Positions 1 through 64,000 of a stretch of 64,000 nt of DNA are shown here, one piece after another. Origin of the DNA: Streptomyces clavuligerus (GTDB taxonomy: Bacteria; Actinomycetota; Actinomycetes; Streptomycetales; Streptomycetaceae); contig NZ_CP027858.1 of the NCBI RefSeq assembly GCF_005519465.1, positions 1,054,001 through 1,118,000 on the forward strand, written 5' to 3'. The translations under genes were made by a program, and so were the position numbers. The stretch's first letter is position 1; the number at the start of each line of letters is the position of its first letter. A model generated the notes under the pieces. That model was given only the letters and a program-made list of their open reading frames with translations, was not told the DNA's origin and searched no databases.

Positions 1-609
1 GTCGCCCGCGTAGACCCCGCCGAGCAGGGGTTCGACGAGCCGGTCGACGACCTCGCGGCCGAGGCGTTCGGCCACATACGTGCCGACCGCGACATCGTCG
101 CCGACGGCGGCGGGCGGCAGGTCGCGCTCGCGGCCGATGCGCTCGACGCCCTCGGGACTGAGCAGCCCGGCGAGGGAGTCGGGGGTGGCGGGGACCCCCA
201 TGACATGGCCCTGGGGCATGGGGCGCAGGGCGCCGCGGGTCCAGATGGAGGCGGTGGCGGTGGCGGGCGGCCGGAGCCGGTCGCCGAGCCCGGCGGCGCG
301 GGCGAGGTCGATGCCCTCGGGGCGGCGGGCGAGCATGGACTCGGCGCCCAGGTCGACGGGGACCCCGGCGATCTCGCCGGTGTGCAGTTTGCCGCCGACG
401 CGCTCGGACGCCTCGACGAGGGTGACCCGGACCCCGGCGGTCACCAGCCGGTGGGCGGCGGCGAGGCCGGAGATCCCGCCCCCGACGACCACCACATGCG
501 CGGGCGGCGCGCCGCCCGGGGCCCCGCCGGTCCCGCTGCCCGTACGGCCGGTGGCCCCGGGGTCGCCGGTGTCCGCCGCTGTGCTCTCCGCGTGCTGGGA
601 AGACTGCAT
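1..609 (-). CDS. hemG: Protoporphyrinogen oxidase, N-terminal part (runs off left edge)
   Basis: The gene is truncated by the window edge; the first 203 codons are present, read leftward from an ATG at 609. It would oxidise protoporphyrinogen IX to protoporphyrin IX late in heme synthesis. After a Gly/Thr-rich lead of about 37 residues comes an FAD-binding strand-turn-helix, [14 protein letters not shown] (residues 39-52). An acidic strand end ([13 protein letters not shown]) and a [13 protein letters not shown] segment, typical of the HemY-type flavoprotein family, follow. The nearby hemE gene at 3.8-4.9 kb supports the heme assignment. The extended N terminus has no recognised targeting feature. 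The active-site C-terminal half lies outside the window. Confidence 0.9.
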
Positions 610-741
610 GCCCCCACTCTCTCAAACCCCGTTCCGTGTCCCGACCGTGACCTCTTCGCCACCGGCGGGGGCGAACGCGCGGGCCGCCCGCTCCGTCGAG
701 GGTGCGGATGGAAACGGAACGAGAAGGAACTGGGGGCCGAT

Positions 742-1698
742 ATGGACGCACGACGCGGTGCCGCCGCGCTGACGCTGGTCGTCGCGATGGCGGTGACGGG
801 GTGTGCCGGCGGGTCGGAGAAGCAGGTGGACGGGGCGGACCCGGGTGTCGCGCGGAGCGAGGGGAGCCGGGCGGCCGTCGAGGCGCAGCGGGCCGCCCCG
901 GAGGCGGAGGGCGCGGCGGACACCGAGGACACAGCGTCGGAGGCGGCGGACGAGGCGGCCCCGGCCCAGGGGGAGCACATCGTCCGCACCGCCGAGCTGG
1001 AGATCCGGGTCCCGAGCGTGCCCCGCGCGCTGAAGGCGGCCCGGGCCGCGGCCGAGGAGGCCGGGGGCGATGTCTCCGAGGAGTCCACCACCGGCGAGGA
1101 GGAGCCCGGCGGGATGTACTCCTCGCTGGTGCTGCGGGTGCCCGAGGACCGGTACGACGCGGTGCTCACGCGGCTCGCCGGGGCCGGGAAGCTGCTCAAC
1201 CGTTCGGCGCGGGCCGAGGACGTCACCGAGGAGGTCGTGGACGTCCGCAGCCGCCTCGCGACCCAGCGGGCCAGCGTGGAGCGGGTACGGAAGCTGATGG
1301 ACCGGGCCGGGAAGCTGACCGACGTGGTGGCGCTGGAGGAGCAGCTCGGCAAGCGGCAGGCGGATCTGGAGGCGCTGCTCGCGAAGGAGAAGTCGCTGAA
1401 GGACCGCACCACGCTGGCGACGATCACCCTCTCGCTCCAGGAGGAGGCGGAGAAGGACGGGACAGGGGACGGGGACGGGCCGGGCTTCCTGGACGCCCTC
1501 GGCGGCGGCTGGGACGCGCTGGTCACGTCGTCGCGCTGGACGGGGGCGGGGATCGGCGCGGCGCTCCCGTTCGCGGCGGTGCTGGGGGCGGCCTTCGCGG
1601 TGTGGCGGTGGGCGCTGCGGCCCGTGCTGCGCTCCCGGGCCCGGCGGGCGGCGGACGCTGTGTCCGCCGGGGAACGGCGCGGCTCCGCCCCGGAGTGA
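742..1698 (+). CDS. DUF4349 membrane-anchored lipoprotein
   Basis: Predicted protein of 318 residues, divergent from hemG. The ATG at 742 follows AAGGAACTGGGGG and gives a classic lipoprotein signal: a short Arg-rich start, a hydrophobic core and the lipobox VTGC with Cys21. An Ala/Glu-rich linker (about 25-75) follows, then the DUF4349 region with HIVRTAELEIRVPSV and a long charged, coiled-coil-like central part (about 180-235). A transmembrane helix lies near residues 266-292, followed by a short basic tail. DUF4349 proteins are cell-envelope proteins without a settled function. The arrangement suggests an extracytoplasmic coiled coil tethered at both ends. No operon partner is obvious, since the next gene starts 52 bp downstream with its own start region. 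Confidence 0.85.
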   Translation: MDARRGAAALTLVVAMAVTGCAGGSEKQVDGADPGVARSEGSRAAVEAQRAAPEAEGAADTEDTASEAADEAAPAQGEHIVRTAELEIRVPSVPRALKAARAAAEEAGGDVSEESTTGEEEPGGMYSSLVLRVPEDRYDAVLTRLAGAGKLLNRSARAEDVTEEVVDVRSRLATQRASVERVRKLMDRAGKLTDVVALEEQLGKRQADLEALLAKEKSLKDRTTLATITLSLQEEAEKDGTGDGDGPGFLDALGGGWDALVTSSRWTGAGIGAALPFAAVLGAAFAVWRWALRPVLRSRARRAADAVSAGERRGSAPE

Positions 1699-1750
1699 TC
1701 ACGGCCACTCGGCGCCCCGGGCCCGGCGCCCCGCCCGTACGGTGGGCCCC

Positions 1751-3127
1751 ATGACAGCGGAGCGACTGGTGGTCATCGGGGGCGACGCGGCGGGCATGTC
1801 CGCCGCGTCGCAGGCACGCAGGCTCAAGGGCCCCGGGGAGCTGGAGATCGTGGCCTTCGAACGCGGTCACTTCAGCTCGTTCTCGGCGTGCGGGATTCCG
1901 TACTGGGTGGGCGGGCAGGTGGCCGAACGGGACGAGCTGATCGCCCGTACCCCCGCCGAGCACCGCGCGCGGGACATCGATCTGCGGATGCGCACCGAGG
2001 TGACGGAGATCGACCTCGCGGGAGGCCGGGTGCGCTCCCGGGAGCTGGAGAGCGGCCGTCAGGAGTGGACCGGCTACGACAAGCTGGTGATCGCGACGGG
2101 GGCGCGGCCGGTCCGTCCGCCGCTGCCCGGGATCGACGCGCCGGGCGTGTTCGGGGTGCAGACCCTGGACGACGGACAGGCGCTGCTCGACGCCCTGTCG
2201 GCGGCGCCGGGGCGGCGCGCGGTGGTGGTCGGCGCGGGGTACATCGGCGTGGAGATGGCGGAAGCGCTGCTGAACCGGGGCTTCGAGGTCACCGTCGTCA
2301 ACCGGGGCGCCCAGCCGATGGCCACGCTCGACCCGGACATGGGCGCGCTGGTGGGCGCGGCGATGGACGGCCTCGGCATCACGACCGTGAACGGGACCGA
2401 GGTCACCGCCGTGCTGACCGGCGCGGACGGCCGGGCCCGCGCGGTGCTGGCCGGGGACCGGGAATTCCCGGCGGACGTGGTGGTCCTCGGCCTCGGCGTG
2501 GCGCCCGGGACGGAGCTGGCGCGGGCCGCGGGGCTGCCGCTGGGGTCGTCCGGGGGGCTGCTCACGGATCTGTCGATGCGGGTCCGCGGCCGGGAGGAGA
2601 TCTGGGCGGGCGGGGACTGCGTGGAGGTCCTGGACCTGGTCTCGGGCCGGGAGCGGTATGTGCCGCTCGGCACGCACGCGAACAAGCACGGGCAGGTCAT
2701 CGGTGCGAATGTGGGCGGCGGCTACGGCACGTTCCCGGGGGTCGTGGGCACGGCCGTCAGCAAGGTCTGCGATCTGGAGATCGCCCGCACCGGGCTGCGG
2801 GAGAAGGACGCCGCGCGGGTGGGGCTCCAGTTCGTCCCGGTGACCGTCGAGTCGACGGGCCGGGCGGGGTACTACCCGGGGGCGCGGCCGATGACGGTGA
2901 AGATGCTGGCGGAGCGGCGTACGGGGCGGTTGCTCGGGGTGCAGATCGTGGGACGGGAGGGCGCGGCGAAGCGGGTGGATGTGGCGGCGGTGGCGTTGAC
3001 GGCGGGGATGACGGTGGAGGCGATGACCGCGCTCGACCTCGGGTACGCCCCGCCGTTCTCGCCGGTCTGGGACCCGGTCCTGATCGCGGCCCGCAAGGCG
3101 GTGGCGGCGGTCCGCGCCACGGGGTGA
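1751..3127 (+). CDS. CoA-disulfide reductase-like FAD/NAD(P)H oxidoreductase
   Basis: Protein of 458 residues in the pyridine nucleotide-disulfide oxidoreductase family. The N-terminal FAD motif is LVVIGGDAAGMSAAS (6-20). A single redox cysteine lies in FSSFSACGIPY (Cys47), the SxxC arrangement of CoA-disulfide reductases and NADH oxidases rather than the CxxxxC of glutathione reductases. A second GxGxxG (VVVGAGYIGVEMAEAL, near 158-175) binds NAD(P)H, and the C-terminal dimerisation domain ends in YAPPFSPVWDPVL. Likely role: reduction of CoA disulfide or a related small-molecule disulfide or persulfide. The ATG at 1751 is preferred over a GTG three codons upstream because it begins the conserved N terminus. 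Substrate cannot be decided from sequence. Confidence 0.8.
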   Translation: MTAERLVVIGGDAAGMSAASQARRLKGPGELEIVAFERGHFSSFSACGIPYWVGGQVAERDELIARTPAEHRARDIDLRMRTEVTEIDLAGGRVRSRELESGRQEWTGYDKLVIATGARPVRPPLPGIDAPGVFGVQTLDDGQALLDALSAAPGRRAVVVGAGYIGVEMAEALLNRGFEVTVVNRGAQPMATLDPDMGALVGAAMDGLGITTVNGTEVTAVLTGADGRARAVLAGDREFPADVVVLGLGVAPGTELARAAGLPLGSSGGLLTDLSMRVRGREEIWAGGDCVEVLDLVSGRERYVPLGTHANKHGQVIGANVGGGYGTFPGVVGTAVSKVCDLEIARTGLREKDAARVGLQFVPVTVESTGRAGYYPGARPMTVKMLAERRTGRLLGVQIVGREGAAKRVDVAAVALTAGMTVEAMTALDLGYAPPFSPVWDPVLIAARKAVAAVRATG

Positions 3128-3163
3128 GTCCGCCCCCGCGACGGGGCCCACCGGGCTGGACTG

Positions 3164-3268
3164 TGCCCACTCCCCGCACCGAGTGGCCGTCTCCCCTGGC
3201 GGGCCCCGGGGCCGTCCCTCTCCCACCGGGCGGAACTATGCCCACTCCCCGCGCCGAGTGGGCCGTCT
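3164..3268. repeat. Two direct copies of a hairpin-forming sequence
   Basis: A sequence of about 29 bp starting TGCCCACTCCCCGC occurs at 3164 and again at 3239 with one or two changes. Each copy contains CCCACTC...GAGTGG(G) arms, so each can form a stem. They follow the stop of the flavoprotein gene at 3127 and may act as tandem transcription terminators. Read from the sequence; function inferred. Confidence 0.6.
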
Positions 3269-3439
3269 GCCCGTGGTGGGGGGTGCAGGGTCGTCCCCGG
3301 AAGGGACCGGCGGAGAATCACCCGCGTCCAGACATCGGACGTCCGGTCTGCCGGCCCTGAGGAGTCGAGCCCGGAGGCCCCCACATCCCGCACGGTGGGA
3401 CCGCCCGCACCCCCAACCCCCGGGCACAGGCGGACCCGC

Positions 3440-3790
3440 ACACAACAAGCCCGTCCGGCGCTTGAGGACGGACCCCGCACCCAACGGAAAACCTCACGCG
3501 CAAGCCGACGAACCCTCGCGCGGCCCCGTCGTCGGGGGCCAGCCCCCGAACCCCCGCGCCTCAAACGCCGGCGAGGCTTGATGATGCGCGGGCCGCCCCA
3601 AGAAGCTGGATTTTGGGCCCCGTGCCTCAAGCTCCCCCGGAGGGGCTGGATTTTCGCCTCGCTCGGGAGCATCGGGCAAACCGCGCAACATCAAGCCGGT
3701 CGGGAGCGCCCCCTCTGGAAGAGCTCAAGGACGGCCCCGCACCCAAACAACGGGCGCATCCGTCGGCCAGGGCCAACGAATGGCGCGGGC
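3440..3790. repeat. Intergenic repeat region of Streptomyces type
   Basis: No gene is supported between 3128 and 3808. The stretch contains the pieces CCGGCGCTTGAGGACGG, CAAACGCCGGCGAGGCTTGA and two copies of GCTGGATTTT (3605-3660), plus a third variant CTCAAGGACGGCCCCGCACC. Scattered fragments like these are common between genes in Streptomyces chromosomes. They can pair with each other in opposite orientation. The region separates the convergent ends of the flavoprotein gene and hemE. Confidence 0.55.
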
Positions 3791-3808
3791 ACCACCGCGC
3801 GAAAGACG

Positions 3809-4924
3809 TCAGCGCGCGGTGTTCTCGTGCACGTACGAGACCAGACGGGTCAGCGCGTCGGGGTCGGTGGTGGGGAGGACCCCATGGCCCAGATTGAAGA
3901 CATGGCCCTCCAGACCGGCCGCGGCACGCAACACCTCGTCCGTCATGGCCTCAACCGCACGCGTCCCGGCGAAGAGCACCGCGGGGTCCAGGTTGCCCTG
4001 GAGCGCCTTGCCGGGGCCCACCCGGCGGGCGGCCTCGTCGAGGGGGACGCGCCAGTCGACGCCGACGACGTCGGCACCGGCCTCGCCCATGAGGCCGAGC
4101 AGTTCACCCGTGCCCACACCGAAGTGGATACGGGGCACCCCGTACCCGGCCACCGCGTCGAAGACCTTCACGGACGCGGGCATGACCGAGCGCCGGTAGT
4201 CCACGGGGGCCAGCGCGCCCACCCAGGAGTCGAAGAGCTGGACCGCGCTCGCCCCGGCCTCGATCTGGACCTTGAGGAAGGCGGAGGTGATCTCCGCGAG
4301 CCGGTCGAGGAGGTCGGCCCACAGCTCCGGGTCGCTGTGCAGCAGCGCCTTGGTGTGCTCGTGGTTGCGGGAGGGCCCGCCCTCGACGAGATAGCTGGCG
4401 AGCGTGAACGGCGCCCCCGCGAAGCCGATCAGCGGCGTGCCGCCCAGCTCGGCGGTGAGCAGCCCGATGGCCTCGGTGACGTACCAGACGTCCTCGGGCG
4501 TCAGGTCGCGCAGCCGGGCGAGGTCGGCGCGGCTGCGGAAGGGCTCGGCGACGACCGGGCCGACGCCGGGCTTGATGTCGAGGTCGATCCCGATGGCCTT
4601 GAGCGGGACGACGATGTCGCTGAAGTAGATGGCCGCGTCGACGCCGTGGCGCCGCACCGGCTGGAGGGTGATCTCCTTGACCAGCTCGGGGCGCATGCAG
4701 GAGTCGAGCATGGCGATGCCCTCGCGCACCTTGAGGTACTCGGGCAGGGAGCGGCCCGCCTGCCGCATGAACCAGACCGGTGTGTGCGGCACCGGTTCCC
4801 GCCTGCACGCCCGGAGGAAGGCGGAGTCGTACGTCTGCGGCTGCCGCGGCCCGCCGGAGCGGTCCTGCGCGCTGTCCTGGGAGGGGTCCGGGGTGCGGCT
4901 CTGGGTGCGGTCGTAGGCGGTCAC
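3809..4924 (-). CDS. hemE: Uroporphyrinogen III decarboxylase
   Basis: Protein of 371 residues, the usual length for HemE plus a short extension. It removes four carboxyl groups from uroporphyrinogen III to give coproporphyrinogen III in heme synthesis. Family signatures are the N-terminal [16 protein letters not shown], the active-site [17 protein letters not shown] with the catalytic Asp, and the second signature [30 protein letters not shown] and [16 protein letters not shown] near the C terminus complete the barrel. The GTG at 4924 is chosen over an in-frame ATG 31 codons upstream, which would add a Gly/Arg-rich segment without family support. The first 40 residues remain low-complexity. 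It lies divergent from the DUF3000 gene, which starts 91 bp away. Confidence 0.95.
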
Positions 4925-5015
4925 GCCCCAAATCTTCGCACGGCCCGGGGAAACGGCCGCCCCGCCCCGGGTGTCTCCCGAGCGCCCGGGCGCCGTTCCG
5001 CCTAGTCTTCCCCGC

Positions 5016-5717
5016 ATGGCTGCGGCTCAGGGACATTTCTCCGATCATTCCGATCACTCCGATCATGCGAACGGCACCGGCGACCGGGACGGCTCGGGGG
5101 GCGACACGACCCCGCGGGCCTTCCGGCTCGCCGTCGAAGCGCTGCGGGGCGCTGCGCCGCGCCCCGAGATCGGACTGGAGCCCGCCCGTCCGCCCCAGCG
5201 GCTCGCCCCGTACGCGTACGCCCTGGAGGCGACGGTCGCGGACGACCCGGACGGTGAGGAAGAGGTGCTGGCCGACGGGCGGCTGGTGCTGCTGTACGCG
5301 CCGGAGGGTCACGAGGCGTGGCAGGGGAGGTTCCGGCTGGTGACCCTGGTGCGGGCGGAGCTGGAGCCGGAGATGGCGGCCGATCCGCTGCTGCCGGAGG
5401 TGTCCTGGTCCTGGCTGACGGGGGCGCTGGAGACGCGGGGTCTCGGGTACGGGGAGCCGAGCGGGACCGTCACCCGCGCGGGGTCTCACTATTTCGGTGG
5501 ACTGGCCGCCCGACGGCCCGCGACCCAGATCGAGATCCGTGCCTCGTGGTCGCCCGAGGAGGGCCCCGACGGGGTACCGGACATGGGTGCGCACCTGGTG
5601 GCCTGGTGCGATCTGCTCAGTCAGATCGCGGGACTGCCGCCGTCGCCGACGGGTGGCACGGAGGCGGGGGCCGGTGTGGTGAGCCTGCCGCAGCGGCGGG
5701 GGCCCCGGCAGCGGTGA
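5016..5717 (+). CDS. DUF3000 domain protein
   Basis: Protein of 233 residues in an actinobacterial family of unknown function. The ATG at 5016 begins [11 protein letters not shown]; a His/Asp-rich N terminus of about 35 residues precedes the conserved domain, which starts [14 protein letters not shown]. Conserved-looking stretches are [34 protein letters not shown] and the Trp-rich [14 protein letters not shown] near the middle. No membrane segment, signal peptide or catalytic motif is visible. The gene is divergent from hemE and precedes the whiI promoter region. I recall the same hemE/DUF3000/whiI/rnd order in S. coelicolor, so the position is conserved rather than informative about function. 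Confidence 0.8.
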
Positions 5718-5965
5718 GAACGGCGGGGCCCGTCCGGTGGAGACTGGCCCCCGGCCCCTGACCCGTTCCGGCGCCCCGCCCTGGGAGGCGACCGCGGCGC
5801 CACGGTCCCGTCGCGGTGCCGCGTAGACGTACACGTACGGGAGTTTCGGCCCCGGTCCCGGGCACTCCCGGACGGTGCGGCGCGGCCCCGAGGCGGCGGC
5901 GGGTGCGGCTCCCTTCAGGGGCGTCCAGGGGCGTCACGGCGGGGCGTTCCGTCAATTCGTTCGTA

Positions 5966-5981
5966 GGATGATCGATCATCC
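5966..5981. promoter_or_regulatory. 16-bp perfect palindrome upstream of whiI
   Basis: GGATGATCGATCATCC is its own reverse complement. It sits inside a wider dyad: AATTCG at 5954-5959 is mirrored by CGAATT at 5985-5990. The region is A+T-rich compared with its surroundings and lies 46 bp upstream of the sigma-WhiG-like promoter. A dimeric regulator site is likely; which protein binds it is unknown. Confidence 0.55.
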
Positions 5982-6026
5982 GTCCGAATTGCCCGCTTTA
6001 TCACTCACTAAATCGTGATCTTTCCC

Positions 6027-6054
6027 TAAAGCAGATCAGGTTTGGTGCCGAAGA
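6027..6054 (+). promoter_or_regulatory. Sigma-WhiG-type promoter of whiI
   Basis: TAAA at 6027-6030 and GCCGAAGA at 6047-6054 are separated by 16 bases. This matches the WhiG consensus TAAA-N15/16-GCCGATAA at all but one position of the -10 element. whiI is an established WhiG target in S. coelicolor, which supports the call. The start codon lies 81 bp downstream. Confidence 0.75.
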
Positions 6055-6134
6055 GGTCAGTGACCCGAATTTGATCGGTTCGCCCCGGCTTCATCCCCGA
6101 GCCGCCCCGTCCCGAACCTTCCCCAGGAGGTATG

Positions 6135-6797
6135 GTGTCCGTTCTCCTTGAGCAGCCCGCAAGCCTGGTCGCCTACCGCCCGAACAAGCCGACCGCCATG
6201 GTCGTCGTGGCCGACCCGCGTGTCCGCTCCACCGTCACCCGCCATCTGTGGGCGCTCGGAGTACGTGATGTCATCGAGGCGTCGTCCATCGCGGAGGCCC
6301 GCCCCCGCGTCGGCAACCCCCGCGACATCTGCGTGGCCGACGTCCATCTGCCCGACGGATCAGGGCTGACCCTGCTGTCCGAGACCCGCGCCGCGGGCTG
6401 GCCCAACGGACTCGCCCTCTCCGCCGCCGATGACATCGGCGCCGTGCGCAACGCGCTCGCGGGCGGAGTCAAGGGCTATGTCGTCACCGGCACCCGCACC
6501 AACATCGGCCACCCGACCCGACCCGGCGCCGCCCCCATGGGCGCCGGGGCCCGCCTCGGCCACCGCCGCCCCCCGGGTGCCCCGAGCCACCCGGGCGGCT
6601 ACCGCGAGCTGTCCGGGCGGGAGGTCGAGGTGCTGCGGCTGGTGGCCGAGGGCCAGTCCAACAAGGCCATCGGAGTCTCGATGGGACTCTCGGCCCTCAC
6701 CGTCAAGAGCCACCTCGCCCGCATCGCCCGCAAGCTGGGCACCGGTGACCGCGCCGGGATGGTGGCGGTGGCTCTGCGTACCGGCATCATCCACTGA
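6135..6797 (+). CDS. whiI: WhiI, atypical orphan response regulator of sporulation
   Basis: Protein of about 220 residues with a receiver-like domain (1-125) and a LuxR-type DNA-binding domain (about 150-215: ELSGREVEVLRLVAEGQSNKAIG, then the recognition helix LTVKSHLARIARKLG). WhiI acts late in aerial-hypha sporulation and is known to work with BldM. The receiver is atypical: the acidic pair near the N terminus reads ADP, while Asp in VADVHLPDGSG and Lys in GGVKGYVVT are kept, so phosphorylation is doubtful. No sensor kinase gene is adjacent. AGGAGG lies at 6125-6130, so GTG at 6135 has better spacing than the ATG at 6132; they differ by one residue. Identification rests on sequence recognition, neighbours and the WhiG-like promoter. 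Confidence 0.88.
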   Translation: MSVLLEQPASLVAYRPNKPTAMVVVADPRVRSTVTRHLWALGVRDVIEASSIAEARPRVGNPRDICVADVHLPDGSGLTLLSETRAAGWPNGLALSAADDIGAVRNALAGGVKGYVVTGTRTNIGHPTRPGAAPMGAGARLGHRRPPGAPSHPGGYRELSGREVEVLRLVAEGQSNKAIGVSMGLSALTVKSHLARIARKLGTGDRAGMVAVALRTGIIH

Positions 6798-6807
6798 GCG
6801 TCCCCGG

Positions 6808-6855
6808 ACGGAGCGCGCCCGCGGACGGAACGTTCCGTCGTCAGGCGCGCTCCGT
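6808..6855. terminator. Nested inverted repeat between whiI and rnd
   Basis: Outer arms ACGGAGCGCGCC (6808-6819) and GGCGCGCTCCGT (6844-6855) are perfect complements. They enclose the self-complementary 14-mer ACGGAACGTTCCGT (6825-6838). The structure begins 10 bp after the whiI stop and ends 19 bp before the rnd start. It could terminate whiI transcription, control rnd, or bind a protein. Confidence 0.5.
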
Positions 6856-6874
6856 TCACGGATACCCTTGACAC

Positions 6875-8161
6875 GTGACCGACGCCCAAGAGACCGCAGC
6901 AGAGACCGCACTGCGAACCGCCGGGGGCGCCCCCCCGGACGACGGCGTCGCAGCCGAAGAGGCACCTCCCACCCCGCTGCTGGAACCCCGGGAGGGGATT
7001 CCGGCGGTGGTCGCCGACGCCGACGCGCTCGCGGCGGTGACGGCGGCGTTCGGGGCGGGCAGCGGACCCGTCGCCGTGGACGCCGAGAGGGCCTCCGGCT
7101 ACCGCTACGGCCAGCGCGCCTATCTGGTGCAGCTCCGCCGCGCGGGCGCGGGCAGCGCCCTGATCGACCCGGTGGCCTGCCCCGACCTCTCACCCCTCGG
7201 CGAGGCGCTCGACGGCGCCGAGTGGATCCTGCACGCCGCCACCCAGGACCTGCCGTGCCTGCGGGACATAGGCATGGCCCCCGCCCTCCTCTTCGACACC
7301 GAGCTGGCCGGACGGCTGGCCGGATTCCCCCGGGTCGGCCTCGGCGCCATGGTCGAGTCGGTCCTCGGATACGCCCTGGAGAAGGGGCACTCCGCCGTCG
7401 ACTGGTCCACCCGCCCGCTGCCCGAGCCCTGGCTGCGCTACGCCGCGCTGGACGTGGAGCTGCTGATCGACCTGCGGGACGCCCTGGAGGAAGAGCTGGC
7501 GGAGCAGGGGAAGCTGGAGTGGGCGCGGCAGGAGTTCGCCGCGATCGCCGCCGCGCCGCCCCCCGCGCCCCGCAAGGACCCCTGGCGGCGGACCTCCGGT
7601 ATGCACAAGGTGCGCCGCCGCCGTCAGATGGCGGTCGTCCGGGAGCTGTGGACCGCCCGTGACGCGGTGGCGCAGCGGCGCGATGTCTCGCCCGGGAAGG
7701 TGCTGAGCGACAGCGCCATCATCGAGGCGGCGCTCGCGGTGCCCCCGACGGTGCAGGCGCTGACCGCGCTGCCGGGCTTCGGCCATCGGATGGGCCGCCG
7801 CCAGTTGGAGCAATGGCAGTCGGCCGTGGACCGGGCGAAGGCACTGTCCGAGTCGGAGCTGCCGCAGCCGGGACAGCCGCTGAACGGCCCGCCGCCGCCC
7901 CGGGCATGGGCGGACAAGGACCCGGTGGCCGCGGCGCGTCTCTCGGCGGCCCGTACGGCGGTGTCCGAGCTGGCCGAGCGGCTGAATCTGCCGCAGGAGA
8001 ACCTGATCACCCCGGACACGGTCCGCCGGGTCTGCTGGGAGCCCCCGGCCGAGCGCTCCGAGGCGGCGGTGGCCGCCGCGCTCGCCGGGTTCGGCGCCCG
8101 CCCCTGGCAGATCGAGCTGGTCGCCCCGCTGCTCGCCCAGGCCCTCGCCACCGGGGCCTGA
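6875..8161 (+). CDS. rnd: Ribonuclease D-like 3'-5' exonuclease with HRDC domain
   Basis: Protein of 428 residues. The DEDD exonuclease domain spans about 55-225: motif I is AVDAERASGYRY (Asp69, Glu71), motif II contains LHAATQDLPCLRD, and motif III is YAALDVELLIDL (Tyr and Asp three to four residues apart). An HRDC helical domain follows (about 240-320), where KVLSDSAIIEAA and LTALPGFGHRMGRRQ resemble the RNase D HRDC fold. A second HRDC-like helical segment lies at the C terminus. RNase D trims the 3' ends of tRNA precursors and other structured RNAs. The GTG start at 6875 precedes an Ala/Glu-rich lead of about 40 residues. It is independent of whiI because the nested inverted repeat lies between them. 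Confidence 0.9.
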   Translation: MTDAQETAAETALRTAGGAPPDDGVAAEEAPPTPLLEPREGIPAVVADADALAAVTAAFGAGSGPVAVDAERASGYRYGQRAYLVQLRRAGAGSALIDPVACPDLSPLGEALDGAEWILHAATQDLPCLRDIGMAPALLFDTELAGRLAGFPRVGLGAMVESVLGYALEKGHSAVDWSTRPLPEPWLRYAALDVELLIDLRDALEEELAEQGKLEWARQEFAAIAAAPPPAPRKDPWRRTSGMHKVRRRRQMAVVRELWTARDAVAQRRDVSPGKVLSDSAIIEAALAVPPTVQALTALPGFGHRMGRRQLEQWQSAVDRAKALSESELPQPGQPLNGPPPPRAWADKDPVAAARLSAARTAVSELAERLNLPQENLITPDTVRRVCWEPPAERSEAAVAAALAGFGARPWQIELVAPLLAQALATGA

Positions 8162-8367
8162 CCGCCGCCCGGCCGCCCGGCCGCGCACCCGTCCGAACCG
8201 CCCCCGCGGCCTGCCCGCGGGGGCGTTCGCGCCTTCCCGCCGGGTACCCGCCGCGGGCTCCGTCCCCCCGTTCCGGCCGGACGGCCACCCCTGCGGCGTG
8301 TGACGTTCGCCGCGTCCGGGCGCGGGACTGTGCAGGCTGGTTACCCACAAGTAGCATGAGGGTGAGC

Positions 8368-8379
8368 AAGCGCGCGCTT
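8368..8379. promoter_or_regulatory. Palindrome in the fadAB promoter region
   Basis: AAGCGCGCGCTT is a perfect 12-bp palindrome, within GCAAGCGCGCGCTTAG. It lies 62-73 bp upstream of the fadA GTG and just downstream of a likely -10 element (TAGCAT, 8352-8357). The position is that of an operator, plausibly for a TetR-type fatty-acid regulator. The regulator assignment is inference. The rest of 8162-8440 shows no gene. Confidence 0.4.
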
Positions 8380-8440
8380 AGGGCTCGTCCCGCGGCGCGC
8401 CCCGCAGCAGTGCAACCTCGCACCCTGGAGGAGAGCCATC

Positions 8441-9661
8441 GTGCCTCGTACCCTCAGGGACGTCGTCTTCGTGGACGGCGTCCGGACCCCGTTCGGCAAG
8501 GCGGGCCCGAAGGGCATCTACCACGAGACCCGGGCCGACGACCTGGTCGTCAAGTCCATCCGCGAGCTGCTGCGGCGCAACCCCGGTCTCGACCCCGCCC
8601 GCATCGACGAGGTCGCCATCGCCGCGACCACCCAGATCGGCGACCAGGGGCTGACCCTGGGCCGCACCGCGGGCATCCTCGCGGGGCTCCCGCAGTCCGT
8701 GCCCGGCTACTCGATCGACCGCATGTGCGCGGGCGCCCTGACCGCCGTCACCACCACCGCGGGCTCCATCGCCTTCGGCGCGTACGACGTCGTCATCGCC
8801 GGTGGTGTCGAGCACATGGGCCGCCACCCGATGGGCGAGGGCGTCGACCCCAACCCCCGTTTCGTCAGCGAGAAGCTCGTCGACGAGTCCGCCCTGTTCA
8901 TGGGCATGACGGCGGAGAACCTGCACGACCGCTACCCGTCGATCACCAAGCAGCGGGCCGACGAGTACGCCGTCCGCTCCCAGGAGAAGGCCGCCAAGGC
9001 GTACGCCGACGGAAAGATCCAGCAGGATCTGGTGCCGATCTCCGTGCGCCGCACCTCCCCCGAGGGCGGCGAGACCGGCTGGGGGCTCGCCACCCAGGAC
9101 GAGCCCATGCGGCCCGGCACCACGCTGGAGAACCTGGCGGGTCTGAAGACCCCGTTCCGCGCCCACGGCCGGGTCACGGCCGGCAACGCCGCCGGGCTCA
9201 ACGACGGCGCCACCGCGGCCATCGTCGCCTCCGAGGACTTCGCCCGGGAGCAGGGCCTCCCGGTGCGGATGCGGCTGGTCGCGTACTCCTTCGCGGGCGT
9301 CGAGCCCGAGGTCATGGGGTACGGCCCGATCCCCGCCACCGAGAAGGCGCTCGCGCAGGCGGGCCTGTCGATCGAGGACATCGGCCTCTTCGAGGTCAAC
9401 GAGGCGTTCGCCGTGCAGGTGCTCGCCTTCCTGGAGCACTACGGCATCGCCGACGACGACCCGCGCGTCAACCAGTACGGCGGGGCCATCGCCTTCGGCC
9501 ACCCGCTGGCCTCCTCCGGCGTCCGGCTGATGACCCAGCTCGCCCGCCAGTTCGAGGACCAGCCCCAGGTCCGCTACGGCCTGACCACCATGTGCGTCGG
9601 CTTCGGCATGGGCGCCACGGTCATCTGGGAGAACCCGCACTTCGACGGAGGCACCAAGTGA
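8441..9661 (+). CDS. fadA: Acetyl-CoA C-acyltransferase (3-ketoacyl-CoA thiolase)
   Basis: Thiolase of 406 residues that cleaves 3-ketoacyl-CoA with CoA in the last step of beta-oxidation. The acyl-accepting cysteine is Cys96 in SIDRMCAGALTAVTT. The His of GGAIAFGHPLASSG and the second Cys in TTMCVGFGMGATVIWEN near the C terminus complete the catalytic set. The central signature EVNEAFAVQVLAF is also present. GTG at 8441 is preceded by GGAGGAG at good spacing. The stop codon overlaps the fadB start (GTGA), so the two subunits are translationally coupled and probably form a trifunctional-type complex. A palindrome in the promoter region suggests repression in the absence of fatty acids. Confidence 0.93.
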   Translation: MPRTLRDVVFVDGVRTPFGKAGPKGIYHETRADDLVVKSIRELLRRNPGLDPARIDEVAIAATTQIGDQGLTLGRTAGILAGLPQSVPGYSIDRMCAGALTAVTTTAGSIAFGAYDVVIAGGVEHMGRHPMGEGVDPNPRFVSEKLVDESALFMGMTAENLHDRYPSITKQRADEYAVRSQEKAAKAYADGKIQQDLVPISVRRTSPEGGETGWGLATQDEPMRPGTTLENLAGLKTPFRAHGRVTAGNAAGLNDGATAAIVASEDFAREQGLPVRMRLVAYSFAGVEPEVMGYGPIPATEKALAQAGLSIEDIGLFEVNEAFAVQVLAFLEHYGIADDDPRVNQYGGAIAFGHPLASSGVRLMTQLARQFEDQPQVRYGLTTMCVGFGMGATVIWENPHFDGGTK

Positions 9662-11787
9662 GCAACACCGCCGAACTCCTCAAGGGCGCGGCCGAGCTGT
9701 TCCCGGACGAGGTCGTCACCCAGGCGCACGTCCGCCATCTCGACCTCCCCGCCGGGGCCGGGCGCTTCGCGCTGATCACCCTGGACAACGGCCTGGACCA
9801 CACCAAGCCGACCACCTTCGGCCCGCAGTCGCTGGCCCACCTCGACGCCGCGATCGACCAGGTCGAACGGGAGGCCGCCGAGGGCTCCGTCGTGGGCGTG
9901 GGCCTCACCGGCAAGCCGTTCATCTTCGCCGTCGGCGCCGACCTCAAGGGCGTGGAGCTGCTGCGCGCCCGGGACGAGGCCCTGGCCATCGGCAGGAGCG
10001 GGCACGAGGTCTTCAAGCGGCTCTCCTCGCTCGCGGTACCGACGTTCGCGTACTACAACGGCGCGGCGATGGGCGGCGGCGTCGAGGTCGGGCTGCACTG
10101 CTCGTACCGCACCGTCTCCCGGGCCATCCCGGCGTTCTCGCTGCCCGAGGTCTTCCTCGGGCTGGTCCCCGGCTGGGGCGGCTGCGCCCTGCTGCCGAAC
10201 CTGATCGGCGCGGACCGCGCGGTCACCGTGATCATCGAGAACTCGCTGAGCCAGAACCGCCAGCTCAAGGGCGGTCAGGTGGCCGAGCTGGGCATCGCGG
10301 ACGCGATCTTCGACGGCGCCGACTTCCTGGAGCAGTCGCTCGTGTGGACCGCCGGGGTGCTGAACGGCACGGTCGCCGTGGAGCGCGCGGAGATCGACCG
10401 GGGCGAGGGCTGGGACGCGGCCGTGGCCCGCGGCCGGGCCGTCGCCGACGGCAAGGTGCACGGCGCGGCCCCGGCCGCCTACCGCGCCCTGGACATCATC
10501 GCCGCCGCCAAGGACGGCGACCTCCAGGCCGGGTTCGACGCCGAGGACGAGGCGCTGGCCGACCTGATCATGGGTGGCGAGCTGCGCAGCGGCATCTACG
10601 CCTTCAACCTGGTGCAGAAGCGCGGCAAGCGCCCGGCCGGGGCCCCGGACAAGAGCCTGGCCCGCCCGGTGACCAAGGTCGGTGTCGTGGGCGCCGGTCT
10701 GATGGCCTCCCAGCTCGCCCTGCTCTTCGTCCGCCGTCTTGAGGTGCCGGTCGTCCTGACCGACATCGACCAGGAGCGGATCGACAAGGGCGTGGGCTAT
10801 GTCCACTCCGAGATCGACAAGCTGCTCGGCAAGGGCCGGATCGACCAGGACCGGGCGAACCGGCTCAAGGGCCTGGTCACCGGTGTGCTGGACAAGGCGG
10901 AGGGCTTCGCCGACGCGGACTTCGTCATCGAGGCCGTCTTCGAGGAGATGGGTGTCAAGCGGCAGGTGTTCGCGGAGGTCGAGGCCGTCGCCCCGGCGCA
11001 CGCGATCCTCGCCACCAACACCTCCTCGCTCTCCGTCAGCGAGATGGCCGCCGAGCTGAAGCACCCCGAGCGGGTCGTCGGCTTCCACTTCTTCAACCCG
11101 GTCGCGGTGCTGCCGCTGCTGGAGATCGTCCGCGGCGAGCAGACCGACGACGCGTCGCTGGCCACCGCGTTCGCCGTGGCGAAGAAGCTGCGGAAGACCG
11201 CCGTCCTGGTGAAGGACGCGCCCGCGTTCGTCGTCAACCGGATCCTCACCCGCTTCATGGGCGAGATCCAGAACGTGATCGACGAGGGCACCTCCGTCGA
11301 GGTGGCGGAGCGGGCCGTCGCGCCGCTGGGGCTGCCGATGTCCCCGCTGGTCCTGCTGGAGCTGGTGGGCCCGGCGATCGGGCTGCATGTCTCGGAGACC
11401 CTGAACCGGGCCTTCCCGGACCGCTTCACCGTCTCCCCCAACCTCCAGGCGGTCGTCGCGGCGGGCAAGCGCGGCTTCTACCGCTACGACTCCGGCCGTC
11501 CGGAGCTGGACCCCGAGGTCGCCGCGCTGCTGCGGCAGGGCGACACGGTCCTCACCGGGGAGCAGGTCAGGGCCCGGGTGCTGGACGCGGTGGCGCAGGA
11601 GATCGGCCTCATGCTGGACGAGGGCGTCGTCGCCGAGGCCCAGGACATCGACCTCTGCCTGATCACGGGCGCCGGGTGGCCCTTCCACCTGGGCGGCATC
11701 ACCCCGTACCTGGACCGTGAGGGCGTCTCCCAGCGGGTGAACGGCAAGCCGTTCCTCGCCCCCGGCACGGCGAGCGTCCCGGCGTAA
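9658..11787 (+). CDS. fadB: Fatty-acid oxidation complex alpha subunit (enoyl-CoA hydratase/3-hydroxyacyl-CoA dehydrogenase)
   Basis: Two-domain protein of 709 residues. The crotonase domain (about 1-230) has the oxyanion region FIFAVGADLKGVELL and YYNGAAMGGGVEVGLHC, plus PEVFLGLVPGWGG. The dehydrogenase part starts near 335 with the NAD motif VGVVGAGLMASQLA. It contains TNTSSLSVSEMA and the catalytic-His segment GFHFFNPVAVLPLLEIV. A C-terminal helical domain ends the protein. It hydrates enoyl-CoA and oxidises the resulting 3-hydroxyacyl-CoA, feeding FadA. Start GTG at 9658 overlaps the fadA stop by four bases; open frame continues far upstream but runs through fadA and rnd in another frame and is not coding. 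It could also serve the aromatic-acid pathway at 43-51 kb, which lacks its own 3-hydroxyacyl-CoA dehydrogenase. Confidence 0.93.
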   Translation: MSNTAELLKGAAELFPDEVVTQAHVRHLDLPAGAGRFALITLDNGLDHTKPTTFGPQSLAHLDAAIDQVEREAAEGSVVGVGLTGKPFIFAVGADLKGVELLRARDEALAIGRSGHEVFKRLSSLAVPTFAYYNGAAMGGGVEVGLHCSYRTVSRAIPAFSLPEVFLGLVPGWGGCALLPNLIGADRAVTVIIENSLSQNRQLKGGQVAELGIADAIFDGADFLEQSLVWTAGVLNGTVAVERAEIDRGEGWDAAVARGRAVADGKVHGAAPAAYRALDIIAAAKDGDLQAGFDAEDEALADLIMGGELRSGIYAFNLVQKRGKRPAGAPDKSLARPVTKVGVVGAGLMASQLALLFVRRLEVPVVLTDIDQERIDKGVGYVHSEIDKLLGKGRIDQDRANRLKGLVTGVLDKAEGFADADFVIEAVFEEMGVKRQVFAEVEAVAPAHAILATNTSSLSVSEMAAELKHPERVVGFHFFNPVAVLPLLEIVRGEQTDDASLATAFAVAKKLRKTAVLVKDAPAFVVNRILTRFMGEIQNVIDEGTSVEVAERAVAPLGLPMSPLVLLELVGPAIGLHVSETLNRAFPDRFTVSPNLQAVVAAGKRGFYRYDSGRPELDPEVAALLRQGDTVLTGEQVRARVLDAVAQEIGLMLDEGVVAEAQDIDLCLITGAGWPFHLGGITPYLDREGVSQRVNGKPFLAPGTASVPA

Positions 11788-11814
11788 CGGGGACGCGCAC
11801 CGCGCGGGAACGAG

Positions 11815-11840
11815 GGGCCGTACGGGATGCCGTACGGCCC
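11815..11840 (+). terminator. Hairpin terminator after fadAB
   Basis: Perfect 11-bp arms GGGCCGTACGG and CCGTACGGCCC around a four-base loop, 28 bp past the fadB stop. There is no U-tract, which is usual for Streptomyces terminators. Confidence 0.7.
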
Positions 11841-11897
11841 TTCGCCGTGCCGCCACCGGCCACGGGCGGGCGGGCGCCCCGGGTAGGCTCACGGCCG

Positions 11898-12293
11898 ATG
11901 ACCGAGGAGACCGGGCCCGTGGCCCCCACCCTGCTGATCGTCGACGGCGCCAATGTCGTCGGCTCCGTACCCGACGGCTGGTGGCGCGACCGGCGGGGCG
12001 CGGCCCTGCGGCTGCGGGACCGGCTCGCGCAGTACGCGGAGCCCGGCGTCGAGGGCGTACCGGGCCCGCTGGAGATCGTGCTCGTGGTGGAGGGCGCGGC
12101 GCGCGGCACCGGCTCGGTGCCCGGGGTCCGCGTCGCCGACGCGCCGGGTAGCGGGGACGACCTGATCGCGGAGCTGGCCCGGGCGGCGGCCCACCGGCCG
12201 TGCGTGGTCGTCACCGCCGACCGGGAGCTGCGCCGCCGGGTCCTGGCCGAGGGCGCCCGGGTGGCGGGCCCCCGGACCGTGCACCGCCCCTGA
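11898..12293 (+). CDS. Small NYN/PIN-like predicted nuclease
   Basis: Protein of 131 residues that is essentially one domain. It opens with LLIVDGANVVGSVPDGWW, the Asp-x-x-Asn pattern of NYN/PIN-fold nucleases. It continues with DAPGSGDDLIAELA (acidic pair) and VVVTADRELRRRVLAEGA, where the Asp after the third strand would complete a metal site. This is the arrangement seen in YacP/NYN ribonucleases, but the RNA target is unknown. The ATG at 11898 directly precedes the conserved part; upstream in-frame sequence is non-conserved-looking. It stands between the fadAB terminator and a convergent permease gene, with only 15 bp between stops. The fold assignment is by motif only. Confidence 0.6.
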   Translation: MTEETGPVAPTLLIVDGANVVGSVPDGWWRDRRGAALRLRDRLAQYAEPGVEGVPGPLEIVLVVEGAARGTGSVPGVRVADAPGSGDDLIAELARAAAHRPCVVVTADRELRRRVLAEGARVAGPRTVHRP

Positions 12294-12308
12294 GCCCGGC
12301 GGCCGTCC

Positions 12309-13829
12309 TCAGTGGCTCCGGTGCGGCACCGGGGCGCCTGGCTCCAGCCGGCTGTGGCGGCGGCCGTAGAGCCAGTACACGACGACCCCGAGCAGCATCC
12401 ACAGCCCGAACCGCAGCCAGGTCTCGCTGGGCAGGTTGAGCATCAGCCAGAGCGAGGCGGCCACCGAGAGGGCGGGCAGCCAGGGCACGAACGGGGTGCG
12501 GAAGGCGCGCGGCAGATCGGGGCGGGTCCGGCGGAGGATGATCACGCCGAGGGCCACCACGACAAAGGCGAAGAGGGTGCCGATGTTCACCAGCGCCGCC
12601 AGTTCCTCGATATTGGTGCAGCCCGCGACGATCGCGATGACGACACCGAGCAGGACAGTGGCCCGGTAGGGCGTGCGGTAGCGCGGATGGGTCACGGAGA
12701 AGAAGCGCGGCAGCAGCCCGTCCCGGCTCATCGCGAAGAACACCCGGGTCTGCCCCAGCAGCAGGATCAGACAGACCGAGGTGAGGCCGATCACCGCGCC
12801 GAAGCTGATGACGCCCGCGTACCAGGGATGACCGATGGACTTGAAGGCGTCGGCCAGCGGGGCGTCGACCGTCAGTCTGGTGTAGTGCTGCATCCCGGTG
12901 ACGACGATCGAGACCGCGACATACAGCACGGTGCAGATGAACAGCGAGCCGAGGATGCCCCGGGGCATGTCCCGCTGCGGGTTCCTGGTCTCCTCGGCGG
13001 CGGTGGCGACGACGTCGAAGCCGATGAACGCGAAGAAGACGATGGAGGCGGCGGTGAAGATGCCCATGACACCGAAGCTGGTGGGCGCGTAGCCGAACAT
13101 GAGCTGGACCAGGGGCTGCTGAAGCCCCGACTCACCGGGTTCCCGCACCGCCGGGGGGATGAAGGGGTCGTAGTTCGACGCCTTGATGAAGAAGGACCCG
13201 GCGACGATGACGATGAGGACGACAGCCACCTTGATCGCGACGACGGCCGTGGTGACCCGGGCGGAAAGCTTCATCCCGAGGACGAGGATCGCCGTGAGGA
13301 GCAGCACCAGCAGAAAGGCGAGCAGATCGAAGGCGAAGCCGTGCTCGGGCGTGGTGCCGGAGAGCGCCTGCGGCAGATGCCAGCCCACGTTGTCCATGAG
13401 CGAGCGCAGATAGCCCGACCAGCCGACGGCGACGACCGCCGTGCCGACCGCGAACTCCAGGACGAGGTCCCAGCCGATGATCCAGGCGGGCAGCTCACCG
13501 AGGGAAGCGTAGGCGAAGGTGTACGCCGACCCGGCGACCGGGACGGTGGACGCGAACTCGGCGTAGCACAGGGCCGCGAGCCCGCAGACGATCGCGGCGA
13601 CCACGAAGGCCAGCGCGGTGGCGGGCCCGGCCGTCTCCTTGGCCACCGCGCCGGTGAGGACGAAGATCCCCGTGCCGATGATGACACCGACCCCGAAGAC
13701 CGTGAGGTCAAGGGCGCTGAGGGAGCGTTTGAGCCCGTGCTCGGGCTCCTCGGTGTCACGGATGGACTGCTCGACGCTCTTGGTCCGGAAGATCCCCGTA
13801 CGGCCCTCGGGGTCGGTGTCTGTGGTCAC
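12309..13829 (-). CDS. APC-superfamily cationic amino-acid permease
   Basis: Integral membrane protein of 506 residues with about twelve hydrophobic helices. The start of the first transmembrane unit, LTVFGVGVIIGTGIFVLTG, is the APC substrate-binding unwound helix. PVAGSAYTFAYASLGELPAWIIGWDLVLEFAVG is also typical of the CAT/YfnA branch, which carries basic or branched amino acids. The GTG at 13829 has GGAGGT at good spacing; an ATG 26 codons upstream has none and would add a Trp/Cys-rich tail. A cytoplasmic N terminus of about 45 charged residues precedes helix 1. A 9-bp dyad lies about 65-107 bp upstream. Substrate cannot be named more closely. Confidence 0.85.
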   Translation of the reverse strand: MTTDTDPEGRTGIFRTKSVEQSIRDTEEPEHGLKRSLSALDLTVFGVGVIIGTGIFVLTGAVAKETAGPATALAFVVAAIVCGLAALCYAEFASTVPVAGSAYTFAYASLGELPAWIIGWDLVLEFAVGTAVVAVGWSGYLRSLMDNVGWHLPQALSGTTPEHGFAFDLLAFLLVLLLTAILVLGMKLSARVTTAVVAIKVAVVLIVIVAGSFFIKASNYDPFIPPAVREPGESGLQQPLVQLMFGYAPTSFGVMGIFTAASIVFFAFIGFDVVATAAEETRNPQRDMPRGILGSLFICTVLYVAVSIVVTGMQHYTRLTVDAPLADAFKSIGHPWYAGVISFGAVIGLTSVCLILLLGQTRVFFAMSRDGLLPRFFSVTHPRYRTPYRATVLLGVVIAIVAGCTNIEELAALVNIGTLFAFVVVALGVIILRRTRPDLPRAFRTPFVPWLPALSVAASLWLMLNLPSETWLRFGLWMLLGVVVYWLYGRRHSRLEPGAPVPHRSH

Positions 13830-13893
13830 CGTGCACCTCCACGCTTGTCGTCCCCAAATGATCGGGACGGCGGCGGTGGCAGGAGCGACCGTA

Positions 13894-13936
13894 CGGATGG
13901 GTTTCACGCGAATGAGCCGGAAGGACCACCCATCCG
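13894..13936. promoter_or_regulatory. Dyad upstream of the amino-acid permease
   Basis: CGGATGGGT (13894-13902) and ACCCATCCG (13928-13936) are perfect 9-bp complementary arms with a 25-base spacer. They lie 65-107 bp upstream of the permease start. This could be a split operator or a leader hairpin. It abuts the repeat element that begins at 13938. Confidence 0.4.
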
Positions 13937-13937
13937 C

Positions 13938-14475
13938 ATTTGTGGCTCGGTTCGCCTCCGGGGTGCCAGAGCGTGCGCCGACGGTCGACCGTGCTCGGCC
14001 GCTCGTTCCTCACGGCCTGCGCGCGATCTCCACTTTCGGCACCCGCGGCACCCCTTCGGCTCACTCGCCGCAGGGCCGAGGCAAACGTCCAGCCCAAGGG
14101 GCGGGGGCGCGCTCTCCGCTTTCGGCAGCCACGCGCCCCTTCGGTTCACTCGCCCCGGGGCGGGGGCAAACGCCCGGCCCAGAAGGCGGGGGCGCGCTCC
14201 CCGCTTTCGGCACCCGCGGCACCTCTACGGCTCACTCGCCCGCAGGGCCAAGGCAGACGTCCAGCCCAAGAGACGGGCGCGCGCTCCCGCTCCCGGCGGC
14301 CACGCGCCCCCACGGCCCACTCGCCGCAGGGCCGGGGCCAACGCCCGGGCGGGGCAGAGGGCGAGGGCCCACTCGCCCCGGGGGAACCGCCCCGGGGTGG
14401 GGTGATCGCCCCCGCCAGGACGGGGTGCGGGGCCATCGTCCACGCACGCCCGGGGCGAACCGAGCCACAGAAGAG
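13938..14475. repeat. Repeat element with 86-bp tandem units and inverted ends
   Basis: Units beginning TTTCGGCA or a variant start at 14034, 14120, 14205 and 14291, giving a period of 86, 85 and 86 bp. Each carries CTCACTCGCC, then a purine-rich AAACG(T/C)CC core. The ends are inverted: GTGGCTCGGTTCGCC lies near 13942 and its complement GGCGAACCGAGCCAC near 14455. A related copy in the opposite orientation lies at about 58.93-59.13 kb. Several frames are open through the array because the unit is GC-rich, but none has a start region or protein-like composition. The element ends six bases before the dxs stop codon. Confidence 0.8.
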
Positions 14476-14481
14476 GGTGAA

Positions 14482-16461
14482 TCAGTCGCGGACGGGCTCC
14501 GCCGCCTCCGCTGCCCCGGCGGTGGTGTCGTAGCGTCCGTCCAGCCGGGCGACGAGGCCGGTGACCTGCCGGGCGATGTCCGGGGCCGTCAGTCCGATCT
14601 CGGTCAGCACCTCGGCGCGCGAGGCGTGGTCCAGGAAGCGCGGCGGGATGCCGAAGTCCCGCAGCGGGACGTCGACACCCGCGTCGCGCAGGGCCTGGGC
14701 CACGGCCGAGCCGACACCGCCGACCCGGATGTTGTCCTCGACCGTGACGACGACCCGGTGCCGCTCGGCGAGCGGGGCCAGGGCCTCGTCCACCGGCTTG
14801 ACCCAGCGCGGGTCGACCACGGTGGTGGAGATGCCCTGCTTGTCCAGCAGGTCGGCGATCTCCAGACACATCGGGGCGAGCGCGCCGACGGAGACCAGCA
14901 GCACATCGGGGCGCTCGGCCCCGGCCTCCCGCAGGACGTCCATCCCGCCGACCCGGCCCACGGCCTGGACCGCCGGGCCCACGGCGCCCTTGGAGAAGCG
15001 CACCACGGTCGGGGCGTCCTCGACCGCGACGGCCTCCCGGAGCTGGGCCCGGACCTGGTCGGCGTCGCGCGGGGCGGAGATCCGCAGCCCGGGGACGACC
15101 TGGAGGATCGACAGGTCCCACATGCCGTTGTGGGAGGCGCCGTCGGTGCCGGTGACCCCGGCGCGGTCGAGGACGAAGGTCACACCGCACTTGTGCAGGG
15201 CGACGTCCATCAGGACCTGGTCGAAGGCGCGGTTGAGGAAGGTCGCGTACACCGCGAAGACGGGGTGCAGCCCGCCGGTGGCGAGCCCCGCGGCGGAGAC
15301 CGCGCCGTGCTGCTCGGCGATGCCCACGTCGTAGACCCGGTGCGGGAACGCCTTGGCGAACCTGTCCAGGCCGACGGGGTGGAGCATGGCCGCGGTGATC
15401 GCCACGATGTCCGGGCGCTCCTCGCCGAGCCGGACCATCTCCTCACCGAAGACGGAGGTCCAGTCCAGGCCCGAGCTGGCGATCGGCAGCCCGGTGTCGG
15501 GGTGGATCTTGCCGACGGCGTGGAAGCGGTCGGCCTCGTCCTGGAGGGCGGGCTGATAGCCGCGGCCCTTCTCGGTGAGGCAGTGGACGATCACGGGGCC
15601 GCCGAAGCGCTTCGCGCGGGAGAGCGCGGACTCCAGGGCCTCCATGTCGTGGCCGTCGATGGGGCCGAGGTACTTCAGGCCCAGGTCCTCGAACATGCCC
15701 TGGGGGGCGATGACGTCCTTGAGGCCCTTCTTGGCGCCGTGCAGGGTCTCGTAGAGCGGCTTGCCCACGACGGGGGTGCGCCCGAGCAGGTCCTTGCCGC
15801 GGGCGAGGAAGCGCTCGTAGCCGTCGGTGGTGCGCAGGGTCGCCAGATGGTTGGCGAGCCCGCCGATCGTCGGCGCGTACGAGCGCTCGTTGTCGTTGAC
15901 GACGATCACCAGCGGGCGGTCCTTGGCCGCGGCGATGTTGTTCAGCGCCTCCCAGGCCATACCGCCCGTGAGCGCCCCGTCACCGATGACGGCGACCACA
16001 TGGTCGTCCTTGCCGAGCAGCTCATTGGCCTTGGCGAGGCCGTCGGCCCAGCCGAGCACGGTCGAGGCGTGCGAGTTCTCGATGATGTCGTGGTCGGACT
16101 CGGCACGGGCCGGATAGCCGGAGAGCCCGCCCTTCATCTTCAGCCGGGCGAAGTCCTGGCGGCCGGTGAGCAGCTTGTGCACATAGCTCTGGTGGCCGGT
16201 GTCCCACAGCACCCGGTCCCGGGGGGAGTCGAAGACCCGGTGCAGCGCGATCGTCAGCTCGACCACACCGAGGTTGGGGCCGAGGTGGCCGCCGGTCTTG
16301 GAGACGGCGTCCACGAGGAAGGCGCGGATCTCCGCCGCCAGCTCGTCCAACTGCTCCGGGGTGAGCCGGTCCAGGTCGCGCGGGCCCGTGACGCCCGCGA
16401 GCAGTCCTTCGGCGTCGCCCACCACGACCCTCGAACGACGCGCTTCGCGCGAATCCTTCAC
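14482..16461 (-). CDS. dxs: 1-Deoxy-D-xylulose-5-phosphate synthase
   Basis: Thiamine-diphosphate enzyme of 659 residues that condenses pyruvate with glyceraldehyde 3-phosphate, the first step of the non-mevalonate isoprenoid pathway. Visible motifs are [25 protein letters not shown] with the catalytic His, and the ThDP motif [16 protein letters not shown]. The transketolase Glu region [17 protein letters not shown] and [11 protein letters not shown] follow. GTG at 16461 has AAGGAGG a few bases upstream and gives a normal-length protein; in-frame codons further upstream read through the promoter region. The gene stands alone. Its stop is six bases from the repeat element at 13938-14475, which may influence transcript ends. 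The 231 bp upstream hold the promoter and the neighbouring operon's terminator. Confidence 0.95.
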
Positions 16462-16624
16462 TCTGCCTCCTTGCGTAGTGAGCTGGGCGTCTATGGAGCT
16501 GGGCCGAGCCTTTGCCGATTTGGTTGAGTCTAATGTTCCGTCCGGGGCCATGGTCCTCGGGCGGTGCCCTATGGCTCACACCATTGGCCGATAGCCTGCG
16601 AAAGAGACCCGTGATACGGAAGAA

Positions 16625-16654
16625 TGCCCGGCCCCCTGGAGCGGGGGCCGGGCA
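16625..16654 (-). terminator. Terminator of the xylFGH operon
   Basis: TGCCCGGCCCCC (16625-16636) pairs with GGGGGCCGGGCA (16643-16654) around a six-base loop. It lies 39 bp beyond the xylH stop on the minus strand and faces the dxs promoter region. Confidence 0.75.
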
Positions 16655-16692
16655 TCGCGTCCGCCGGTGGGAACGGTGGTGCTGGAGGGGCG

Positions 16693-17985
16693 CTAGGCGC
16701 GCCCTGCCGTGCGCTGGGTACGGCGGGTGACCGAATCGATGACGACGGTGGCGAGCAGCACCCCGCCGGTGATCATGAACTGGACCGGGGACTTGATCCC
16801 CTCCAGCGCCAGGCCGTACTGGATGGAGACGATGACCATCACGCCGAGGAGGGCGTTCCAGGTCCGGCCGCGCCCGCCGAAGAGGCTCGTACCGCCGATC
16901 ACGGCCGCCGCGATCACGTTCATCAGCAGCTCACCGCCGCCCGCGCTCTGATTGGCGGCAGCGATCTTGGACGCCATGAAGAGCCCGCCGATCGCGGCGA
17001 AGGTGCCCGCGACGGCGAAGACGGAGATCCGGACGAGATGGACGGGGATACCCGCCCGGCGGGCGGCCTCCACGCTGCCGCCGAGGGCGAGGACCGTGCG
17101 CCCGTAGGCCGTGCGGCGCAGGACGAAGTCGGTGGTCACCAGGGCGGCCAGAAAGAGGACGAGGGCCAGCGGCAGCCCCTTGTACTGGTTGAGGACATAG
17201 GCCGCCGCGAAGGCCACGGCGGCGAGCCCGGCCGTGCGCAGCGCGATGTCGGTGAACGGCCGGGAAGGGACCCCCGCGGCGGCCCGGCGGCGGAGGTCCG
17301 CGAGGGCCGTGAGAAAGAACACGGCGACGGCCAGGGCGGCGAGGCCGTAGGCGGCGGCCACATCGCTGAAGTAGTAGGTGTTGAGCTGGCCGACCACTCC
17401 GTCGGGGTCCAGGTTGAGGGTGCCGCTGGAGCCCAGGAGCTGGAGCATGAAGCCCTGCCAGAAGAGCAGCCCGGCGAGGGTGACCGCGAAGGCGGGCGCC
17501 CCGATGACGGCGAAGAAGAAGCCGTGCAGGGCGCCGATGGCCGCGCCGCCCGCGACGGCGGCGAGGACCGCGAGCCACTCGTTCACCCCGTGGGTGACGC
17601 TGAGCACGGCGACGATCGCGCCGGAGACCCCGCTCACCGCGCCCACCGACAGATCGATCTCGCCGAGGAGGAGGACGAAGATGATGCCGACGGACATCAT
17701 CCCGGTGCCGACCATGGCGACGGCGATATTGCTGAGGTTCTGGGCGGAGAGGAAGTTCTCGTTCAGGCTCTGGAAGACCGCGGCGATGGCGACGAGGCCG
17801 AGGACGACGGGGAGGGAGCCCAGCTCACCGGCGGAGACGGTGCGGCGGAAGGCCGTGAGATAGCCCGCGAGGCCCTGCTCCCGCACCAACAGCCGCGGGT
17901 CGACGGCGGGCACGGCCGGGGGCGGCTCCGGCGGTGTGTCCTGGCCCTGTCCCCGGTCCTTGGCCAGGTCTGCGCGGTCCGTCAT
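16693..17985 (-). CDS. xylH: Xylose-type ABC transporter permease
   Basis: Membrane protein of 430 residues of the ribose/xylose (BPD_transp_2) permease family, with about ten to twelve hydrophobic helices. Signature stretches are LLLGEIDLSVGAVSG in the first half and the cytoplasmic loop GRTVLALGGSVEAARRAGIPVHLVRI, followed by AAVIGGTSLFGGRGRTWNALLG. It forms the channel for a pentose, powered by the neighbouring ATPase. A hydrophilic lead of about 45 residues precedes helix 1, with a central linker of charged residues near 220. Its ATG overlaps the xylG stop (ATGA), so the two are coupled. The xylFGH-rok7B7 order matches the S. coelicolor xylose locus as I remember it. Confidence 0.88.
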   Translation of the reverse strand: MTDRADLAKDRGQGQDTPPEPPPAVPAVDPRLLVREQGLAGYLTAFRRTVSAGELGSLPVVLGLVAIAAVFQSLNENFLSAQNLSNIAVAMVGTGMMSVGIIFVLLLGEIDLSVGAVSGVSGAIVAVLSVTHGVNEWLAVLAAVAGGAAIGALHGFFFAVIGAPAFAVTLAGLLFWQGFMLQLLGSSGTLNLDPDGVVGQLNTYYFSDVAAAYGLAALAVAVFFLTALADLRRRAAAGVPSRPFTDIALRTAGLAAVAFAAAYVLNQYKGLPLALVLFLAALVTTDFVLRRTAYGRTVLALGGSVEAARRAGIPVHLVRISVFAVAGTFAAIGGLFMASKIAAANQSAGGGELLMNVIAAAVIGGTSLFGGRGRTWNALLGVMVIVSIQYGLALEGIKSPVQFMITGGVLLATVVIDSVTRRTQRTAGRA

Positions 17986-18761
17986 GAGCGGCCCTCCCCG
18001 ATGCGTGCCGCCCGGCGGGTCACGGCGTTGTCCGTGGCTCCGGTGATGGCGGAGACGATCTCCTCCTGCGAGGTGGTGCCGACGTCGAAGACGCCGTTGT
18101 TGCGGCCGAGGCGCAGGACCGCGACCCGGTCGGCGACGACCTTGACGTCCGCCATGTTGTGGCTGATGAGAATGAGCGCGTGGCCGCGCTGGCGGAGCCG
18201 TTCGACCAGGTCGAGGACTTGCGCGGTCTGCTCGACGCCGAGCGCGGCCGTGGGCTCGTCCAGGATGACGAGCCGGGGCTCGCCGAGCAGGGAGCGGGCG
18301 ATGGCCACGGTCTGGCGCTGGCCGCCGGAGAGCGAGGCGACGGGGATGCGGACGCTGGGGATGCGGATCGAGAGGGTGTCGAGCAGTTCCCGGGCGCGGC
18401 GCTCCATCTCGACCTCGTCGAGGACCCCGCGGCGGCGCAGCTCGCGTCCGAGGAAGAGATTGCCGACGACGTCGATGTTGTCGCAGAGCGCGAGGTCCTG
18501 GTAGACGGTGGCGATGCCGAGGTGCTGGGCGTCGTGCGGGCGGGCGACGGTCACGGGCGCGCCGTCCCACTCGATGACGCCCTCGTCGATGGGGTGCACC
18601 CCGGCGATCACCTTGACCAGGGTGGACTTTCCGGCGCCGTTGTCGCCGACCAGGGCGACGACTTCGCCCGGGTGGACCTCCAGCGCGACATCGGTCAGCG
18701 CCTGGACGGCGCCGAACCGTTTGGAGACCCCTCGCAGGGCCAGCACGGGCAGGGGGGACAC
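17982..18761 (-). CDS. xylG: Xylose-type ABC transporter ATP-binding protein (single nucleotide-binding domain)
   Basis: ATPase of 259 residues. It has the Walker A motif GDNGAGKST, Q-loop TVYQDLALCDN, ABC signature LSGGQRQTVAIARSL, Walker B LVILDEPTAALG and switch His in LILISHNM. In the ribose/xylose class the ATPase is often a double-domain protein of about 500 residues; here only one domain is present, so the transporter would use a homodimer. GTG at 18761 follows AAGGAG. The gene lies 163 bp after xylF and overlaps xylH. The arrangement is complete rather than truncated, because both ends of the domain are present. Confidence 0.88.
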   Translation of the reverse strand: MSPLPVLALRGVSKRFGAVQALTDVALEVHPGEVVALVGDNGAGKSTLVKVIAGVHPIDEGVIEWDGAPVTVARPHDAQHLGIATVYQDLALCDNIDVVGNLFLGRELRRRGVLDEVEMERRARELLDTLSIRIPSVRIPVASLSGGQRQTVAIARSLLGEPRLVILDEPTAALGVEQTAQVLDLVERLRQRGHALILISHNMADVKVVADRVAVLRLGRNNGVFDVGTTSQEEIVSAITGATDNAVTRRAARIGEGRS

Positions 18762-18924
18762 ACGAACTCCTTCACCGTACGGGTGGTACGCGGGCGGAAC
18801 CGGGTGCGGGCGGTGCCGGTGGTGCGCGGGCGCGGCGCCGGGCCGGGGGCGGGGCGACGCGCGGGCTCGGGGCGGCGCGCCGGTCCCTTCCGGCCATGGG
18901 ACCGGCCCCCCGGGGGGGACGCGG

Positions 18925-20040
18925 CTACTTCAGGCCGAGCCGGTCGCAGGCCGGCCGGTACTTGGCCGTGCAGATCTCCTGGACGGTCCAGACCCCGTCC
19001 TTGACGACGGTGTCGGCGATGTTGTCCCGGGTCAGCGACACCACGGGCACCAGGATCGAGGGCACACCCCGGGTGGTGGGGCTGTCGACGGTGTCCTTCG
19101 CGACGCCGGTCACCTTCTCGCCCCGGGCCAGCGCGACGGCCATCCGCGCCGCCGCGTGGGCCTCACCGGCGTACGGCTTGTAGACGCTGGCGTACTGCTC
19201 CCCCGCCACGATCCGCTGGACGGCGGCGAGTTCGGCGTCCTGGCCGGTGACGGGCGGCAGCTTGTCCAGGCCCGCCGCCTTGAGCGCGGTGATGACGCCG
19301 CCCGCCATCCCGTCGTTGGCGGAGTAGACCCCGACGATGTTCTCCTTGCCGAGCGCGGAGATCGCCGCCTCCATGTTGGCGTTGGCGTTCTCCGGCTTCC
19401 ACTCCTTGGTGTCGTACTCCTTGCCGACGGCCACCCTGCCGTCGAGGATCTCGTGCGAACCGCTCTTGTACAGCGCGGCGTTGGGGTCGGTGATGGAGCC
19501 GTTCATCATGACGATCTTCCCGCTCCCCGCCCGGTCGCCGAGCGCTTCGAGCAGGGCCCGGCCCTGGACCCGGCCGACCTCCTCGTTGTCGAACGAGGTG
19601 TAGGCGTCGATGGGCCCCTCGGCGAGCCGGTCGAAGGCGACCACCGGGATGCCCGCGTCCTTGGCCTTCCGCACCCCCTGGGCCGCCGCCTTGGAGTCGA
19701 CGGCGTCGAGGATCAGGACGTCCACCTTGTTGGTGATCATGGCGTCGATCTGCTGGCTCTGGAGCGTGGCGTCCTGTTTGGCGTTGTCGTAGACGACCTC
19801 GCCCCTGCCGCCGGTCAGTTCGGCGATCTTCTTCTCGATGAGGGGTTTGTCGAACTTCTCGTAGCGGGCCGTCTGGTTCTCCGGGAGGAGCAGACCGACC
19901 GTGATGGCGTCGCCCTTCTTCGGTCCGGTGGACTCCTTCGCCTTGTCCCCGGCCTCCTTGGCGCTGCCGCAGGCCGCGAGCGTGACGGCCATGGCGGTGG
20001 CGGCGGTGACGACGGCCGCACGACGCAGATGTGCGTTCAT
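18925..20040 (-). CDS. xylF: Xylose-type sugar-binding lipoprotein
   Basis: Periplasmic-binding-protein-like lipoprotein of 371 residues. A signal peptide ends in the lipobox LAAC (Cys24). The mature domain resembles the ribose/xylose-binding family: GLLLPENQTARYEKFDKPLI at the N-terminal lobe, VVYDNAKQDATLQSQQIDAM, GIPVVAFDRL, IVGVYSANDGMAGG and PPVTGQDAELAAVQRI. It would deliver xylose or a related pentose to XylHG at the membrane. ATG at 20040 has AGGGGAGG upstream. The first gene of the operon, it follows rok7B7 on the same strand with 92 bp between. An imperfect palindrome in that gap overlaps the rok7B7 stop and probably controls it. Confidence 0.88.
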   Translation of the reverse strand: MNAHLRRAAVVTAATAMAVTLAACGSAKEAGDKAKESTGPKKGDAITVGLLLPENQTARYEKFDKPLIEKKIAELTGGRGEVVYDNAKQDATLQSQQIDAMITNKVDVLILDAVDSKAAAQGVRKAKDAGIPVVAFDRLAEGPIDAYTSFDNEEVGRVQGRALLEALGDRAGSGKIVMMNGSITDPNAALYKSGSHEILDGRVAVGKEYDTKEWKPENANANMEAAISALGKENIVGVYSANDGMAGGVITALKAAGLDKLPPVTGQDAELAAVQRIVAGEQYASVYKPYAGEAHAAARMAVALARGEKVTGVAKDTVDSPTTRGVPSILVPVVSLTRDNIADTVVKDGVWTVQEICTAKYRPACDRLGLK

Positions 20041-20117
20041 CCGTGGAACCTCCCCTGACGAGGCCGCGCCGGTGCGGCCGAGGTGACCGGCAGTCAACTC
20101 GGCTGTACCCAGGGGGG

Positions 20118-20136
20118 TCAAGGAGTAAATCCTTAA
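20118..20136. promoter_or_regulatory. Imperfect palindrome upstream of xylF
   Basis: TCAAGGAGTAAATCCTTAA has 7-bp arms with one mismatch around GTAAA; the inner AAGGA/TCCTT arms are perfect. It lies 78-96 bp upstream of the xylF start and overlaps the rok7B7 stop codon. In S. coelicolor Rok7B7 controls xylFGH, so this is a candidate site; the link is inference. Confidence 0.45.
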
Positions 20137-21437
20137 CGAGATGACAACGGTGCCATGCGTTCTGTAGGTGAAGACGGATCGTCCGGGGCGGGGCGGGTAC
20201 GGGACCGGGGGGCGCCGGGGAGGAGGCCGCCGCCGGGGAGCGGAGCGAGGCCCTGGAGGGAGCCGGTGCCGTGCCGGAGGAGGCCCGTGTCGCCCATCTC
20301 GCTGAGCACCAGGGCGATCGCGCCCAGCACCTCGGCGCGGGGGCCGAGCGTGCCCGCGGCCACGGTGAGCCGGGCGGCGGCGCTCGGGATGGCGTAGCGG
20401 GCCAGGGTGTCGCGCAGCGGGCCGAGCACCAGCTCCCCCGCCCCGGCGAGATCGCCGCCGAGCAGCACCCGGCTGGGGTTGAGCAGATTGGCGAGCGCGG
20501 CCACGGCGGTGCCGAGGTGGCGGCCGGTGTCGGCGACGACCCGGCGGCAGCCCGCGTCGCCCTCGCGGGCCAGGCGCACCATGTCGCCCAGGGTGAGACC
20601 GGGGCCGTGGCTGGTGCGCAGCAGCGGCAGGACGTAGCGGGCGGCGGCGAAGGTCTCCAGACAGCCCCGGTTGCCGCAGCGGCAGACGGGGCCCGCGGGG
20701 TCGAGGACGACATGGCCCAGCTCGCCCGCGGTGCCGCCGGGGCCGCGGAAGACCCGGCCGCCGATCACCAGACCGGCGCCGACCCCGGCGGCGACCTTCA
20801 CATAGGCGAGGTCGGCGACGCCCCGGCCGCCGCCCCAGACCAGCTCGCCGAGGGCGCCGAGGTTGGCGTCGTTGTCCACCCGGACCGGGACCCCGAGCCG
20901 CCGGGCCATCTCCTCGCCGGGGTTGGTCCCCGTCCACCCGGGCAGCATCGCCGCGGGGCCGAGGACGCCGGACGCGGCGTCGATGGGGCCGGGGAGGCCG
21001 AGGCCCGCGCCGATCACCTTCCCCGGCTCGCCGACGCTCCCGGCGACCAGCCGTTTCACCAGGGTCTCGGCCCGGTCGAAGCCCTGCTCGGCGGAGGCGT
21101 CCACGTCCAGCGGCTCGCACTCCTCGGCGAGCACCCGGTGGGCCAGGTCGGCGATCGCGACCCGCAGATGGCTGTGGCCGAAGTCGACGCCGATCACCAC
21201 GCCCGCGTCCGCGCTGAGCGAGATGGAACGGGCCCGGCGCCCGCCCGCCGACGTGGGCGTGACCTCGACGGTCCCGCGCTCTTTCAGCTCCCGGACGATA
21301 TTGGAGACCGTGGCCGCCGACAGTCCGGTGGTCCGCGCGATCTCGGCCTGGGTCAGTGAGCCGGCCATGCGCACGGCCCGTACCACGCGCTCCAGATTGG
21401 CCCGGTGCAGCGATGTCTGCGAACCCGGAGTCTCCAT
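20133..21437 (-). CDS. rok7B7: ROK-family transcriptional regulator Rok7B7
   Basis: Protein of 434 residues with an N-terminal winged helix (about 10-65: SLTQAEIARTTGLSAATVSNIVREL) and a ROK sugar-kinase-like domain. It has the phosphate motif GVDFGHSHLRVA, the zinc motif CRCGNRGCLETFAA and GGTAGELGHVVLDP. Such proteins bind sugars or sugar phosphates and act as repressors or activators. In S. coelicolor the homologue controls xylose uptake, carbon catabolite repression and antibiotic production. It sits between xylFGH and ngcEFG. The start is chosen at the ATG of METPGSQTSLHRANLERVV; a GTG four codons upstream, directly behind GGAGCAGGA, is an alternative. A Pro/Arg-rich C-terminal tail of about 35 residues extends past the ROK domain. 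Confidence 0.88.
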   Translation of the reverse strand: METPGSQTSLHRANLERVVRAVRMAGSLTQAEIARTTGLSAATVSNIVRELKERGTVEVTPTSAGGRRARSISLSADAGVVIGVDFGHSHLRVAIADLAHRVLAEECEPLDVDASAEQGFDRAETLVKRLVAGSVGEPGKVIGAGLGLPGPIDAASGVLGPAAMLPGWTGTNPGEEMARRLGVPVRVDNDANLGALGELVWGGGRGVADLAYVKVAAGVGAGLVIGGRVFRGPGGTAGELGHVVLDPAGPVCRCGNRGCLETFAAARYVLPLLRTSHGPGLTLGDMVRLAREGDAGCRRVVADTGRHLGTAVAALANLLNPSRVLLGGDLAGAGELVLGPLRDTLARYAIPSAAARLTVAAGTLGPRAEVLGAIALVLSEMGDTGLLRHGTGSLQGLAPLPGGGLLPGAPRSRTRPAPDDPSSPTERMAPLSSR

Positions 21438-21651
21438 CGGACCATCCACTCCTGCTCCCGGGGCGGTGCGCCGACCGGTTCCCGGCCGGACGGCTCCGCC
21501 CGGAGCGCCTCCGTCCGGGGCACCCCGGCATTCCTCCAACTTCTGAAGCCCAAGTTGGCCATCGTGCCGGTCATGGCGTCAAGAGCTTGACCGGGGGAGC
21601 ACCGCTCTCTCCCGCCCCGGCGGGGCCGTCGCGCCCCGGCCGGAGCACGAG

Positions 21652-21681
21652 GGCCCCCGGCGGAGGGGTCCGCCGGGGGCC
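21652..21681 (-). terminator. Terminator of ngcEFG
   Basis: GGCCCCCGGCGGA (21652-21664) and TCCGCCGGGGGCC (21669-21681) form a 13-bp perfect stem with a four-base loop, 48 bp beyond the ngcG stop. The rest of 21438-21728 contains the rok7B7 promoter region and no gene. Confidence 0.75.
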
Positions 21682-21728
21682 GTGCCGTACCGTTCCGCCC
21701 GGAGCGCGTCCGAGCGGTGCGCCGGGTG

Positions 21729-22652
21729 CTACTTCAGGGCGCCCGCCGTCAGACCCGACTGGACCTGGCGCTGGAAGATCGCATAGACCACGAGGACCGG
21801 CAGCATCGCGATCATCATGCCCGCCATCAGCGCGCCCCAGTCGTTCTCATAGCCCTGTTGCAGCGCGATCATGGCCAGCCCCTGGGTGAGGACGTACTTG
21901 TCCTCCTCCTGGTTGAGGACCATCGGCAGCAGATACTGATTCCACTGGCCCAGGAAGTTGAAGATCCCGATGCTGATCAGTCCGGGCTTCGCCATGGGCA
22001 GCATCACCTGGAAGAAGGTCCGGGTGTGCGAGGCCCCGTCGATCATCGCCGCCTCCGCCACCGAGACCGGCAGGGTGCGGAAGAACGAGGTCATGAAGAA
22101 GACGGTGAACGGCAGCGAGTAGGCGATGTAGACGAGGATCAGGCCGTGGTAGGTGGCGAGCAGCGAGGTGCCCGGGAAGTCCCGCAGGACGAAGAAGAGC
22201 GGAATCACCAGCATGAAGACCGGGAAGGACATGCCCGCCACGAACAGGTAGTAGATAAACCTGTTGCCGGGGAAGGTGAACCGCGCCAGCACATAGGCGG
22301 CCATGGAGCCCAGCACCATGGTGCCGACCACGGAGCCGCCCACCACGATGACCGTGTTCAGGAAGTACTGGCCCATGTTCGCCTCGTTCCAGGCGTTGGA
22401 CCAGTTCTCCCAGCGGAGGCTGGTGGGCAGCCCCCAGGGGTCGGACAGGATGCCGTTGCTGTCCTTGAAGGCGCTCCACAGCACCCACAGCAGCGGCACG
22501 CCGACCATCAGCGCCCAGAGCACGAGAATGCCGTGGGAGAAGACGTTCAGTACCGTGCCCTCGCCACCGGTCCGCTTCCGGGCCGGGGCCGGGGAGCCCG
22601 CCGGGGCGGGGCCGTCCTGCTTCCGCGCCGTGTTGATCTGTTCGGTCGTCAT
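21729..22652 (-). CDS. ngcG: Sugar ABC transporter permease (GlcNAc/chitobiose type)
   Basis: Membrane protein of 307 residues, MalG type, with six predicted helices after a Pro/Ala/Lys-rich cytoplasmic lead of about 35 residues. The EAA loop that contacts the ATPase is VAEAAMIDGASHTRTFFQVMLPMAKP (cytoplasmic, near 200-225). The C terminus GLTAGALK is typical of MalG-type permeases. With NgcF it forms the channel. No ATPase gene is present in the operon; Streptomyces sugar importers of this class usually share the MsiK ATPase encoded elsewhere. It lies 11 bp after ngcF. Assignment to GlcNAc/diacetylchitobiose uptake comes from the NgcE neighbour and synteny. Confidence 0.85.
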   Translation of the reverse strand: MTTEQINTARKQDGPAPAGSPAPARKRTGGEGTVLNVFSHGILVLWALMVGVPLLWVLWSAFKDSNGILSDPWGLPTSLRWENWSNAWNEANMGQYFLNTVIVVGGSVVGTMVLGSMAAYVLARFTFPGNRFIYYLFVAGMSFPVFMLVIPLFFVLRDFPGTSLLATYHGLILVYIAYSLPFTVFFMTSFFRTLPVSVAEAAMIDGASHTRTFFQVMLPMAKPGLISIGIFNFLGQWNQYLLPMVLNQEEDKYVLTQGLAMIALQQGYENDWGALMAGMMIAMLPVLVVYAIFQRQVQSGLTAGALK

Positions 22653-22663
22653 CAGCGCTACCC

Positions 22664-23587
22664 CTAGAACTCGATCCGCTCACGCCGCGCGAAGCGCATG
22701 GTGAGCAGGGCGAACGTCATCGTGACCACCAGCATCGCGATACCCATCGCGGAGGCGTAGCCGAACTGGCTGTCCCGGAAAGCGGTCTGGTACAGGCGCA
22801 GCGGCATGACATCGGTTGCGCCGTCCGGTCCGCCCGGGCCCACCGACATGATCTGGACCAGGGCGAAGGCGTCGAGCGCGATGATGCCCATATAGACCCA
22901 GCCGGTCTGCACCGAGTCCCACAGCAGCGGGAGGGTGATCCGGAAGAAGGTGTGGAAGCGGTTGGCGCCGTCGAGCAGCGCGGCCTCGTAGATGTCCCGG
23001 GGGATGGAGGCCATGGCCGCCGAGAACAGCACCACATAGAAGCCGACGTGGCCCCAGACCATGACGGCGCTGATGCACCACAGGGCGACCGACTTCTCCC
23101 CCAGCCAGGCGTTCTGGAGGGAGTCCAGGCCCACCGCCCCCAGCAGGGCGTTGAGCATGCCGTCGTTCGGGTCGGGGTTGTAGATGTTGAACCAGATGAC
23201 CGCGACGATGGTGACCGAGATGACCTGCGGGAAGAAGAAGACGAACTTGTAGACCTTCGACCCGGAGACGCCGGTGACGACCTCGTTCTTGCGCCGCTTT
23301 CCGCCCACGTTGAGCATGAAGGCGAAGAAGAGCCCCAGTCCCAGGGTGACGACCGGGACCACCACCAGCATATAGACGTTGTTGCGCAGGGCGTTCCAGA
23401 AGTCGTCGCTCTCCCAGAGCCGTTCGAAGTTGTCGAGGCCCACGAAGTTCGCGGTGCCCGACAGACCCGACCAGTCGGTCATCGAGATCTGGAACGCCTG
23501 GATGAACGGCGATATGAGGAACATGCCGTAGAGGATCAGCGGTAGGGCCAGGAAGCCCACGATGAATCGGTATTTGCCGTGTTGCAT
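22664..23587 (-). CDS. ngcF: Sugar ABC transporter permease (GlcNAc/chitobiose type)
   Basis: Membrane protein of 307 residues, MalF type, with about six helices starting right at the N terminus (FIVGFLALPLILYGMFLISPF). The EAA loop is IYEAALLDGANRFHTFFRITLPLLWD. An insertion with GGKRRKNEV after the second helix is charged and presumably cytoplasmic. It pairs with NgcG to form the transmembrane channel and receives sugar from NgcE. ATG at 23587 lies 67 bp after ngcE in the same direction, and ngcG begins 11 bp downstream, so the three form one operon. The energising ATPase is not encoded here. Confidence 0.85.
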   Translation of the reverse strand: MQHGKYRFIVGFLALPLILYGMFLISPFIQAFQISMTDWSGLSGTANFVGLDNFERLWESDDFWNALRNNVYMLVVVPVVTLGLGLFFAFMLNVGGKRRKNEVVTGVSGSKVYKFVFFFPQVISVTIVAVIWFNIYNPDPNDGMLNALLGAVGLDSLQNAWLGEKSVALWCISAVMVWGHVGFYVVLFSAAMASIPRDIYEAALLDGANRFHTFFRITLPLLWDSVQTGWVYMGIIALDAFALVQIMSVGPGGPDGATDVMPLRLYQTAFRDSQFGYASAMGIAMLVVTMTFALLTMRFARRERIEF

Positions 23588-23654
23588 GCGCTTCCCGGCC
23601 TTCCCCTTCTTCAGACTGCGACTTCTTCGAGACCTGACTGATGGAGCGTCAGCG

Positions 23655-25103
23655 TCAGGCGGTGCGCTTGAACTTGGTGACCGCGCTGTCCTTGGCCACC
23701 TTGTCCGCCTCCGCCTGGGTCTTCTTGATCCAGTCGGCGGCCTTCAGATCACCGGTGAGGAGCTGGCCGGTGAGTCCGCCGATCTTGTCGTCGGTGAGCG
23801 CGGGGTACCACTCCTGGAGCTGGATGGTGATGAGGTTGTTCCCCGCGGCCTTGAACTTCTCACTCGCGGAGGCCAGGCCCGGGGAGAGGCTCATCCCCGT
23901 GGTGGCGTCCATGACGCAGGTCAGCGACTTGACCTTGGTGGCGAAGTTCTGCGCGTGCTTCTTGGAGAGCATGATGCGCAGCAGCTCCATGCCGCCGCGC
24001 GGGTTCTTGCCCTTGGCGGCGACGATGTAGGGCTCGCTGGGCTCGCCGCGCAGGGAGCCGTTGGGCATCTTGTCCCCGGAGCCGTCGAAGAGGGCGCCGA
24101 CGGCCATCCCGAAGTCCTTCGGCGTGGTGGGGGCGGCCTCGTTCTCCAGCCAGGACCCGTTGGGGATGAAGGCGGCCCGGTTCTTCGTCCAGGCGGTCTG
24201 GGACTGGATGTGGGTGAGCCCCTGGCTGCCCTCCAGGAAGTACTTCTTGGCGGCCAGCTCCTCGTAGAACTCGACGACCTGGCGGACCGCGTCGCTCTTG
24301 GTCCACGCGTTGGGTTCCAGGTTGTCGATCTCGATCCAGGCCGGCATGCCGCCGATCTTGGCGATCTGGGCGAAGAGGTTGAAGTGAACGTAGTAGGGAT
24401 ACTTGCCCGGGTACGTCCAGGGCGCGATGCCGTCCTTCTTGATCTCCGCGCAGAGCTTGAGCATCTCGTCGAAGGACTTGGGGTAGGCCCAGCCCTTGTC
24501 GTCGAGGAGCTTCTGCGAGTACCAGGTGCCGTAGATGGTGAAGGCGTAGTAGAGGACGTCGAACGTGTCGCCGTGCTTGCCCTTCTCCAGGGTGCTCGGG
24601 TGGATGACGTCCCGGATCTTCTTGGCCGGGTCGTCCAGCGAGGCGGCGTCGAGCAGCGCGGCGAGGTCCTGGAGCTGGCCCTGGCTGGAGAGCCGGTTCA
24701 TGTCCAGGTGGTTGGCGCCGGAGTTGTCGATGACGTCCGGCGGGGTGCCGCCCGCGAAGCGCGGCGTGAGCTTCGGGCCGATCTCCTGGGTGCCGGTGTG
24801 CTTGACGTCGGCCTTGTAGGTGGCCTTGTAGTCGGCCTCGGCGTCCTTGGCGTACTGGTCGCCCAGGCCGCCCTTGAAGATGAACGCCTCCAGCGCGGCG
24901 CCCTCCTTCACGCCGAGCGGATTCTTCTCCGTGACCTCACCGGTGGGTGCGGCGCTCTTCTTGTCGTCGCCGCCACCACCACCGGTGGCGCAGGCGGAGA
25001 GAAAGCCCATCGCGGGCACGGTGACCAGGCCGAGCGCGGCGGAGCGCTTGACCAGATCACGGCGGCCAAGGCCCTCATTGGTGTGGGCGGAGGTCGATCC
25101 CAT
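23655..25103 (-). CDS. ngcE: N-acetylglucosamine/diacetylchitobiose-binding lipoprotein
   Basis: Family 1 solute-binding protein of 482 residues. The N terminus MGSTSAHTNEGLGRRDLVKR is a twin-arginine-like signal followed by a hydrophobic stretch ending in the lipobox LSAC and a Gly-rich linker, so it is probably exported folded and lipid-anchored. The mature protein has the extracellular sugar-binding fold, with aromatic-rich stretches WTYPGKYPYYVHFNLF and WYPALTDDKIGG that could stack on sugars. It matches the NgcE type that takes up chitin breakdown products in Streptomyces. ATG at 25103 is chosen over one 18 codons upstream because the signal starts there. A DasR-like site lies about 240 bp upstream, consistent with control by GlcNAc metabolism. 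Confidence 0.87.
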   Translation of the reverse strand: MGSTSAHTNEGLGRRDLVKRSAALGLVTVPAMGFLSACATGGGGGDDKKSAAPTGEVTEKNPLGVKEGAALEAFIFKGGLGDQYAKDAEADYKATYKADVKHTGTQEIGPKLTPRFAGGTPPDVIDNSGANHLDMNRLSSQGQLQDLAALLDAASLDDPAKKIRDVIHPSTLEKGKHGDTFDVLYYAFTIYGTWYSQKLLDDKGWAYPKSFDEMLKLCAEIKKDGIAPWTYPGKYPYYVHFNLFAQIAKIGGMPAWIEIDNLEPNAWTKSDAVRQVVEFYEELAAKKYFLEGSQGLTHIQSQTAWTKNRAAFIPNGSWLENEAAPTTPKDFGMAVGALFDGSGDKMPNGSLRGEPSEPYIVAAKGKNPRGGMELLRIMLSKKHAQNFATKVKSLTCVMDATTGMSLSPGLASASEKFKAAGNNLITIQLQEWYPALTDDKIGGLTGQLLTGDLKAADWIKKTQAEADKVAKDSAVTKFKRTA

Positions 25104-25344
25104 GCTCAAGTCCTCGCCTTCATCAGGACTCAGGCGGTGAACAAGTCGCCCGTACACATCGCTCGCAGGCGAAGGGCACCGCCACCGCGGTCAGTTGCTG
25201 TGCTTTCCCGGAGGGGAAAAAGTGAATCCAGGTTCCTTCTGACGGCGGGGAGTTCGGCCGACGGACGGACGTCTCCGACAGACAGCTCCGCCCAACCCCC
25301 GTCCCCGCTCGGCCCCGAGCCGGGGAACGGCCCTTGGGGTGCCG

Positions 25345-25360
25345 ACAGGTATAGTCCACT
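25345..25360. promoter_or_regulatory. DasR-responsive element (dre)-like site upstream of ngcE
   Basis: ACAGGTATAGTCCACT matches the dre consensus ACTGGTCTAGACCACT at 13 of 16 positions. DasR is the GntR-type regulator of GlcNAc and chitin use in Streptomyces. The site lies 242 bp upstream of the ngcE start, within the 498-bp gap shared with the GH92 gene, so it could act on either. Position within the promoter is unproven. Confidence 0.55.
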
Positions 25361-25560
25361 GAGCCTCAAAGGAGCAAGATCGAAAGCACGGTCGAGCGGC
25401 AGTCTTTCCCGAGTTGAGACCTCTTGGATATCTGAGCACTGTCCGCACCCATTCGAGCACGCAGGCGTTAACGGAACGCCGCCTTCCAGCCTTGACACAG
25501 CGTCAGAACCCTTGACATCTCCAGCAACCGCCCTCCCTACTGGAGCTTGCGCACCACTTT

Positions 25561-25572
25561 GACAACGTTGTC
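25561..25572. promoter_or_regulatory. LacI/GalR-type operator upstream of the GH92 gene
   Basis: GACAACGTTGTC is a perfect 12-bp palindrome with a central CG, as in LacI-family operators. It ends 29 bp before the GH92 start codon. CTTGACA is repeated at 25491 and 25511, and TTGACA recurs within the palindrome flank, so several -35-like elements crowd here. The rest of 25104-25601 holds no gene. Confidence 0.5.
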
Positions 25573-25601
25573 CGGCACGGCTTCCCCTGGAGGACAGCCC
25601 C

Positions 25602-28600
25602 GTGAAGGCCAGGCTCAGACACCGGTGGATTCCCGGACGAACCGGGAGCGCCGCCCGCACGGCCGCCGCACTGGCGGCGGTGCTCCTCACGGTGACGGCA
25701 CCGTCGGCCGCCGTCGCCCTTCCCGAAAGCCCCGCCGAACTCCCCTCCCGCGCGGGGGAATTCAACACTTCTTTCGAAACGACTGAGCGACAGCCCGACT
25801 GGCGCAATTCCGTGGACCTCGCATCAGATGGACAGAAAAGGTCTTCCGGCGTCCATGGCGGCTTCTCCACCGGAATTCCGGGCAATGTCACCGACCGCGT
25901 GAAAGAGGTCCGCGCCAGCGGGGAACACGAGGGCGCCGGGGAGACGAAGGAGAATCTCGTCGACCTCGAACCGACCACGAAATGGCTGGAATTCGCCGCC
26001 ACATCCTGGATCGAGTTCGACACCGACGCCCCGGTACGAGTCTCCGCGTACGCCCTGACCTCCGCCAACGACGAGGAGAAGCGGGACCCCCGGGACTGGA
26101 CCCTCAAGGGCTCGGCCGACGGCCGGGAGTGGACCGTTCTGGACACCCGCGCCGAGGAGCGGTTCGAGCAGCGCCACCAGACCCGGACCTTCACCGTCGG
26201 CGAGCCGGGGCAGGTGCCCGCGTACGCGCACTACCGGCTGGAGATCACCCGCAACAACGGGGCGCCCCTGACCCAGCTCGCCGATGTGCAGTTCTCGAAC
26301 GGCGACACCTCGGCGCCCGTCCCCGACGACATGCGCTCCCTGGTGGACCGGGGCCCCACCGGCTCCCCCACGGCCAAGCCGAAGGCGGGCTTCACCGGGC
26401 TGCGGGCGCTGCGCTACGCCGGTACCCACCGGGCCGAGGGCCGCGGTTACTCGTACAACCGCGTCTTCGACGTCGATCTCCCGGTGGGCCGGGACACCGA
26501 GCTGTCCTACCGGGTGTATCCGGCCATGGCCGAGGGCGTGAGGGACTACGCGGCCACCCAGGTCGCGGTGGATCTCGCCTTCACCGACGGCACCCTGCTG
26601 AGCGAACTGGCGGCACGGGACTCCCACGGCGGGCGGCTGAGCCCCCAGGGGCAGGGCGAGGCCAAGCGGCTCTACGTCAACCAGTGGAACCAGGTCCGCT
26701 CCCTCGTGGGCGAGGTCGCGGCGGGCCGCACCGTGGACCGGATTCTGGTGGCCTACGACTCGGCGCGCGGCCCGGCGCGGTTCCAGGGCTGGATCGACGA
26801 CATCACCCTGCGGCCGAAGCCGCCCGAGCGGCGCCCGGAGCGGCTCTCCGACTACGCGTCCACCACCCGGGGCACCAACTCCGCGTTCTGGTTCTCCCGC
26901 GGCAACACCTTCCCCGCGACGGCCGTCCCCCACGGCTTCAACTTCTGGACCCCGGTCACCCGCGCCGACTCGACGGACTGGCTCTACGAGTACCAGCGCG
27001 GCAACAACGCGGCCAATCTGCCCACCGTCAAGGCGTTCAGCGCCAGCCATGAGCCGAGCCCCTGGATGGGCGACCGGCAGACCTTCCAGCTCATGCCGTC
27101 GGCGGCGCCCGGCACCCCGGAGACCGACCGGGAGCGGCGGGCACTGGCGTTCCGGCACGAGAACGAGACCGCGCGTCCGCACTACTACGACGTCACCTTC
27201 GAGAACGGGCTGCGGGCCGAGCTGGCCCCGACCGACCACGCGGCGACGATGCGGTTCACCTACCCCGGGGACGACGCGAGCGTCGTGTTCGACAACGTCA
27301 CCCAGCAGGGCGGACTCACCCTCGACGCGGCGAGCGCCTCGTTCAGCGGCTTCTCGGACGTCAGGAGCGGGCTGTCCACGGGCGCCACCCGGCTCTTCGT
27401 CCACGGGGTCTTCGACGCCCCCGTCACCGGCTCCGCTTCCGAGGGCGTGCGCGGCCACTTCCGCTTCGACGCGGGCGCGGACCGCACCGTCGTGCTGCGC
27501 ATCGCCACCTCCCTGATCAGCGTCGACCAGGCGCGGAAGAACCTGGCCGACGAGATCCCGCCGGGCACCCCCTTCGAGGAGGTCAAGGAGCGGGCCCAGG
27601 ACGCCTGGGACGCGCTGCTCGGCCGGGTCGAGGTCGAGGGCGCCACCGAGGACCAGCGGGTGACGCTGTACTCCAGCCTCTACCGGCTCTACCTCTATCC
27701 GAACTCCGGCTTCGAGAACACCGGGACGAAGGAGCGTCCGCGCTACCGGTACGCGAGCCCGTTCTCCCCGATGACCGGCCCCGACACTCCCACCCATACC
27801 GGTGCGAAGATCGTCGACGGCACGGTCTACGTCAACAACGGCTTCTGGGACACCTACCGCACCACCTGGCCCGCGTACTCCTTCCTCACCCCGAGGAAGG
27901 CGGGCGAGCTGATCGAGGGCTTCGTCCAGCAGTACCGGGACGGCGGCTGGATCTCCCGCTGGTCCTCCCCCGGCTACGCGGATCTGATGACCGGTACCAG
28001 CTCGGACGTGGCGTTCGCGGACGCCTATGTCAAGGGGGTGCGCGGCTTTGACGCGAAAGCGGCATACGAAGCGGCCCTGAAGAACGCCACCGTCGTCCCG
28101 CCCGCGCCGGGCGTGGGCCGCAAGGGCATGACGACCTCCCCGTTCACGGGCTACGCCTCCACCGCGACCCATGAGGGCCTGTCCTGGTCCCTGGAGGGCC
28201 ATCTCAACGACTACGGCATCTCCCGGATGGCGCGGGCGCTGTACGAGCGGACCGGCGAGAAGCGCTACCGCGAGGAGGCCGAGTACTTCGCCGAGCGCGC
28301 CCGGAACTACGTCACCCTCTTCGACCGGCAGGCCGGGTTCTTCCAGGGCCGCGACCCGAAGGGCCAGTGGCGGGTCCCGAGCGCGTCGTACGACCCGCGG
28401 ATCTGGGGGTACGACTACACCGAGACCAACGGCTGGGGGTACGCCTTCACCGCGCCCCAGGACAGCCGGGGCCTGGCCAACCTCTACGGCGGCCGGGCGG
28501 AGCTCGGCCGGAAGCTGGACACCTACTTCGCCACACCGGAGACCGCGTCCCCGGAGTTCAAGGGCTCCTACAGCGGGGTCATCCATGAGATGACGGAGGC

Positions 28601-29468
28601 CCGGGATGTGCGGATGGGCATGTACGGGCACTCCAACCAGGTCGCCCACCACGTCACCTATATGTACAACGCGGCCTCGCAGCCCTGGAAGACCCAGGAG
28701 AAGGTGCGCGAGGTGCTGTCCCGGCTCTACACCGGCAGCGAGATCGGGCAGGGCTACCACGGCGACGAGGACAACGGCGAGCAGTCGGCGTGGTACCTCT
28801 TCTCCGCGCTGGGCTTCTACCCCCTGGTCATGGGCAGCGGGGAGTACGCGATCGGCTCGCCGCTCTTCCGGAAGGTGACGGTGAAGCTGGACGGGGGCCG
28901 TGAGCTGGTCGTGAAGGCCCCGCGCAACAGCGCGCGGAACATCTATGTCCAGGGGCTGAAGGTGAACGGCAAGCCATGGCACTCCACCGCCCTGCCGCAC
29001 GGCGTCGTCGCGCGCGGCGGCACACTGGAGTTCGCGATGGGGCCCGAGCCGTCCGCCTGGGGGACGGGGAAGGGCGCGGCGCCGGTCTCCCTCACCCGGG
29101 ACGACCGGGTGCCCGAGCCCCGGCGGGACGCCGTCACGGGCGCGGGCGAGCTGTTCGACGACTCCTCGGCCACCTCCGGTGAGCTGACCGCCGGGGCCGT
29201 GGAGCTGCCGGTGCCCGCCGGGACGCGCGCGGTCCAGTACACCCTCACCTCGGCGGACCGGGCGAGCGCGCCCACCGGCTGGGTGCTCCAGGGCTCACAG
29301 GACGGCACGGTGTGGCGGGACCTCGACCGGCGGTCGCAGGAGCGCTTCACCTGGGACCGGCAGACGCGGGTCTTCTCGGTGCCGCGGCCGGGGACGTATC
29401 CGCGGTACCGGCTGGTGCCCGAGGGCGGCGGCGGGGCACGGCTGGCCGAGATCGAACTGCTCGCGTGA
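25602..29468 (+). CDS. Secreted GH92 alpha-mannosidase
   Basis: Large secreted enzyme of 1288 residues. It has a Sec-type signal peptide (1-40, Arg-rich start, Ala-rich core), then a discoidin-like sugar-binding region (about 90-235: NLVDLEPTTKWLEF, WTLKGSADGREWTVLD). A GH92 N-terminal beta domain and the helical catalytic domain (about 560-1120) follow. The GH92 marks are VNNGFWDTYRTTWPAYS, and YHGDEDNGEQSAWYLFSALG containing the general-acid Glu region. A second discoidin-like domain (about 1165-1285, VLQGSQDGTVWRDLD) ends the protein. GH92 enzymes are calcium-dependent exo-alpha-mannosidases acting on alpha-1,2/1,3-linked mannose of glycans. GTG at 25602 has GGAGGA upstream. A LacI-type operator nearby suggests sugar induction. 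Confidence 0.9.
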   Translation: MKARLRHRWIPGRTGSAARTAAALAAVLLTVTAPSAAVALPESPAELPSRAGEFNTSFETTERQPDWRNSVDLASDGQKRSSGVHGGFSTGIPGNVTDRVKEVRASGEHEGAGETKENLVDLEPTTKWLEFAATSWIEFDTDAPVRVSAYALTSANDEEKRDPRDWTLKGSADGREWTVLDTRAEERFEQRHQTRTFTVGEPGQVPAYAHYRLEITRNNGAPLTQLADVQFSNGDTSAPVPDDMRSLVDRGPTGSPTAKPKAGFTGLRALRYAGTHRAEGRGYSYNRVFDVDLPVGRDTELSYRVYPAMAEGVRDYAATQVAVDLAFTDGTLLSELAARDSHGGRLSPQGQGEAKRLYVNQWNQVRSLVGEVAAGRTVDRILVAYDSARGPARFQGWIDDITLRPKPPERRPERLSDYASTTRGTNSAFWFSRGNTFPATAVPHGFNFWTPVTRADSTDWLYEYQRGNNAANLPTVKAFSASHEPSPWMGDRQTFQLMPSAAPGTPETDRERRALAFRHENETARPHYYDVTFENGLRAELAPTDHAATMRFTYPGDDASVVFDNVTQQGGLTLDAASASFSGFSDVRSGLSTGATRLFVHGVFDAPVTGSASEGVRGHFRFDAGADRTVVLRIATSLISVDQARKNLADEIPPGTPFEEVKERAQDAWDALLGRVEVEGATEDQRVTLYSSLYRLYLYPNSGFENTGTKERPRYRYASPFSPMTGPDTPTHTGAKIVDGTVYVNNGFWDTYRTTWPAYSFLTPRKAGELIEGFVQQYRDGGWISRWSSPGYADLMTGTSSDVAFADAYVKGVRGFDAKAAYEAALKNATVVPPAPGVGRKGMTTSPFTGYASTATHEGLSWSLEGHLNDYGISRMARALYERTGEKRYREEAEYFAERARNYVTLFDRQAGFFQGRDPKGQWRVPSASYDPRIWGYDYTETNGWGYAFTAPQDSRGLANLYGGRAELGRKLDTYFATPETASPEFKGSYSGVIHEMTEARDVRMGMYGHSNQVAHHVTYMYNAASQPWKTQEKVREVLSRLYTGSEIGQGYHGDEDNGEQSAWYLFSALGFYPLVMGSGEYAIGSPLFRKVTVKLDGGRELVVKAPRNSARNIYVQGLKVNGKPWHSTALPHGVVARGGTLEFAMGPEPSAWGTGKGAAPVSLTRDDRVPEPRRDAVTGAGELFDDSSATSGELTAGAVELPVPAGTRAVQYTLTSADRASAPTGWVLQGSQDGTVWRDLDRRSQERFTWDRQTRVFSVPRPGTYPRYRLVPEGGGGARLAEIELLA

Positions 29469-29559
29469 GCCGCCGGCCGGGGCGGAACACCGCTCCCTGA
29501 GCACGCGGTGCGCCGAGCACACGGCGCGTCCTGAGTACAGGGTCCGTGAGCACGCGCGA

Positions 29560-29599
29560 AGGGCCGCGCCCCCCGCCCGACGGCGGGAGGCGCGGCCCT
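29560..29599. terminator. Bidirectional terminator between the GH92 gene and acnA
   Basis: AGGGCCGCGCC and GGCGCGGCCCT are complementary 11-bp arms, with the inner CCGCCCGACGGCGGG adding a second stem. Located between convergent genes, it can serve both. Confidence 0.7.
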
Positions 29600-29626
29600 G
29601 TGCTGTGCGTCGGCGCGCGCCGTGCG

Positions 29627-32419
<2,793 letters not shown>

Positions 32420-32420
32420 C

Positions 32421-32454
32421 TAAGGTAGGACTTAGTTAGGTAACCCTTACCCGA
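32421..32454. promoter_or_regulatory. Iron-box-like tandem sequence upstream of acnA
   Basis: TTAGGTAACCCTTACCCGA (32436-32454) matches the IdeR/DmdR box TWAGGTWAGSCTWACCTWA at 16 of 19 positions. The overlapping TAAGGTAGGACTTAGTTAG (32421-32439) matches at 14. The pair lies 68-101 bp upstream of the acnA start. Two overlapping boxes fit the paired-dimer binding of DtxR-family repressors. Binding is inference. Confidence 0.5.
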
Positions 32455-32481
32455 GGGCGGCTGCGGCACGTCTTCGGCAGA

Positions 32482-32499
32482 TATCTCGATGTCGAGATA
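32482..32499. promoter_or_regulatory. Palindrome upstream of acnA sharing ATCTC-N6-GAGAT
   Basis: TATCTCGATGTCGAGATA has perfect 8-bp arms and a two-base centre. It lies 129-146 bp upstream of the acnA start. The same ATCTC-N6-GAGAT frame occurs just upstream of the HTH-MurA gene (36274-36289), suggesting one regulator for both. The regulator is not identified. Confidence 0.6.
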
Positions 32500-32561
32500 A
32501 CTCTAGTACATCGGTGCGGTCCGGTCATGCGCGGGGCCGCCCTCCGGCATGGCCGGGCGGC

Positions 32562-33008
32562 TCAGCGGCCGACCGCGCGCCGGGGCAGCGGGGACGAGTA
32601 CACGACGCTGGTCGTCACGGAACCCAGGGCTCCGATCCGGCCGGAGACCTCCTCCAGATGGCGCATGGAACGCGCCGCGACCTTGATGACGAAGCAGTCG
32701 TCGCCCGTCACATGGTGGGCCTCCAGGATCTCCGGCATCGCCGCGACCAGGTCGTGGAAGGGCCTGTAGTTGCCGTTCGGGTAGCGCAGCCGGACGAACG
32801 CCAGGATCGTCAGCCCCACCTTGTCCGGGTCCACGACCGCCGCGTAGCCGCTGATGACCCCGGCCTCCTCCAGTCGGCGCACCCGCTCGGTGACCGCGCT
32901 GGCCGACATGGCGACGGCGCGCGCGAGGTCGGCGAAGCTGGCCCGGCCGTCGGCCTGGAGGACGTCGAGGATGCGCCAGTCGATGGCGTCCAGGGAAATC
33001 GTGGTCAT
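32562..33008 (-). CDS. Lrp/AsnC-family transcriptional regulator
   Basis: Protein of 148 residues, normal for the family. The N-terminal winged helix reads LDAIDWRILDVLQADGRASFADLARAVAMSASAVTERVRRLEEAGVI (split here by domain: helix-turn-helix near 22-45). The C-terminal RAM domain (about 65-140) has TILAFVRLRYPNGNY and the ligand-loop segment ILEAHHVTGDDCFVIKVAARS. Such regulators form octamers and sense amino acids or related acids. It lies upstream of acnA on the same strand with a 208-bp gap holding two operator-like sites. It is 214 bp from the divergent rhodanese gene, which could be a target. Confidence 0.9.
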   Translation of the reverse strand: MTTISLDAIDWRILDVLQADGRASFADLARAVAMSASAVTERVRRLEEAGVISGYAAVVDPDKVGLTILAFVRLRYPNGNYRPFHDLVAAMPEILEAHHVTGDDCFVIKVAARSMRHLEEVSGRIGALGSVTTSVVYSSPLPRRAVGR

Positions 33009-33222
33009 TCCCGAGAAGTAGCACGGATTCCCCGGCGAAGGCAGTCAGATGCCGTGGATGATGCCTTCAGTGCGCCGGTCCCGGACCGTAGATTCGGGTC
33101 CCGACAGCAACCGGGCGGGCCGCAGGGCCGGGTCCCGGAAGGTCCGCCGGCCGGGCGGCGGAGCCCCGCCCCGGACGTCCAGCGGCCGGGCCGCGAGACC
33201 CGGCCTTCCGGAAAGGCACCCC

Positions 33223-33702
33223 GTGACCACGACCGCCCCGAACCCCGTGCTGCGCGGCGGCCTCGCGACGCCCGCCGAGGCAGCCGCCCACTTCCGCGCC
33301 TCGCTCCGCTTCCACGCCGATGTGTCCGACGTCGCGACCGCCCTCGCCGCCGGGGACGGTGGCGGCGCCGGGTTCGTGCTCCTCGACTCCCGCTCCCCCG
33401 ACTCCTGGGAGCAGGGGCACATCCCCGGCGCGGTCCACCTGCCCACCGCGCTCATCCCCGAACGCGCCGGGGAGCTGCTCGATCCGTCGGTGCCCGTCGT
33501 CACCTACTGCTGGGGGCCGGGCTGCAACGGTGCCACCCGTGCCGCGCTCGCCCTCGCCGGACTCGGCTACCGGGTCAAGGAGATGCTCGGCGGATTCGAG
33601 TACTGGGTGCGCGAGGGCTTCGGGTACGAGACCGGACAGGGGCCCGCGCGCCGCGCCGCCGACCCGCTGACCGCCCCGGTGGCGGGCGTCTGCGGCTGCT
33701 GA
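33223..33702 (+). CDS. Rhodanese-like sulfurtransferase
   Basis: Single-domain protein of 159 residues. The rhodanese fold is marked by FVLLDSRSPDSWEQGHIPGAVHLP and the active-site loop TYCWGPGCNGATRAALALAGLGYRV, where the first Cys of YCWGPGC is the probable persulfide carrier. The second Cys, four residues on, makes a dithiol arrangement. The protein ends in Cys-Gly-Cys, adding two more thiols that may relay sulfur or bind metal. The start is GTG at 33223, after GGAAAGG; open frame upstream to 33049 is Arg/Pro-rich and unlikely to be coding. Divergent from the Lrp-type gene and convergent with the kinase gene (22 bp between stops). A role in cyanide or thiosulfate sulfur transfer is generic. 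Confidence 0.85.
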   Translation: MTTTAPNPVLRGGLATPAEAAAHFRASLRFHADVSDVATALAAGDGGGAGFVLLDSRSPDSWEQGHIPGAVHLPTALIPERAGELLDPSVPVVTYCWGPGCNGATRAALALAGLGYRVKEMLGGFEYWVREGFGYETGQGPARRAADPLTAPVAGVCGC

Positions 33703-33724
33703 GCCGGCCGGGGTGCGGAACGGC

Positions 33725-35464
33725 TCACCGGCGGGTGAGGGTGGGGTCGCCGAGGACCACATCGCCCCGGTAGCAGTACCCCTGGCGGGTCTCCGCGTAG
33801 TCGATCCTCAGCCGGAGCCCTCCGCGCACATCGAGAACGAGGGGCTCCGGATGGCCGAGGCGCAGCTCGCCGGTGTGGAGGACGTTGTCCTCGTCCAGGG
33901 TGATGACGAGCCGGGCCGCCCGGTCGGGCGACTCGTCGTCGATGCCCGCCGTGAGGGTGAGCCCGGCCCACTCCTTGTTGAGGTTGTACTCGGCGAAGCC
34001 CGAGCAGTAGTGGGGCCCCGAGACCAGGGCGGTCTCGTACCGCTTGGCGTCGAGCGCGCCGATACCGGCCCTCAGGGAGCCGCCGCCCGAGTCGAGGACC
34101 CTGAACGTGGTGAGCGGGGCGCTGTCCGGTTCGGGCCGCGGGTCGGCGGCCCTCTGCTCGGGGGGCACCGCGGGGTCCGGGACGGGCACCGATTCCCGCG
34201 GGGAGGGGAGCTGGGCCTCCAGGGTCGCGGAGAGGGAGGGGGACGACGGCGCGGCGGCGCGGTCGTCCCCGCCGCCGTCGCCGCCGCCGAGCAGGGAGCG
34301 GACCCCGACGGCGGCCAGGACGGTGAGCAGCACCAGTCCGGCCGCGGCCGCCAGGACGGGGCCCCGGCGACGGCGGCGCGGGGGCGGCGGGGCAGGCCGG
34401 GGCAGCGGCGGGCGGCGCGGCGGGATCTTTGCGGCGGGCCGGGGCTCCGGTGGCGGCGGTGGTGACGGCGGGACGACCGGCGGCGGGGCGGCCACCGGGC
34501 GCGGCGGGGCCGGGGGCGGAGGCAGAGGCGGGGGCGGCGCGTCCTGCACGGTCGGGGGATGGGGGGCGGCCGGGCCCGGCGTCACCCCGTGCCGCAGATC
34601 CGCCACCCACGCCGACAGGCTCGCGGGCCGCCGGTCCGGGTCGGCCGAGGCGATCGCGACCACGCGTTCCCGGCGCGCCGGGGCGAGCCCGGCGATCCGC
34701 GGCAGCGCGGCCAGCCCTCCGGCGAGCTGTCCGGGGGACGGCGGCGGCGCCCCGCCGGTGAGCAGGAAGTAGGCGATCGCCCCGAAGGCGTAGCGGTCCG
34801 TGGCCGGGGTGCGCAGGCCCTCGAAGACCTCCGGCGCGGCGTAGCCGGGGGTGAACCAGATCTCGGCGGTGCGGTGGTCGGCCGTCAGTTTGCTCAGCCC
34901 GAAGTCGACCAGGGTGGCCTGTCCGTCCTCGTCCACCATCACATTGCCCGGGGAGAGGTCGCCGTGGACGACGGCCCGGCCGGACGGGGTGGCGCGGCCG
35001 GAGTGCAGCCAGTCCAGCACATCGGCCAACTGCTCCAGGGTGCGCAGGAGTTCGCGCCGTCCGGCCGGGTCGGCGAGGGTGCGTCCGGCCCGCCAGTCGG
35101 CCAGGTCGAGGCCGTCGACCCGGTTCATCACCAGGGCCAGGGCCCGGCCGGGGAGATCACCGGAGCCGCCCGGTGGATGGATCGGCGGCCCCTGGAAGTG
35201 CTCCCGCACCCCGACGACTCCGGGCCGGTGGACGAATCTCAGCAGTTCGGCCTGTTCGCTCCAGCTCCGGCTGAGCCGGTCGAACTCCTCGGCCGTGAGC
35301 GCCGTACGGGAGTCGAGCACCTTGACCACCACGGGTTCGACCGCACCGGCCAGCTCGATCTCCGCCAGATAGAGCACGGCCTCGCCCCCGCGTCCGATGG
35401 ACCGGAGCAGCCGGTAGCGGTCCGGAGCCGAATCCGGCCCGATACGGTGCGCCGCACTGTTCAC
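33725..35464 (-). CDS. Membrane Ser/Thr protein kinase with extracellular NPCBM-like domain
   Basis: Protein of about 579 residues. The kinase domain (about 15-285) has the glycine loop SIGRGGEAVLYLAE, lysine in VVVKVLDS, a variant catalytic loop VVHGDLSPGNVMVDE (HGD instead of HRD), DFG in LVDFGLSKL and FTPGYAAPEVF. A Pro-rich linker of about 100 residues leads to one transmembrane helix (VLAAAAGLVLLTVLAAVGV). An outside domain (about 455-579) resembles NPCBM sugar-binding modules, with TTFRVLDSGGGSLRAGIGAL and two cysteines that may pair. It would transmit an envelope signal inward. The start is uncertain: GTG at 35464 is used; GTG at 35548 would add 28 residues. Confidence 0.85.
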   Translation of the reverse strand: MNSAAHRIGPDSAPDRYRLLRSIGRGGEAVLYLAEIELAGAVEPVVVKVLDSRTALTAEEFDRLSRSWSEQAELLRFVHRPGVVGVREHFQGPPIHPPGGSGDLPGRALALVMNRVDGLDLADWRAGRTLADPAGRRELLRTLEQLADVLDWLHSGRATPSGRAVVHGDLSPGNVMVDEDGQATLVDFGLSKLTADHRTAEIWFTPGYAAPEVFEGLRTPATDRYAFGAIAYFLLTGGAPPPSPGQLAGGLAALPRIAGLAPARRERVVAIASADPDRRPASLSAWVADLRHGVTPGPAAPHPPTVQDAPPPPLPPPPAPPRPVAAPPPVVPPSPPPPPEPRPAAKIPPRRPPLPRPAPPPPRRRRRGPVLAAAAGLVLLTVLAAVGVRSLLGGGDGGGDDRAAAPSSPSLSATLEAQLPSPRESVPVPDPAVPPEQRAADPRPEPDSAPLTTFRVLDSGGGSLRAGIGALDAKRYETALVSGPHYCSGFAEYNLNKEWAGLTLTAGIDDESPDRAARLVITLDEDNVLHTGELRLGHPEPLVLDVRGGLRLRIDYAETRQGYCYRGDVVLGDPTLTRR

Positions 35465-35753
35465 CCATTCCCCCAACCCGCTTGCCCTACGGGGCAGTTC
35501 AGCTTGCCCGGGGGTGGTGGCGGGGTCAACGAGACAGACCGCCTTCACGGGATGAACACACCTCCCCCATATCGGCCAGAAGGAAGATCAACAAAGTGGT
35601 GACCAGCCTATTTACTTGCCCTTTGCCTAGTGGCAAGCTGACGGTCACTTCGGCGCCACGGCGACCATCACCCTCATTTCCCTTGTTCCTGCCGGTGGTT
35701 GGCGTGCGCCCGAAATTCCCTTGATGACCCCCCACAAAAAACGGAGAGTTCAC

Positions 35754-36026
35754 GTGAAGCGTCGTATGCGCAGTGCGGGTGTGACGGTGGCGATGCTGGG
35801 TGCGGCGCTGGTGATGTCCAGCGGCGTCGCGCAGGCCCAGGAGCAGCAGCCGGCCCCGCGCCCGTCCATCGGCCTGATCAACATCACCGGACCGCTGATC
35901 TACAACACCGGTGACATCGACCTGCTGGAGGATGTGTTCGAGCACATCAGCATCCCGATCCTGGGCCAGGCCGTGCACCAGATGTACGACTGGGCGAAGT
36001 TCGACGGGAAGCTCTTCCGCCGCTGA
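35754..36026 (+). CDS. Small secreted protein of unknown function
   Basis: Predicted protein of 90 residues. A signal peptide (1-29: KRRMRSAGVTVAMLGAALV, then SSGVAQAQ) leads to a short mature chain of about 60 residues. It contains PSIGLINITGPLIYNTGDID and EHISIPILGQAVHQMYDWAKFDGKL. There are no cysteines and no chaplin or rodlin pattern. GTG at 35754 has GGAGAG eight bases upstream, and the frame has normal codon use, so it is probably real although not recognised. Two nested inverted repeats lie about 110-160 bp upstream (GTGACC/GGTCAC and CTTGCC/GGCAAG). It sits between the membrane kinase and the HTH-MurA gene. Confidence 0.65.
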   Translation: MKRRMRSAGVTVAMLGAALVMSSGVAQAQEQQPAPRPSIGLINITGPLIYNTGDIDLLEDVFEHISIPILGQAVHQMYDWAKFDGKLFRR

Positions 36027-36273
36027 CGTCGCACGGCTCTCCGGAGCCGGTCACCCGCCCGGCCGCCGACCGCCGCCCGCAGAGCGCCGGTCCGGCCGGG
36101 CCTCGACCGGCCCACATGACCTGCTTTCCCCGTTTGACCTATTCAGTCCATTTGAATCATTTGGCCTATTTTCATTTGACGGCCGCCATCCGCCGACGGA
36201 TCGTCAAGGGGCGGCCTCCCGCCGGGCCCGACCGGGGGACTCTCACCCATCCGCCACCCCCGGCGCGCACTTC

Positions 36274-36289
36274 ATCTCATATCTGAGAT
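36274..36289. promoter_or_regulatory. Palindrome immediately upstream of the HTH-MurA gene
   Basis: ATCTCATATCTGAGAT has perfect 6-bp arms and lies 12 bp before the start codon. It shares ATCTC-N6-GAGAT with the acnA upstream palindrome. The site would block transcription or initiation, so the gene's own XRE domain is a candidate binder. Upstream, 36120-36175 is A+T-rich, with TTTGACCTATT and TTTGGCCTATT as direct repeats. Confidence 0.6.
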
Positions 36290-36301
36290 AGCCTCAAGCC
36301 C

Positions 36302-37831
36302 ATGGCAGACGACTACCTCGTACGTATCGGCAAGCTCATCAGGGATGCACGTCAGCATCGTGGCTGGACACAAACGCAGCTCGCGGAGGCTCTCGGCACC
36401 AGCCAGAGCGCGGTCAACCGCATTGAGCGCGGCAACCAGAACATCAGCCTTGAGATGATCGCCCGCATTGGTGAGGCGCTGGACAGCGAGATCGTCTCCC
36501 TCGGCTATGCCGGACCGATGCATCTGCGGGTGGTCGGCGGCCGTCGCCTCTCCGGCGCCATCGACGTCAAGACGAGCAAGAACGCCTGTGTGGCGCTGCT
36601 CTGCGGGTCGCTGCTGAACAAGGGGCGCACGGTGCTGCGCCGGGTGGCCCGGATCGAGGAGGTCTTCCGGCTCCTGGAGGTGCTGAACTCCATCGGCGTC
36701 CGCACCCGCTGGATCAACGAGGGCGTGGACCTGGAGATCGTGCCGCCCGCCCGGCTGGACATGGACGCCATCGACGCGGACGCGGCCCGCCGCACCCGGT
36801 CGATCATCATGTTCCTCGGCCCGCTGCTGCACCGGATGGACTCGTTCAAGCTGCCCTACGCGGGCGGCTGCGACCTCGGCACCCGCACGATCGAACCGCA
36901 CATGATCGCGCTGCGCCGCTTCGGCCTGGACATCACCGCCACGGAGGGCCTGTACCACGCGCGGGTGGAGCGGTCGACGGCCCCCGGCCGCCCGATCGTC
37001 CTGACCGAGCGCGGGGACACCGTCACCGAGAACGCGCTGCTCGCGGCCGCCCGGCACGACGGTGTGACCGTCATCCGCAACGCCTCGTCCAACTACATGG
37101 TCCAGGACCTCTGCTTCTTCCTGGAGGCGCTGGGCGTCCGGGTCGAGGGCGTCGGCACCACGACACTGACCGTGCACGGTGTGCCGGACATCGACGTCGA
37201 CGTCGACTACTCCCCCTCCGAGGACCCGGTCGAGGCGATGAGCCTGCTGGCCGCCGCCGTCGTGACCGAGTCGGAGCTGACGATCCGCCGGGTCCCGATC
37301 GAGTTCCTGGAGATCGAGCTGGCGGTCCTGGAGGAGATGGGCCTCGACCACGACCGCTCCAGCGAGTACACCGCCGACAACGGCCGCACCCGGCTGGTGG
37401 ACCTGACCGTGCGCCCCTCCAAGCTGGAGGCGCCGATCGACAAGATCCACCCCATGCCGTTCCCGGGGCTGAACATCGACAACGTCCCCTTCTTCGCGGC
37501 GATCGCGGCGGTGGCGCAGGGCCAGACCCTGATCCATGACTGGGTCTACGACAACCGCGCCATCTACCTCACCGACCTCAACCGCCTCGGCGGCCGGCTC
37601 CAGCTCCTCGACCCGCACCGCGTACTGGTCGAGGGCCCCACCCGCTGGCGCGCCGCCGAGATGATGTGCCCGCCCGCGCTGCGCCCCGCGGTGGTCGTCC
37701 TGCTCGCGATGATGGCGGCGGAGGGGACCTCGGTCCTGCGCAATGTGTATGTCATCAACCGCGGCTACGAGGAGCTGGCGGAGCGGCTGAACTCGGTGGG
37801 TGCCCAGATCGAGATCTTCCGGGACATCTGA
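36302..37831 (+). CDS. murA2: XRE helix-turn-helix fused to UDP-GlcNAc 1-carboxyvinyltransferase (MurA paralogue)
   Basis: Protein of 509 residues. An XRE-type DNA-binding domain (about 5-65: GKLIRDARQHRGWTQTQLAE, TSQSAVNRIERG) precedes a full EPSP-synthase-like MurA domain (about 72-509). Catalytic residues appear kept: Lys-Asn in DVKTSKNACVALL, the PEP-adduct Cys in YAGGCDLGTRTIEPHM, Asp in FPGLNIDNVPFFA and Arg in YVINRGYEEL. It could therefore make UDP-GlcNAc-enolpyruvate, the first step of peptidoglycan precursor synthesis, and also bind DNA. Standard MurA is about 420-450 residues. A perfect palindrome 12 bp upstream of the ATG suggests self-regulation. Convergent with the SpoIIE-type phosphatase gene, 13 bp apart. 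Confidence 0.88.
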   Translation: MADDYLVRIGKLIRDARQHRGWTQTQLAEALGTSQSAVNRIERGNQNISLEMIARIGEALDSEIVSLGYAGPMHLRVVGGRRLSGAIDVKTSKNACVALLCGSLLNKGRTVLRRVARIEEVFRLLEVLNSIGVRTRWINEGVDLEIVPPARLDMDAIDADAARRTRSIIMFLGPLLHRMDSFKLPYAGGCDLGTRTIEPHMIALRRFGLDITATEGLYHARVERSTAPGRPIVLTERGDTVTENALLAAARHDGVTVIRNASSNYMVQDLCFFLEALGVRVEGVGTTTLTVHGVPDIDVDVDYSPSEDPVEAMSLLAAAVVTESELTIRRVPIEFLEIELAVLEEMGLDHDRSSEYTADNGRTRLVDLTVRPSKLEAPIDKIHPMPFPGLNIDNVPFFAAIAAVAQGQTLIHDWVYDNRAIYLTDLNRLGGRLQLLDPHRVLVEGPTRWRAAEMMCPPALRPAVVVLLAMMAAEGTSVLRNVYVINRGYEELAERLNSVGAQIEIFRDI

Positions 37832-37844
37832 GACCCGGAGCGGG

Positions 37845-39368
37845 CTAGACGGGGAACGAGATCCTGGCGGCCAGGACGGCGACGTCGTCCTCCGCGTGCG
37901 CGGCGTCCAGTCGGGCCAGGATCTCGTCGACCAGGGTGTCGAGCGGGGCGCGGGGGTCCGGGCGGAGGCGGGCGAGGCGGGCGAGGGAGACGTCGATGTC
38001 CTCGCCGCGGCGTTCGACCAGGCCGTCGGTGAACATCAGCAGGGTGTCGTCGGGGCCCAGCGGGCGCTGGGCACGGTCGTAACCGCCGACGCCGGTGCCG
38101 AGCGGGGGTCCGACGGGGACGTCGACCAGTTCGACCGTGCCCGAGGCGGAGAGCGTCACCGGCGGCAGATGGCCCGCGCTGGAGAGGGAGACCAGGCCCC
38201 GGACCGGGTCCATCTGGGCGAGCAGACAGGCCGCGGGGCGCCGGGCGGCGTGACCCGCTATCTCCTGGTCGAGTCGGCGCAGTATGCGGTGGGGCGGCAG
38301 ATCGGCCGCCGCGGCGTCGCGCAGGGCCCGGCGGTAGCTGTTCATGTCGACGGCCGCCTCCACGCCATGGCCCATCACATCGCCCATGACCAGCAGGGTG
38401 CGGCCGAAGTGCAGCCGTACGGCCTCGAACCAGTCGCCGCCCACGAGGGTTCCGGCGCCGGAGGGCAGATAGCGGGTGGCGACCCGGAGGTTGGGGTGGG
38501 GCTGCCCCGGGTCGGTGAGCAGGGCGCGCTGGAGTTCGCCCGCGGTGCGCTGGGAACGGCCGAAGAGCCGGGAGTGGTCGATGGCGACGGCGGCCCGGCG
38601 GGCCGCCGACCGCGCGAGCAGCAGTTCATGTGCGGTGAAGGCGCCCTGGGTGTGGACGACGAGCACCGCGCCCAGCACCTGTCCCCGGTGGATCAGGGGG
38701 AGGGCGAGACGCGGCCCGTCGGCACCGGCCTCACCGCGCAGGACCTCGGCGGGCGGCCGGGCGGGCAGCAGTTCCCCGTCGCCGGTGACGGCCGCGCGCC
38801 GTACCCGGGGGGCGCCCGGCTCCCTCGGGTCGTCGGTGATCAGATCGACCGCGACGGCGGCGGGAGCGTGGCCGTCCGGACCGGCGACGGCGAGGAAGCC
38901 CACCAGTTCCTCGCAGGTCGTGCGCTCGTCCAGGGTGGTCCCTATCCGGTCGGCGGTCTCCGCTATCCGGGAGTGGTGGCCCTCGTCCACCGTGGACGGG
39001 AACGTTCCGGACCGCCCGGAGGTGCCGGTGGCGCCGGGCTCTCCCCCGGTGGGCCGGGTGGTCGCGACGAGCAGTCCGGCGAGCCCCGCCCCGTACCCCC
39101 CGATGGTCAGCCGCTGCCAGGTGCAACGGCTGCCCGCCGCCTCATGGGTGCGGGGGTGTCCGTCGGCGAGCACCGCCGCCAGCAGCCCGGCCGGGCCCAC
39201 GACCGAGTGGGCGCGGGGGCCGACGGCGCGCCCCGGCAGGCCCTTCGCCGGCTCGCCGGAGATCCGGCACCAGACCTCGTCCGCGAAGAGATAGGCCAGC
39301 TCCGCGTCGAGGATCGCCAGACCGGTCACCGGAAGGGTCCCCACCCCCACGGGCGCATCGGCGGACAC
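37845..39368 (-). CDS. SpoIIE-type PP2C phosphatase with PAS/GAF sensor regions
   Basis: Protein of 507 residues. An N-terminal PAS-like part (about 10-115) and a GAF domain (about 145-285) precede the SpoIIE/PP2C phosphatase domain (about 305-505). Metal-binding acidic residues are in LVGGDWFEAVRL and LVMGDVMGHGVEAA, and later ones in DTLLMFTDGLVERRG and HAEDDVAVLAARI. Such enzymes dephosphorylate anti-anti-sigma factors to release sigma factors under stress or during development. There is no kinase or STAS gene adjacent. GTG at 39368 has GGGAGG seven bases upstream and is preferred over earlier in-frame starts. No transmembrane helix is seen, so the signal is probably cytoplasmic. Confidence 0.87.
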   Translation of the reverse strand: MSADAPVGVGTLPVTGLAILDAELAYLFADEVWCRISGEPAKGLPGRAVGPRAHSVVGPAGLLAAVLADGHPRTHEAAGSRCTWQRLTIGGYGAGLAGLLVATTRPTGGEPGATGTSGRSGTFPSTVDEGHHSRIAETADRIGTTLDERTTCEELVGFLAVAGPDGHAPAAVAVDLITDDPREPGAPRVRRAAVTGDGELLPARPPAEVLRGEAGADGPRLALPLIHRGQVLGAVLVVHTQGAFTAHELLLARSAARRAAVAIDHSRLFGRSQRTAGELQRALLTDPGQPHPNLRVATRYLPSGAGTLVGGDWFEAVRLHFGRTLLVMGDVMGHGVEAAVDMNSYRRALRDAAAADLPPHRILRRLDQEIAGHAARRPAACLLAQMDPVRGLVSLSSAGHLPPVTLSASGTVELVDVPVGPPLGTGVGGYDRAQRPLGPDDTLLMFTDGLVERRGEDIDVSLARLARLRPDPRAPLDTLVDEILARLDAAHAEDDVAVLAARISFPV

Positions 39369-39478
39369 GCGCACACCTCCCTCGCTCACAGGTGATGTTC
39401 TCAGCCCCTTCCGCACCCCGCACACCGGAATGGGTCACTCAGACCTCTGTTGTCACCCGTTTCTCCCCATGACCGGTA

Positions 39479-41020
39479 CTACCGGTGTCCGCCCCGGAAA
39501 CGTTCCAGGTCGGCGGGGCGGACACGGATCACCAGCAGAGCGATCACGGCCGCGACCGCCGCGAAGACGGCGGCGGCGACGAACGCGGCCGAGATCCCGG
39601 CGGTGAGGACCCGGTCGCCCCAGGGCGGGGGCATCATCCCGGTCCGCCGGAAGGCGAGCTTCTGCTCCGGGGTGGCCCGTACCAGGAAGCCGAGGAGCTG
39701 GCGGTGGGCCTCACCGGCACTCGCGGTGGAGAAGACGGTCACCAGGATGGCGAGCCCGAGCGAGCCGCCGACCTGCTGTGCGGTGTTGAGCAGCCCGGAG
39801 GCGGCGCCCGACTCCTCGCCGCGCACCCCGGAGAGCGCGGTCAGGGTGATGGAGATGAACTGCATGCCCATGCCGAGGCTGAAGACCAGCATGGGGCCGA
39901 GTACGGAGCCCGTATAGGTCGAGCGCGCGTCGATACGGGTCAGCCAGGCCAGTCCGGCCGCCGCGCAGAGCGCCCCCGAGACCATGAAGGGCTTGGGGCC
40001 GAAGCGCGGCACCAGCCGGGAGGTCACCTGGGCGCCCAGCACGATGATGACGCTGACCGGCAGAAAGGCCAGACCGGCCCGGAGCGGGGAGAAGTGCAGC
40101 ACATCCTGGACGAAGAGGGTGAGGAAGAAGAACATGCCGAAGATCGCCGCCGCGAGGTTCAGCATGATGCCGTAGGCCCCCACCCGGTTGCGGTCGGCGA
40201 ACATCCGCAGCGGGGTGATCGGCTGCCGGGAGTGCCGTTCCACCAGGACGAAGACGGTGAGCAGCACGGCCGCCGCGGCGAACGACCCCAGGGTGACGGG
40301 GTCCCGCCAGCCGTCGTGGGCGGCGCGGATGAAGCCGTACACCAGGGCGACCATGCCGAGGGTGGCGGTCACCGCGCCGATCAGGTCGAAGTGCCCGGGG
40401 TGCCGTGCGGTCTCCCGGATGTACCGCGGGGTCGCCACGACGATCAGCACCGCGATGGGGACGTTGACGAAGAACACCCAGCGCCAGTCCAGCCATTGGA
40501 CGAGCATGCCGCCCGCGAGCAGGCCGATGGCGCCCCCGCCGCCGGAGACCGCCGCGAAGGCCCCGAAGGCGCGGTTGCGTTCGGGACCCTCCCGGAAGAT
40601 GGTGCTGATCAGCGCGAGGGCGGTCGGGGAGGCCACCGCAGCGCCCGCGCCCTGGAGCGCGCGGGCCGCGAGGAGCTGACCGCCGTTCTGCGACAGCCCG
40701 CCGAGGAGGGAGGCGAGGGCGAAGAGACCGACACCGGCCAGGAAGACCCGGCGGCGGCCGAGGATGTCCCCGGCGCGCCCGCCGAGGAGGAGCAGCCCGC
40801 CGAAGGCGAGGGTGTAGGCGCTGACGACCCAGGAGAGATTCTCGGTGGAGAAGGAGAGCGCCGTCTGGATGTGCGGGAGCGCGATGTTCACGATGGTGAT
40901 GTCGAGGACCACCATGAGCTGTGCGGACGCGATGACCAGCAGCGCGATGCCCTTGCCACCGCGGTGGGCCGGGGTGGCGGCCGACGCGGTGTACGCGGCT
41001 CGGGGGTGGGGGGTCGACAT
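39479..41020 (-). CDS. MFS drug exporter of the DHA2 (EmrB/QacA) type
   Basis: Membrane protein of 513 residues with about fourteen hydrophobic helices. Family motifs are LMVVLDITIVNIALPHI in helix 1, WVVSAYTLAFGGLLLLGGRAGDILGRRR (motif A, cytoplasmic loop 2-3) and the motif C-like GGGGAIGLLAGGMLV region. It would export a drug or secondary metabolite against protons. ATG at 41020 begins MSTPHPRAAYT. No regulator of the TetR or MarR family is next to it; the flanking genes are a SpoIIE phosphatase and a divergent hydrolase. The intergenic region at 41021-41357 contains short direct repeats. Substrate unknown. Confidence 0.87.
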   Translation of the reverse strand: MSTPHPRAAYTASAATPAHRGGKGIALLVIASAQLMVVLDITIVNIALPHIQTALSFSTENLSWVVSAYTLAFGGLLLLGGRAGDILGRRRVFLAGVGLFALASLLGGLSQNGGQLLAARALQGAGAAVASPTALALISTIFREGPERNRAFGAFAAVSGGGGAIGLLAGGMLVQWLDWRWVFFVNVPIAVLIVVATPRYIRETARHPGHFDLIGAVTATLGMVALVYGFIRAAHDGWRDPVTLGSFAAAAVLLTVFVLVERHSRQPITPLRMFADRNRVGAYGIMLNLAAAIFGMFFFLTLFVQDVLHFSPLRAGLAFLPVSVIIVLGAQVTSRLVPRFGPKPFMVSGALCAAAGLAWLTRIDARSTYTGSVLGPMLVFSLGMGMQFISITLTALSGVRGEESGAASGLLNTAQQVGGSLGLAILVTVFSTASAGEAHRQLLGFLVRATPEQKLAFRRTGMMPPPWGDRVLTAGISAAFVAAAVFAAVAAVIALLVIRVRPADLERFRGGHR

Positions 41021-41154
41021 GGCGGATCGTGCCTCGTGCGCGGGGGCCTCGTCCGCGCGCTCCTGCGCGGGGACATGTCGGAGCCTCGGTCCGTCGGCCC
41101 ACGGTCCGACCGTAAACCCGCCGTTCGGGTGGCACCAGTCGATCTAGGTTCCGT

Positions 41155-41245
41155 CGATCGCGAGTCCGGCGATGTCCGGGGTCGATGTCGATCGGGTCCG
41201 CCGATCGCGAGTCCGGCGATCCAGGGGCCGTCGATCCAGGGGCCG
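41155..41245. repeat. Short direct repeats in a divergent promoter region
   Basis: CGATCGCGAGTCCGGCGAT occurs at 41155 and 41202 (47 bp apart), and GATCCAGGGGCCG occurs twice in tandem directly after. They lie in the 337-bp gap between the divergent MFS and hydrolase genes, which holds no other gene. Their role is unknown. Confidence 0.6.
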
Positions 41246-41357
41246 CCCAGATCCCGCCAAGAGATGAATTCCGGTCAAGAAGCGGCGGAAGGCATCGGTC
41301 CGATCAACTGCGCACCCCGCCCCGTGGTCTTCCCGGCCAGAGGGAAAGGAGCGTTCC

Positions 41358-42545
41358 ATGCGGGTACGCACAGGTATGGTCGGATTCACGGCGGCTGCGG
41401 TGGCGTTTACCGTGCTCACCGGTCCGGCCCAGGCGCTGGACCAGGGGCCCGGCCAGGGGCAGGGCCGGGCGCAGGGGCAGGCCCAGGAGCAGGGGAGCGG
41501 GAAGCGGAGCCACACCCAGCAGGCGCTGGACGAGCTGGTCCGCGCCGGGGCCGTCGGGGTCGTGGCCCGCTCGGAGAAGCAGGGCGCGGTCTGGAAGGGG
41601 ACCGCGGGCGTCGCCGATCGCACCACTGGGAAACCGCGGAAGGCGAACGAACACTTCCGGATCGGCAGTATCACCAAGACCTTTGTGGCGACCGTGCTGC
41701 TCCAACTGGAGGCCGAGGGCCGACTCAGCCTGGACGACACGGTCGAGCGCCATCTGCCGGGGCTGATCCGGGACGGGGGCAACGACGGCCGGAAGATCAC
41801 CGTCCGGCAGTTGCTCAACCACAGCAGCGGACTGCCGGAGTACCTGCGGAACCAGACCTTCTACGACAGGTACATCAACCTCCCCGGCTTCCTGGAGAAC
41901 CGGTACACGCAGCACTCCCCCGCGGACCTCGTCCGCACCGGAATGGCACTGGGCCAGGACTTCGCGCCCGGGACGCGCTTCTCGTACTCCAACACCGGCT
42001 ACATCGTGGCCGGGATGATCGTCGAGAAGGTGACCGGCAACCGCTACGAGGACGAGATCCGCGAGCGGATCGCCGAGCCGCTGAAGCTGCGGGGCACCGG
42101 CTCCCCCGGCACCGCCACCGGGATACCGCGCCCGAGCGCCCGGGGGTACGGCGTCGGCCCGGACGGCACCCTGCACGACCTCACCGAGCTGTCCCCGACC
42201 GTCGCCTGGTCGGCCGGGGACATGATCTCCACGACCGCCGATCTCAACCGGTTCTTCGGTGCGCTGCTCGGTGGCAAGGTGCTGCCGAAGAAGCAGCTCA
42301 ACGCCATGAAGACCACCCTGCCCGACCCGAACGGCTTCATCGAGGGCTATGGCCTCGGCCTCTACACGACCACCACGAAGTGCGGCACCAAGCTCTGGGG
42401 CCACGCGGGCGGGATCATGGGGTGGGGCGCGGACGCCGTCACCACCGAGGACGGCCGGCACACCCTCGCGGCCAGTGCCAACGGCGGGGCGGACGGCTTT
42501 GAGCCCGTGGTGGACGCCGAGTACTGCGGGACGAAGAAGCGCTGA
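41358..42545 (+). CDS. Secreted serine hydrolase (beta-lactamase class C / D-Ala-D-Ala carboxypeptidase family)
   Basis: Protein of 395 residues. A signal peptide (1-26) is followed by a Gln/Gly-rich linker (about 27-50). The penicillin-recognising fold has the catalytic SITK (GSITKTFVATVLLQLEAEG), the YSN motif in FSYSNTGYIVAGMIVEKVTG and HAGG in WGHAGGIMGWG, which replaces the KTG triad. The substrate could be peptidoglycan stem peptides, a D-amino-acid peptide or an ester. The ATG at 41358 is preceded by AAGGAGC. Two cysteines (TTTKCGTKLW and AEYCGTKKR) may form a disulfide in the secreted form. It is the last gene before the aromatic degradation cluster and does not share its direction. 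Confidence 0.85.
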   Translation: MRVRTGMVGFTAAAVAFTVLTGPAQALDQGPGQGQGRAQGQAQEQGSGKRSHTQQALDELVRAGAVGVVARSEKQGAVWKGTAGVADRTTGKPRKANEHFRIGSITKTFVATVLLQLEAEGRLSLDDTVERHLPGLIRDGGNDGRKITVRQLLNHSSGLPEYLRNQTFYDRYINLPGFLENRYTQHSPADLVRTGMALGQDFAPGTRFSYSNTGYIVAGMIVEKVTGNRYEDEIRERIAEPLKLRGTGSPGTATGIPRPSARGYGVGPDGTLHDLTELSPTVAWSAGDMISTTADLNRFFGALLGGKVLPKKQLNAMKTTLPDPNGFIEGYGLGLYTTTTKCGTKLWGHAGGIMGWGADAVTTEDGRHTLAASANGGADGFEPVVDAEYCGTKKR

Positions 42546-42651
42546 GGCCCGGCCGTGATCCGTTCCGGACCCGGCCGGGGCGGATCGCGGAGTTCGCGGC
42601 GGAACGGATCACAGGGCTCGTGCCGGAACGGATCGCGGCGGACGGATCACA

Positions 42652-42679
42652 GGGCTTGGGGCTTGGGGCTTGGGGCTTG
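42652..42679. repeat. 7-bp tandem repeat (GGGCTTG)4
   Basis: Four perfect copies of GGGCTTG sit between the convergent hydrolase and Rid-protein genes. The flanks also hold repeated GGATCACAGGGCT and CGGAACGGATC. Nothing indicates a gene in 42546-42742. Confidence 0.7.
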
Positions 42680-42742
42680 GGAGGGGCGTACGGCTCGCGG
42701 GGCACACGGGGCTCGGGGCGGAACGGCTCGTACCGGGACCGC

Positions 42743-43549
42743 TCAGGGCAGGACGGCCGTCCCGTCCAGCTCCACCAGCGCCTGACGGTCCCACAGCCGT
42801 GAGATCCCGATGACCGCCATGGCGGGGTACTCCCGGCCGACCAGCCGCCGCCAGATCCGGCCCAGTTCGGCCGAGTGCGCGCGGTACTCCTCGACATCGG
42901 TGGTCCAGACGGTGACCCGGGCCAGGTCGCGCGGGGTCCCCCCGGCCGCGGCGAGGGCGGTGAGGAGGTTGGTCAGCGCGGTCTCGAACTGCTCCGGCAG
43001 GCTCTCCCCCACCACGGCCCCGGCCGGGTCGAGCGCGGTCTGCCCGGCGAGGAAGACCAGCCGGGAGCCGGTGGCGGTGACGGCGTGCGAGAAGCCGGTG
43101 GGGGGCGGGAGCGAGGCGGGGTTGTGGCGCTGCGGGCGGCGGTGCCGCGCCTCGCCCTCCGGTTCCTGCTGCGGCTCGGGCTCGGGCCGGCGCTCCGGCC
43201 GGCACTCCCGCTCCGGCTCTGCCCGACGCTCCGGCTCGGGCTCGGGCCGTTGATCCGGCCGACGTTCCCGCTCCGGCTCCGGCCCGGGCTCCGGCCGTTG
43301 ATCCGGCTGACGCTCCGGCTCCGGCCCGGGCTCCGGCCGCGACTCCGACTCCTGTTGCGGCTCGGGCTCCGGCCGGCGTTCCCGCTCCGGCGCCAGCCGA
43401 CGCTCCGGCCCGGGCTCCGGCCGTTGATCCGGCTGACGCTCCGGCTCCGGCTCCGCTGCGGACCGAGGCCGTGGCTCCCGTTCCGATCCCGGTCGGTACT
43501 CGCGCTCCGGTCCCGGGTCGGGCCGCTCCGGCCGCCGCTTCGGACTCAT
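42743..43549 (-). CDS. Rid-family (YjgF/YER057c/UK114) protein with long Pro/Glu/Arg-rich N terminus
   Basis: Protein of 268 residues. The last 125 or so form a Rid domain: HNPASLPPPTGFSHAVTATG, LVFLAGQTALDPAGAVVG, LARVTVWTTDVEEYRAH and VELDGTAVLP. RidA enzymes hydrolyse reactive enamines and imines using an Arg in the pattern YPAR; here it reads EYPAMAV, so the catalytic Arg is missing, as in the uncharacterised Rid4-7 groups. Residues 1 to about 140 are low-complexity repeats such as PERQPDQRPEPGPE. The ATG overlaps the acyl-CoA dehydrogenase stop (ATGA), placing it in the aromatic-acid operon. A function on the amino-cyclohexene intermediates is possible but weakened by the missing Arg. 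Confidence 0.8.
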   Translation of the reverse strand: MSPKRRPERPDPGPEREYRPGSEREPRPRSAAEPEPERQPDQRPEPGPERRLAPERERRPEPEPQQESESRPEPGPEPERQPDQRPEPGPEPERERRPDQRPEPEPERRAEPERECRPERRPEPEPQQEPEGEARHRRPQRHNPASLPPPTGFSHAVTATGSRLVFLAGQTALDPAGAVVGESLPEQFETALTNLLTALAAAGGTPRDLARVTVWTTDVEEYRAHSAELGRIWRRLVGREYPAMAVIGISRLWDRQALVELDGTAVLP

Positions 43550-44718
43550 CCTGCCCTCCCCTGCGGATCGGCGGTCTCCCCCCGGGCACCCGCCCCGGAC
43601 GGCCGTTCCCGGTAGAGCGCCCTGGCGATGATCGAGCGCTGGACCTCGCTCGCGCCCTCGTAGATCCTGGGCGCGCGCACCTCGCGGTACAGACGCTCCA
43701 GCGGATGGCCCCGCTGGAGCGCGCACGCGCCGTGCAGTTGGACGGCGGAGTCGACGACGTACTGGGCCGCTTCGGTCGCGTACAGCTTCGCCATCGCGGA
43801 CCGGCGGGGCACCTCGGCGGCGCCCGCGTCGTACGCCGCCGCTGCGGCGTACACGAGCAGCCGGGCCGCCTCGGTACGGGTCGCCATCTCGGCCACCCGG
43901 TGGGCCACGGCCTGGAGTTCGGCGAGCGGCCCGCCGAACGCCCGGCGGCGGGCCGTGTGCTCCAGGGTCGCGTCCAGCGCCGTCTGCGCCATACCGACGG
44001 CGAAGGCGCCGACGCTCGGCCGGAAGAGGTCCAGGGTGCGCATCGCCACCGCGAACCCGCCGTCCACGGCGCCGAGGACATCGGCCCCGCCGACCGGCGT
44101 CCCGTCGAACGTCAGGGCCCCGATGGCGTGCGGCGCGAGCATGTCCAGCGGTACGCCCGTCAGACCGGGCCGGTCGCCGGGGACCAGGAAGGCGGTCACG
44201 CCCCGGGCCCCGGCCCCCTCGGTGGTGCGGGCGAAGACGGTGTAGAAGTCGGCCTCGGGGGCGTTCGAGATCCAGCGCTTCCCGCCGTACAGCCGCCATC
44301 CCCCGGACGGGTCCGGCTCGGCCCGCAGCGCGAGTGCCGCCGCGTCCGACCCGGCGTCCGGCTCGCTCAGCGCGAACGCGGCCACGGCCGTACCGTCCGT
44401 CACCCCGGGCAGCCAGCGTTCGCGCTGTTCGGAGGTGCCCGCCTGAAGGACGGGGAAGGTGCCGAGCCCCTGGAGGGCCAGCGCGGTCTCGGCCTCCGTG
44501 CACCGCTCCGCCAGCGACTCCCGCAGCAGACACAGATCCAGCGCCCCCGAGGCGAACATCCGCCGCAGCAGCCCGTGCTCGCCCAGCGCGGCCAGCAGCG
44601 GACGGTTCACCCGGCCGGGGGCACCGCGTTCCGCGAGCGGGCGGAGGGTGTCGGCGGCCAGGGCGCGCAGCGCGGCACACCAAACGATTCGATCGGGATC
44701 GAGTGAGAATACGGTCAT
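43546..44718 (-). CDS. Acyl-CoA dehydrogenase
   Basis: FAD enzyme of 390 residues. Family signatures are FALSEPDAGSDAAALA (FAD/substrate region), WRLYGGKRWISNAPEADF, QAVAHRVAEMATRTEAARLLVY, and QLHGACALQRGHPLERLYREVRAPRIYEGASEVQRSIIARAL. The last includes the IYEGASEVQ segment usual near the catalytic base. It would introduce a double bond in a CoA-bound acid, probably in the ring-derived chain of the aromatic pathway encoded by its neighbours. ATG at 44718 is chosen; 25 further codons upstream lack support. It is divergent from the CoA-ligase gene across a 154-bp region containing a dyad, and coupled to the Rid gene downstream. Confidence 0.85.
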   Translation of the reverse strand: MTVFSLDPDRIVWCAALRALAADTLRPLAERGAPGRVNRPLLAALGEHGLLRRMFASGALDLCLLRESLAERCTEAETALALQGLGTFPVLQAGTSEQRERWLPGVTDGTAVAAFALSEPDAGSDAAALALRAEPDPSGGWRLYGGKRWISNAPEADFYTVFARTTEGAGARGVTAFLVPGDRPGLTGVPLDMLAPHAIGALTFDGTPVGGADVLGAVDGGFAVAMRTLDLFRPSVGAFAVGMAQTALDATLEHTARRRAFGGPLAELQAVAHRVAEMATRTEAARLLVYAAAAAYDAGAAEVPRRSAMAKLYATEAAQYVVDSAVQLHGACALQRGHPLERLYREVRAPRIYEGASEVQRSIIARALYRERPSGAGARGETADPQGRAG

Positions 44719-44812
44719 TCGTGCCCCCAGGGCTCCGGGCGCCGCCCCGGGCTCCCGGGAGGCTTCCACGAGCGCCTCCGGGACCGCCCGCACGGCATCT
44801 ATCGCGGACCGT

Positions 44813-44837
44813 TGACTGTCGTCACCGTAACGATACG
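44813..44837. promoter_or_regulatory. Shared dyad motif in the ligase/acyl-CoA dehydrogenase promoter region
   Basis: TGACTGTCGTCAC (inner arms TGAC/GTCA), then five bases, then CGATACG. Nearly the same pair occurs at 50988-51014 before the enoyl-CoA hydratase/monooxygenase operon. The site lies about 36-60 bp upstream of the ligase start, at a promoter position (TTGACT could be a -35). A PaaX-type regulator gene is close by. Confidence 0.5.
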
Positions 44838-44872
44838 CTCCCTTTACGACCCCCTACGAGAAGGGGCGCACC

Positions 44873-46480
44873 ATGGAGCTGACTCCCTCGGCCCACCTCG
44901 ACACTTTCACGCGGGACCATCTCCCGCCCCCGGACCAGTGGCCGCTGATCACCCCGCTGCCCGGACCGGACCGGATCAACTGCGGGGTCGAACTCCTGGA
45001 CGGGACCATCGCCCGCCTCGGCGGGGACCGGCCCGCCCTGCGCGCCGCCGACGGCACCGTCTGGAGCTACGACGAGCTGCGCGAACGGGTGGACCGGACC
45101 GCCCATGTCCTCAGCGGCCCGCTGGGGGTCACGCCCGGCGAGCGGGTGCTGCTGCGCGGCCCCACCTCCCCCGGGCTCGCGGCCTGTTGGCTCGCCGTGA
45201 TGAAGGCGGGCGCCGTGGCGGTGACCGTCCTGGACCGGCACCGGCCCCCGGAGCTGGCCGCCATCTGCGAGATCGCCGCCGTGCGGCACGCCCTGTGCGA
45301 CGCGCGTTCGCTCGCCGACCTGGAGGCCGCCGGGGTACCGGGGCTGCGGATCACCCCGTACGGCGGGGACACCCCCCGCGATCTGCTGCGGCTGACCCGG
45401 GGGCGGCCGACGGTCTATCCCGCCGTCGACACGGCGGCCGACGACGTGGCGCTCATCGCCTTCACCTCCGGCACCACCGGCAGGCCCAAGGGCTGTCTGC
45501 ACTTCCACCGCGATGTGCTCGCCGTCGCGGACACCTTCGCCGCCCAGGTGCTGCGGCCGGAGCCGGACGACCTCTTCGCGGGGAGCGCGCCGCTGGGCTT
45601 CACCTTCGGCCTCGGCGGGCTCGTGGTCTTCCCGCTGCGGGTGGGCGCGGCGGCGCTGCTGCTCGAACGGGCCGGTCCCCGGCAGCTCCTGCCCGCGATC
45701 GCCGCCCACCGGGTGTCGGTGCTGCTCACCGCGCCGACCGCGTACCGGGTGATGCTGTCGGGGCCGGACGACGGCGGTCTCGGCCCGCTGCGGCGCTGTG
45801 TCTCCGCCGGGGAGAACCTGCCCGCGGACACCTGGCACGGCTGGCGGGAGCGGACCGGGATCAGGATCATCAACGGCATCGGGGCGACGGAGCTGCTGCA
45901 CATCTTCATCTCCGCGGCGGACGACGCCATCCGCCCGGGGACGACGGGGGTGCCGGTGCCGGGCTGGCAGGCCCGGATCGTCGACGGGCAGGGACGGCCG
46001 CTGCCGGACGGGATGCCGGGGCTGCTCGCGGTGCGCGGCCCGGTGGGCTGCCGCTATCTGGACGACCCCCGGCAGCGGGAGTACGTACGGGACGGCTGGA
46101 ACATCACGGGCGACACCTATGTCCGGGAGTCCGACGGCTACTTCCGCTATGTCGCCCGCGCCGACGACATGATCGTCTCGGCCGGGTACAACATCGCGGG
46201 ACCGGAGGTGGAGGAGGCCCTGCTCTGCGACCCGGACGTGGTGGAGGCGGCGGTGGTGGGCCGTCCCGACCCGCTGCGCGGCCAGATCGTGGTGGCGCAC
46301 GTGGTGCTGCGCGAGGGGGTGCCCGCCGGGGAGGCGACGGCGGAGGCCCTGATGGTGGCGGTGCGGCGGCGGCTGAGCCCGTACAAATGCCCCCGGGAGA
46401 TCGTCTTCACCCGGGAGCTGCCCCGGACACCCACCGGAAAGCTCCAGCGCTTCCGGCTGCGGACGGGCCGCCCGGCGTGA
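44873..46480 (+). CDS. Benzoate/2-aminobenzoate-CoA ligase family AMP-forming synthetase
   Basis: Protein of 535 residues in the benzoate-CoA ligase family. The ATP/AMP motifs are IAFTSGTTGRPKGCLHFHRD (P-loop), INGIGATELLHIF, DGWNITGDTYVRESDGYF and the hinge/catalytic Lys at YKCPREIVFTRELPRTPTGKLQRF. The His-rich CLHFHRD after the P-loop and the TELLHIFIS segment are typical of aryl-CoA ligases. It would activate an aromatic acid as the acyl-CoA, and the fused monooxygenase downstream points to 2-aminobenzoate or salicylate. ATG at 44873 is preceded by GAGAAGG. Its 3' end runs into a 16-bp tandem repeat. The PaaX-type gene follows on the same strand. Confidence 0.85.
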   Translation: MELTPSAHLDTFTRDHLPPPDQWPLITPLPGPDRINCGVELLDGTIARLGGDRPALRAADGTVWSYDELRERVDRTAHVLSGPLGVTPGERVLLRGPTSPGLAACWLAVMKAGAVAVTVLDRHRPPELAAICEIAAVRHALCDARSLADLEAAGVPGLRITPYGGDTPRDLLRLTRGRPTVYPAVDTAADDVALIAFTSGTTGRPKGCLHFHRDVLAVADTFAAQVLRPEPDDLFAGSAPLGFTFGLGGLVVFPLRVGAAALLLERAGPRQLLPAIAAHRVSVLLTAPTAYRVMLSGPDDGGLGPLRRCVSAGENLPADTWHGWRERTGIRIINGIGATELLHIFISAADDAIRPGTTGVPVPGWQARIVDGQGRPLPDGMPGLLAVRGPVGCRYLDDPRQREYVRDGWNITGDTYVRESDGYFRYVARADDMIVSAGYNIAGPEVEEALLCDPDVVEAAVVGRPDPLRGQIVVAHVVLREGVPAGEATAEALMVAVRRRLSPYKCPREIVFTRELPRTPTGKLQRFRLRTGRPA

Positions 46481-46543
46481 CGGCCACCCGGCGTGACGGC
46501 GGCGCGGCGTGACGGCGGCGCGGCGTGACGGCGGCGCGGCGGA
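46474..46543. repeat. 16-bp tandem repeat
   Basis: GCGTGACGGCGGCGCG is repeated three times with a partial fourth copy upstream. The first partial copy contains the ligase stop codon. It separates the ligase from the PaaX-type gene by a 123-bp gap. Probably replication slippage; no function is evident. Confidence 0.7.
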
Positions 46544-46603
46544 TGTGCGCGCGAGGCGTCGCGGCGCGGACGGGAGCGCGTCGGCACGACCTAGAGTGAT
46601 CGC

Positions 46604-47467
46604 GTGGCCGAGCAGCACACACCCCGTTCCCTGATCGTCACGCTCTACGGCGCCTACGGACGCGAGGCCCCCGAGCCCCTGCCGGTGGCCGAGCTGATCC
46701 GGCTGCTGGGCGCCGTGGGCGTCGACCCGCCGTCGGTGCGCTCGGCGGTCTCCCGGCTCAAACGCCGGGGGCTGCTGCTGCCGGGCCGGACCGCGGACGG
46801 CGCGGCGGGGTACGCCCTCTCCGCGGACGCGCGCCAGCTCCTCGACGACGGCGACCTGCGTATCTACGGCCGCCGTCCCCCGCTGCTCTCCGACGGCTGG
46901 GTGCTCGCGGTGTTCTCGGTGCCGGAGTCGGAGCGGAGCAAGCGCCATCTGCTCCGCTCCCGGCTGGGGCGGCTGGGCTTCGGCACGGCGGCGCCCGGGG
47001 TGTGGATCGCCCCCGCGCGGCTGTACGAGGAGACCCGGCACACCCTGCGCAGGCTGCGGCTCGACCCCTATGTGGAGCTGTTCCGGGGGGAGCATCTGGG
47101 CTTCGCCGCGACGGCTGAGGCAGTGGCGCGCTGGTGGGACCTGGGGGCGATCGCCAAGCGGCACGAGGAGTTCCTGGGTGAGCAGGAACCGGTGCTGAGG
47201 GCCTGGTGGGACGGGCGGGAGCCATCGCCGGAGGGGGCGTACCGGGACTATCTGCCCGCGCTGGACTCCTGGCGGCGGCTGCCGTACCTGGACCCGGGGC
47301 TGCCGTTGGAGCTGCTGCCCCCGCAGTGGCCGGGGGAGCGCTCCGCGCAGGTCTTCGGGGAGCTGCACGCGCTGCTGCGGGATGTGGGGGCGCGCTTCGT
47401 CCACGGCCCGGAGGCCGCCCCTTTGCCGGACGGTCCCCCCGGGGCCGCGCCGGTGGGCCCGGGGTGA
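46604..47467 (+). CDS. PaaX-family transcriptional regulator
   Basis: Protein of 287 residues with the PaaX layout. A winged helix (about 8-75: SLIVTLYGAYGR, LIRLLGAVGVDPPSVRSAVSRLKRRGLL) is followed by the PaaX central region (about 90-180: LSDGWVLAVFSVPESERSKRHLLRSRL, split across strands) and a C-terminal domain with HEEFLGEQEPVLRAW and YRDYLPALDSWRRLPYLDPGLP. Such proteins repress aryl-CoA catabolic operons and are released by the aryl-CoA ester, so the CoA ligase product is the likely inducer. GTG at 46604 has no strong ribosome-binding site. Probable targets are the shared dyads at 44.8 and 51.0 kb. Confidence 0.87.
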   Translation: MAEQHTPRSLIVTLYGAYGREAPEPLPVAELIRLLGAVGVDPPSVRSAVSRLKRRGLLLPGRTADGAAGYALSADARQLLDDGDLRIYGRRPPLLSDGWVLAVFSVPESERSKRHLLRSRLGRLGFGTAAPGVWIAPARLYEETRHTLRRLRLDPYVELFRGEHLGFAATAEAVARWWDLGAIAKRHEEFLGEQEPVLRAWWDGREPSPEGAYRDYLPALDSWRRLPYLDPGLPLELLPPQWPGERSAQVFGELHALLRDVGARFVHGPEAAPLPDGPPGAAPVGPG

Positions 47468-47539
47468 GCCGGGGCCGACCGCGGTGGGCCGCGGTCGGCC
47501 GGGGCTCCGGAGGGCCGGTGGGCCCGGGGTCCACCGTCC

Positions 47540-47790
47540 CGGCGTACCGGCCGGGCCGGAGTGAGCCGGGCTCGGAGGGCCGGTCGGCCCAGGGCGGGCC
47601 ACGGCCTCCGCGCCCCAGCCTGTCCGGGGTGGTCCCCGGCCTGTCCGGGGTGGGCCCCGGCCTGTCCGGGGTGGGCCACCGTCCCGGTGTACCGGTCGGC
47701 CCAGGGCGGGCCACGGCTTCGGCGCACCGGCCGGGCCCGGGGCTCCGAAGGACCCGTCGGCCCGGAGCGGGCCACCGTCCCCGCGCGCCG
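47540..47790. repeat. 21-bp tandem and longer direct repeats between convergent genes
   Basis: CCTGTCCGGGGTGG recurs at 47619, 47640 and 47661, a 21-bp period. A 24-bp segment starting GGTCGGCCCAGGG is repeated at 47582 and 47694. The 324-bp gap between the PaaX-type gene and the fused monooxygenase gene holds no gene. Pairing between GGGCCGGT and GGCCGG-type stretches could make a terminator. Confidence 0.65.
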
Positions 47791-47791
47791 G

Positions 47792-50095
47792 TCACTCCAG
47801 GGTGAGCCGCGGTTTCGGCGCGTCGGTCCGGCCGGTGGGCGGGCGGCGGCTGCCCGCGCGGTACGGCGGCGGCCAGGGTGCCCCGGGCCCGGTGTAACCC
47901 TGCTCGGCCGCCGCGCGCAGGGTCCAGTGCGGGTCGTGCAGATGGGGGCGGCCGAGCGCGCACAGATCGGCGCGGCCCGCGAGCAGCAGGGAGTTGACGT
48001 CGTCCCAGGAGGAGATGGCCCCGACGGCGATGACGGGGACACCCAGCGCTCCCCGGATGCGGTCGGCGTACGGGGTCTGGTACGAGCGGCCGAACTCGGG
48101 CCGTTCGCCGGGGACGACCTGTCCGGTGGAGACGTCGATCGCGGCGGCGCCGTGCGCGGCGAAGGCCCGCGCGATGGCGACGGAGTCCTCGGCGGTGGTG
48201 CCGCCGTCGGCCCAGTCGGTGGCGGAGATCCGGACGGTCATCGGCCGGTCGTCGGGCCAGACGGCGCGGACCGCGTCGAAGACCTCCAGCGGATAGCGGA
48301 GCCGGTGCTCCAGCGGGCCGCCGTAGGCGTCGGTGCGGCGGTTGGTGAGCGGGGAGAGGAAGCCGGAGAGCAGATAGCCATGGGCGCAGTGGAGTTCGAG
48401 GAGGTCGAATCCGCTGTCGGCGGCGCGGCGGGCCGCGGCGGCGAACTCCTCGCGCACGGCGGTGAGCCCGGCCCGGTCCAGGGCGTGGGGCACCTGGCTG
48501 ACCCCGGGCCGGTACGGGAGGGGCGAGGCGGCCGAGAGGGGCCAGTTCCGCTCCGGCAGGGGGTCGTCCATCCCCTCCCACATCAGCCGGGTGGAGCCCT
48601 TGCGGCCCGCGTGGCCGAGCTGGACCCCGATCGCGGTGCCGGGGGCCTGGTCGTGGACGAAGCGGGTGATCCGGCGCCAGGCGGCGGCCTGCTCCCCCGT
48701 CCACAGCCCGGTGCAGCCGGGGGTGATCCGGCCCTCGGCGCTGACGCAGACCATCTCGGTCATCACCAGCCCGGCGCCGCCGAGGGCCCGGGCGCCGAGG
48801 TGGACGAGGTGGAACTCGCCGGGGACGCCGTCGACCGCCGAGTACATGTCCATCGGGGAGACCACGATCCGGTTGCGCAGCTCCAGGGGGCCCAGCCGGA
48901 AGGGGGTGAACATCGGCGGGGTGCCGGGCGGACAGCCGAAGTCCCGTTCGACGGCGTCGGTGAAGGCGGGGTCGCGCAGCCGCAGATTGCCGTGGGTGAC
49001 CCGGCGGCTGCGGGTGAGGAGGTTGAACGCGAACTGCCGGGGCGGCTGTTCGAGGCGGTCCGCCAGCTCCTCGAACCAGCGCAGACTCGCGGTCGCGGCG
49101 CGCTGGGTGGACTCGACGACGGGCCGCCTCTCGGCCTCGTACGCCGCCAGCGCCTCGGCGACCGTGGGGCGTTCCCGCAGACAGGCGGCGAGGGCGAGGG
49201 CGTCCTCGACGGCGAGTTTGGTGCCGGAGCCGATGGAGAAGTGGGCGGTGTGGGCGGCGTCGCCGAGCAGGACCGTCCGGCCGCTGGACCAGTGCTCGTT
49301 GACGACGGTGCGGAAAGCGGTCCAGGAGGAACGGTGGGAGCGCAGCGGCCGTCCGTCCAGGGTGTCGGCGAAGACGGCGGCGCAGTGCTCCAGGGAGCGG
49401 GCGAGTCCGCCGGGTCCGGGGGCGTCGAGCCCGGCGGCCCGCCAGACCTCCTCCCGCATCTCGATGATCACGGTGCTCGCACCAGGGGCGTAGGGATAGC
49501 CGTGGAGCTGCATCACCCCGTGCGGGGTCTCGGCGATGTCGAACCGGAAGGCGTCGAGGGCGAGGTCGGCGGCGAGCCAGACATAGCGGCAGCGGTGGGT
49601 GGCGAGCCGGGGGCGGAAGACGCCGGCGTGGGTCTCGCGGGTGGTGCTGTGGACTCCGTCGGCGGCGACGACGAGGTCATGGGTGCGGGCGAGGTCGGCG
49701 GCGGGGGGTGCCGGGGTGCGGAAACGGAGCCGTATCCCGAGGGTGGCGCAGCGGTGGTGCAGGATCTCCAGGAGGCGGCGGCGCCCCAGCGCGGCGAAGC
49801 CGTGGCCGCCGGAGGTGAGGCGGTGGCCGCGGTGGGTGACCGTGATGTCGTCCCAGCGGACGAACTCCCGCCGCAGGGCGCGGTGGACGGCGGGGTCGGC
49901 GCTCGCGATGCCGCCGAGGGTCTCGTCGGAGAGCACCACCCCGAAGCCGAAGGTGTCGTCGGGCGCGTTGCGCTCCCAGACGGTGATCTCCCGCCGTGGA
50001 TCGAGCCGTTTGAGCAGCACCGCCGCGTACAGGCCGCCGGGGCCGCCGCCGATCACGGCGACCCGCAGCGGCGGCGGCGCGGGGGCCGGGGTCAT
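47792..50095 (-). CDS. Fused anthraniloyl-CoA (or salicylyl-CoA) monooxygenase / Old-Yellow-Enzyme reductase
   Basis: Protein of 767 residues with two flavoprotein halves. Residues 1 to about 375 form a class A flavin monooxygenase: VAVIGGGPGGLYAAVLL, the DG motif VVAADGVHSTTRE and GDAAHTAHFSIGSGTKLAVED. Residues about 390-740 form an Old-Yellow-Enzyme barrel: PLELRNRIVVSPMDMYS, QLGHAGRKGS, ELHCAHGYLLSGFLSPLTN and YGGPLEHRLRYPLEVF. This layout is that of 2-aminobenzoyl-CoA monooxygenase/reductase, which hydroxylates and then reduces the ring of anthraniloyl-CoA, and of proteins annotated salicylyl-CoA 5-hydroxylase/oxidoreductase. ATG at 50095 overlaps the enoyl-CoA hydratase stop. The adjacent aryl-CoA ligase and beta-oxidation genes support the pathway. 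Confidence 0.88.
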   Translation of the reverse strand: MTPAPAPPPLRVAVIGGGPGGLYAAVLLKRLDPRREITVWERNAPDDTFGFGVVLSDETLGGIASADPAVHRALRREFVRWDDITVTHRGHRLTSGGHGFAALGRRRLLEILHHRCATLGIRLRFRTPAPPAADLARTHDLVVAADGVHSTTRETHAGVFRPRLATHRCRYVWLAADLALDAFRFDIAETPHGVMQLHGYPYAPGASTVIIEMREEVWRAAGLDAPGPGGLARSLEHCAAVFADTLDGRPLRSHRSSWTAFRTVVNEHWSSGRTVLLGDAAHTAHFSIGSGTKLAVEDALALAACLRERPTVAEALAAYEAERRPVVESTQRAATASLRWFEELADRLEQPPRQFAFNLLTRSRRVTHGNLRLRDPAFTDAVERDFGCPPGTPPMFTPFRLGPLELRNRIVVSPMDMYSAVDGVPGEFHLVHLGARALGGAGLVMTEMVCVSAEGRITPGCTGLWTGEQAAAWRRITRFVHDQAPGTAIGVQLGHAGRKGSTRLMWEGMDDPLPERNWPLSAASPLPYRPGVSQVPHALDRAGLTAVREEFAAAARRAADSGFDLLELHCAHGYLLSGFLSPLTNRRTDAYGGPLEHRLRYPLEVFDAVRAVWPDDRPMTVRISATDWADGGTTAEDSVAIARAFAAHGAAAIDVSTGQVVPGERPEFGRSYQTPYADRIRGALGVPVIAVGAISSWDDVNSLLLAGRADLCALGRPHLHDPHWTLRAAAEQGYTGPGAPWPPPYRAGSRRPPTGRTDAPKPRLTLE

Positions 50096-50919
50096 CGGCC
50101 CCGCCAGCGCGGGGGCCGCTTGGCGGTGAAGGCGGCGTGGAACTCGGCGTAGTCCTCGCTCGTCATCAGCAGCGCCTGGGTGGCGGCGTCCAGCTCGACC
50201 GACGCCGCGAGCGGCATGTCCAGCTCCGCCGTGAGCAGGGCCTTGGTCTGGGCGTGGGCGAGGGCGGGGCCCTCGGCGAGGGTGCGGGCCAGTTCGGCGG
50301 CGCGGGCGGGGGCGCGGCCCTCCTCGGTCACTTCGCTCAGCAGCCCGATCCGCTCCGCCTCGGGCGCGCGGACGGCCTCCCCGAGCATCAGCAGCCGGGT
50401 GGCGTGCCCGAGCCCGACGACCCTCGGCAGCAGATAGGCCGCGCCCATGTCCCCGCCGGAGAGCCCCACCTTGGTGAAGAGGAAGACAAAACGGGCGGAC
50501 GGGTCGGCGATCCGGAAGTCGGCGGCCAGCGCCAGCACCGCCCCCGCGCCCGCCGCGACCCCGTGCACCGCGGCGATCACCGGGAACGGACTCTCGCGGA
50601 TCGCCCGGACGACCTGACCGGTCATCCGGTTGAAGTCGAGGAGCTGGGCCGTGTCCATGGTGAGCGTGGCGCCGATGATGTCGTCGACGTCCCCGCCCGA
50701 GCAGAAGCCGCGTCCCTCGCCGCCGAGGACGAGCGCCCGTACGGCCCGCTCGCGCGCCAGCTCGGCGAGGAGGTCCCGCAGATCCGCGTAGGCCCCGAAG
50801 GTGAGCGCGTTGAGCCGTTCCGGGCAGGCGAGCGTCACCGTCGCGACGCCGTCACACTGATCGAGCCGCAGATGTCTCCACCGCTCGGTGCGCGTCGCGG
50901 AGCTGGGAAAGGGGCTCAT
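50092..50919 (-). CDS. Enoyl-CoA hydratase/isomerase family protein
   Basis: Crotonase-fold protein of 275 residues. The oxyanion-hole stretches are GRGFCSGGDVDDIIG and AAVHGVAAGAGAVLALAADFRIADPSARFVFLFTKVGLSGGDMGAAYLLPRVVG (shown by segments near 75-90 and 115-165). The usual second Glu position is occupied by GGDMG (Asp), which differs from standard hydratases and resembles crotonases acting on ring or branched substrates. It would hydrate an unsaturated ring CoA ester or open a ring in the aromatic-acid pathway. ATG at 50919 is followed by a Ser/Arg-rich lead of 15 residues. First gene of a two-gene operon with the fused monooxygenase; the dyad motif lies 69-95 bp upstream. Confidence 0.85.
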   Translation of the reverse strand: MSPFPSSATRTERWRHLRLDQCDGVATVTLACPERLNALTFGAYADLRDLLAELARERAVRALVLGGEGRGFCSGGDVDDIIGATLTMDTAQLLDFNRMTGQVVRAIRESPFPVIAAVHGVAAGAGAVLALAADFRIADPSARFVFLFTKVGLSGGDMGAAYLLPRVVGLGHATRLLMLGEAVRAPEAERIGLLSEVTEEGRAPARAAELARTLAEGPALAHAQTKALLTAELDMPLAASVELDAATQALLMTSEDYAEFHAAFTAKRPPRWRGR

Positions 50920-50987
50920 CGGGCCTCCCTCGGCCGGCGGACCTCCTGGACACCGCTTGCCTGCCCTCTGAAGTTATCACCCGAATG

Positions 50988-51014
50988 TGACCGTCGTCAC
51001 GACTCCGCGATACG
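50988..51014. promoter_or_regulatory. Shared dyad motif upstream of the enoyl-CoA hydratase/monooxygenase operon
   Basis: TGACCGTCGTCAC (with the preceding G, arms GTGAC/GTCAC are perfect), then seven bases, then CGATACG. It matches the 44.8-kb site in 12 of 13 bases of the dyad and in all of CGATACG. This is the candidate operator for the PaaX-type regulator. Confidence 0.5.
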
Positions 51015-51024
51015 GCCCCGGGGT

Positions 51025-51055
51025 GCCGTCCCGCCCCGCGCGGGGGCGGGACGGC
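51025..51055 (-). terminator. Terminator of argF
   Basis: GCCGTCCCGCCCC and GGGGCGGGACGGC form a 13-bp stem with a short loop, six bases beyond the argF stop on the minus strand. Confidence 0.75.
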
Positions 51056-51060
51056 GTGGC

Positions 51061-52110
51061 TCACCCCGCCGCCGGGGCCAGGGCCGGGGCGACGGGCTCC
51101 GGGGCCGGGTCCCGTGCCAGCGTCGCGACCATCACGGCCTTGATCGTGTGCATCCGGTTCTCGGCCTCGTCGAAGACGACCGAGTGCTCCGACTCGAAGA
51201 CCTCGTCCGTGACCTCCAGCTCGGTCAGCCCGTACCGGCCGTGGATACCCCGCGCCACGCTGGTGTCGAGGTCGTGGAAGGCGGGCAGGCAGTGCAGGAA
51301 CCGCACCTGCGGATTGCCCGTCGCCCGCAGCACGTCCATGGTCACCGTGTACGGCGAGAGCGCCTTGATCCGCTCGTCCCACACCTCCTGGGGCTCACCC
51401 ATCGAGACCCAGACGTCGGTCGCGACGAAGTCCGCGCCCCGCACGCCCTCCGGCACCTCCTCGGTGAGGGTGATCCGCGCCCCGGTGCTCCGGGCCAGCT
51501 CCCGGGCGCGCCCGATGAACTCCTCGGCGGGCCAGTAGGCGCGCGGGGCGACGATCCGGATGTCCAGGCCGAGCAGCGCGCCGGTGATCAGATAGGAGTT
51601 GCCCATGTTGAAGCGGGCGTCCCCGAGGTAGGCGAGGGCCATCTCCTCCAGGGGTTTGTCGCAGTGCTCGGTCATGGTGAGCACGTCGGCGAGCATCTGC
51701 GTGGGGTGCCACTCGTCGGTGAGCCCGTTGTAGACGGGGACGCCCGCGTACTCGGCGAGCTGTTCGACCGTGGCCTGGGCGTCCCCGCGGAACTGGATCG
51801 CGTCGAACATCCGCCCGAGCACCCGCGCGGTGTCCTTCGCGGACTCCTTGCGGCCGATGTGCGAGCCGGCCGGGTCGATGTAGGTCGTGAAGGCGCCCTG
51901 GTCGGCCGCCGCGACCTCGAAGGCGCACCGCGTCCGGGTGGACGCCTTCTCGAAGATCAGCGCGATGTTCTTCCCCGTGAGCCGGCGGCGCTCGGTACCG
52001 GCGCGCTTCTCGGCCTTGAGCCGGGCCGCGAGGACGATCAGGGCGCGGAACTCCTCGGGCGTGAAGTCCAGCTCCTTGAGGAAGTGGCGGCCTTCGAGAT
52101 CTATGGCCAT
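51061..52110 (-). CDS. argF: Ornithine carbamoyltransferase
   Basis: Protein of 349 residues. It has the carbamoyl-phosphate motif [31 protein letters not shown], the ornithine-binding [13 protein letters not shown] and the catalytic [10 protein letters not shown]. It interconverts ornithine plus carbamoyl phosphate with citrulline. Next to arginine deiminase it may act in the catabolic direction, although as the only carbamoyltransferase in view it could also serve arginine synthesis. ATG at 52110 has AGGAGCAGC upstream; the frame stays open 35 codons further but without conserved sequence. A C-terminal Pro/Ala-rich tail of about 15 residues extends the usual fold. It lies 218 bp after arcA, with a terminator-like stem between them. 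Confidence 0.93.
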
Positions 52111-52295
52111 ATGGCTGCTCCTGCTCGCGACGGCGGTGACCGGTCCGGCTCCGGCCCGGCCTGTCGGACCCGGGGCCGGACCTGCATCCGAGTATCCGGA
52201 AAGGGTGAGCGTCAACGGGTGACCATGGAAGTGTATACGATCACCTGTATTGCTATACGGACGGACACCCTACGGAAGCGGGCGCCCGGAGGGGG

Positions 52296-52329
52296 ACCCG
52301 CTCCCCCGGGACACCCCGGGGGAGCGGGC
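52296..52329 (-). terminator. Stem-loop at the end of arcA
   Basis: CCCGCTCCCCCGGG (52297-52310) pairs with CCCGGGGGAGCGGG (52315-52328), touching the arcA stop codon. It suggests that arcA and argF have separate transcripts, or a partial terminator giving different levels. Confidence 0.7.
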
Positions 52330-53561
52330 TAGGCCGCGTCCCGCTCCACCGGGCAGCTCATACAGCGCGGCCCGCCCCGGCCCCGGCCCAGCTCGCTCCC
52401 CGGGATCTCGATCACCTCGATCCCCCGCTTGCGCAAGTATGTGTTCGTCGTGACATTACGCTCATATGCCACCACAACTCCGGGTTCCACCGCCAGTACG
52501 TTGCAGCCGTCGTCCCACTGCTCCCGCTCCGCGGAGTGCACATCCTGGGTGGCTGTGAGCACCCGGATGTCCTGCATCCCCAGCGCGGCGGCGATCGCCG
52601 TGTGCATCTGCTCCGGCGGATGGTCGGTCACCCGCAGCCCGAGCCCCCCGTCGGCGGGCTCGATGGTGTACGAGCGGAGCATCCCGAGGCCCGCGTACTG
52701 GGTGAACGTATCGGCGTCGACCATGGTCATCACCGTGTCGAGATGCATGAACGCGCGCCGCTTCGGCATGTCGAGCGCCACGATCGTCCGGGCCGACCCG
52801 GCGGCGAACATCCCCCGGGCCAGCATCTCCACCGCCTGCGGGGTGGTGCGCTCGCTCATCCCGATCAGCACCGCGCCCCGGCCGATCACCAGGACGTCGC
52901 CGCCCTCGATGGTGGACGGATAGTCGTCCTGCCCCTCGGACCAGTGGTGGAAGTCCCCCGCGAGCGGCCCGGTGAACAGCGGATGGTGCTTGTAGATCGC
53001 CTCGAAGTGCACCGTCTCGCGCTGCCGGGCGGGCCAGCGCATGGCGTTGATGGAGACGCCGTCGTAGATCCACGCCGAGGTGTCCCGGGTGAAGAGATGG
53101 TTGGGGAGCGGATCGAGCAGGAAGTCGTCCAGGTCCATGACATGGAACCGGACCGAGGCGGGCTCGGGGTGCCCGGCCAGGAACTCCCGTTTGGTCATCC
53201 CGCCGACGAGCGCGCCCACCAGCGCGGACGTGGGCAGCTCGTCGAAGGCGGCGCGCAGGTGGTCGGTGGCGAGCGGCCCGTACTCCTTCTCGTCGAAGAC
53301 CCGGTCCAGGACGAGTTTCCTGGCCTCCGGCACCTCCAGCGCCTCACGCAGCAGATCGCCGAAGAGATGGACCTGGACGCCCCGGTCGCGCAGGACGTCC
53401 GCGAAGCCGTCGTGCTCCTGGCGCGCCCGGCGCACCCAGAGCACATCGTCGAAGAGAAGGGTGTCCTTGTTGCTCGGGGTGAGCCGTTTCAGCTCCAGAT
53501 CGGGCCGGTGCAGAATGACCCGGCGCAGCCGCCCGGTCTCGGAGTCGACATGGAATCCCAT
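52329..53561 (-). CDS. arcA: Arginine deiminase
   Basis: Protein of 410 residues, the normal size for ArcA, which converts arginine to citrulline and ammonia. Guanidino-group-modifying signatures are [58 protein letters not shown] (catalytic His and Asp) and the catalytic Cys near the C terminus in [16 protein letters not shown] at 53561 has GAGGATGGG upstream. It precedes argF in the same direction, forming a two-gene arginine-breakdown set. The usual carbamate kinase (arcC) and the arginine/ornithine antiporter are not in view, so ATP production by the full ADI pathway would need genes elsewhere. Confidence 0.93.
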
Positions 53562-53771
53562 GCACCCATCCTCACCGCGCCGGGCGCGTTTCACCCGGAG
53601 AACGGCGCGAGACGGCGGTACGGGGCCGCCCCCGACCGCTGGCCCGTACCGCCCGGCCGGGCCCGTACCGCGTGGGTACGGGCCCGGGGCCGGGGCCCAA
53701 GGCCCCGGGAACGGCCGACGGCCGACGGGCGGCGGACGGCGGACGGGCGGCGGACGGACGGCCGGACGTGG

Positions 53772-56354
53772 TCAGAGCCGGGGGTCGACCGGCTCCGACT
53801 CCAGGGCCAGCACGGCGAAGACCGCTTCGTGTATCCGCCACAGCGGTTCCCCGGCGGCCAGCCGCTCCAGCGCCTCCAGGCCGAGGGCGTACTCCCGCAG
53901 CGCCAGCGAGCGCTTGTGGCCGAGGAACCGGTCGCGCAGCCGCTCCAGGTTCTCCGGACGGGTGTACTCCGGGCCGTAGACGATCCGCAGATACTCCCGG
54001 CCGCGGACCTTGACCCCCGGCTGGACCGGCCGGTCCTTGCCGTCCCGGGTGAGCGGCTGGAGCGGCTTGACGACCATGCCCTCACCGCCGCGCCCGGTCA
54101 GCTCCAGCCACCAGTCGGTACCGGCGGCCACGGACGCCTCGTCGGTGGTGTCGACCACCAGCCGCCCCGTGGTGCGCAGCAGCCCCGTGGGGTCGTGCTC
54201 CACCAGCCGGTCCAGCCAGGCGAGCTGCTGGTCGTGGGGGACGCCCGCGAGCGAGCGGCCCGGCGCGGCGAGGATCTGGAACGGGGCCAGCCGCACCCCG
54301 TCGAGACCCTCGGTGGTCCAGCAGTAGCGCCGGTACGCCTCGGTGAAGGCGGCGGCGTCGGCGGCGCGCTCCCGCTGGGCACGGAGCAGCCCGTCCACGT
54401 CCGAACCGCGCGCCGCCGCCGACTCCAGGGCCGCGAGGGCGCCGGGGAAGACCGCGCCCGACGCCGCGCCGACGGCCGCGTACTGGTTGCGCAGCAGCCC
54501 TCGCGCCTTGAGCGACCACGGCATCAGCTCGGCGTCCAGCAGCAGCCACCCCTCGCCGTCGGCGCCGGGGGCGGCCAGTTCCTCCCAGAGCCCGGCCCCG
54601 GTGACGGCCCGGCGCAGCCGGTCGAGGATCTCCTCGGTGACGGTCTCGTCGTCGAAGAAGGGGCGGCCGGTCCGGGTGTAGAGCGCGCCGGTCGGCCCGT
54701 CGACACCGAACCGCTCCCGGGCCGTCGCCGCGTCCCGGCAGACCAGGACCACCGCGCGCGAGCCCATGTGCTTCTCCTCGCACACCACCCGCTCCACACC
54801 GTCGGCGCGGTACTGGGCGAACGCCTCCGCCGGGTGCTCCAGGAAGCCGTCCTGCCGCGAGGTCGCGGTGGGGGCCATCGTCGGGGGCAGATACGGCAGC
54901 AGCCGGGGGTCGACCGCGAAACGGCTCATGACTTCGAGGGCCGCCGCCGCGTTCTCCTCGCGTACGGAGATCCGGGCCAGTTCACGGGTCTCGACGATCC
55001 GGCGTCCGTGCACATCGGCGAGGTCCAGCGGACGGCCCTCCCGGCTGCCGGGGGCGTCGGCGACGAGCGGTCTGACCGGTTCGTACCAGATCTTCTCGGC
55101 GGGGACGTCGACGAGTTCGCGCTCCGGCCAGCGCAGCGCGGTCATCCGGCCGCCGAAGACGACTCCGGTGTCCAGGCAGATGGTGTTGTTGATCCAGGAG
55201 GTACGGGGGACGGGGGTGTGGCCGTAGACGACGGCGGCGCGGCCCCGGTACTCCTCGGCCCAGGGGTAGCGCACCGGCAGGCCGAACTCGTCGGTCTCGC
55301 CGGTGGTGTCCCCGTACAGCGCGTGCGAGCGGACCCGGCCGGAGGTGCGGCCGTGGTACTTCTCGGGCAGTCCGGCGTGACAGACGACGAGGTCGCCGCC
55401 GTCCAGGACATAGTGGCTGACGAGTCCGTCGATGAACTCCAGCACCTGCTGCCGGAAGGTCCCGTCCTCCTTCTCCAGTTGCTCGACCGTCTCCGCGAGG
55501 CCGTGGGTGTGCTGGACCTTGCGGCCCTTGAGATACCGGCCGAGCTTGTTCTCGTGGTTGCCGGGGACGCAGAGCGCGTTGCCGGAGGCGACCATCGACA
55601 TCACCCGGCGGAGCACACCCGGGCTGTCGGGGCCGCGGTCCACGAGGTCGCCGACGAAGACGGCCGTGCGGCCCCCGGGGTGGACGCCGTCCCGGTAGCC
55701 GAGCCTGTCGAGCAGGGTCTCCAGCTCGGAGCTGCACCCGTGGATGTCGCCGACGATGTCGAAGGGGCCACTGAGGTGGCGGAGGTCGTTGAAGCGGCGC
55801 TCCAGGACGACCTCGGCGGCGTCCACCTCCTCCTGGCCGCGCAGGACATGCACCTTGCGGAAGCCCTCGCGCTCCAGTCCGCGCAGGGAGCGGCGCAGTT
55901 CGCGGCGGTGGCGCTGGACCACCCGGGCGGGCATGCCGGCGCGGTCGGGGCGCCGGGCGTTGCGCTCGACGCAGACGTCCTCCGGCAGGTCGAGCACGAC
56001 GGCGATGGGCAGCACGTCGTGCTCACGGGCCAGCCGGATGAGCTGACGGCGGCTCTCGGCCTGCACATGGGTGGCGTCGACAACGGTGAGCCGCCCGGCC
56101 GCGAGCCGCTTGCCCGCGATGTAGTGGAGGACGTCGAAGGCGTCGCGGGAGGCGGACTGGTCGTTCTCGTCGTCGGCGACGAGGCCCCGGCAGAAGTCCG
56201 AGGAGATGACCTCGGTGGGCTTGAAGTGGCGCCGGGCGAAGGTGGACTTGCCGGAGCCGCTCGCGCCGATGAGCACGACGAGGGAGAGGTCGGTGACGGG
56301 GAGGAGGCGCTTCGGCACGGTGGTGGCCGAACCGGTCGGGTCGGTGGTGGTCAT
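53772..56354 (-). CDS. pnkp: Polynucleotide kinase-phosphatase-ligase Pnkp (RNA repair)
   Basis: Protein of 860 residues with the bacterial Pnkp layout. A 5'-kinase (about 15-185) has the P-loop GASGSGKSTFARRHF. A metallophosphatase (about 190-430) has FDIVGDIHGC, FVGDLVDRGPDSPG, CVPGNHENK and YGHTPVPR. A nucleotidyltransferase/ligase part (about 490-860) has the adenylated Lys in CEEKHMGSRAVVLV and later GEGMVVKPLQPL. With Hen1 it heals and seals RNA cut by ribotoxins, the Hen1 methyl mark preventing re-cutting. ATG at 56354 overlaps the hen1 stop (ATGA), so both proteins are made together, matching the known Pnkp/Hen1 complex. A divergent PIN toxin-antitoxin pair lies just upstream of hen1. 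Confidence 0.93.
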   Translation of the reverse strand: MTTTDPTGSATTVPKRLLPVTDLSLVVLIGASGSGKSTFARRHFKPTEVISSDFCRGLVADDENDQSASRDAFDVLHYIAGKRLAAGRLTVVDATHVQAESRRQLIRLAREHDVLPIAVVLDLPEDVCVERNARRPDRAGMPARVVQRHRRELRRSLRGLEREGFRKVHVLRGQEEVDAAEVVLERRFNDLRHLSGPFDIVGDIHGCSSELETLLDRLGYRDGVHPGGRTAVFVGDLVDRGPDSPGVLRRVMSMVASGNALCVPGNHENKLGRYLKGRKVQHTHGLAETVEQLEKEDGTFRQQVLEFIDGLVSHYVLDGGDLVVCHAGLPEKYHGRTSGRVRSHALYGDTTGETDEFGLPVRYPWAEEYRGRAAVVYGHTPVPRTSWINNTICLDTGVVFGGRMTALRWPERELVDVPAEKIWYEPVRPLVADAPGSREGRPLDLADVHGRRIVETRELARISVREENAAAALEVMSRFAVDPRLLPYLPPTMAPTATSRQDGFLEHPAEAFAQYRADGVERVVCEEKHMGSRAVVLVCRDAATARERFGVDGPTGALYTRTGRPFFDDETVTEEILDRLRRAVTGAGLWEELAAPGADGEGWLLLDAELMPWSLKARGLLRNQYAAVGAASGAVFPGALAALESAAARGSDVDGLLRAQRERAADAAAFTEAYRRYCWTTEGLDGVRLAPFQILAAPGRSLAGVPHDQQLAWLDRLVEHDPTGLLRTTGRLVVDTTDEASVAAGTDWWLELTGRGGEGMVVKPLQPLTRDGKDRPVQPGVKVRGREYLRIVYGPEYTRPENLERLRDRFLGHKRSLALREYALGLEALERLAAGEPLWRIHEAVFAVLALESEPVDPRL

Positions 56355-57916
56355 GCGCTCTTCGTCTCCTTCGTCCCGGTCTCCTTCAGCTCGGTGCCGG
56401 TCCCGGTGTCGCTCTTGGTGTCGGTGCCAGTCTCGGTCTTGGTCCCGGCGGGGGTGCCCGGGTCCGTCCGCTCGTCTCCCTCGCGGGTGAAGACGGCCAT
56501 CTGCGTCGGCGGTCCGACCTCGGGGTCGTCCGGGCCCACCGGGACGAGGGCCACGCGGTAGCCCTCGCGTTCCGCCACCGTCTCCGCCCAGCGGCGGAAC
56601 TCCTCGCGGGTCCACTCGAAACGGTGGTCGCCATGGCGGACATGCCCGGCGGGCAGGGTCTCCCAGCGGACGTTGTACTCCACGTTCGGCGTGGTCACGA
56701 CCACGGTCCGGGGCCGGGCCGAGCGGAACACCGCGTACTCCAGGGCGGGCAGCCTGGGCAGGTCCAGATGCTCGATCACCTCGCTGAGCACGGCCGCGTC
56801 ATAGCCGCCGAGCCGCTTGTCGGTGTAGGTGAGCGAGCCCTGGATCAGCCGGACGCGCGCCGCCTGCCGCTCCCCCATCCGGTCCAGTCTCAGCCTGCGC
56901 CCGGCGATGGTGAGCGCGCGGACGGAGACGTCGACACCGACGATCTCGGTGAAGCGCACGTCCTTCAGCAGCGCCTGCACCAACTGGCCCTGGCCGCAGC
57001 CGAGGTCGAGCACCCGGCCCGCCCCGGCCTCGCGCAGCGCGGCGAGGATCGCCTCGCGCCGCTGCTCGGCCAGCGGCACCGGCTTCTCCTCGGTGTCGGT
57101 GCTCTCGTCGACCGCGTTGTCGAGGTCCTCGATCGCGAGCCCCTCGGCCTCGGCCAGCCGGACCATCTCCAGCCGCTCCATCGCCTGCCGGGTCAGCCCC
57201 CAGCGGCGGGAGAGATAGCGGCTGGTGATGAGCTTCTGCTCGGGGTGGTCGGCGAGCCAGCCCTCCCCCGCGCGCAGCAGCTTGTCCACCTCGTCGGGGG
57301 AGACCCAGTAGTGCTTGGCGTCGTCCAGCACCGGCAGCAGCACATAGAGCTGGTTCAGCGCGTCGGCGAGCCGCAGCTCACCCTCCAGCACCAGCCGGAC
57401 ATATCTGGATTCGCCCCAGTCGGGGAACCGTTCGTCCAGGGCGATCGGCCGCACGTCCACCGAGGTCCAGCCCAGCGGGCCGAAGATCCCGCGGACGAGT
57501 TCGGCGCCGCCGCGCGCGGGCACGGCGGGCAGCTCGATCCGCAGCGGCAGCGGCTCGGCGGCCCGTTCGGGACGGGACTCGCACACACCGCGCAGGGCGC
57601 TCCTGAAGACGGTGCTGAGCGCGACCGCGAGCAGCGAGGAGGCGGCGTAGGGACGATCGTTGACATACTGCGCGAGCGCCGCGTCGGGCGCCCCGCCCCG
57701 GCCCTTGCCCTTGCCCCGCCGCACCAGCGCCACGGGGTCCACCTCCAGGAGGAGCGCGGCCGTACAGCGCTCGGGGGTGGCCTCGGGGTAGAAGACATGC
57801 GCGATGCCATGGGCGGTGGAGCGCCGCTGGGGGTTGTCCGGATGCTTGTGCAGCAGATGACCCAGGTCGGTCGCGGGCGCTTCGGGGGTACCGGTCGTAC
57901 TGATCGTCAGAAACAC
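56351..57916 (-). CDS. hen1: Hen1 3'-terminal RNA ribose 2'-O-methyltransferase
   Basis: Protein of 521 residues. The N-terminal Hen1_N domain (1 to about 245: FLTISTTGTPEAP, LLHKHPDN, AHVFYPEATPERC) activates Pnkp ligation. The C-terminal methyltransferase (about 280-480) has the AdoMet motif VLDLGCGQGQLVQALL. The metal-binding residues are in SEVIEHLDLPRL and GHVRHGDHRFEWTREEF, as in plant HEN1. It 2'-O-methylates the 3' end of broken RNA before Pnkp seals it. GTG at 57916 fits the conserved start FLTIST. After the domain comes an unusual tail of about 35 residues rich in Thr, Lys, Glu and Gly (TKTETGTDTKSDTGTGTELK). It starts the pnkp operon. Confidence 0.93.
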   Translation of the reverse strand: MFLTISTTGTPEAPATDLGHLLHKHPDNPQRRSTAHGIAHVFYPEATPERCTAALLLEVDPVALVRRGKGKGRGGAPDAALAQYVNDRPYAASSLLAVALSTVFRSALRGVCESRPERAAEPLPLRIELPAVPARGGAELVRGIFGPLGWTSVDVRPIALDERFPDWGESRYVRLVLEGELRLADALNQLYVLLPVLDDAKHYWVSPDEVDKLLRAGEGWLADHPEQKLITSRYLSRRWGLTRQAMERLEMVRLAEAEGLAIEDLDNAVDESTDTEEKPVPLAEQRREAILAALREAGAGRVLDLGCGQGQLVQALLKDVRFTEIVGVDVSVRALTIAGRRLRLDRMGERQAARVRLIQGSLTYTDKRLGGYDAAVLSEVIEHLDLPRLPALEYAVFRSARPRTVVVTTPNVEYNVRWETLPAGHVRHGDHRFEWTREEFRRWAETVAEREGYRVALVPVGPDDPEVGPPTQMAVFTREGDERTDPGTPAGTKTETGTDTKSDTGTGTELKETGTKETKSA

Positions 57917-58036
57917 GTGTCCGATTATGGGCGTCTCGCTCCCGCGCTGACCACGCATTTCCCGGGGGCCTCGGCCGCCTCGGCCCTGGGGAGCGAGGGC
58001 GCCTCCGGTTTCCTGCCCATTTGATGGAATGGCCCC

Positions 58037-58321
58037 ATGTCTGAGATGGCGTACAGCATCGGCGAGGGGCCGGCGACTCGGGTCAGCCTGTCCCTGCCCG
58101 GGGGAACCGCGGAAGCGATCCAGGCCCGGGTCGGCAAGCGGGAGTTCTCCGCGTTCATCGCCGCGGCCGTCGAGCGGGAGCTGAGGGGGCGGGTACTGGA
58201 TGAGTACCCGGCCGACTACGAGAGCCGCGAGGGGCCGGTGTCCGAGCAGGCGCGACAGAGGGCACGGCAGGTGTTCGACGAGGTGTTCGACGAGGAAGAC
58301 CAGCGGCCCGCCGCAAGCTGA
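58037..58321 (+). CDS. Antitoxin of a PIN-domain toxin-antitoxin pair
   Basis: Protein of 94 residues. The first 55 resemble a ribbon-helix-helix-like or CopG-type antitoxin: ATRVSLSLPGGTAEAIQARV (beta strand then helix), REFSAFIAAAVERELRG. The acidic C terminus (YPADYESREG, QVFDEVFDEEDQ) is of the type that wraps around a toxin active site. ATG at 58037 is used; a second ATG three codons in is possible. The stop overlaps the reading frame of a PIN-domain protein, the usual VapBC order. It is divergent from hen1 with a 120-bp shared promoter region, so autorepression by the complex could also affect RNA-repair expression. Confidence 0.75.
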   Translation: MSEMAYSIGEGPATRVSLSLPGGTAEAIQARVGKREFSAFIAAAVERELRGRVLDEYPADYESREGPVSEQARQRARQVFDEVFDEEDQRPAAS

Positions 58322-58716
58322 CTCCTGAGGGGACGCTGGTCCTGGACAGCGAGGGGTTCTCCCGGTTGCTCGCTGACGACGAGACCGTGGTGGCCCTGGT
58401 CGCGGAGGCGCGCTCGCGCGGCATGGACGTGGTGATCTGCGCGCTCACCACCATCGAGGCCGTGCACGCCCGCACGGACAAGGCGCGGTTGCGCCGGCTG
58501 CTGTCCGGCCTTCGTGTGATCCCGGTGGGGGATGAGGAGGCGAAGGCGGCCTCGGCCCTGTTGATGGGCGTCGGCCTGCATGGCCACACGTACGCCATCG
58601 ACGCGGCTGTGGCCGAGGCCGCCCTGCGACAACAGCGTCCCGTGGTCATGCTGACGTCCGACACCGACGACATGGCCAAGCTCTGTGGCGACCGGGTCCG
58701 GCTCGTCGCCGTGTGA
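58318..58716 (+). CDS. PIN-domain ribonuclease toxin with probable CTG start
   Basis: PIN-fold protein of about 132 residues. The first metal Asp is in TLVLDSEGFSRLL, later acidic residues in ALTTIEAVHARTD, YAIDAAVAEAAL and LTSDTDDMAKLC. This four-acid set is typical of VapC-type RNases. In this frame there is no ATG, GTG or TTG between about 58282 and the TTG at 58366, and a start there would remove the first catalytic Asp. The codon at 58318 is CTG and overlaps the antitoxin stop as CTGA, mirroring the ATGA coupling common here. So either CTG is used or the gene has lost its start. The frame is otherwise intact to a TGA at 58716. Confidence 0.7.
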   Translation: MTPEGTLVLDSEGFSRLLADDETVVALVAEARSRGMDVVICALTTIEAVHARTDKARLRRLLSGLRVIPVGDEEAKAASALLMGVGLHGHTYAIDAAVAEAALRQQRPVVMLTSDTDDMAKLCGDRVRLVAV

Positions 58717-58934
58717 GACGCACGCGCGAGGCCGGAGGCGATCCGAACGCTGCCGCCCTGTCACAGCTCACCGGCGCTTCCAGCCGATGGTGCCCCAGGG
58801 GGACCGGCCCACCGGGCGTGATCTGCGGCCTTGTCCGGCGAGGGGCGTGGACGGCGACCGGAGCCGCCTGGAGGAATCAGCACACCTCCGCCCGCGCCCC
58901 GTCCCCGGCCTGGGCGATGACCTCGGCCCCGGGG

Positions 58935-59130
58935 CGAGCAAGCCGACGCGATGCGCCCACGCCCCGCCTCTGGGCCGGGCGTTTACCTTGGCCTGCGGTG
59001 AGTGATCCGCAGGGGTGCCGCGGGTGCCGAAAGTGGAGAGCGCACGGAGGTTCCGAGGAACGAGGAACCGAGCACGGTCGACCGTCGGCGCACGCTTCAG
59101 CACCCCGGAGGCGAACCGAGCCACAAAAAA
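58935..59130. repeat. Second, inverted copy of the 13.9-kb repeat element
   Basis: Read on the minus strand from 59128, GTGGCTCGGTTCGCCTCCGG, then the GTGCGCCGACGGTCGACCGTGC core, then CTCCACTTTCGGCACCCGCG repeat the order found at 13942-14060 with a few differences. It carries about one 86-bp unit rather than four. Its inner end lies in the mmuM 3' end. The rest of 58717-58934 shows no gene. Confidence 0.75.
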
Positions 59131-60017
59131 GAGGCGAGTTCGGCGATCGTGGCGGGCCCCACCCGGCAGCAGCCGCCGATGAGGCGGGCGCCCGCCGTCA
59201 CCCAGGCGGGGGCCTGAGCGGGGTCGTAGCGCACGGGGCCGCGCCAGGTGTGGGCGGCGGGGTCCCAGTCCTCGCCGCTGTTGGGGTAGACCACCACGGG
59301 TCTGCCGGTGACCGAGGCCGCGCGGGCCACGGCGGGGGCCGCGTCCCGGGGGGCGCAGCAGTTCACGCCCGTCGCGATCACCTGCTCGTGCTCCGCCGCC
59401 AGGGCGAAGGCGTCCGCCAGCGGCTGCCCGGCGCGGGTGCGGTCGCCGTCGGCGGTGTACGAGAGCCAGACCGGGACGCCGCAGTCGGCCGCCGCCGCCA
59501 GCAGGGCCTTCGCCTCGTCCGTGTCGGGCACTGTCTCCAGGGCGAGGACATCGGGCCCGGCCGCCGCGAGCGCCTCGATCCGGGGGCGGTGGAAACGTTC
59601 CAGCTCGCGCACGGTGAGTCCGTAGCGCCCCCGGTACTCGCTGCCGTCGGCGAGCACCGCCCCGTACGGTCCGACCGACGCCGCCACCCACACTTCGGCG
59701 GGGGCGGCGTCGGCTGCCGCGCGGGCCAGTTCCACGCTGCGGGCGAGCAGCGCGGAGCTCTCCGCGCCGCCGAGCCCGGCCCGGCGGAAGCCCTCGTGAC
59801 TCGCCTGGTACGAGGCGGAGATGAGGACCTGGGCGCCCGCGTCGGCGTAGGCGGTGTGGGCGGCGGCGAGCTGCTCGGGCCCGTCCTTCAGCAGCCGGGC
59901 CGTCCACAGCGGGTCGGAGAGGTCGCAGCCCTGGGCGGCGAGCTGGTTGGAGAGCCCGCCGTCCAGGACGAGCGGACCCGCGCCCAGCGCCTCGGCGAGG
60001 GTGCGGCGGGGCCGCAT
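59097..60017 (-). CDS. mmuM: Homocysteine S-methyltransferase
   Basis: Protein of 306 residues of the MmuM/BHMT barrel family, which methylates homocysteine with S-methylmethionine or AdoMet. The zinc-binding cysteines are Cys in ATGVNCCAPRDA and the pair in LIGGCCRVGPATI. LVLDGGLSNQLAAQG at the start and ISASYQASHEGF are also typical. The last ten residues, FLWLGSPPGC, are encoded inside the repeat element: the same WLGSPPGC reading occurs in the 13.9-kb copy. So the natural end of the gene was probably replaced, without touching the zinc site. ATG at 60017 lies five bases after the LLM oxidoreductase stop, forming an operon. Confidence 0.9.
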   Translation of the reverse strand: MRPRRTLAEALGAGPLVLDGGLSNQLAAQGCDLSDPLWTARLLKDGPEQLAAAHTAYADAGAQVLISASYQASHEGFRRAGLGGAESSALLARSVELARAAADAAPAEVWVAASVGPYGAVLADGSEYRGRYGLTVRELERFHRPRIEALAAAGPDVLALETVPDTDEAKALLAAAADCGVPVWLSYTADGDRTRAGQPLADAFALAAEHEQVIATGVNCCAPRDAAPAVARAASVTGRPVVVYPNSGEDWDPAAHTWRGPVRYDPAQAPAWVTAGARLIGGCCRVGPATIAELASFLWLGSPPGC

Positions 60018-60022
60018 CGGGC

Positions 60023-60946
60023 TCAGCCCAGCTGGGACTGGACCTGGGCGGAGATCAGCTCCAGGTGGTCCAGGTCGTCCAGGTCGAGGATCTGGAGGTA
60101 GATCCGGGAGGAGCCGGTGGCGGCGTAGCGGCCGATCTTGTCGACGACCTCGGCGGGCGAGCCCGCGAGCCCGTTGGTCCGCAGCTCGTCGACCTCGCGG
60201 CCGATCGCGGCGGCCCGGCGGGCGACCTCGGCGTCGTCCTTGCCGACGCAGGCCACGAGCGCGTTGGAGTACACCAGGTCGTCGGCGCCGCGCCCGATGG
60301 CGTCGGCGGCGGCGCGGACCCGGCCGAACTGCCGCTCGGTGTCCTCGATGGAGGCGAAGGGGATGTTGAACTCACTGGCGTAGCGGGCGGCGAGCCGGGG
60401 GGTGCGGGTGGCTCCGTGGCCGCCGATGAGCACCGGCACCCGGTCCTGCGCGGGCTTGGGCAGCGCGGGCGAGTCGGTGAGCGTGTAGTGGGTGCCCTCG
60501 TACGAGAAGGTCTGGCCGAGGGGCGTCTCCCACAGCCCGGTGACGATCGCGAGCTGCTCCTCCAGCCTGGCGAACTTCTCCTTGGGGAAGGGGATGCCGT
60601 AGGCGGTGTGCTCCTCCTCGAACCAGCCCGCGCCGAGGCCCAGCTCGATCCGTCCGCCGGACATCCGGTCGACCTGGGCGACCTGGATGGCGAGCACGCC
60701 GGGGAGCCGGAAGGTGCCCGCGGTCATCAGGGTGCCGAGGCGGATGCTCCGGGTCTCACGGGCCAGACCGGCGAGGGTGATCCAGGCGTCGGTGGGGCCG
60801 GGCAGACCGTCGGCGGAGCCCATGGCCAGATAGTGGTCGGAACGGAAGAAGGCGTCGAAGCCGAGGTCCTCGGTGGCCTTGGCGACGGTGAGCAGTGTGT
60901 CGTAGCTCGCCCCCTGCTGGGGCTCGGTGAAGATACGCAGATCCAT
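60023..60946 (-). CDS. LLM-class F420-dependent oxidoreductase
   Basis: Luciferase-like protein of 307 residues. It has MDLRIFTEPQQG at the start, FDAFFRSDHYLAMG, IRLGTLMTAGTFRLPGVLAIQVAQVDRMSGGRIELGLGAGWFEEEH (by segments near 60-110) and PVLIGGHGATRTPRLAARYASEFN. These are marks of the F420-binding branch common in actinobacteria. It would transfer hydride between F420 and an unknown small molecule. ATG at 60946 (MDLRIF) is preferred over one three codons upstream because of an AGGA spaced eight bases before it. It precedes mmuM by five bases, so the two are cotranscribed, but no shared pathway is evident. Confidence 0.88.
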   Translation of the reverse strand: MDLRIFTEPQQGASYDTLLTVAKATEDLGFDAFFRSDHYLAMGSADGLPGPTDAWITLAGLARETRSIRLGTLMTAGTFRLPGVLAIQVAQVDRMSGGRIELGLGAGWFEEEHTAYGIPFPKEKFARLEEQLAIVTGLWETPLGQTFSYEGTHYTLTDSPALPKPAQDRVPVLIGGHGATRTPRLAARYASEFNIPFASIEDTERQFGRVRAAADAIGRGADDLVYSNALVACVGKDDAEVARRAAAIGREVDELRTNGLAGSPAEVVDKIGRYAATGSSRIYLQILDLDDLDHLELISAQVQSQLG

Positions 60947-61027
60947 GGGGTCCATCCTGCACCGTCCGCCGGGGCCCCGCGCCCCACCCCCGCCGGGGGC
61001 GGCCGGGACGCGTCCCGCGCGCGGCGG

Positions 61028-61765
61028 TCAGGGCGGGCAGGACGGGCGCGCGGGCCGCATCGCGTCGGGTACGCCGAGCGCGGGCGCGCCGACTCCCGTC
61101 GCCGCACCGGCGGCGCGGGCGGCGGCGCCGGGAGCGGCGCAGGCTCCCACGGCGCTGCGGGCGCCGGGCGGTCCGGACGCGGGGGCCGGGCCCGGGGCCT
61201 CGCCCCGGGGGTCCGGCGGCCTGGGCGCGCCCCGGGAGCCCGTCGGTGCCGCGGGCCGGGCCGGACGGGGCGCGGCGGCGGCCGGTCCCGCTCTCCCCCG
61301 GCTGCTGTCGGGCGGTCGCCCGGCCTCCCGGGCGGCGAGCTTGCGCAACATGCCGCGGACCCGGTCGGTGGACTCGTCGGCCGCGTCGATCGCCTCCACG
61401 CACTGCCAGTACAGCCCTTCGTCGTCGGTGCCGCAGGCGACCGAGACCAGAGCCATGCCGACGTCGACCAGGAGGGCGCCGAGGCTCATCAGGGCCGCGC
61501 GGGCGTCGGCGACACCCGAGAGCCGCGCGGCCCTGATACCGCCGCTGCGCAGCCCCGGACGGTCCAGCGCGCCGACGCCGCGCGCGCCGGTCTCGGCGAG
61601 GCCCCGGGCCTCGCTCCTCAGCTCCAGCGGGCCGTACACGGCGAGCCGGCCGCCGATCGTCTGGGCGAGTGCCTGGGCCTGCCATGCCTCCGCCACGATC
61701 TCCGGCACCGCCCGGCTCTGCGCCAGTGCGTGCCGGCTTGCGAGGATGAGTCGCTCCGCGTCCAT
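61028..61765 (-). CDS. DUF6099-like Streptomyces protein
   Basis: Protein of 245 residues. The first 145 form a helical domain (MDAERLILASRHALAQSRAV, AEAWQAQALAQTIGGRLAV, LLVDVGMALVSVACGTDDEGLYWQCVEAIDAADES) that resembles the DUF6099 family of Streptomyces, from memory. The last 100 are Pro/Ala/Arg/Gly-rich and probably disordered. There is no signal peptide or enzymatic motif. ATG at 61765 is preceded by GGGGGCGG. It is on the same strand as the LLM/mmuM pair, with an 81-bp gap. Function unknown. Confidence 0.65.
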   Translation of the reverse strand: MDAERLILASRHALAQSRAVPEIVAEAWQAQALAQTIGGRLAVYGPLELRSEARGLAETGARGVGALDRPGLRSGGIRAARLSGVADARAALMSLGALLVDVGMALVSVACGTDDEGLYWQCVEAIDAADESTDRVRGMLRKLAAREAGRPPDSSRGRAGPAAAAPRPARPAAPTGSRGAPRPPDPRGEAPGPAPASGPPGARSAVGACAAPGAAARAAGAATGVGAPALGVPDAMRPARPSCPP

Positions 61766-61960
61766 CGCCGCCCCCGTTCGTACGACTTACTGCCCACTCA
61801 TTCATTACCCAGAGTGAGGCCTATTGAGCCCAAACGCCAGAGGAATTCGGAAATTTGTGGTCAGGAAGTCGTTAGTTGATCATCTTTTGACTCCGAAGAG
61901 TGACAATCTCTTGATCGTCGAGGGCGCGGAGTCCGAAATCACCCTGTTCCCACCTCGAAC

Positions 61961-62287
61961 TCACGTCACCGGGAAGCGTTTCTCGTTCCGGTCGATCTTC
62001 TCGGAGAGCGCGGTGAGCGGGTCCACACCGAGCACCTCGCAGAACTGGAGGAGGTACGCGAGCACATCGGCGACCTCGTCCCGGACCCGGTGCGCGGTCG
62101 TCCCGTCGTCCATCACCCGCGCCGACTGCTCGGGCGTCAGCCACTGGAAGATCTCGGCGAGTTCGGCCGCCTCGACGCCGAGCGCCGTCACCAGGTTCTT
62201 GGGGGTGTGGTAGGGGCCCCAGCCGCGTACGGCCGCGAAGGCGGCGAGCCGGTGCTGGAGCTCCGCCAGATCAGGTGTCTCTGTCAC
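61961..62287 (-). CDS. MazG-like nucleotide pyrophosphohydrolase
   Basis: Protein of 108 residues of the all-alpha NTP pyrophosphohydrolase group. The metal-binding acidic pairs are in TALGVEAAELAEIFQWL (ExxE) and VRDEVADVLAYLLQFCEVLG (ExxD), the two helices that bind magnesium. It would cleave non-canonical or damaged nucleoside triphosphates to monophosphates. The GTG at 62287 is used; the ORF could extend 16 codons upstream without domain support. The 195 bp downstream (61766-61960) are A+T-rich (GAATTCGGAAATTTGTGG, GATCATCTTTTGACTCC) and may hold the promoter of the DUF6099-like gene; no gene is seen there. Confidence 0.85.
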   Translation of the reverse strand: MTETPDLAELQHRLAAFAAVRGWGPYHTPKNLVTALGVEAAELAEIFQWLTPEQSARVMDDGTTAHRVRDEVADVLAYLLQFCEVLGVDPLTALSEKIDRNEKRFPVT

Positions 62288-62360
62288 AGCATCAGGTCTA
62301 TCACCGGGCACCGACAACCCCTGCGCCCCGTCCACCCGTTCCGCCCGTCCTGCCGTCTCC

Positions 62361-62500
62361 CGGCGGCCGGGAACCGGGCGGCCGGGAACCGGGCGGCCGG
62401 GAACCGGGCGGCCGGGAACCGGGCGGCCGGGAAACGAGTGGACGGGCGGCCGGGCGGACGGGCGGCAGGACGGGACCGGGACCGGGACCGGGACCGGGGC
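62361..62500. repeat. 15-bp tandem repeat and (GGGACC)n run
   Basis: GGGCGGCCGGGAACC is repeated five times from 62361 to 62435 (first and last copies one base off). GGGACC follows four times near 62471-62497. They occupy most of the gap between the MazG-like gene and sflB. The run may vary in copy number. Confidence 0.8.
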
Positions 62501-62571
62501 GACTCAGGAGAACAATCCGGGGCGGCCCGGGAGAGTGGACCGACGGCCGGGGAAACGGACCCGGCGGGGGC

Positions 62572-62988
62572 TCAGGAGCCGCGGAGCGCCCGGGTGAGGG
62601 TGTTCGTGTCCCCGGTGACCCCGTCGACCTCCATGCCCGCGGGGGCGAGCAGGAACACATTGCGGTCCACCCGGTGCATCCCGCTGCCCAGACCGAAGAC
62701 GACCCCGCTGCTGAAGTCCAGGATGCGCTTGGCGACATCGGCGTCGGCGGCGGTGAGGTCCAGCAGCACCGGCACCTGCCCGATCAGATACTCGGCCACC
62801 TCGCGCGCGTCGGAGAAGACCTGTACCCGGAGCACCACCATCCGGCGCTGTTCCACCACCGGCTCCTGGGGAGCGACGGCGCGGTGATCGACCCTCGACG
62901 GCCACTCGTTGCGCCCGCGCAGCGGAACGACCTGGGCCAGGCCCTCCCACTGCTCGTCGGTGACGTCGTACCTCTCGTACCTACTCAT
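62572..62988 (-). CDS. sflB: SepF-like protein SflB
   Basis: Protein of 138 residues. The C-terminal SepF domain (about 55-135) reads RMVVLRVQVFSDAREVAEYL, VPVLLDLTAADADVAKRILDFSSGVVFGLG and RVDRNVFLLAPAGMEV. SepF anchors FtsZ to the membrane. This is one of the shorter paralogues, and by position corresponds to what I recall as SflB of S. coelicolor, which affects hyphal branching together with SflA. The N-terminal amphipathic helix of true SepF is replaced by MSRYERYDVTDEQWEG. ATG at 62988 is clear. It is upstream of the MazG-like gene across a repeat array and downstream of the TPR gene by 77 bp. Confidence 0.85.
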   Translation of the reverse strand: MSRYERYDVTDEQWEGLAQVVPLRGRNEWPSRVDHRAVAPQEPVVEQRRMVVLRVQVFSDAREVAEYLIGQVPVLLDLTAADADVAKRILDFSSGVVFGLGSGMHRVDRNVFLLAPAGMEVDGVTGDTNTLTRALRGS

Positions 62989-63065
62989 ACACCTATCTTC
63001 GCGCCCCTCACCCGTTCGGCCCAACACCGACACGGTCCGGAACGGGCCGTTCCGCGCGGGCCGTC

Positions 63066-64000
63066 TCAGGCCAGCGGCTGCCGCTCGGGCTCCGCCTCCG
63101 CGTCGGCGTCCAGCCCGGCGTCCAGGTCCGCGTCCAGATCCGCGTCCAGGTCGGCGGTCGCCTGCCAGGTGCGGAACACCTCGGACCGCTCGGCCGCGTC
63201 GAGACCGCCGCCGACGGGACCCGCGTACGGCGAGTGCACCGGACGGTAGCCGGTCGCCCGGTGGATGGCCTCGGCCTGGCGCCCCGCCCGCCCCGCGCCC
63301 GCGAGGTCGCCCCGGGAGGCGTGGGCCAGCGCGATGACCGACTGGGCCTGCCCCTCCAACAGCCGGAGCTGGGACTCCTGGGCGAGGGCGAGCGCCGCAC
63401 CCGCGTGGCACAGCGCCTCCAGCGGACGGCCGAACCGGGCCGCGCAGACCCCGAGTCCCAGCAGCGCCATGGTGCGGCCCTTGAGATAGCCGATCTCCTC
63501 GGCGGTCCTGCGGGCGATCCGGAAGTGCTCGTAGGCCCGCTCGTACTGGGCGAGCTGATAGCGGGCGTGCCCCATGACCAGCATGGCGTCCAGTTTGAGC
63601 CGCGGCCGGTTGGCCTTGCGGCTCAACCGGCAGGCCAGCAGCCCGGAGCGGAGCGCCGCCAGTCCGTTGCCCCCCTCGGCGGCGATCATCGCGAGCGCGC
63701 AGACCGCCTCGGCCTCGCCCGCGAGATTGCCGATGTCCTGGAAGCCCTTGCGGGAGGCGGTCGCCAGGTCGTGGGCGGTCTCCAGCTCCCCGAGGTCCAC
63801 GGAGATCAGCGCCAGCGTGGTGCCGATCCGGGCGATGCTGTCGGGGGCGGAGATCTTCCGGGAGAGGGCGAGTGCCCTGCGGCACAGCCGCTCCGCCTCG
63901 CGCAGCCGTCCCATCCCGTACAGCACCTCGCTCAGCCCCTGGAGCGGCTGGTGCGGGGTGCGCTGGAGGCTGCGGTCGAGGGTGATGGACTGGTCGTAGT
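63066..64000 (-). CDS. TPR-repeat regulatory protein, 3' part (runs off right edge)
   Basis: The 5' end lies outside the window; 311 codons are present up to the TGA at 63066. The chain is a run of tetratricopeptide helices (LREAERLCRRALALSRKIS, YERAYEHFRIARRTAEEIGY, GRPLEALCHAGAALALAQES, AGRAGRQAEAIHRATGYRP). This resembles the C-terminal sensory half of AfsR/SARP-like or MalT-like regulators, but no DNA-binding part is visible. The C terminus is an Asp/Leu/Ala repeat (ADLDADLDADLDAGLDADAE), encoded by GTCCGCGTCCAG-type DNA repeats at about 63096-63160. Partner and role unknown. Confidence 0.7.
   Translation of the reverse strand, partial: YDQSITLDRSLQRTPHQPLQGLSEVLYGMGRLREAERLCRRALALSRKISAPDSIARIGTTLALISVDLGELETAHDLATASRKGFQDIGNLAGEAEAVCALAMIAAEGGNGLAALRSGLLACRLSRKANRPRLKLDAMLVMGHARYQLAQYERAYEHFRIARRTAEEIGYLKGRTMALLGLGVCAARFGRPLEALCHAGAALALAQESQLRLLEGQAQSVIALAHASRGDLAGAGRAGRQAEAIHRATGYRPVHSPYAGPVGGGLDAAERSEVFRTWQATADLDADLDADLDAGLDADAEAEPERQPLA

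Follow-up and report, generated by a model that had tools for sequence, protein, structure and literature searches.

A MurA paralogue with an XRE-type DNA-binding domain as the probable regulator of its own gene in many actinobacteria

The window analysed in this work is a 64-kb stretch of the Streptomyces clavuligerus genome. It contains the aconitase gene acnA and, on the other strand, a murA2-type gene whose product, HTH-MurA, carries an XRE-type helix-turn-helix (HTH) domain in front of a MurA domain (Table 1). A short dyad lies upstream of each gene, TATCTCGATGTCGAGATA (32482-32499) on the acnA side and ATCTCATATCTGAGAT (36274-36289) on the murA side, the latter 12 bp before the ATG at 36302. 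As a preliminary description of this DNA had noted, both read ATCTC-N6-GAGAT, and they are the only exact occurrences in the window. When one mismatch was allowed, five sites were found for 1.01 expected, a number reached in none of 100 shuffles. Across the whole 8.54-Mb genome there are 14 exact sites, which corresponds to an expectation of about 0.1 per 64 kb; those close to the two motifs were examined as regulon members. The exact sites at L126 and L127 were rejected as such, as they lie inside coding sequence.

Table 1. Features of the acnA-murA region (positions in the window)
Feature	Position	Strand	Basis and remarks
acnA, aconitate hydratase	29627..32368	-	TIGR01341, 1305.6 bits (cut-off 945)
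Possible DmdR1 site, a sequence resembling an iron box in the acnA leader	32421..32450	-	Sequence
Putative acnA operator, TamR-type 18-bp palindrome TATCTCGACATCGAGATA	32482..32499		Conservation; like motif at idh and tam/tamR
-10-like TAGAGT of acnA	32500..32505	-	Adjoins the operator; columns nearly invariant
-35-like ATGACC of acnA	32523..32528	-	17 bp from TAGAGT; conserved columns
Weak BldM-WhiI-like site	36243..36258	-	Motif from the available part of PMC4125116; 3 of 12 defined positions mismatched
Putative HTH-MurA operator CATCTCATATCTGAGATA	36273..36290		Sequence, conservation across loci; core CTCA-N4-TGAG at 36276-36287
-10-like TAGCCT	36289..36294	+	Sequence; overlaps the final two operator bases
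HTH-MurA gene (murA2, SCO5998 type), 509 aa	36302..37831	+	Pfam HTH_3 and EPSP_synthase; PDB MurA matches
XRE/HTH_3 DNA-binding domain, residues 13-64	36338..36493	+	Pfam; conservation
EPSP_synthase/MurA domain, residues 79-496	36536..37789	+	Pfam, PDB alignment, conservation

The fusion itself, with its catalytic residues kept, was confirmed. HTH-MurA scored 57.1 bits against PF01381 (cut-off 23) and 318.1 against the subfamily model NF006873 (cut-off 297), and stayed below the cut-off of the NCBIfam equivalog TIGR01072 (303.7 versus 392.7 bits). Its PDB matches include the XRE-family proteins HipB and C.AhdI/C.BclI. The catalytic residues of the MurA domain (K93, N94, R166, C190, R195, D393 and R461) align with those of PDB MurA structures and are conserved throughout 167 rows; in a second alignment they are kept in at least 128 of 130 rows, the exceptions being one R166H and gaps. 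They correspond to K22, N23, R91, C115, R120, D305 and R397 of the Escherichia coli enzyme. The recognition helix, placed from knowledge of the family, is presumably TSQSAVNRIE. One further sequence collected, L364, covers part of a second copy, which contains a stop.

Upstream of HTH-MurA, all 109 Streptomyces-type loci have the dyad no more than 60 bp from the start, exactly in 102 and with one mismatch in seven. In other genera, CTCA-N4-TGA(G/T) precedes 56 of 58 HTH-MurA genes. The genome of S. clavuligerus contains no second place within three mismatches of the operator. Among 296 genomes of the class, the pattern WWCTCAYATSTGAGWTA (at most one mismatch) occurs in 70 of the 86 that encode HTH-MurA versus 6 of the 210 that do not, and in each of those 70 it is about 40 bp or less from the matched HTH-MurA start. 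It is confined to murA in 68 of them; two further sites were found in HTH-MurA genomes, G208 and G209. The remaining 16 miss the pattern, some through drift. The operator of family f3 has drifted towards TATNGCA-N4-TGATAT, that of four g152 genes is 2 bp longer, and some in family f42 have one CTCG arm. As for the six genomes with a murA-like site and without HTH-MurA, the site lies within open frames in G245 and G286, at the end of one in G065, between two genes with no XRE domain in view in G203, before an XRE-cupin-like gene in G141 and before an isochorismatase-like gene in G016. Of the 321 genes that carry the operator, 274 have a TANNNT hexamer in the -10-like position, adjoined by the CTCA-N4-TGAG core shortly upstream of the start codon. 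By these comparisons, HTH-MurA is preceded by a conserved palindrome at its predicted own promoter that is rare elsewhere in the genome.

We then compared the presence of the operator with the state of the recognition helix in 341 distinct gene starts, obtained from 351 rows by removing 10 exact duplicates; L472 (no match) and the fragment L364 were dropped. By a rule formulated after the sequences were seen, the operator is present in 321 of 331 genes whose helix is intact or differs only conservatively, in none of 10 with a ruined helix or no HTH, and in 64 of 6820 shuffles. The ten exceptions with an intact helix each have an imperfect dyad. Six TAQSAV/TVQSAV genes (L473, L474, L475, L492, L493 and L495), mechanically scored as altered, were moved by hand to the intact class because the change is conservative; when kept separate, the counts are 0/10 for ruined, 6/6 for conservatively altered and 315/325 for unaltered helices. 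L370 (TQPSAV) was classed as ruined, although its change is milder than the others, and the rows were not sampled at random, since the more diverged f33 and f42 genes were picked on purpose. On the tree, the four g55 species that lost the helix form one clade beside the intact, operator-bearing G301, and the HTH-less G313 is the sister of the intact, operator-bearing G128. Judged from these sequences, there are two independent joint losses on the tree, and genus membership suggests four or more. As the operator stands at the gene's own promoter and is missing where the helix or the HTH is lost, self-regulation by this MurA-domain protein, which the preliminary description had proposed, is well supported by the comparison, and such control by HTH-MurA of its own gene probably extends to many actinobacteria. 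That HTH-MurA is the binder, we infer from this covariation together with the operators and their distribution.

The acnA dyad is conserved in its own way. Of the 109 Streptomyces-type loci, acnA was found in 81, and every one of these 81 has the 18-mer TATCTCGACATCGAGATA unchanged; the remaining 28 are mostly short stretches or contig ends, and four full-length ones (L078, L079, L081 and L098) have no acnA within 10 kb. Conservation of the two dyads, the check proposed along with the preliminary description, is thus far above chance in the loci compared. Agreement between them is limited to the outer five bases of each arm: the six central bases are mostly ATATCT on the murA side versus an invariant GACATC on the acnA side. 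The idea of one dyad shared by both genes does not survive this difference, and the two seem to be operators of two different switches. A common acnA/murA operator was rejected on account of the central bases, the distribution and the half-sites outside Streptomyces, where most acnA sites read TATCTTGA..TCAAGATA. In 19 of the 58 non-Streptomyces HTH-MurA genomes, no TamR-type site (up to two mismatches) was found in the 330-450 bases upstream of acnA. The dyad probably covers the acnA start site. A stretch further down the leader resembles the iron-box consensus. A DmdR1 site has been predicted between SCO5998 and SCO5999 of S. coelicolor (PMC12161575, in the part available).

The acnA motif has companions elsewhere. 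In the same genome, a similar palindrome lies upstream of idh (PF03971; L128, 1501-1518) with 3 of 18 mismatches to the acnA site, and TCTCTTGACGTCAAGATA, with one mismatch to TATCTYGAYRTCRAGATA, lies in the tamR-tam intergenic region (L131, 1307-1324); none of 200 shuffles gave such a palindrome at up to three mismatches. The MarR gene divergent from tam (L131, 776-1348, minus strand) is above the Pfam cut-off, and its best PDB matches are 8ylf and 8ylh, named MarR family regulator and 'Regulatory protein'. The product of tam has a methyltransferase domain and barely exceeds the NF010703 cut-off (320.2 versus 320 bits). Across the class, 199 of the 296 genomes have the TamR-type motif, and 115 of these do not encode HTH-MurA. 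Thirty motif loci were inspected: the motif precedes acnA in 17 and idh in 3, stands at tam in 4 and is elsewhere in 6, so that all three genes carry it in other genera too. HTH-MurA is absent from 15 of the 17 genomes with the motif before acnA. In the available parts of the papers on S. coelicolor (PMC5487221, PMC6391409), TamR is reported as a repressor of aconitase and other citric-acid-cycle genes, with a MarR gene divergent from tam and a palindromic site, as seen here. Its binding to these targets and its release by citrate or trans-aconitate are also reported (PMC5487221). The likeness is a comparative one, the acnA dyad being matched to its counterparts at idh and tam. Aconitase seems to belong to a TamR-type circuit, which would account for the acnA dyad. 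Assignment of this dyad to the neighbouring Lrp/AsnC gene is not favoured: the motif travels with tamR, and in 14 of the 71 named loci that have both genes fewer than 600 bp separate the start of acnA from that of murA, which leaves little space for the Lrp/AsnC gene.

We consider it highly probable that two different regulators act on the two neighbouring genes, HTH-MurA on its own promoter and a TamR-like repressor on acnA. The XRE-type N-terminal domain of HTH-MurA would bind TAWCTCA-N4-TGAGWTA, overlapping its own -10 region, and most likely would block RNA polymerase, giving negative autoregulation. In Streptomyces this would counteract BldM-WhiI, which would activate the gene from its site immediately upstream. 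A TamR-like repressor of the MarR family would have the acnA palindrome as its operator; this repressor probably also governs idh and tam and would be released by citrate or trans-aconitate. That HTH-MurA instead binds both dyads, and so couples cell-wall precursor status to aconitase, appears extremely unlikely. The outer half-sites and their spacing are identical, the two genes are divergent neighbours in Streptomyces (under 3 kb separates their starts in 51 of the 71 named loci that have both), and the single CTCG arm of some f42 operators makes it conceivable that some f42 HTH-MurA proteins cross-recognise an acnA site, which has CTCG in both arms. Yet the acnA motif accompanies idh and tam/tamR and is found without HTH-MurA, and in G081 and G273 it persists at acnA despite a ruined MurA helix. 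Moreover, in the 58 non-Streptomyces HTH-MurA genomes ATCTC-N6-GAGAT stands before murA in 19 and before acnA in none, and no acnA match turned up in the stretches of up to about 8 kb, a few cut by contig ends, upstream of 40 HTH-MurA genes from other genera. The regulation of acnA by HTH-MurA put forward in the preliminary description is therefore not borne out, and the suggested link from UDP-GlcNAc and PEP to the TCA cycle is left without support.

It is also very unlikely that another conserved XRE regulator binds the murA dyad, the domain of HTH-MurA acting elsewhere or not at all. In L270 and L274 a similar site does lie before an XRE-cupin-like gene, so that another XRE protein could in principle use a murA-type operator, but the operator is lost together with the helix of HTH-MurA itself in 10 of 10 genes from several lineages, and the restriction of the class-wide pattern to murA in 68 of 70 HTH-MurA genomes speaks against it as well. 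Autoactivation in place of autorepression is unlikely. It would fit the position of the dyad just upstream of the TANNNT -10 and the lack of a clear -35 recognised by eye. Against it, the genes that lost the helix have a TANNNT near the start, judged by eye, and an intact MurA domain with its catalytic residues in the five available in full, as if expression without the DNA-binder were tolerated, and an activator of murA2 has already been reported in S. venezuelae, where BldM-WhiI footprints on the gene (PMC4125116, in the part available). A SigB-dependent SCO5998 promoter is reported for S. coelicolor in the available part of PMC8346170; the promoter sequence printed there was absent from the S. 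violaceoruber locus (L103) when searched with up to two mismatches.

Repression and any ligand control are what we infer beyond the comparison. The MurA domain, with its catalytic residues kept, may let substrate status tune DNA binding. A self-repressor of this kind, in which UDP-GlcNAc and/or PEP (or fosfomycin) in the MurA domain alters the grip on its own promoter, is a tentative proposal, and we put it at somewhat less than an even chance. If it held, a first-step enzyme would itself gauge the supply of cell-wall precursors across many actinobacterial genera.

Fusions of an enzyme with a repressor are known in BirA (biotin ligase), PutA and NadR, in each of which a single chain likewise joins a metabolic enzyme to an HTH or another DNA-binding domain, and the protein's own promoter is the operator. 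HTH-MurA differs from them in joining an XRE-type HTH to a MurA (enolpyruvyl transferase) domain of cell-wall synthesis, and in usually having one site per genome, with no pathway operon seen. HipB and the controller proteins C.AhdI and C.BclI, which also regulate their own promoters, share its HTH family but are small and free-standing, with no enzyme fused. By name and neighbourhood, MurA2, SCO5998 and sven5810 are orthologues of HTH-MurA (PMC12161575, PMC4125116, PMC8346170), and the available parts of these three papers mention neither the HTH domain nor the dyad. In the literature searched, whose coverage leaves out most subscription papers, we found no paper on a DNA-binding MurA and none containing the dyad strings of acnA or murA. 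As a TamR-type circuit explains the aconitase dyad, a link between the cell wall and the citric-acid cycle is not worth pursuing on this evidence. For self-regulation, the natural joint losses of helix and operator provide ready-made controls. If true, a second MurA with its own DNA-binding domain and operator would form a direct point of feedback that joins cell-wall synthesis to transcription in many actinobacterial genera.

The ATCTC-N6-GAGAT dyads that the preliminary description placed before acnA and before the gene for HTH-MurA, a MurA paralogue with an XRE-type DNA-binding domain, were both found at exactly the positions claimed. The pattern has only 14 exact matches in the 8.54-Mb genome, so that a pair 3.8 kb apart, each 5' of a gene, was worth examining. 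Before the HTH-MurA start it was exact in 102 of 109 Streptomyces-type loci, with one mismatch in the other 7, and the whole acnA 18-mer was exact in all 81 such loci where acnA was found. This conservation at both genes establishes that the dyads are genuine sites. The chromosome is Streptomyces-like: the nearest relative identified for the HTH-MurA protein, at 98% identity, is in S. inusitatus. In 14 of 71 named Streptomyces loci, under 600 bp separate the starts of acnA and murA; here the gap contains several genes (Table), including a small one whose product appears to be secreted.

Positions of the sites and genes discussed (L, fetched loci; G, compared genomes)
Feature	Position	Remarks
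acnA dyad	window 32482-32499	
HTH-MurA dyad	window 36274-36289	before ATG 36302
BldM-WhiI-like site	window 36243-36258	3 mismatches to motif; conserved block also in L016-L124
acnA-HTH-MurA gap	window 32562-33702, 33725-36026	Lrp/AsnC, rhodanese, protein-kinase genes
Dyad of HTH-MurA operator type	L270:1986-2002	G141; directly 5' of XRE-family regulator gene
Dyad of HTH-MurA operator type	L274:2007-2023	G208; directly 5' of XRE-family regulator gene

The column profiles of the two dyads are unlike and agree only in the outer bases. The acnA dyad, TATCTCGACATCGAGATA, is invariant at every position (78 distinct sequences); a -10-like TAGAGT abuts it and a -35-like ATGACC lies 17 bp farther upstream, so that it should cover the transcription start. 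The murA dyad has mostly the form ATCTCATATCTGAGATA in Streptomyces-type loci; a TANNNT hexamer begins within its final two bases, with the start codon some 12 bp beyond the dyad, a spacing that makes a leaderless or nearly leaderless transcript likely. Among 58 non-Streptomyces genomes with HTH-MurA, ATCTC-N6-GAGAT was present before acnA in none and exact at murA in only 19. The common half-site is thus a Streptomyces feature, and is most simply a coincidence.

A search of the genome with the acnA 18-mer, allowing up to 3 mismatches, returned acnA, two intragenic coding sites and TATCTTGATGTCGAGCAA, about 27 bp 5' of the monomeric isocitrate dehydrogenase gene, idh (PF03971, 829 bits). A tam gene was identified by NF010703 (320.2 bits, cut-off 320), with a MarR-family gene divergent from it and TCTCTTGACGTCAAGATA in the gap between both. 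TamR is the trans-aconitate methyltransferase regulator, and tam and tamR form a divergent pair; judged by sequence, the arrangement found here, palindrome included, is the TamR layout. According to a review (PMC5487221), S. coelicolor TamR represses the aconitase gene and other citric-acid-cycle genes, with citrate and trans-aconitate acting to release it. TATCTYGAYRTCRAGATA (up to 1 mismatch) was present in 199 of 296 genomes of the class, namely 84/86 with HTH-MurA versus 115/210 without; its reversed control pattern also occurred in some genomes, far more rarely. Thirty fetched loci carrying it lay before acnA (17), before idh (3), at tam (4) or elsewhere (6), and HTH-MurA was absent from 15 of the 17 genomes in the acnA group. 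In the 58 non-Streptomyces HTH-MurA genomes a TamR-type site (up to 2 mismatches), usually TATCTTGA..TCAAGATA, preceded acnA in 39, and was not found in the 330-450 bases before acnA in 19. The proposed control of aconitase by HTH-MurA is therefore unsupported, since the acnA motif also occurs at idh, in the tam/MarR gap and in genomes without HTH-MurA. Two genomes of family f31, G058 and G074, had the most palindrome copies among those scanned (10 and 8); no acnA, idh, tam or tamR was found at the two of their loci that were read (L179, L180).

HTH-MurA-like genes were detected in 86/296 class genomes and 170/186 genomes of family f33 (E <= 1e-60), and in 185/198 of family f42 and 65/245 of family f3 (E <= 1e-100). 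CTCA-N4-TGAG or CTCA-N4-TGAT preceded the gene in 56 of the 58 non-Streptomyces genomes. Class-wide, WWCTCAYATSTGAGWTA (up to 1 mismatch) was found in 70/86 HTH-MurA genomes versus 6/210 others, in all 70 no more than about 40 bp from the gene start that was matched; G208 and G209 each had one additional site beyond murA, two in total. The XRE-family regulators listed in the Table match cupin weakly and lack a MurA domain, so this operator layout may be shared by related XRE proteins. In family f3 (L435-L464, L496-L502) many operators have drifted toward TATNGCA-N4-TGATAT(A/T), with the recognition helix still TSQSAVARMEQ or near; in genus g152 (L362, L384, L396, L400) the dyad has 2 extra bp, TATCTCATATATGTGATCTA, and the helix is ordinary. 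In G401 part of another MurA-like copy, which contains a stop, lies near the intact HTH-MurA gene (L364).

Only G081 and G273 (genus g55) lacked the dyad among the 58, and only these two had a ruined recognition helix (TSQSAVNRIE changed to MTEQDIEQIE and MTGTDIEQIE). Additional genes were fetched, diverged ones included on purpose. Two further g55 species had a ruined helix and no dyad, and congener G301 keeps both; G313 has lost helix-turn-helix and dyad, both kept by congener G128; G317 has TQPSAV for TSQSAV and no dyad, and congener G319 keeps both; in family f42, G597, G604, G645 and G585 had a ruined helix without dyad. Conservative changes (TAQSAV or TVQSAV) left the dyad in place in 6/6 genes. 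Over 351 gene starts (341 distinct), an operator defined by a right arm TGA[GT]NT[AT] and a left arm matching at least 3/7 was found for 321/331 intact-helix genes, 0/10 helix-lost genes and 64/6820 shuffles; the ten intact-helix genes failing the rule have imperfect dyads. The stricter core CTCA-N4-TGAG was exact in 225/341 and had one mismatch in 65 (shuffled, 0 and 7 of 341). In a tree of 130 MurA domains the four g55 losses form one clade (support 100) adjoining G301 (83), and G313 is sister to G128 (support 100), which makes two the minimum number of independent losses; by genus membership there are probably four or more. Catalytic residues are kept in the five helix-lost genes available full-length; L161 comes in two pieces. 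Joint loss of helix and dyad with retained catalytic residues is the outcome to expect were HTH-MurA itself the reader of the dyad, and the proposal that it regulates its own gene is well supported by this comparison.

The murA dyad sits on the -10 region, and the simplest reading is therefore a steric one: bound there, HTH-MurA would repress its own promoter by blocking it. In Streptomyces the block TCACCCGAACGG, which is the BldM-WhiI motif in reverse complement, stands upstream, usually 13-17 bp before the dyad (up to 3 mismatches in 84/103 distinct loci, shuffled 12/103), and a footprint of BldM-WhiI on murA2 of S. venezuelae is described (PMC4125116). Dyad, block and footprint together point to murA2 as a developmental gene that BldM-WhiI would turn on and its own product would damp. 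The protein is clearly MurA-like in sequence; its score falls below the TIGR01072 equivalog cut-off, so that catalysis is putative. Enzyme-repressor fusions are a known kind of protein. None was found described for cell-wall synthesis in the literature searched, which was covered in part, and HTH-MurA would add such a fusion to that pathway.
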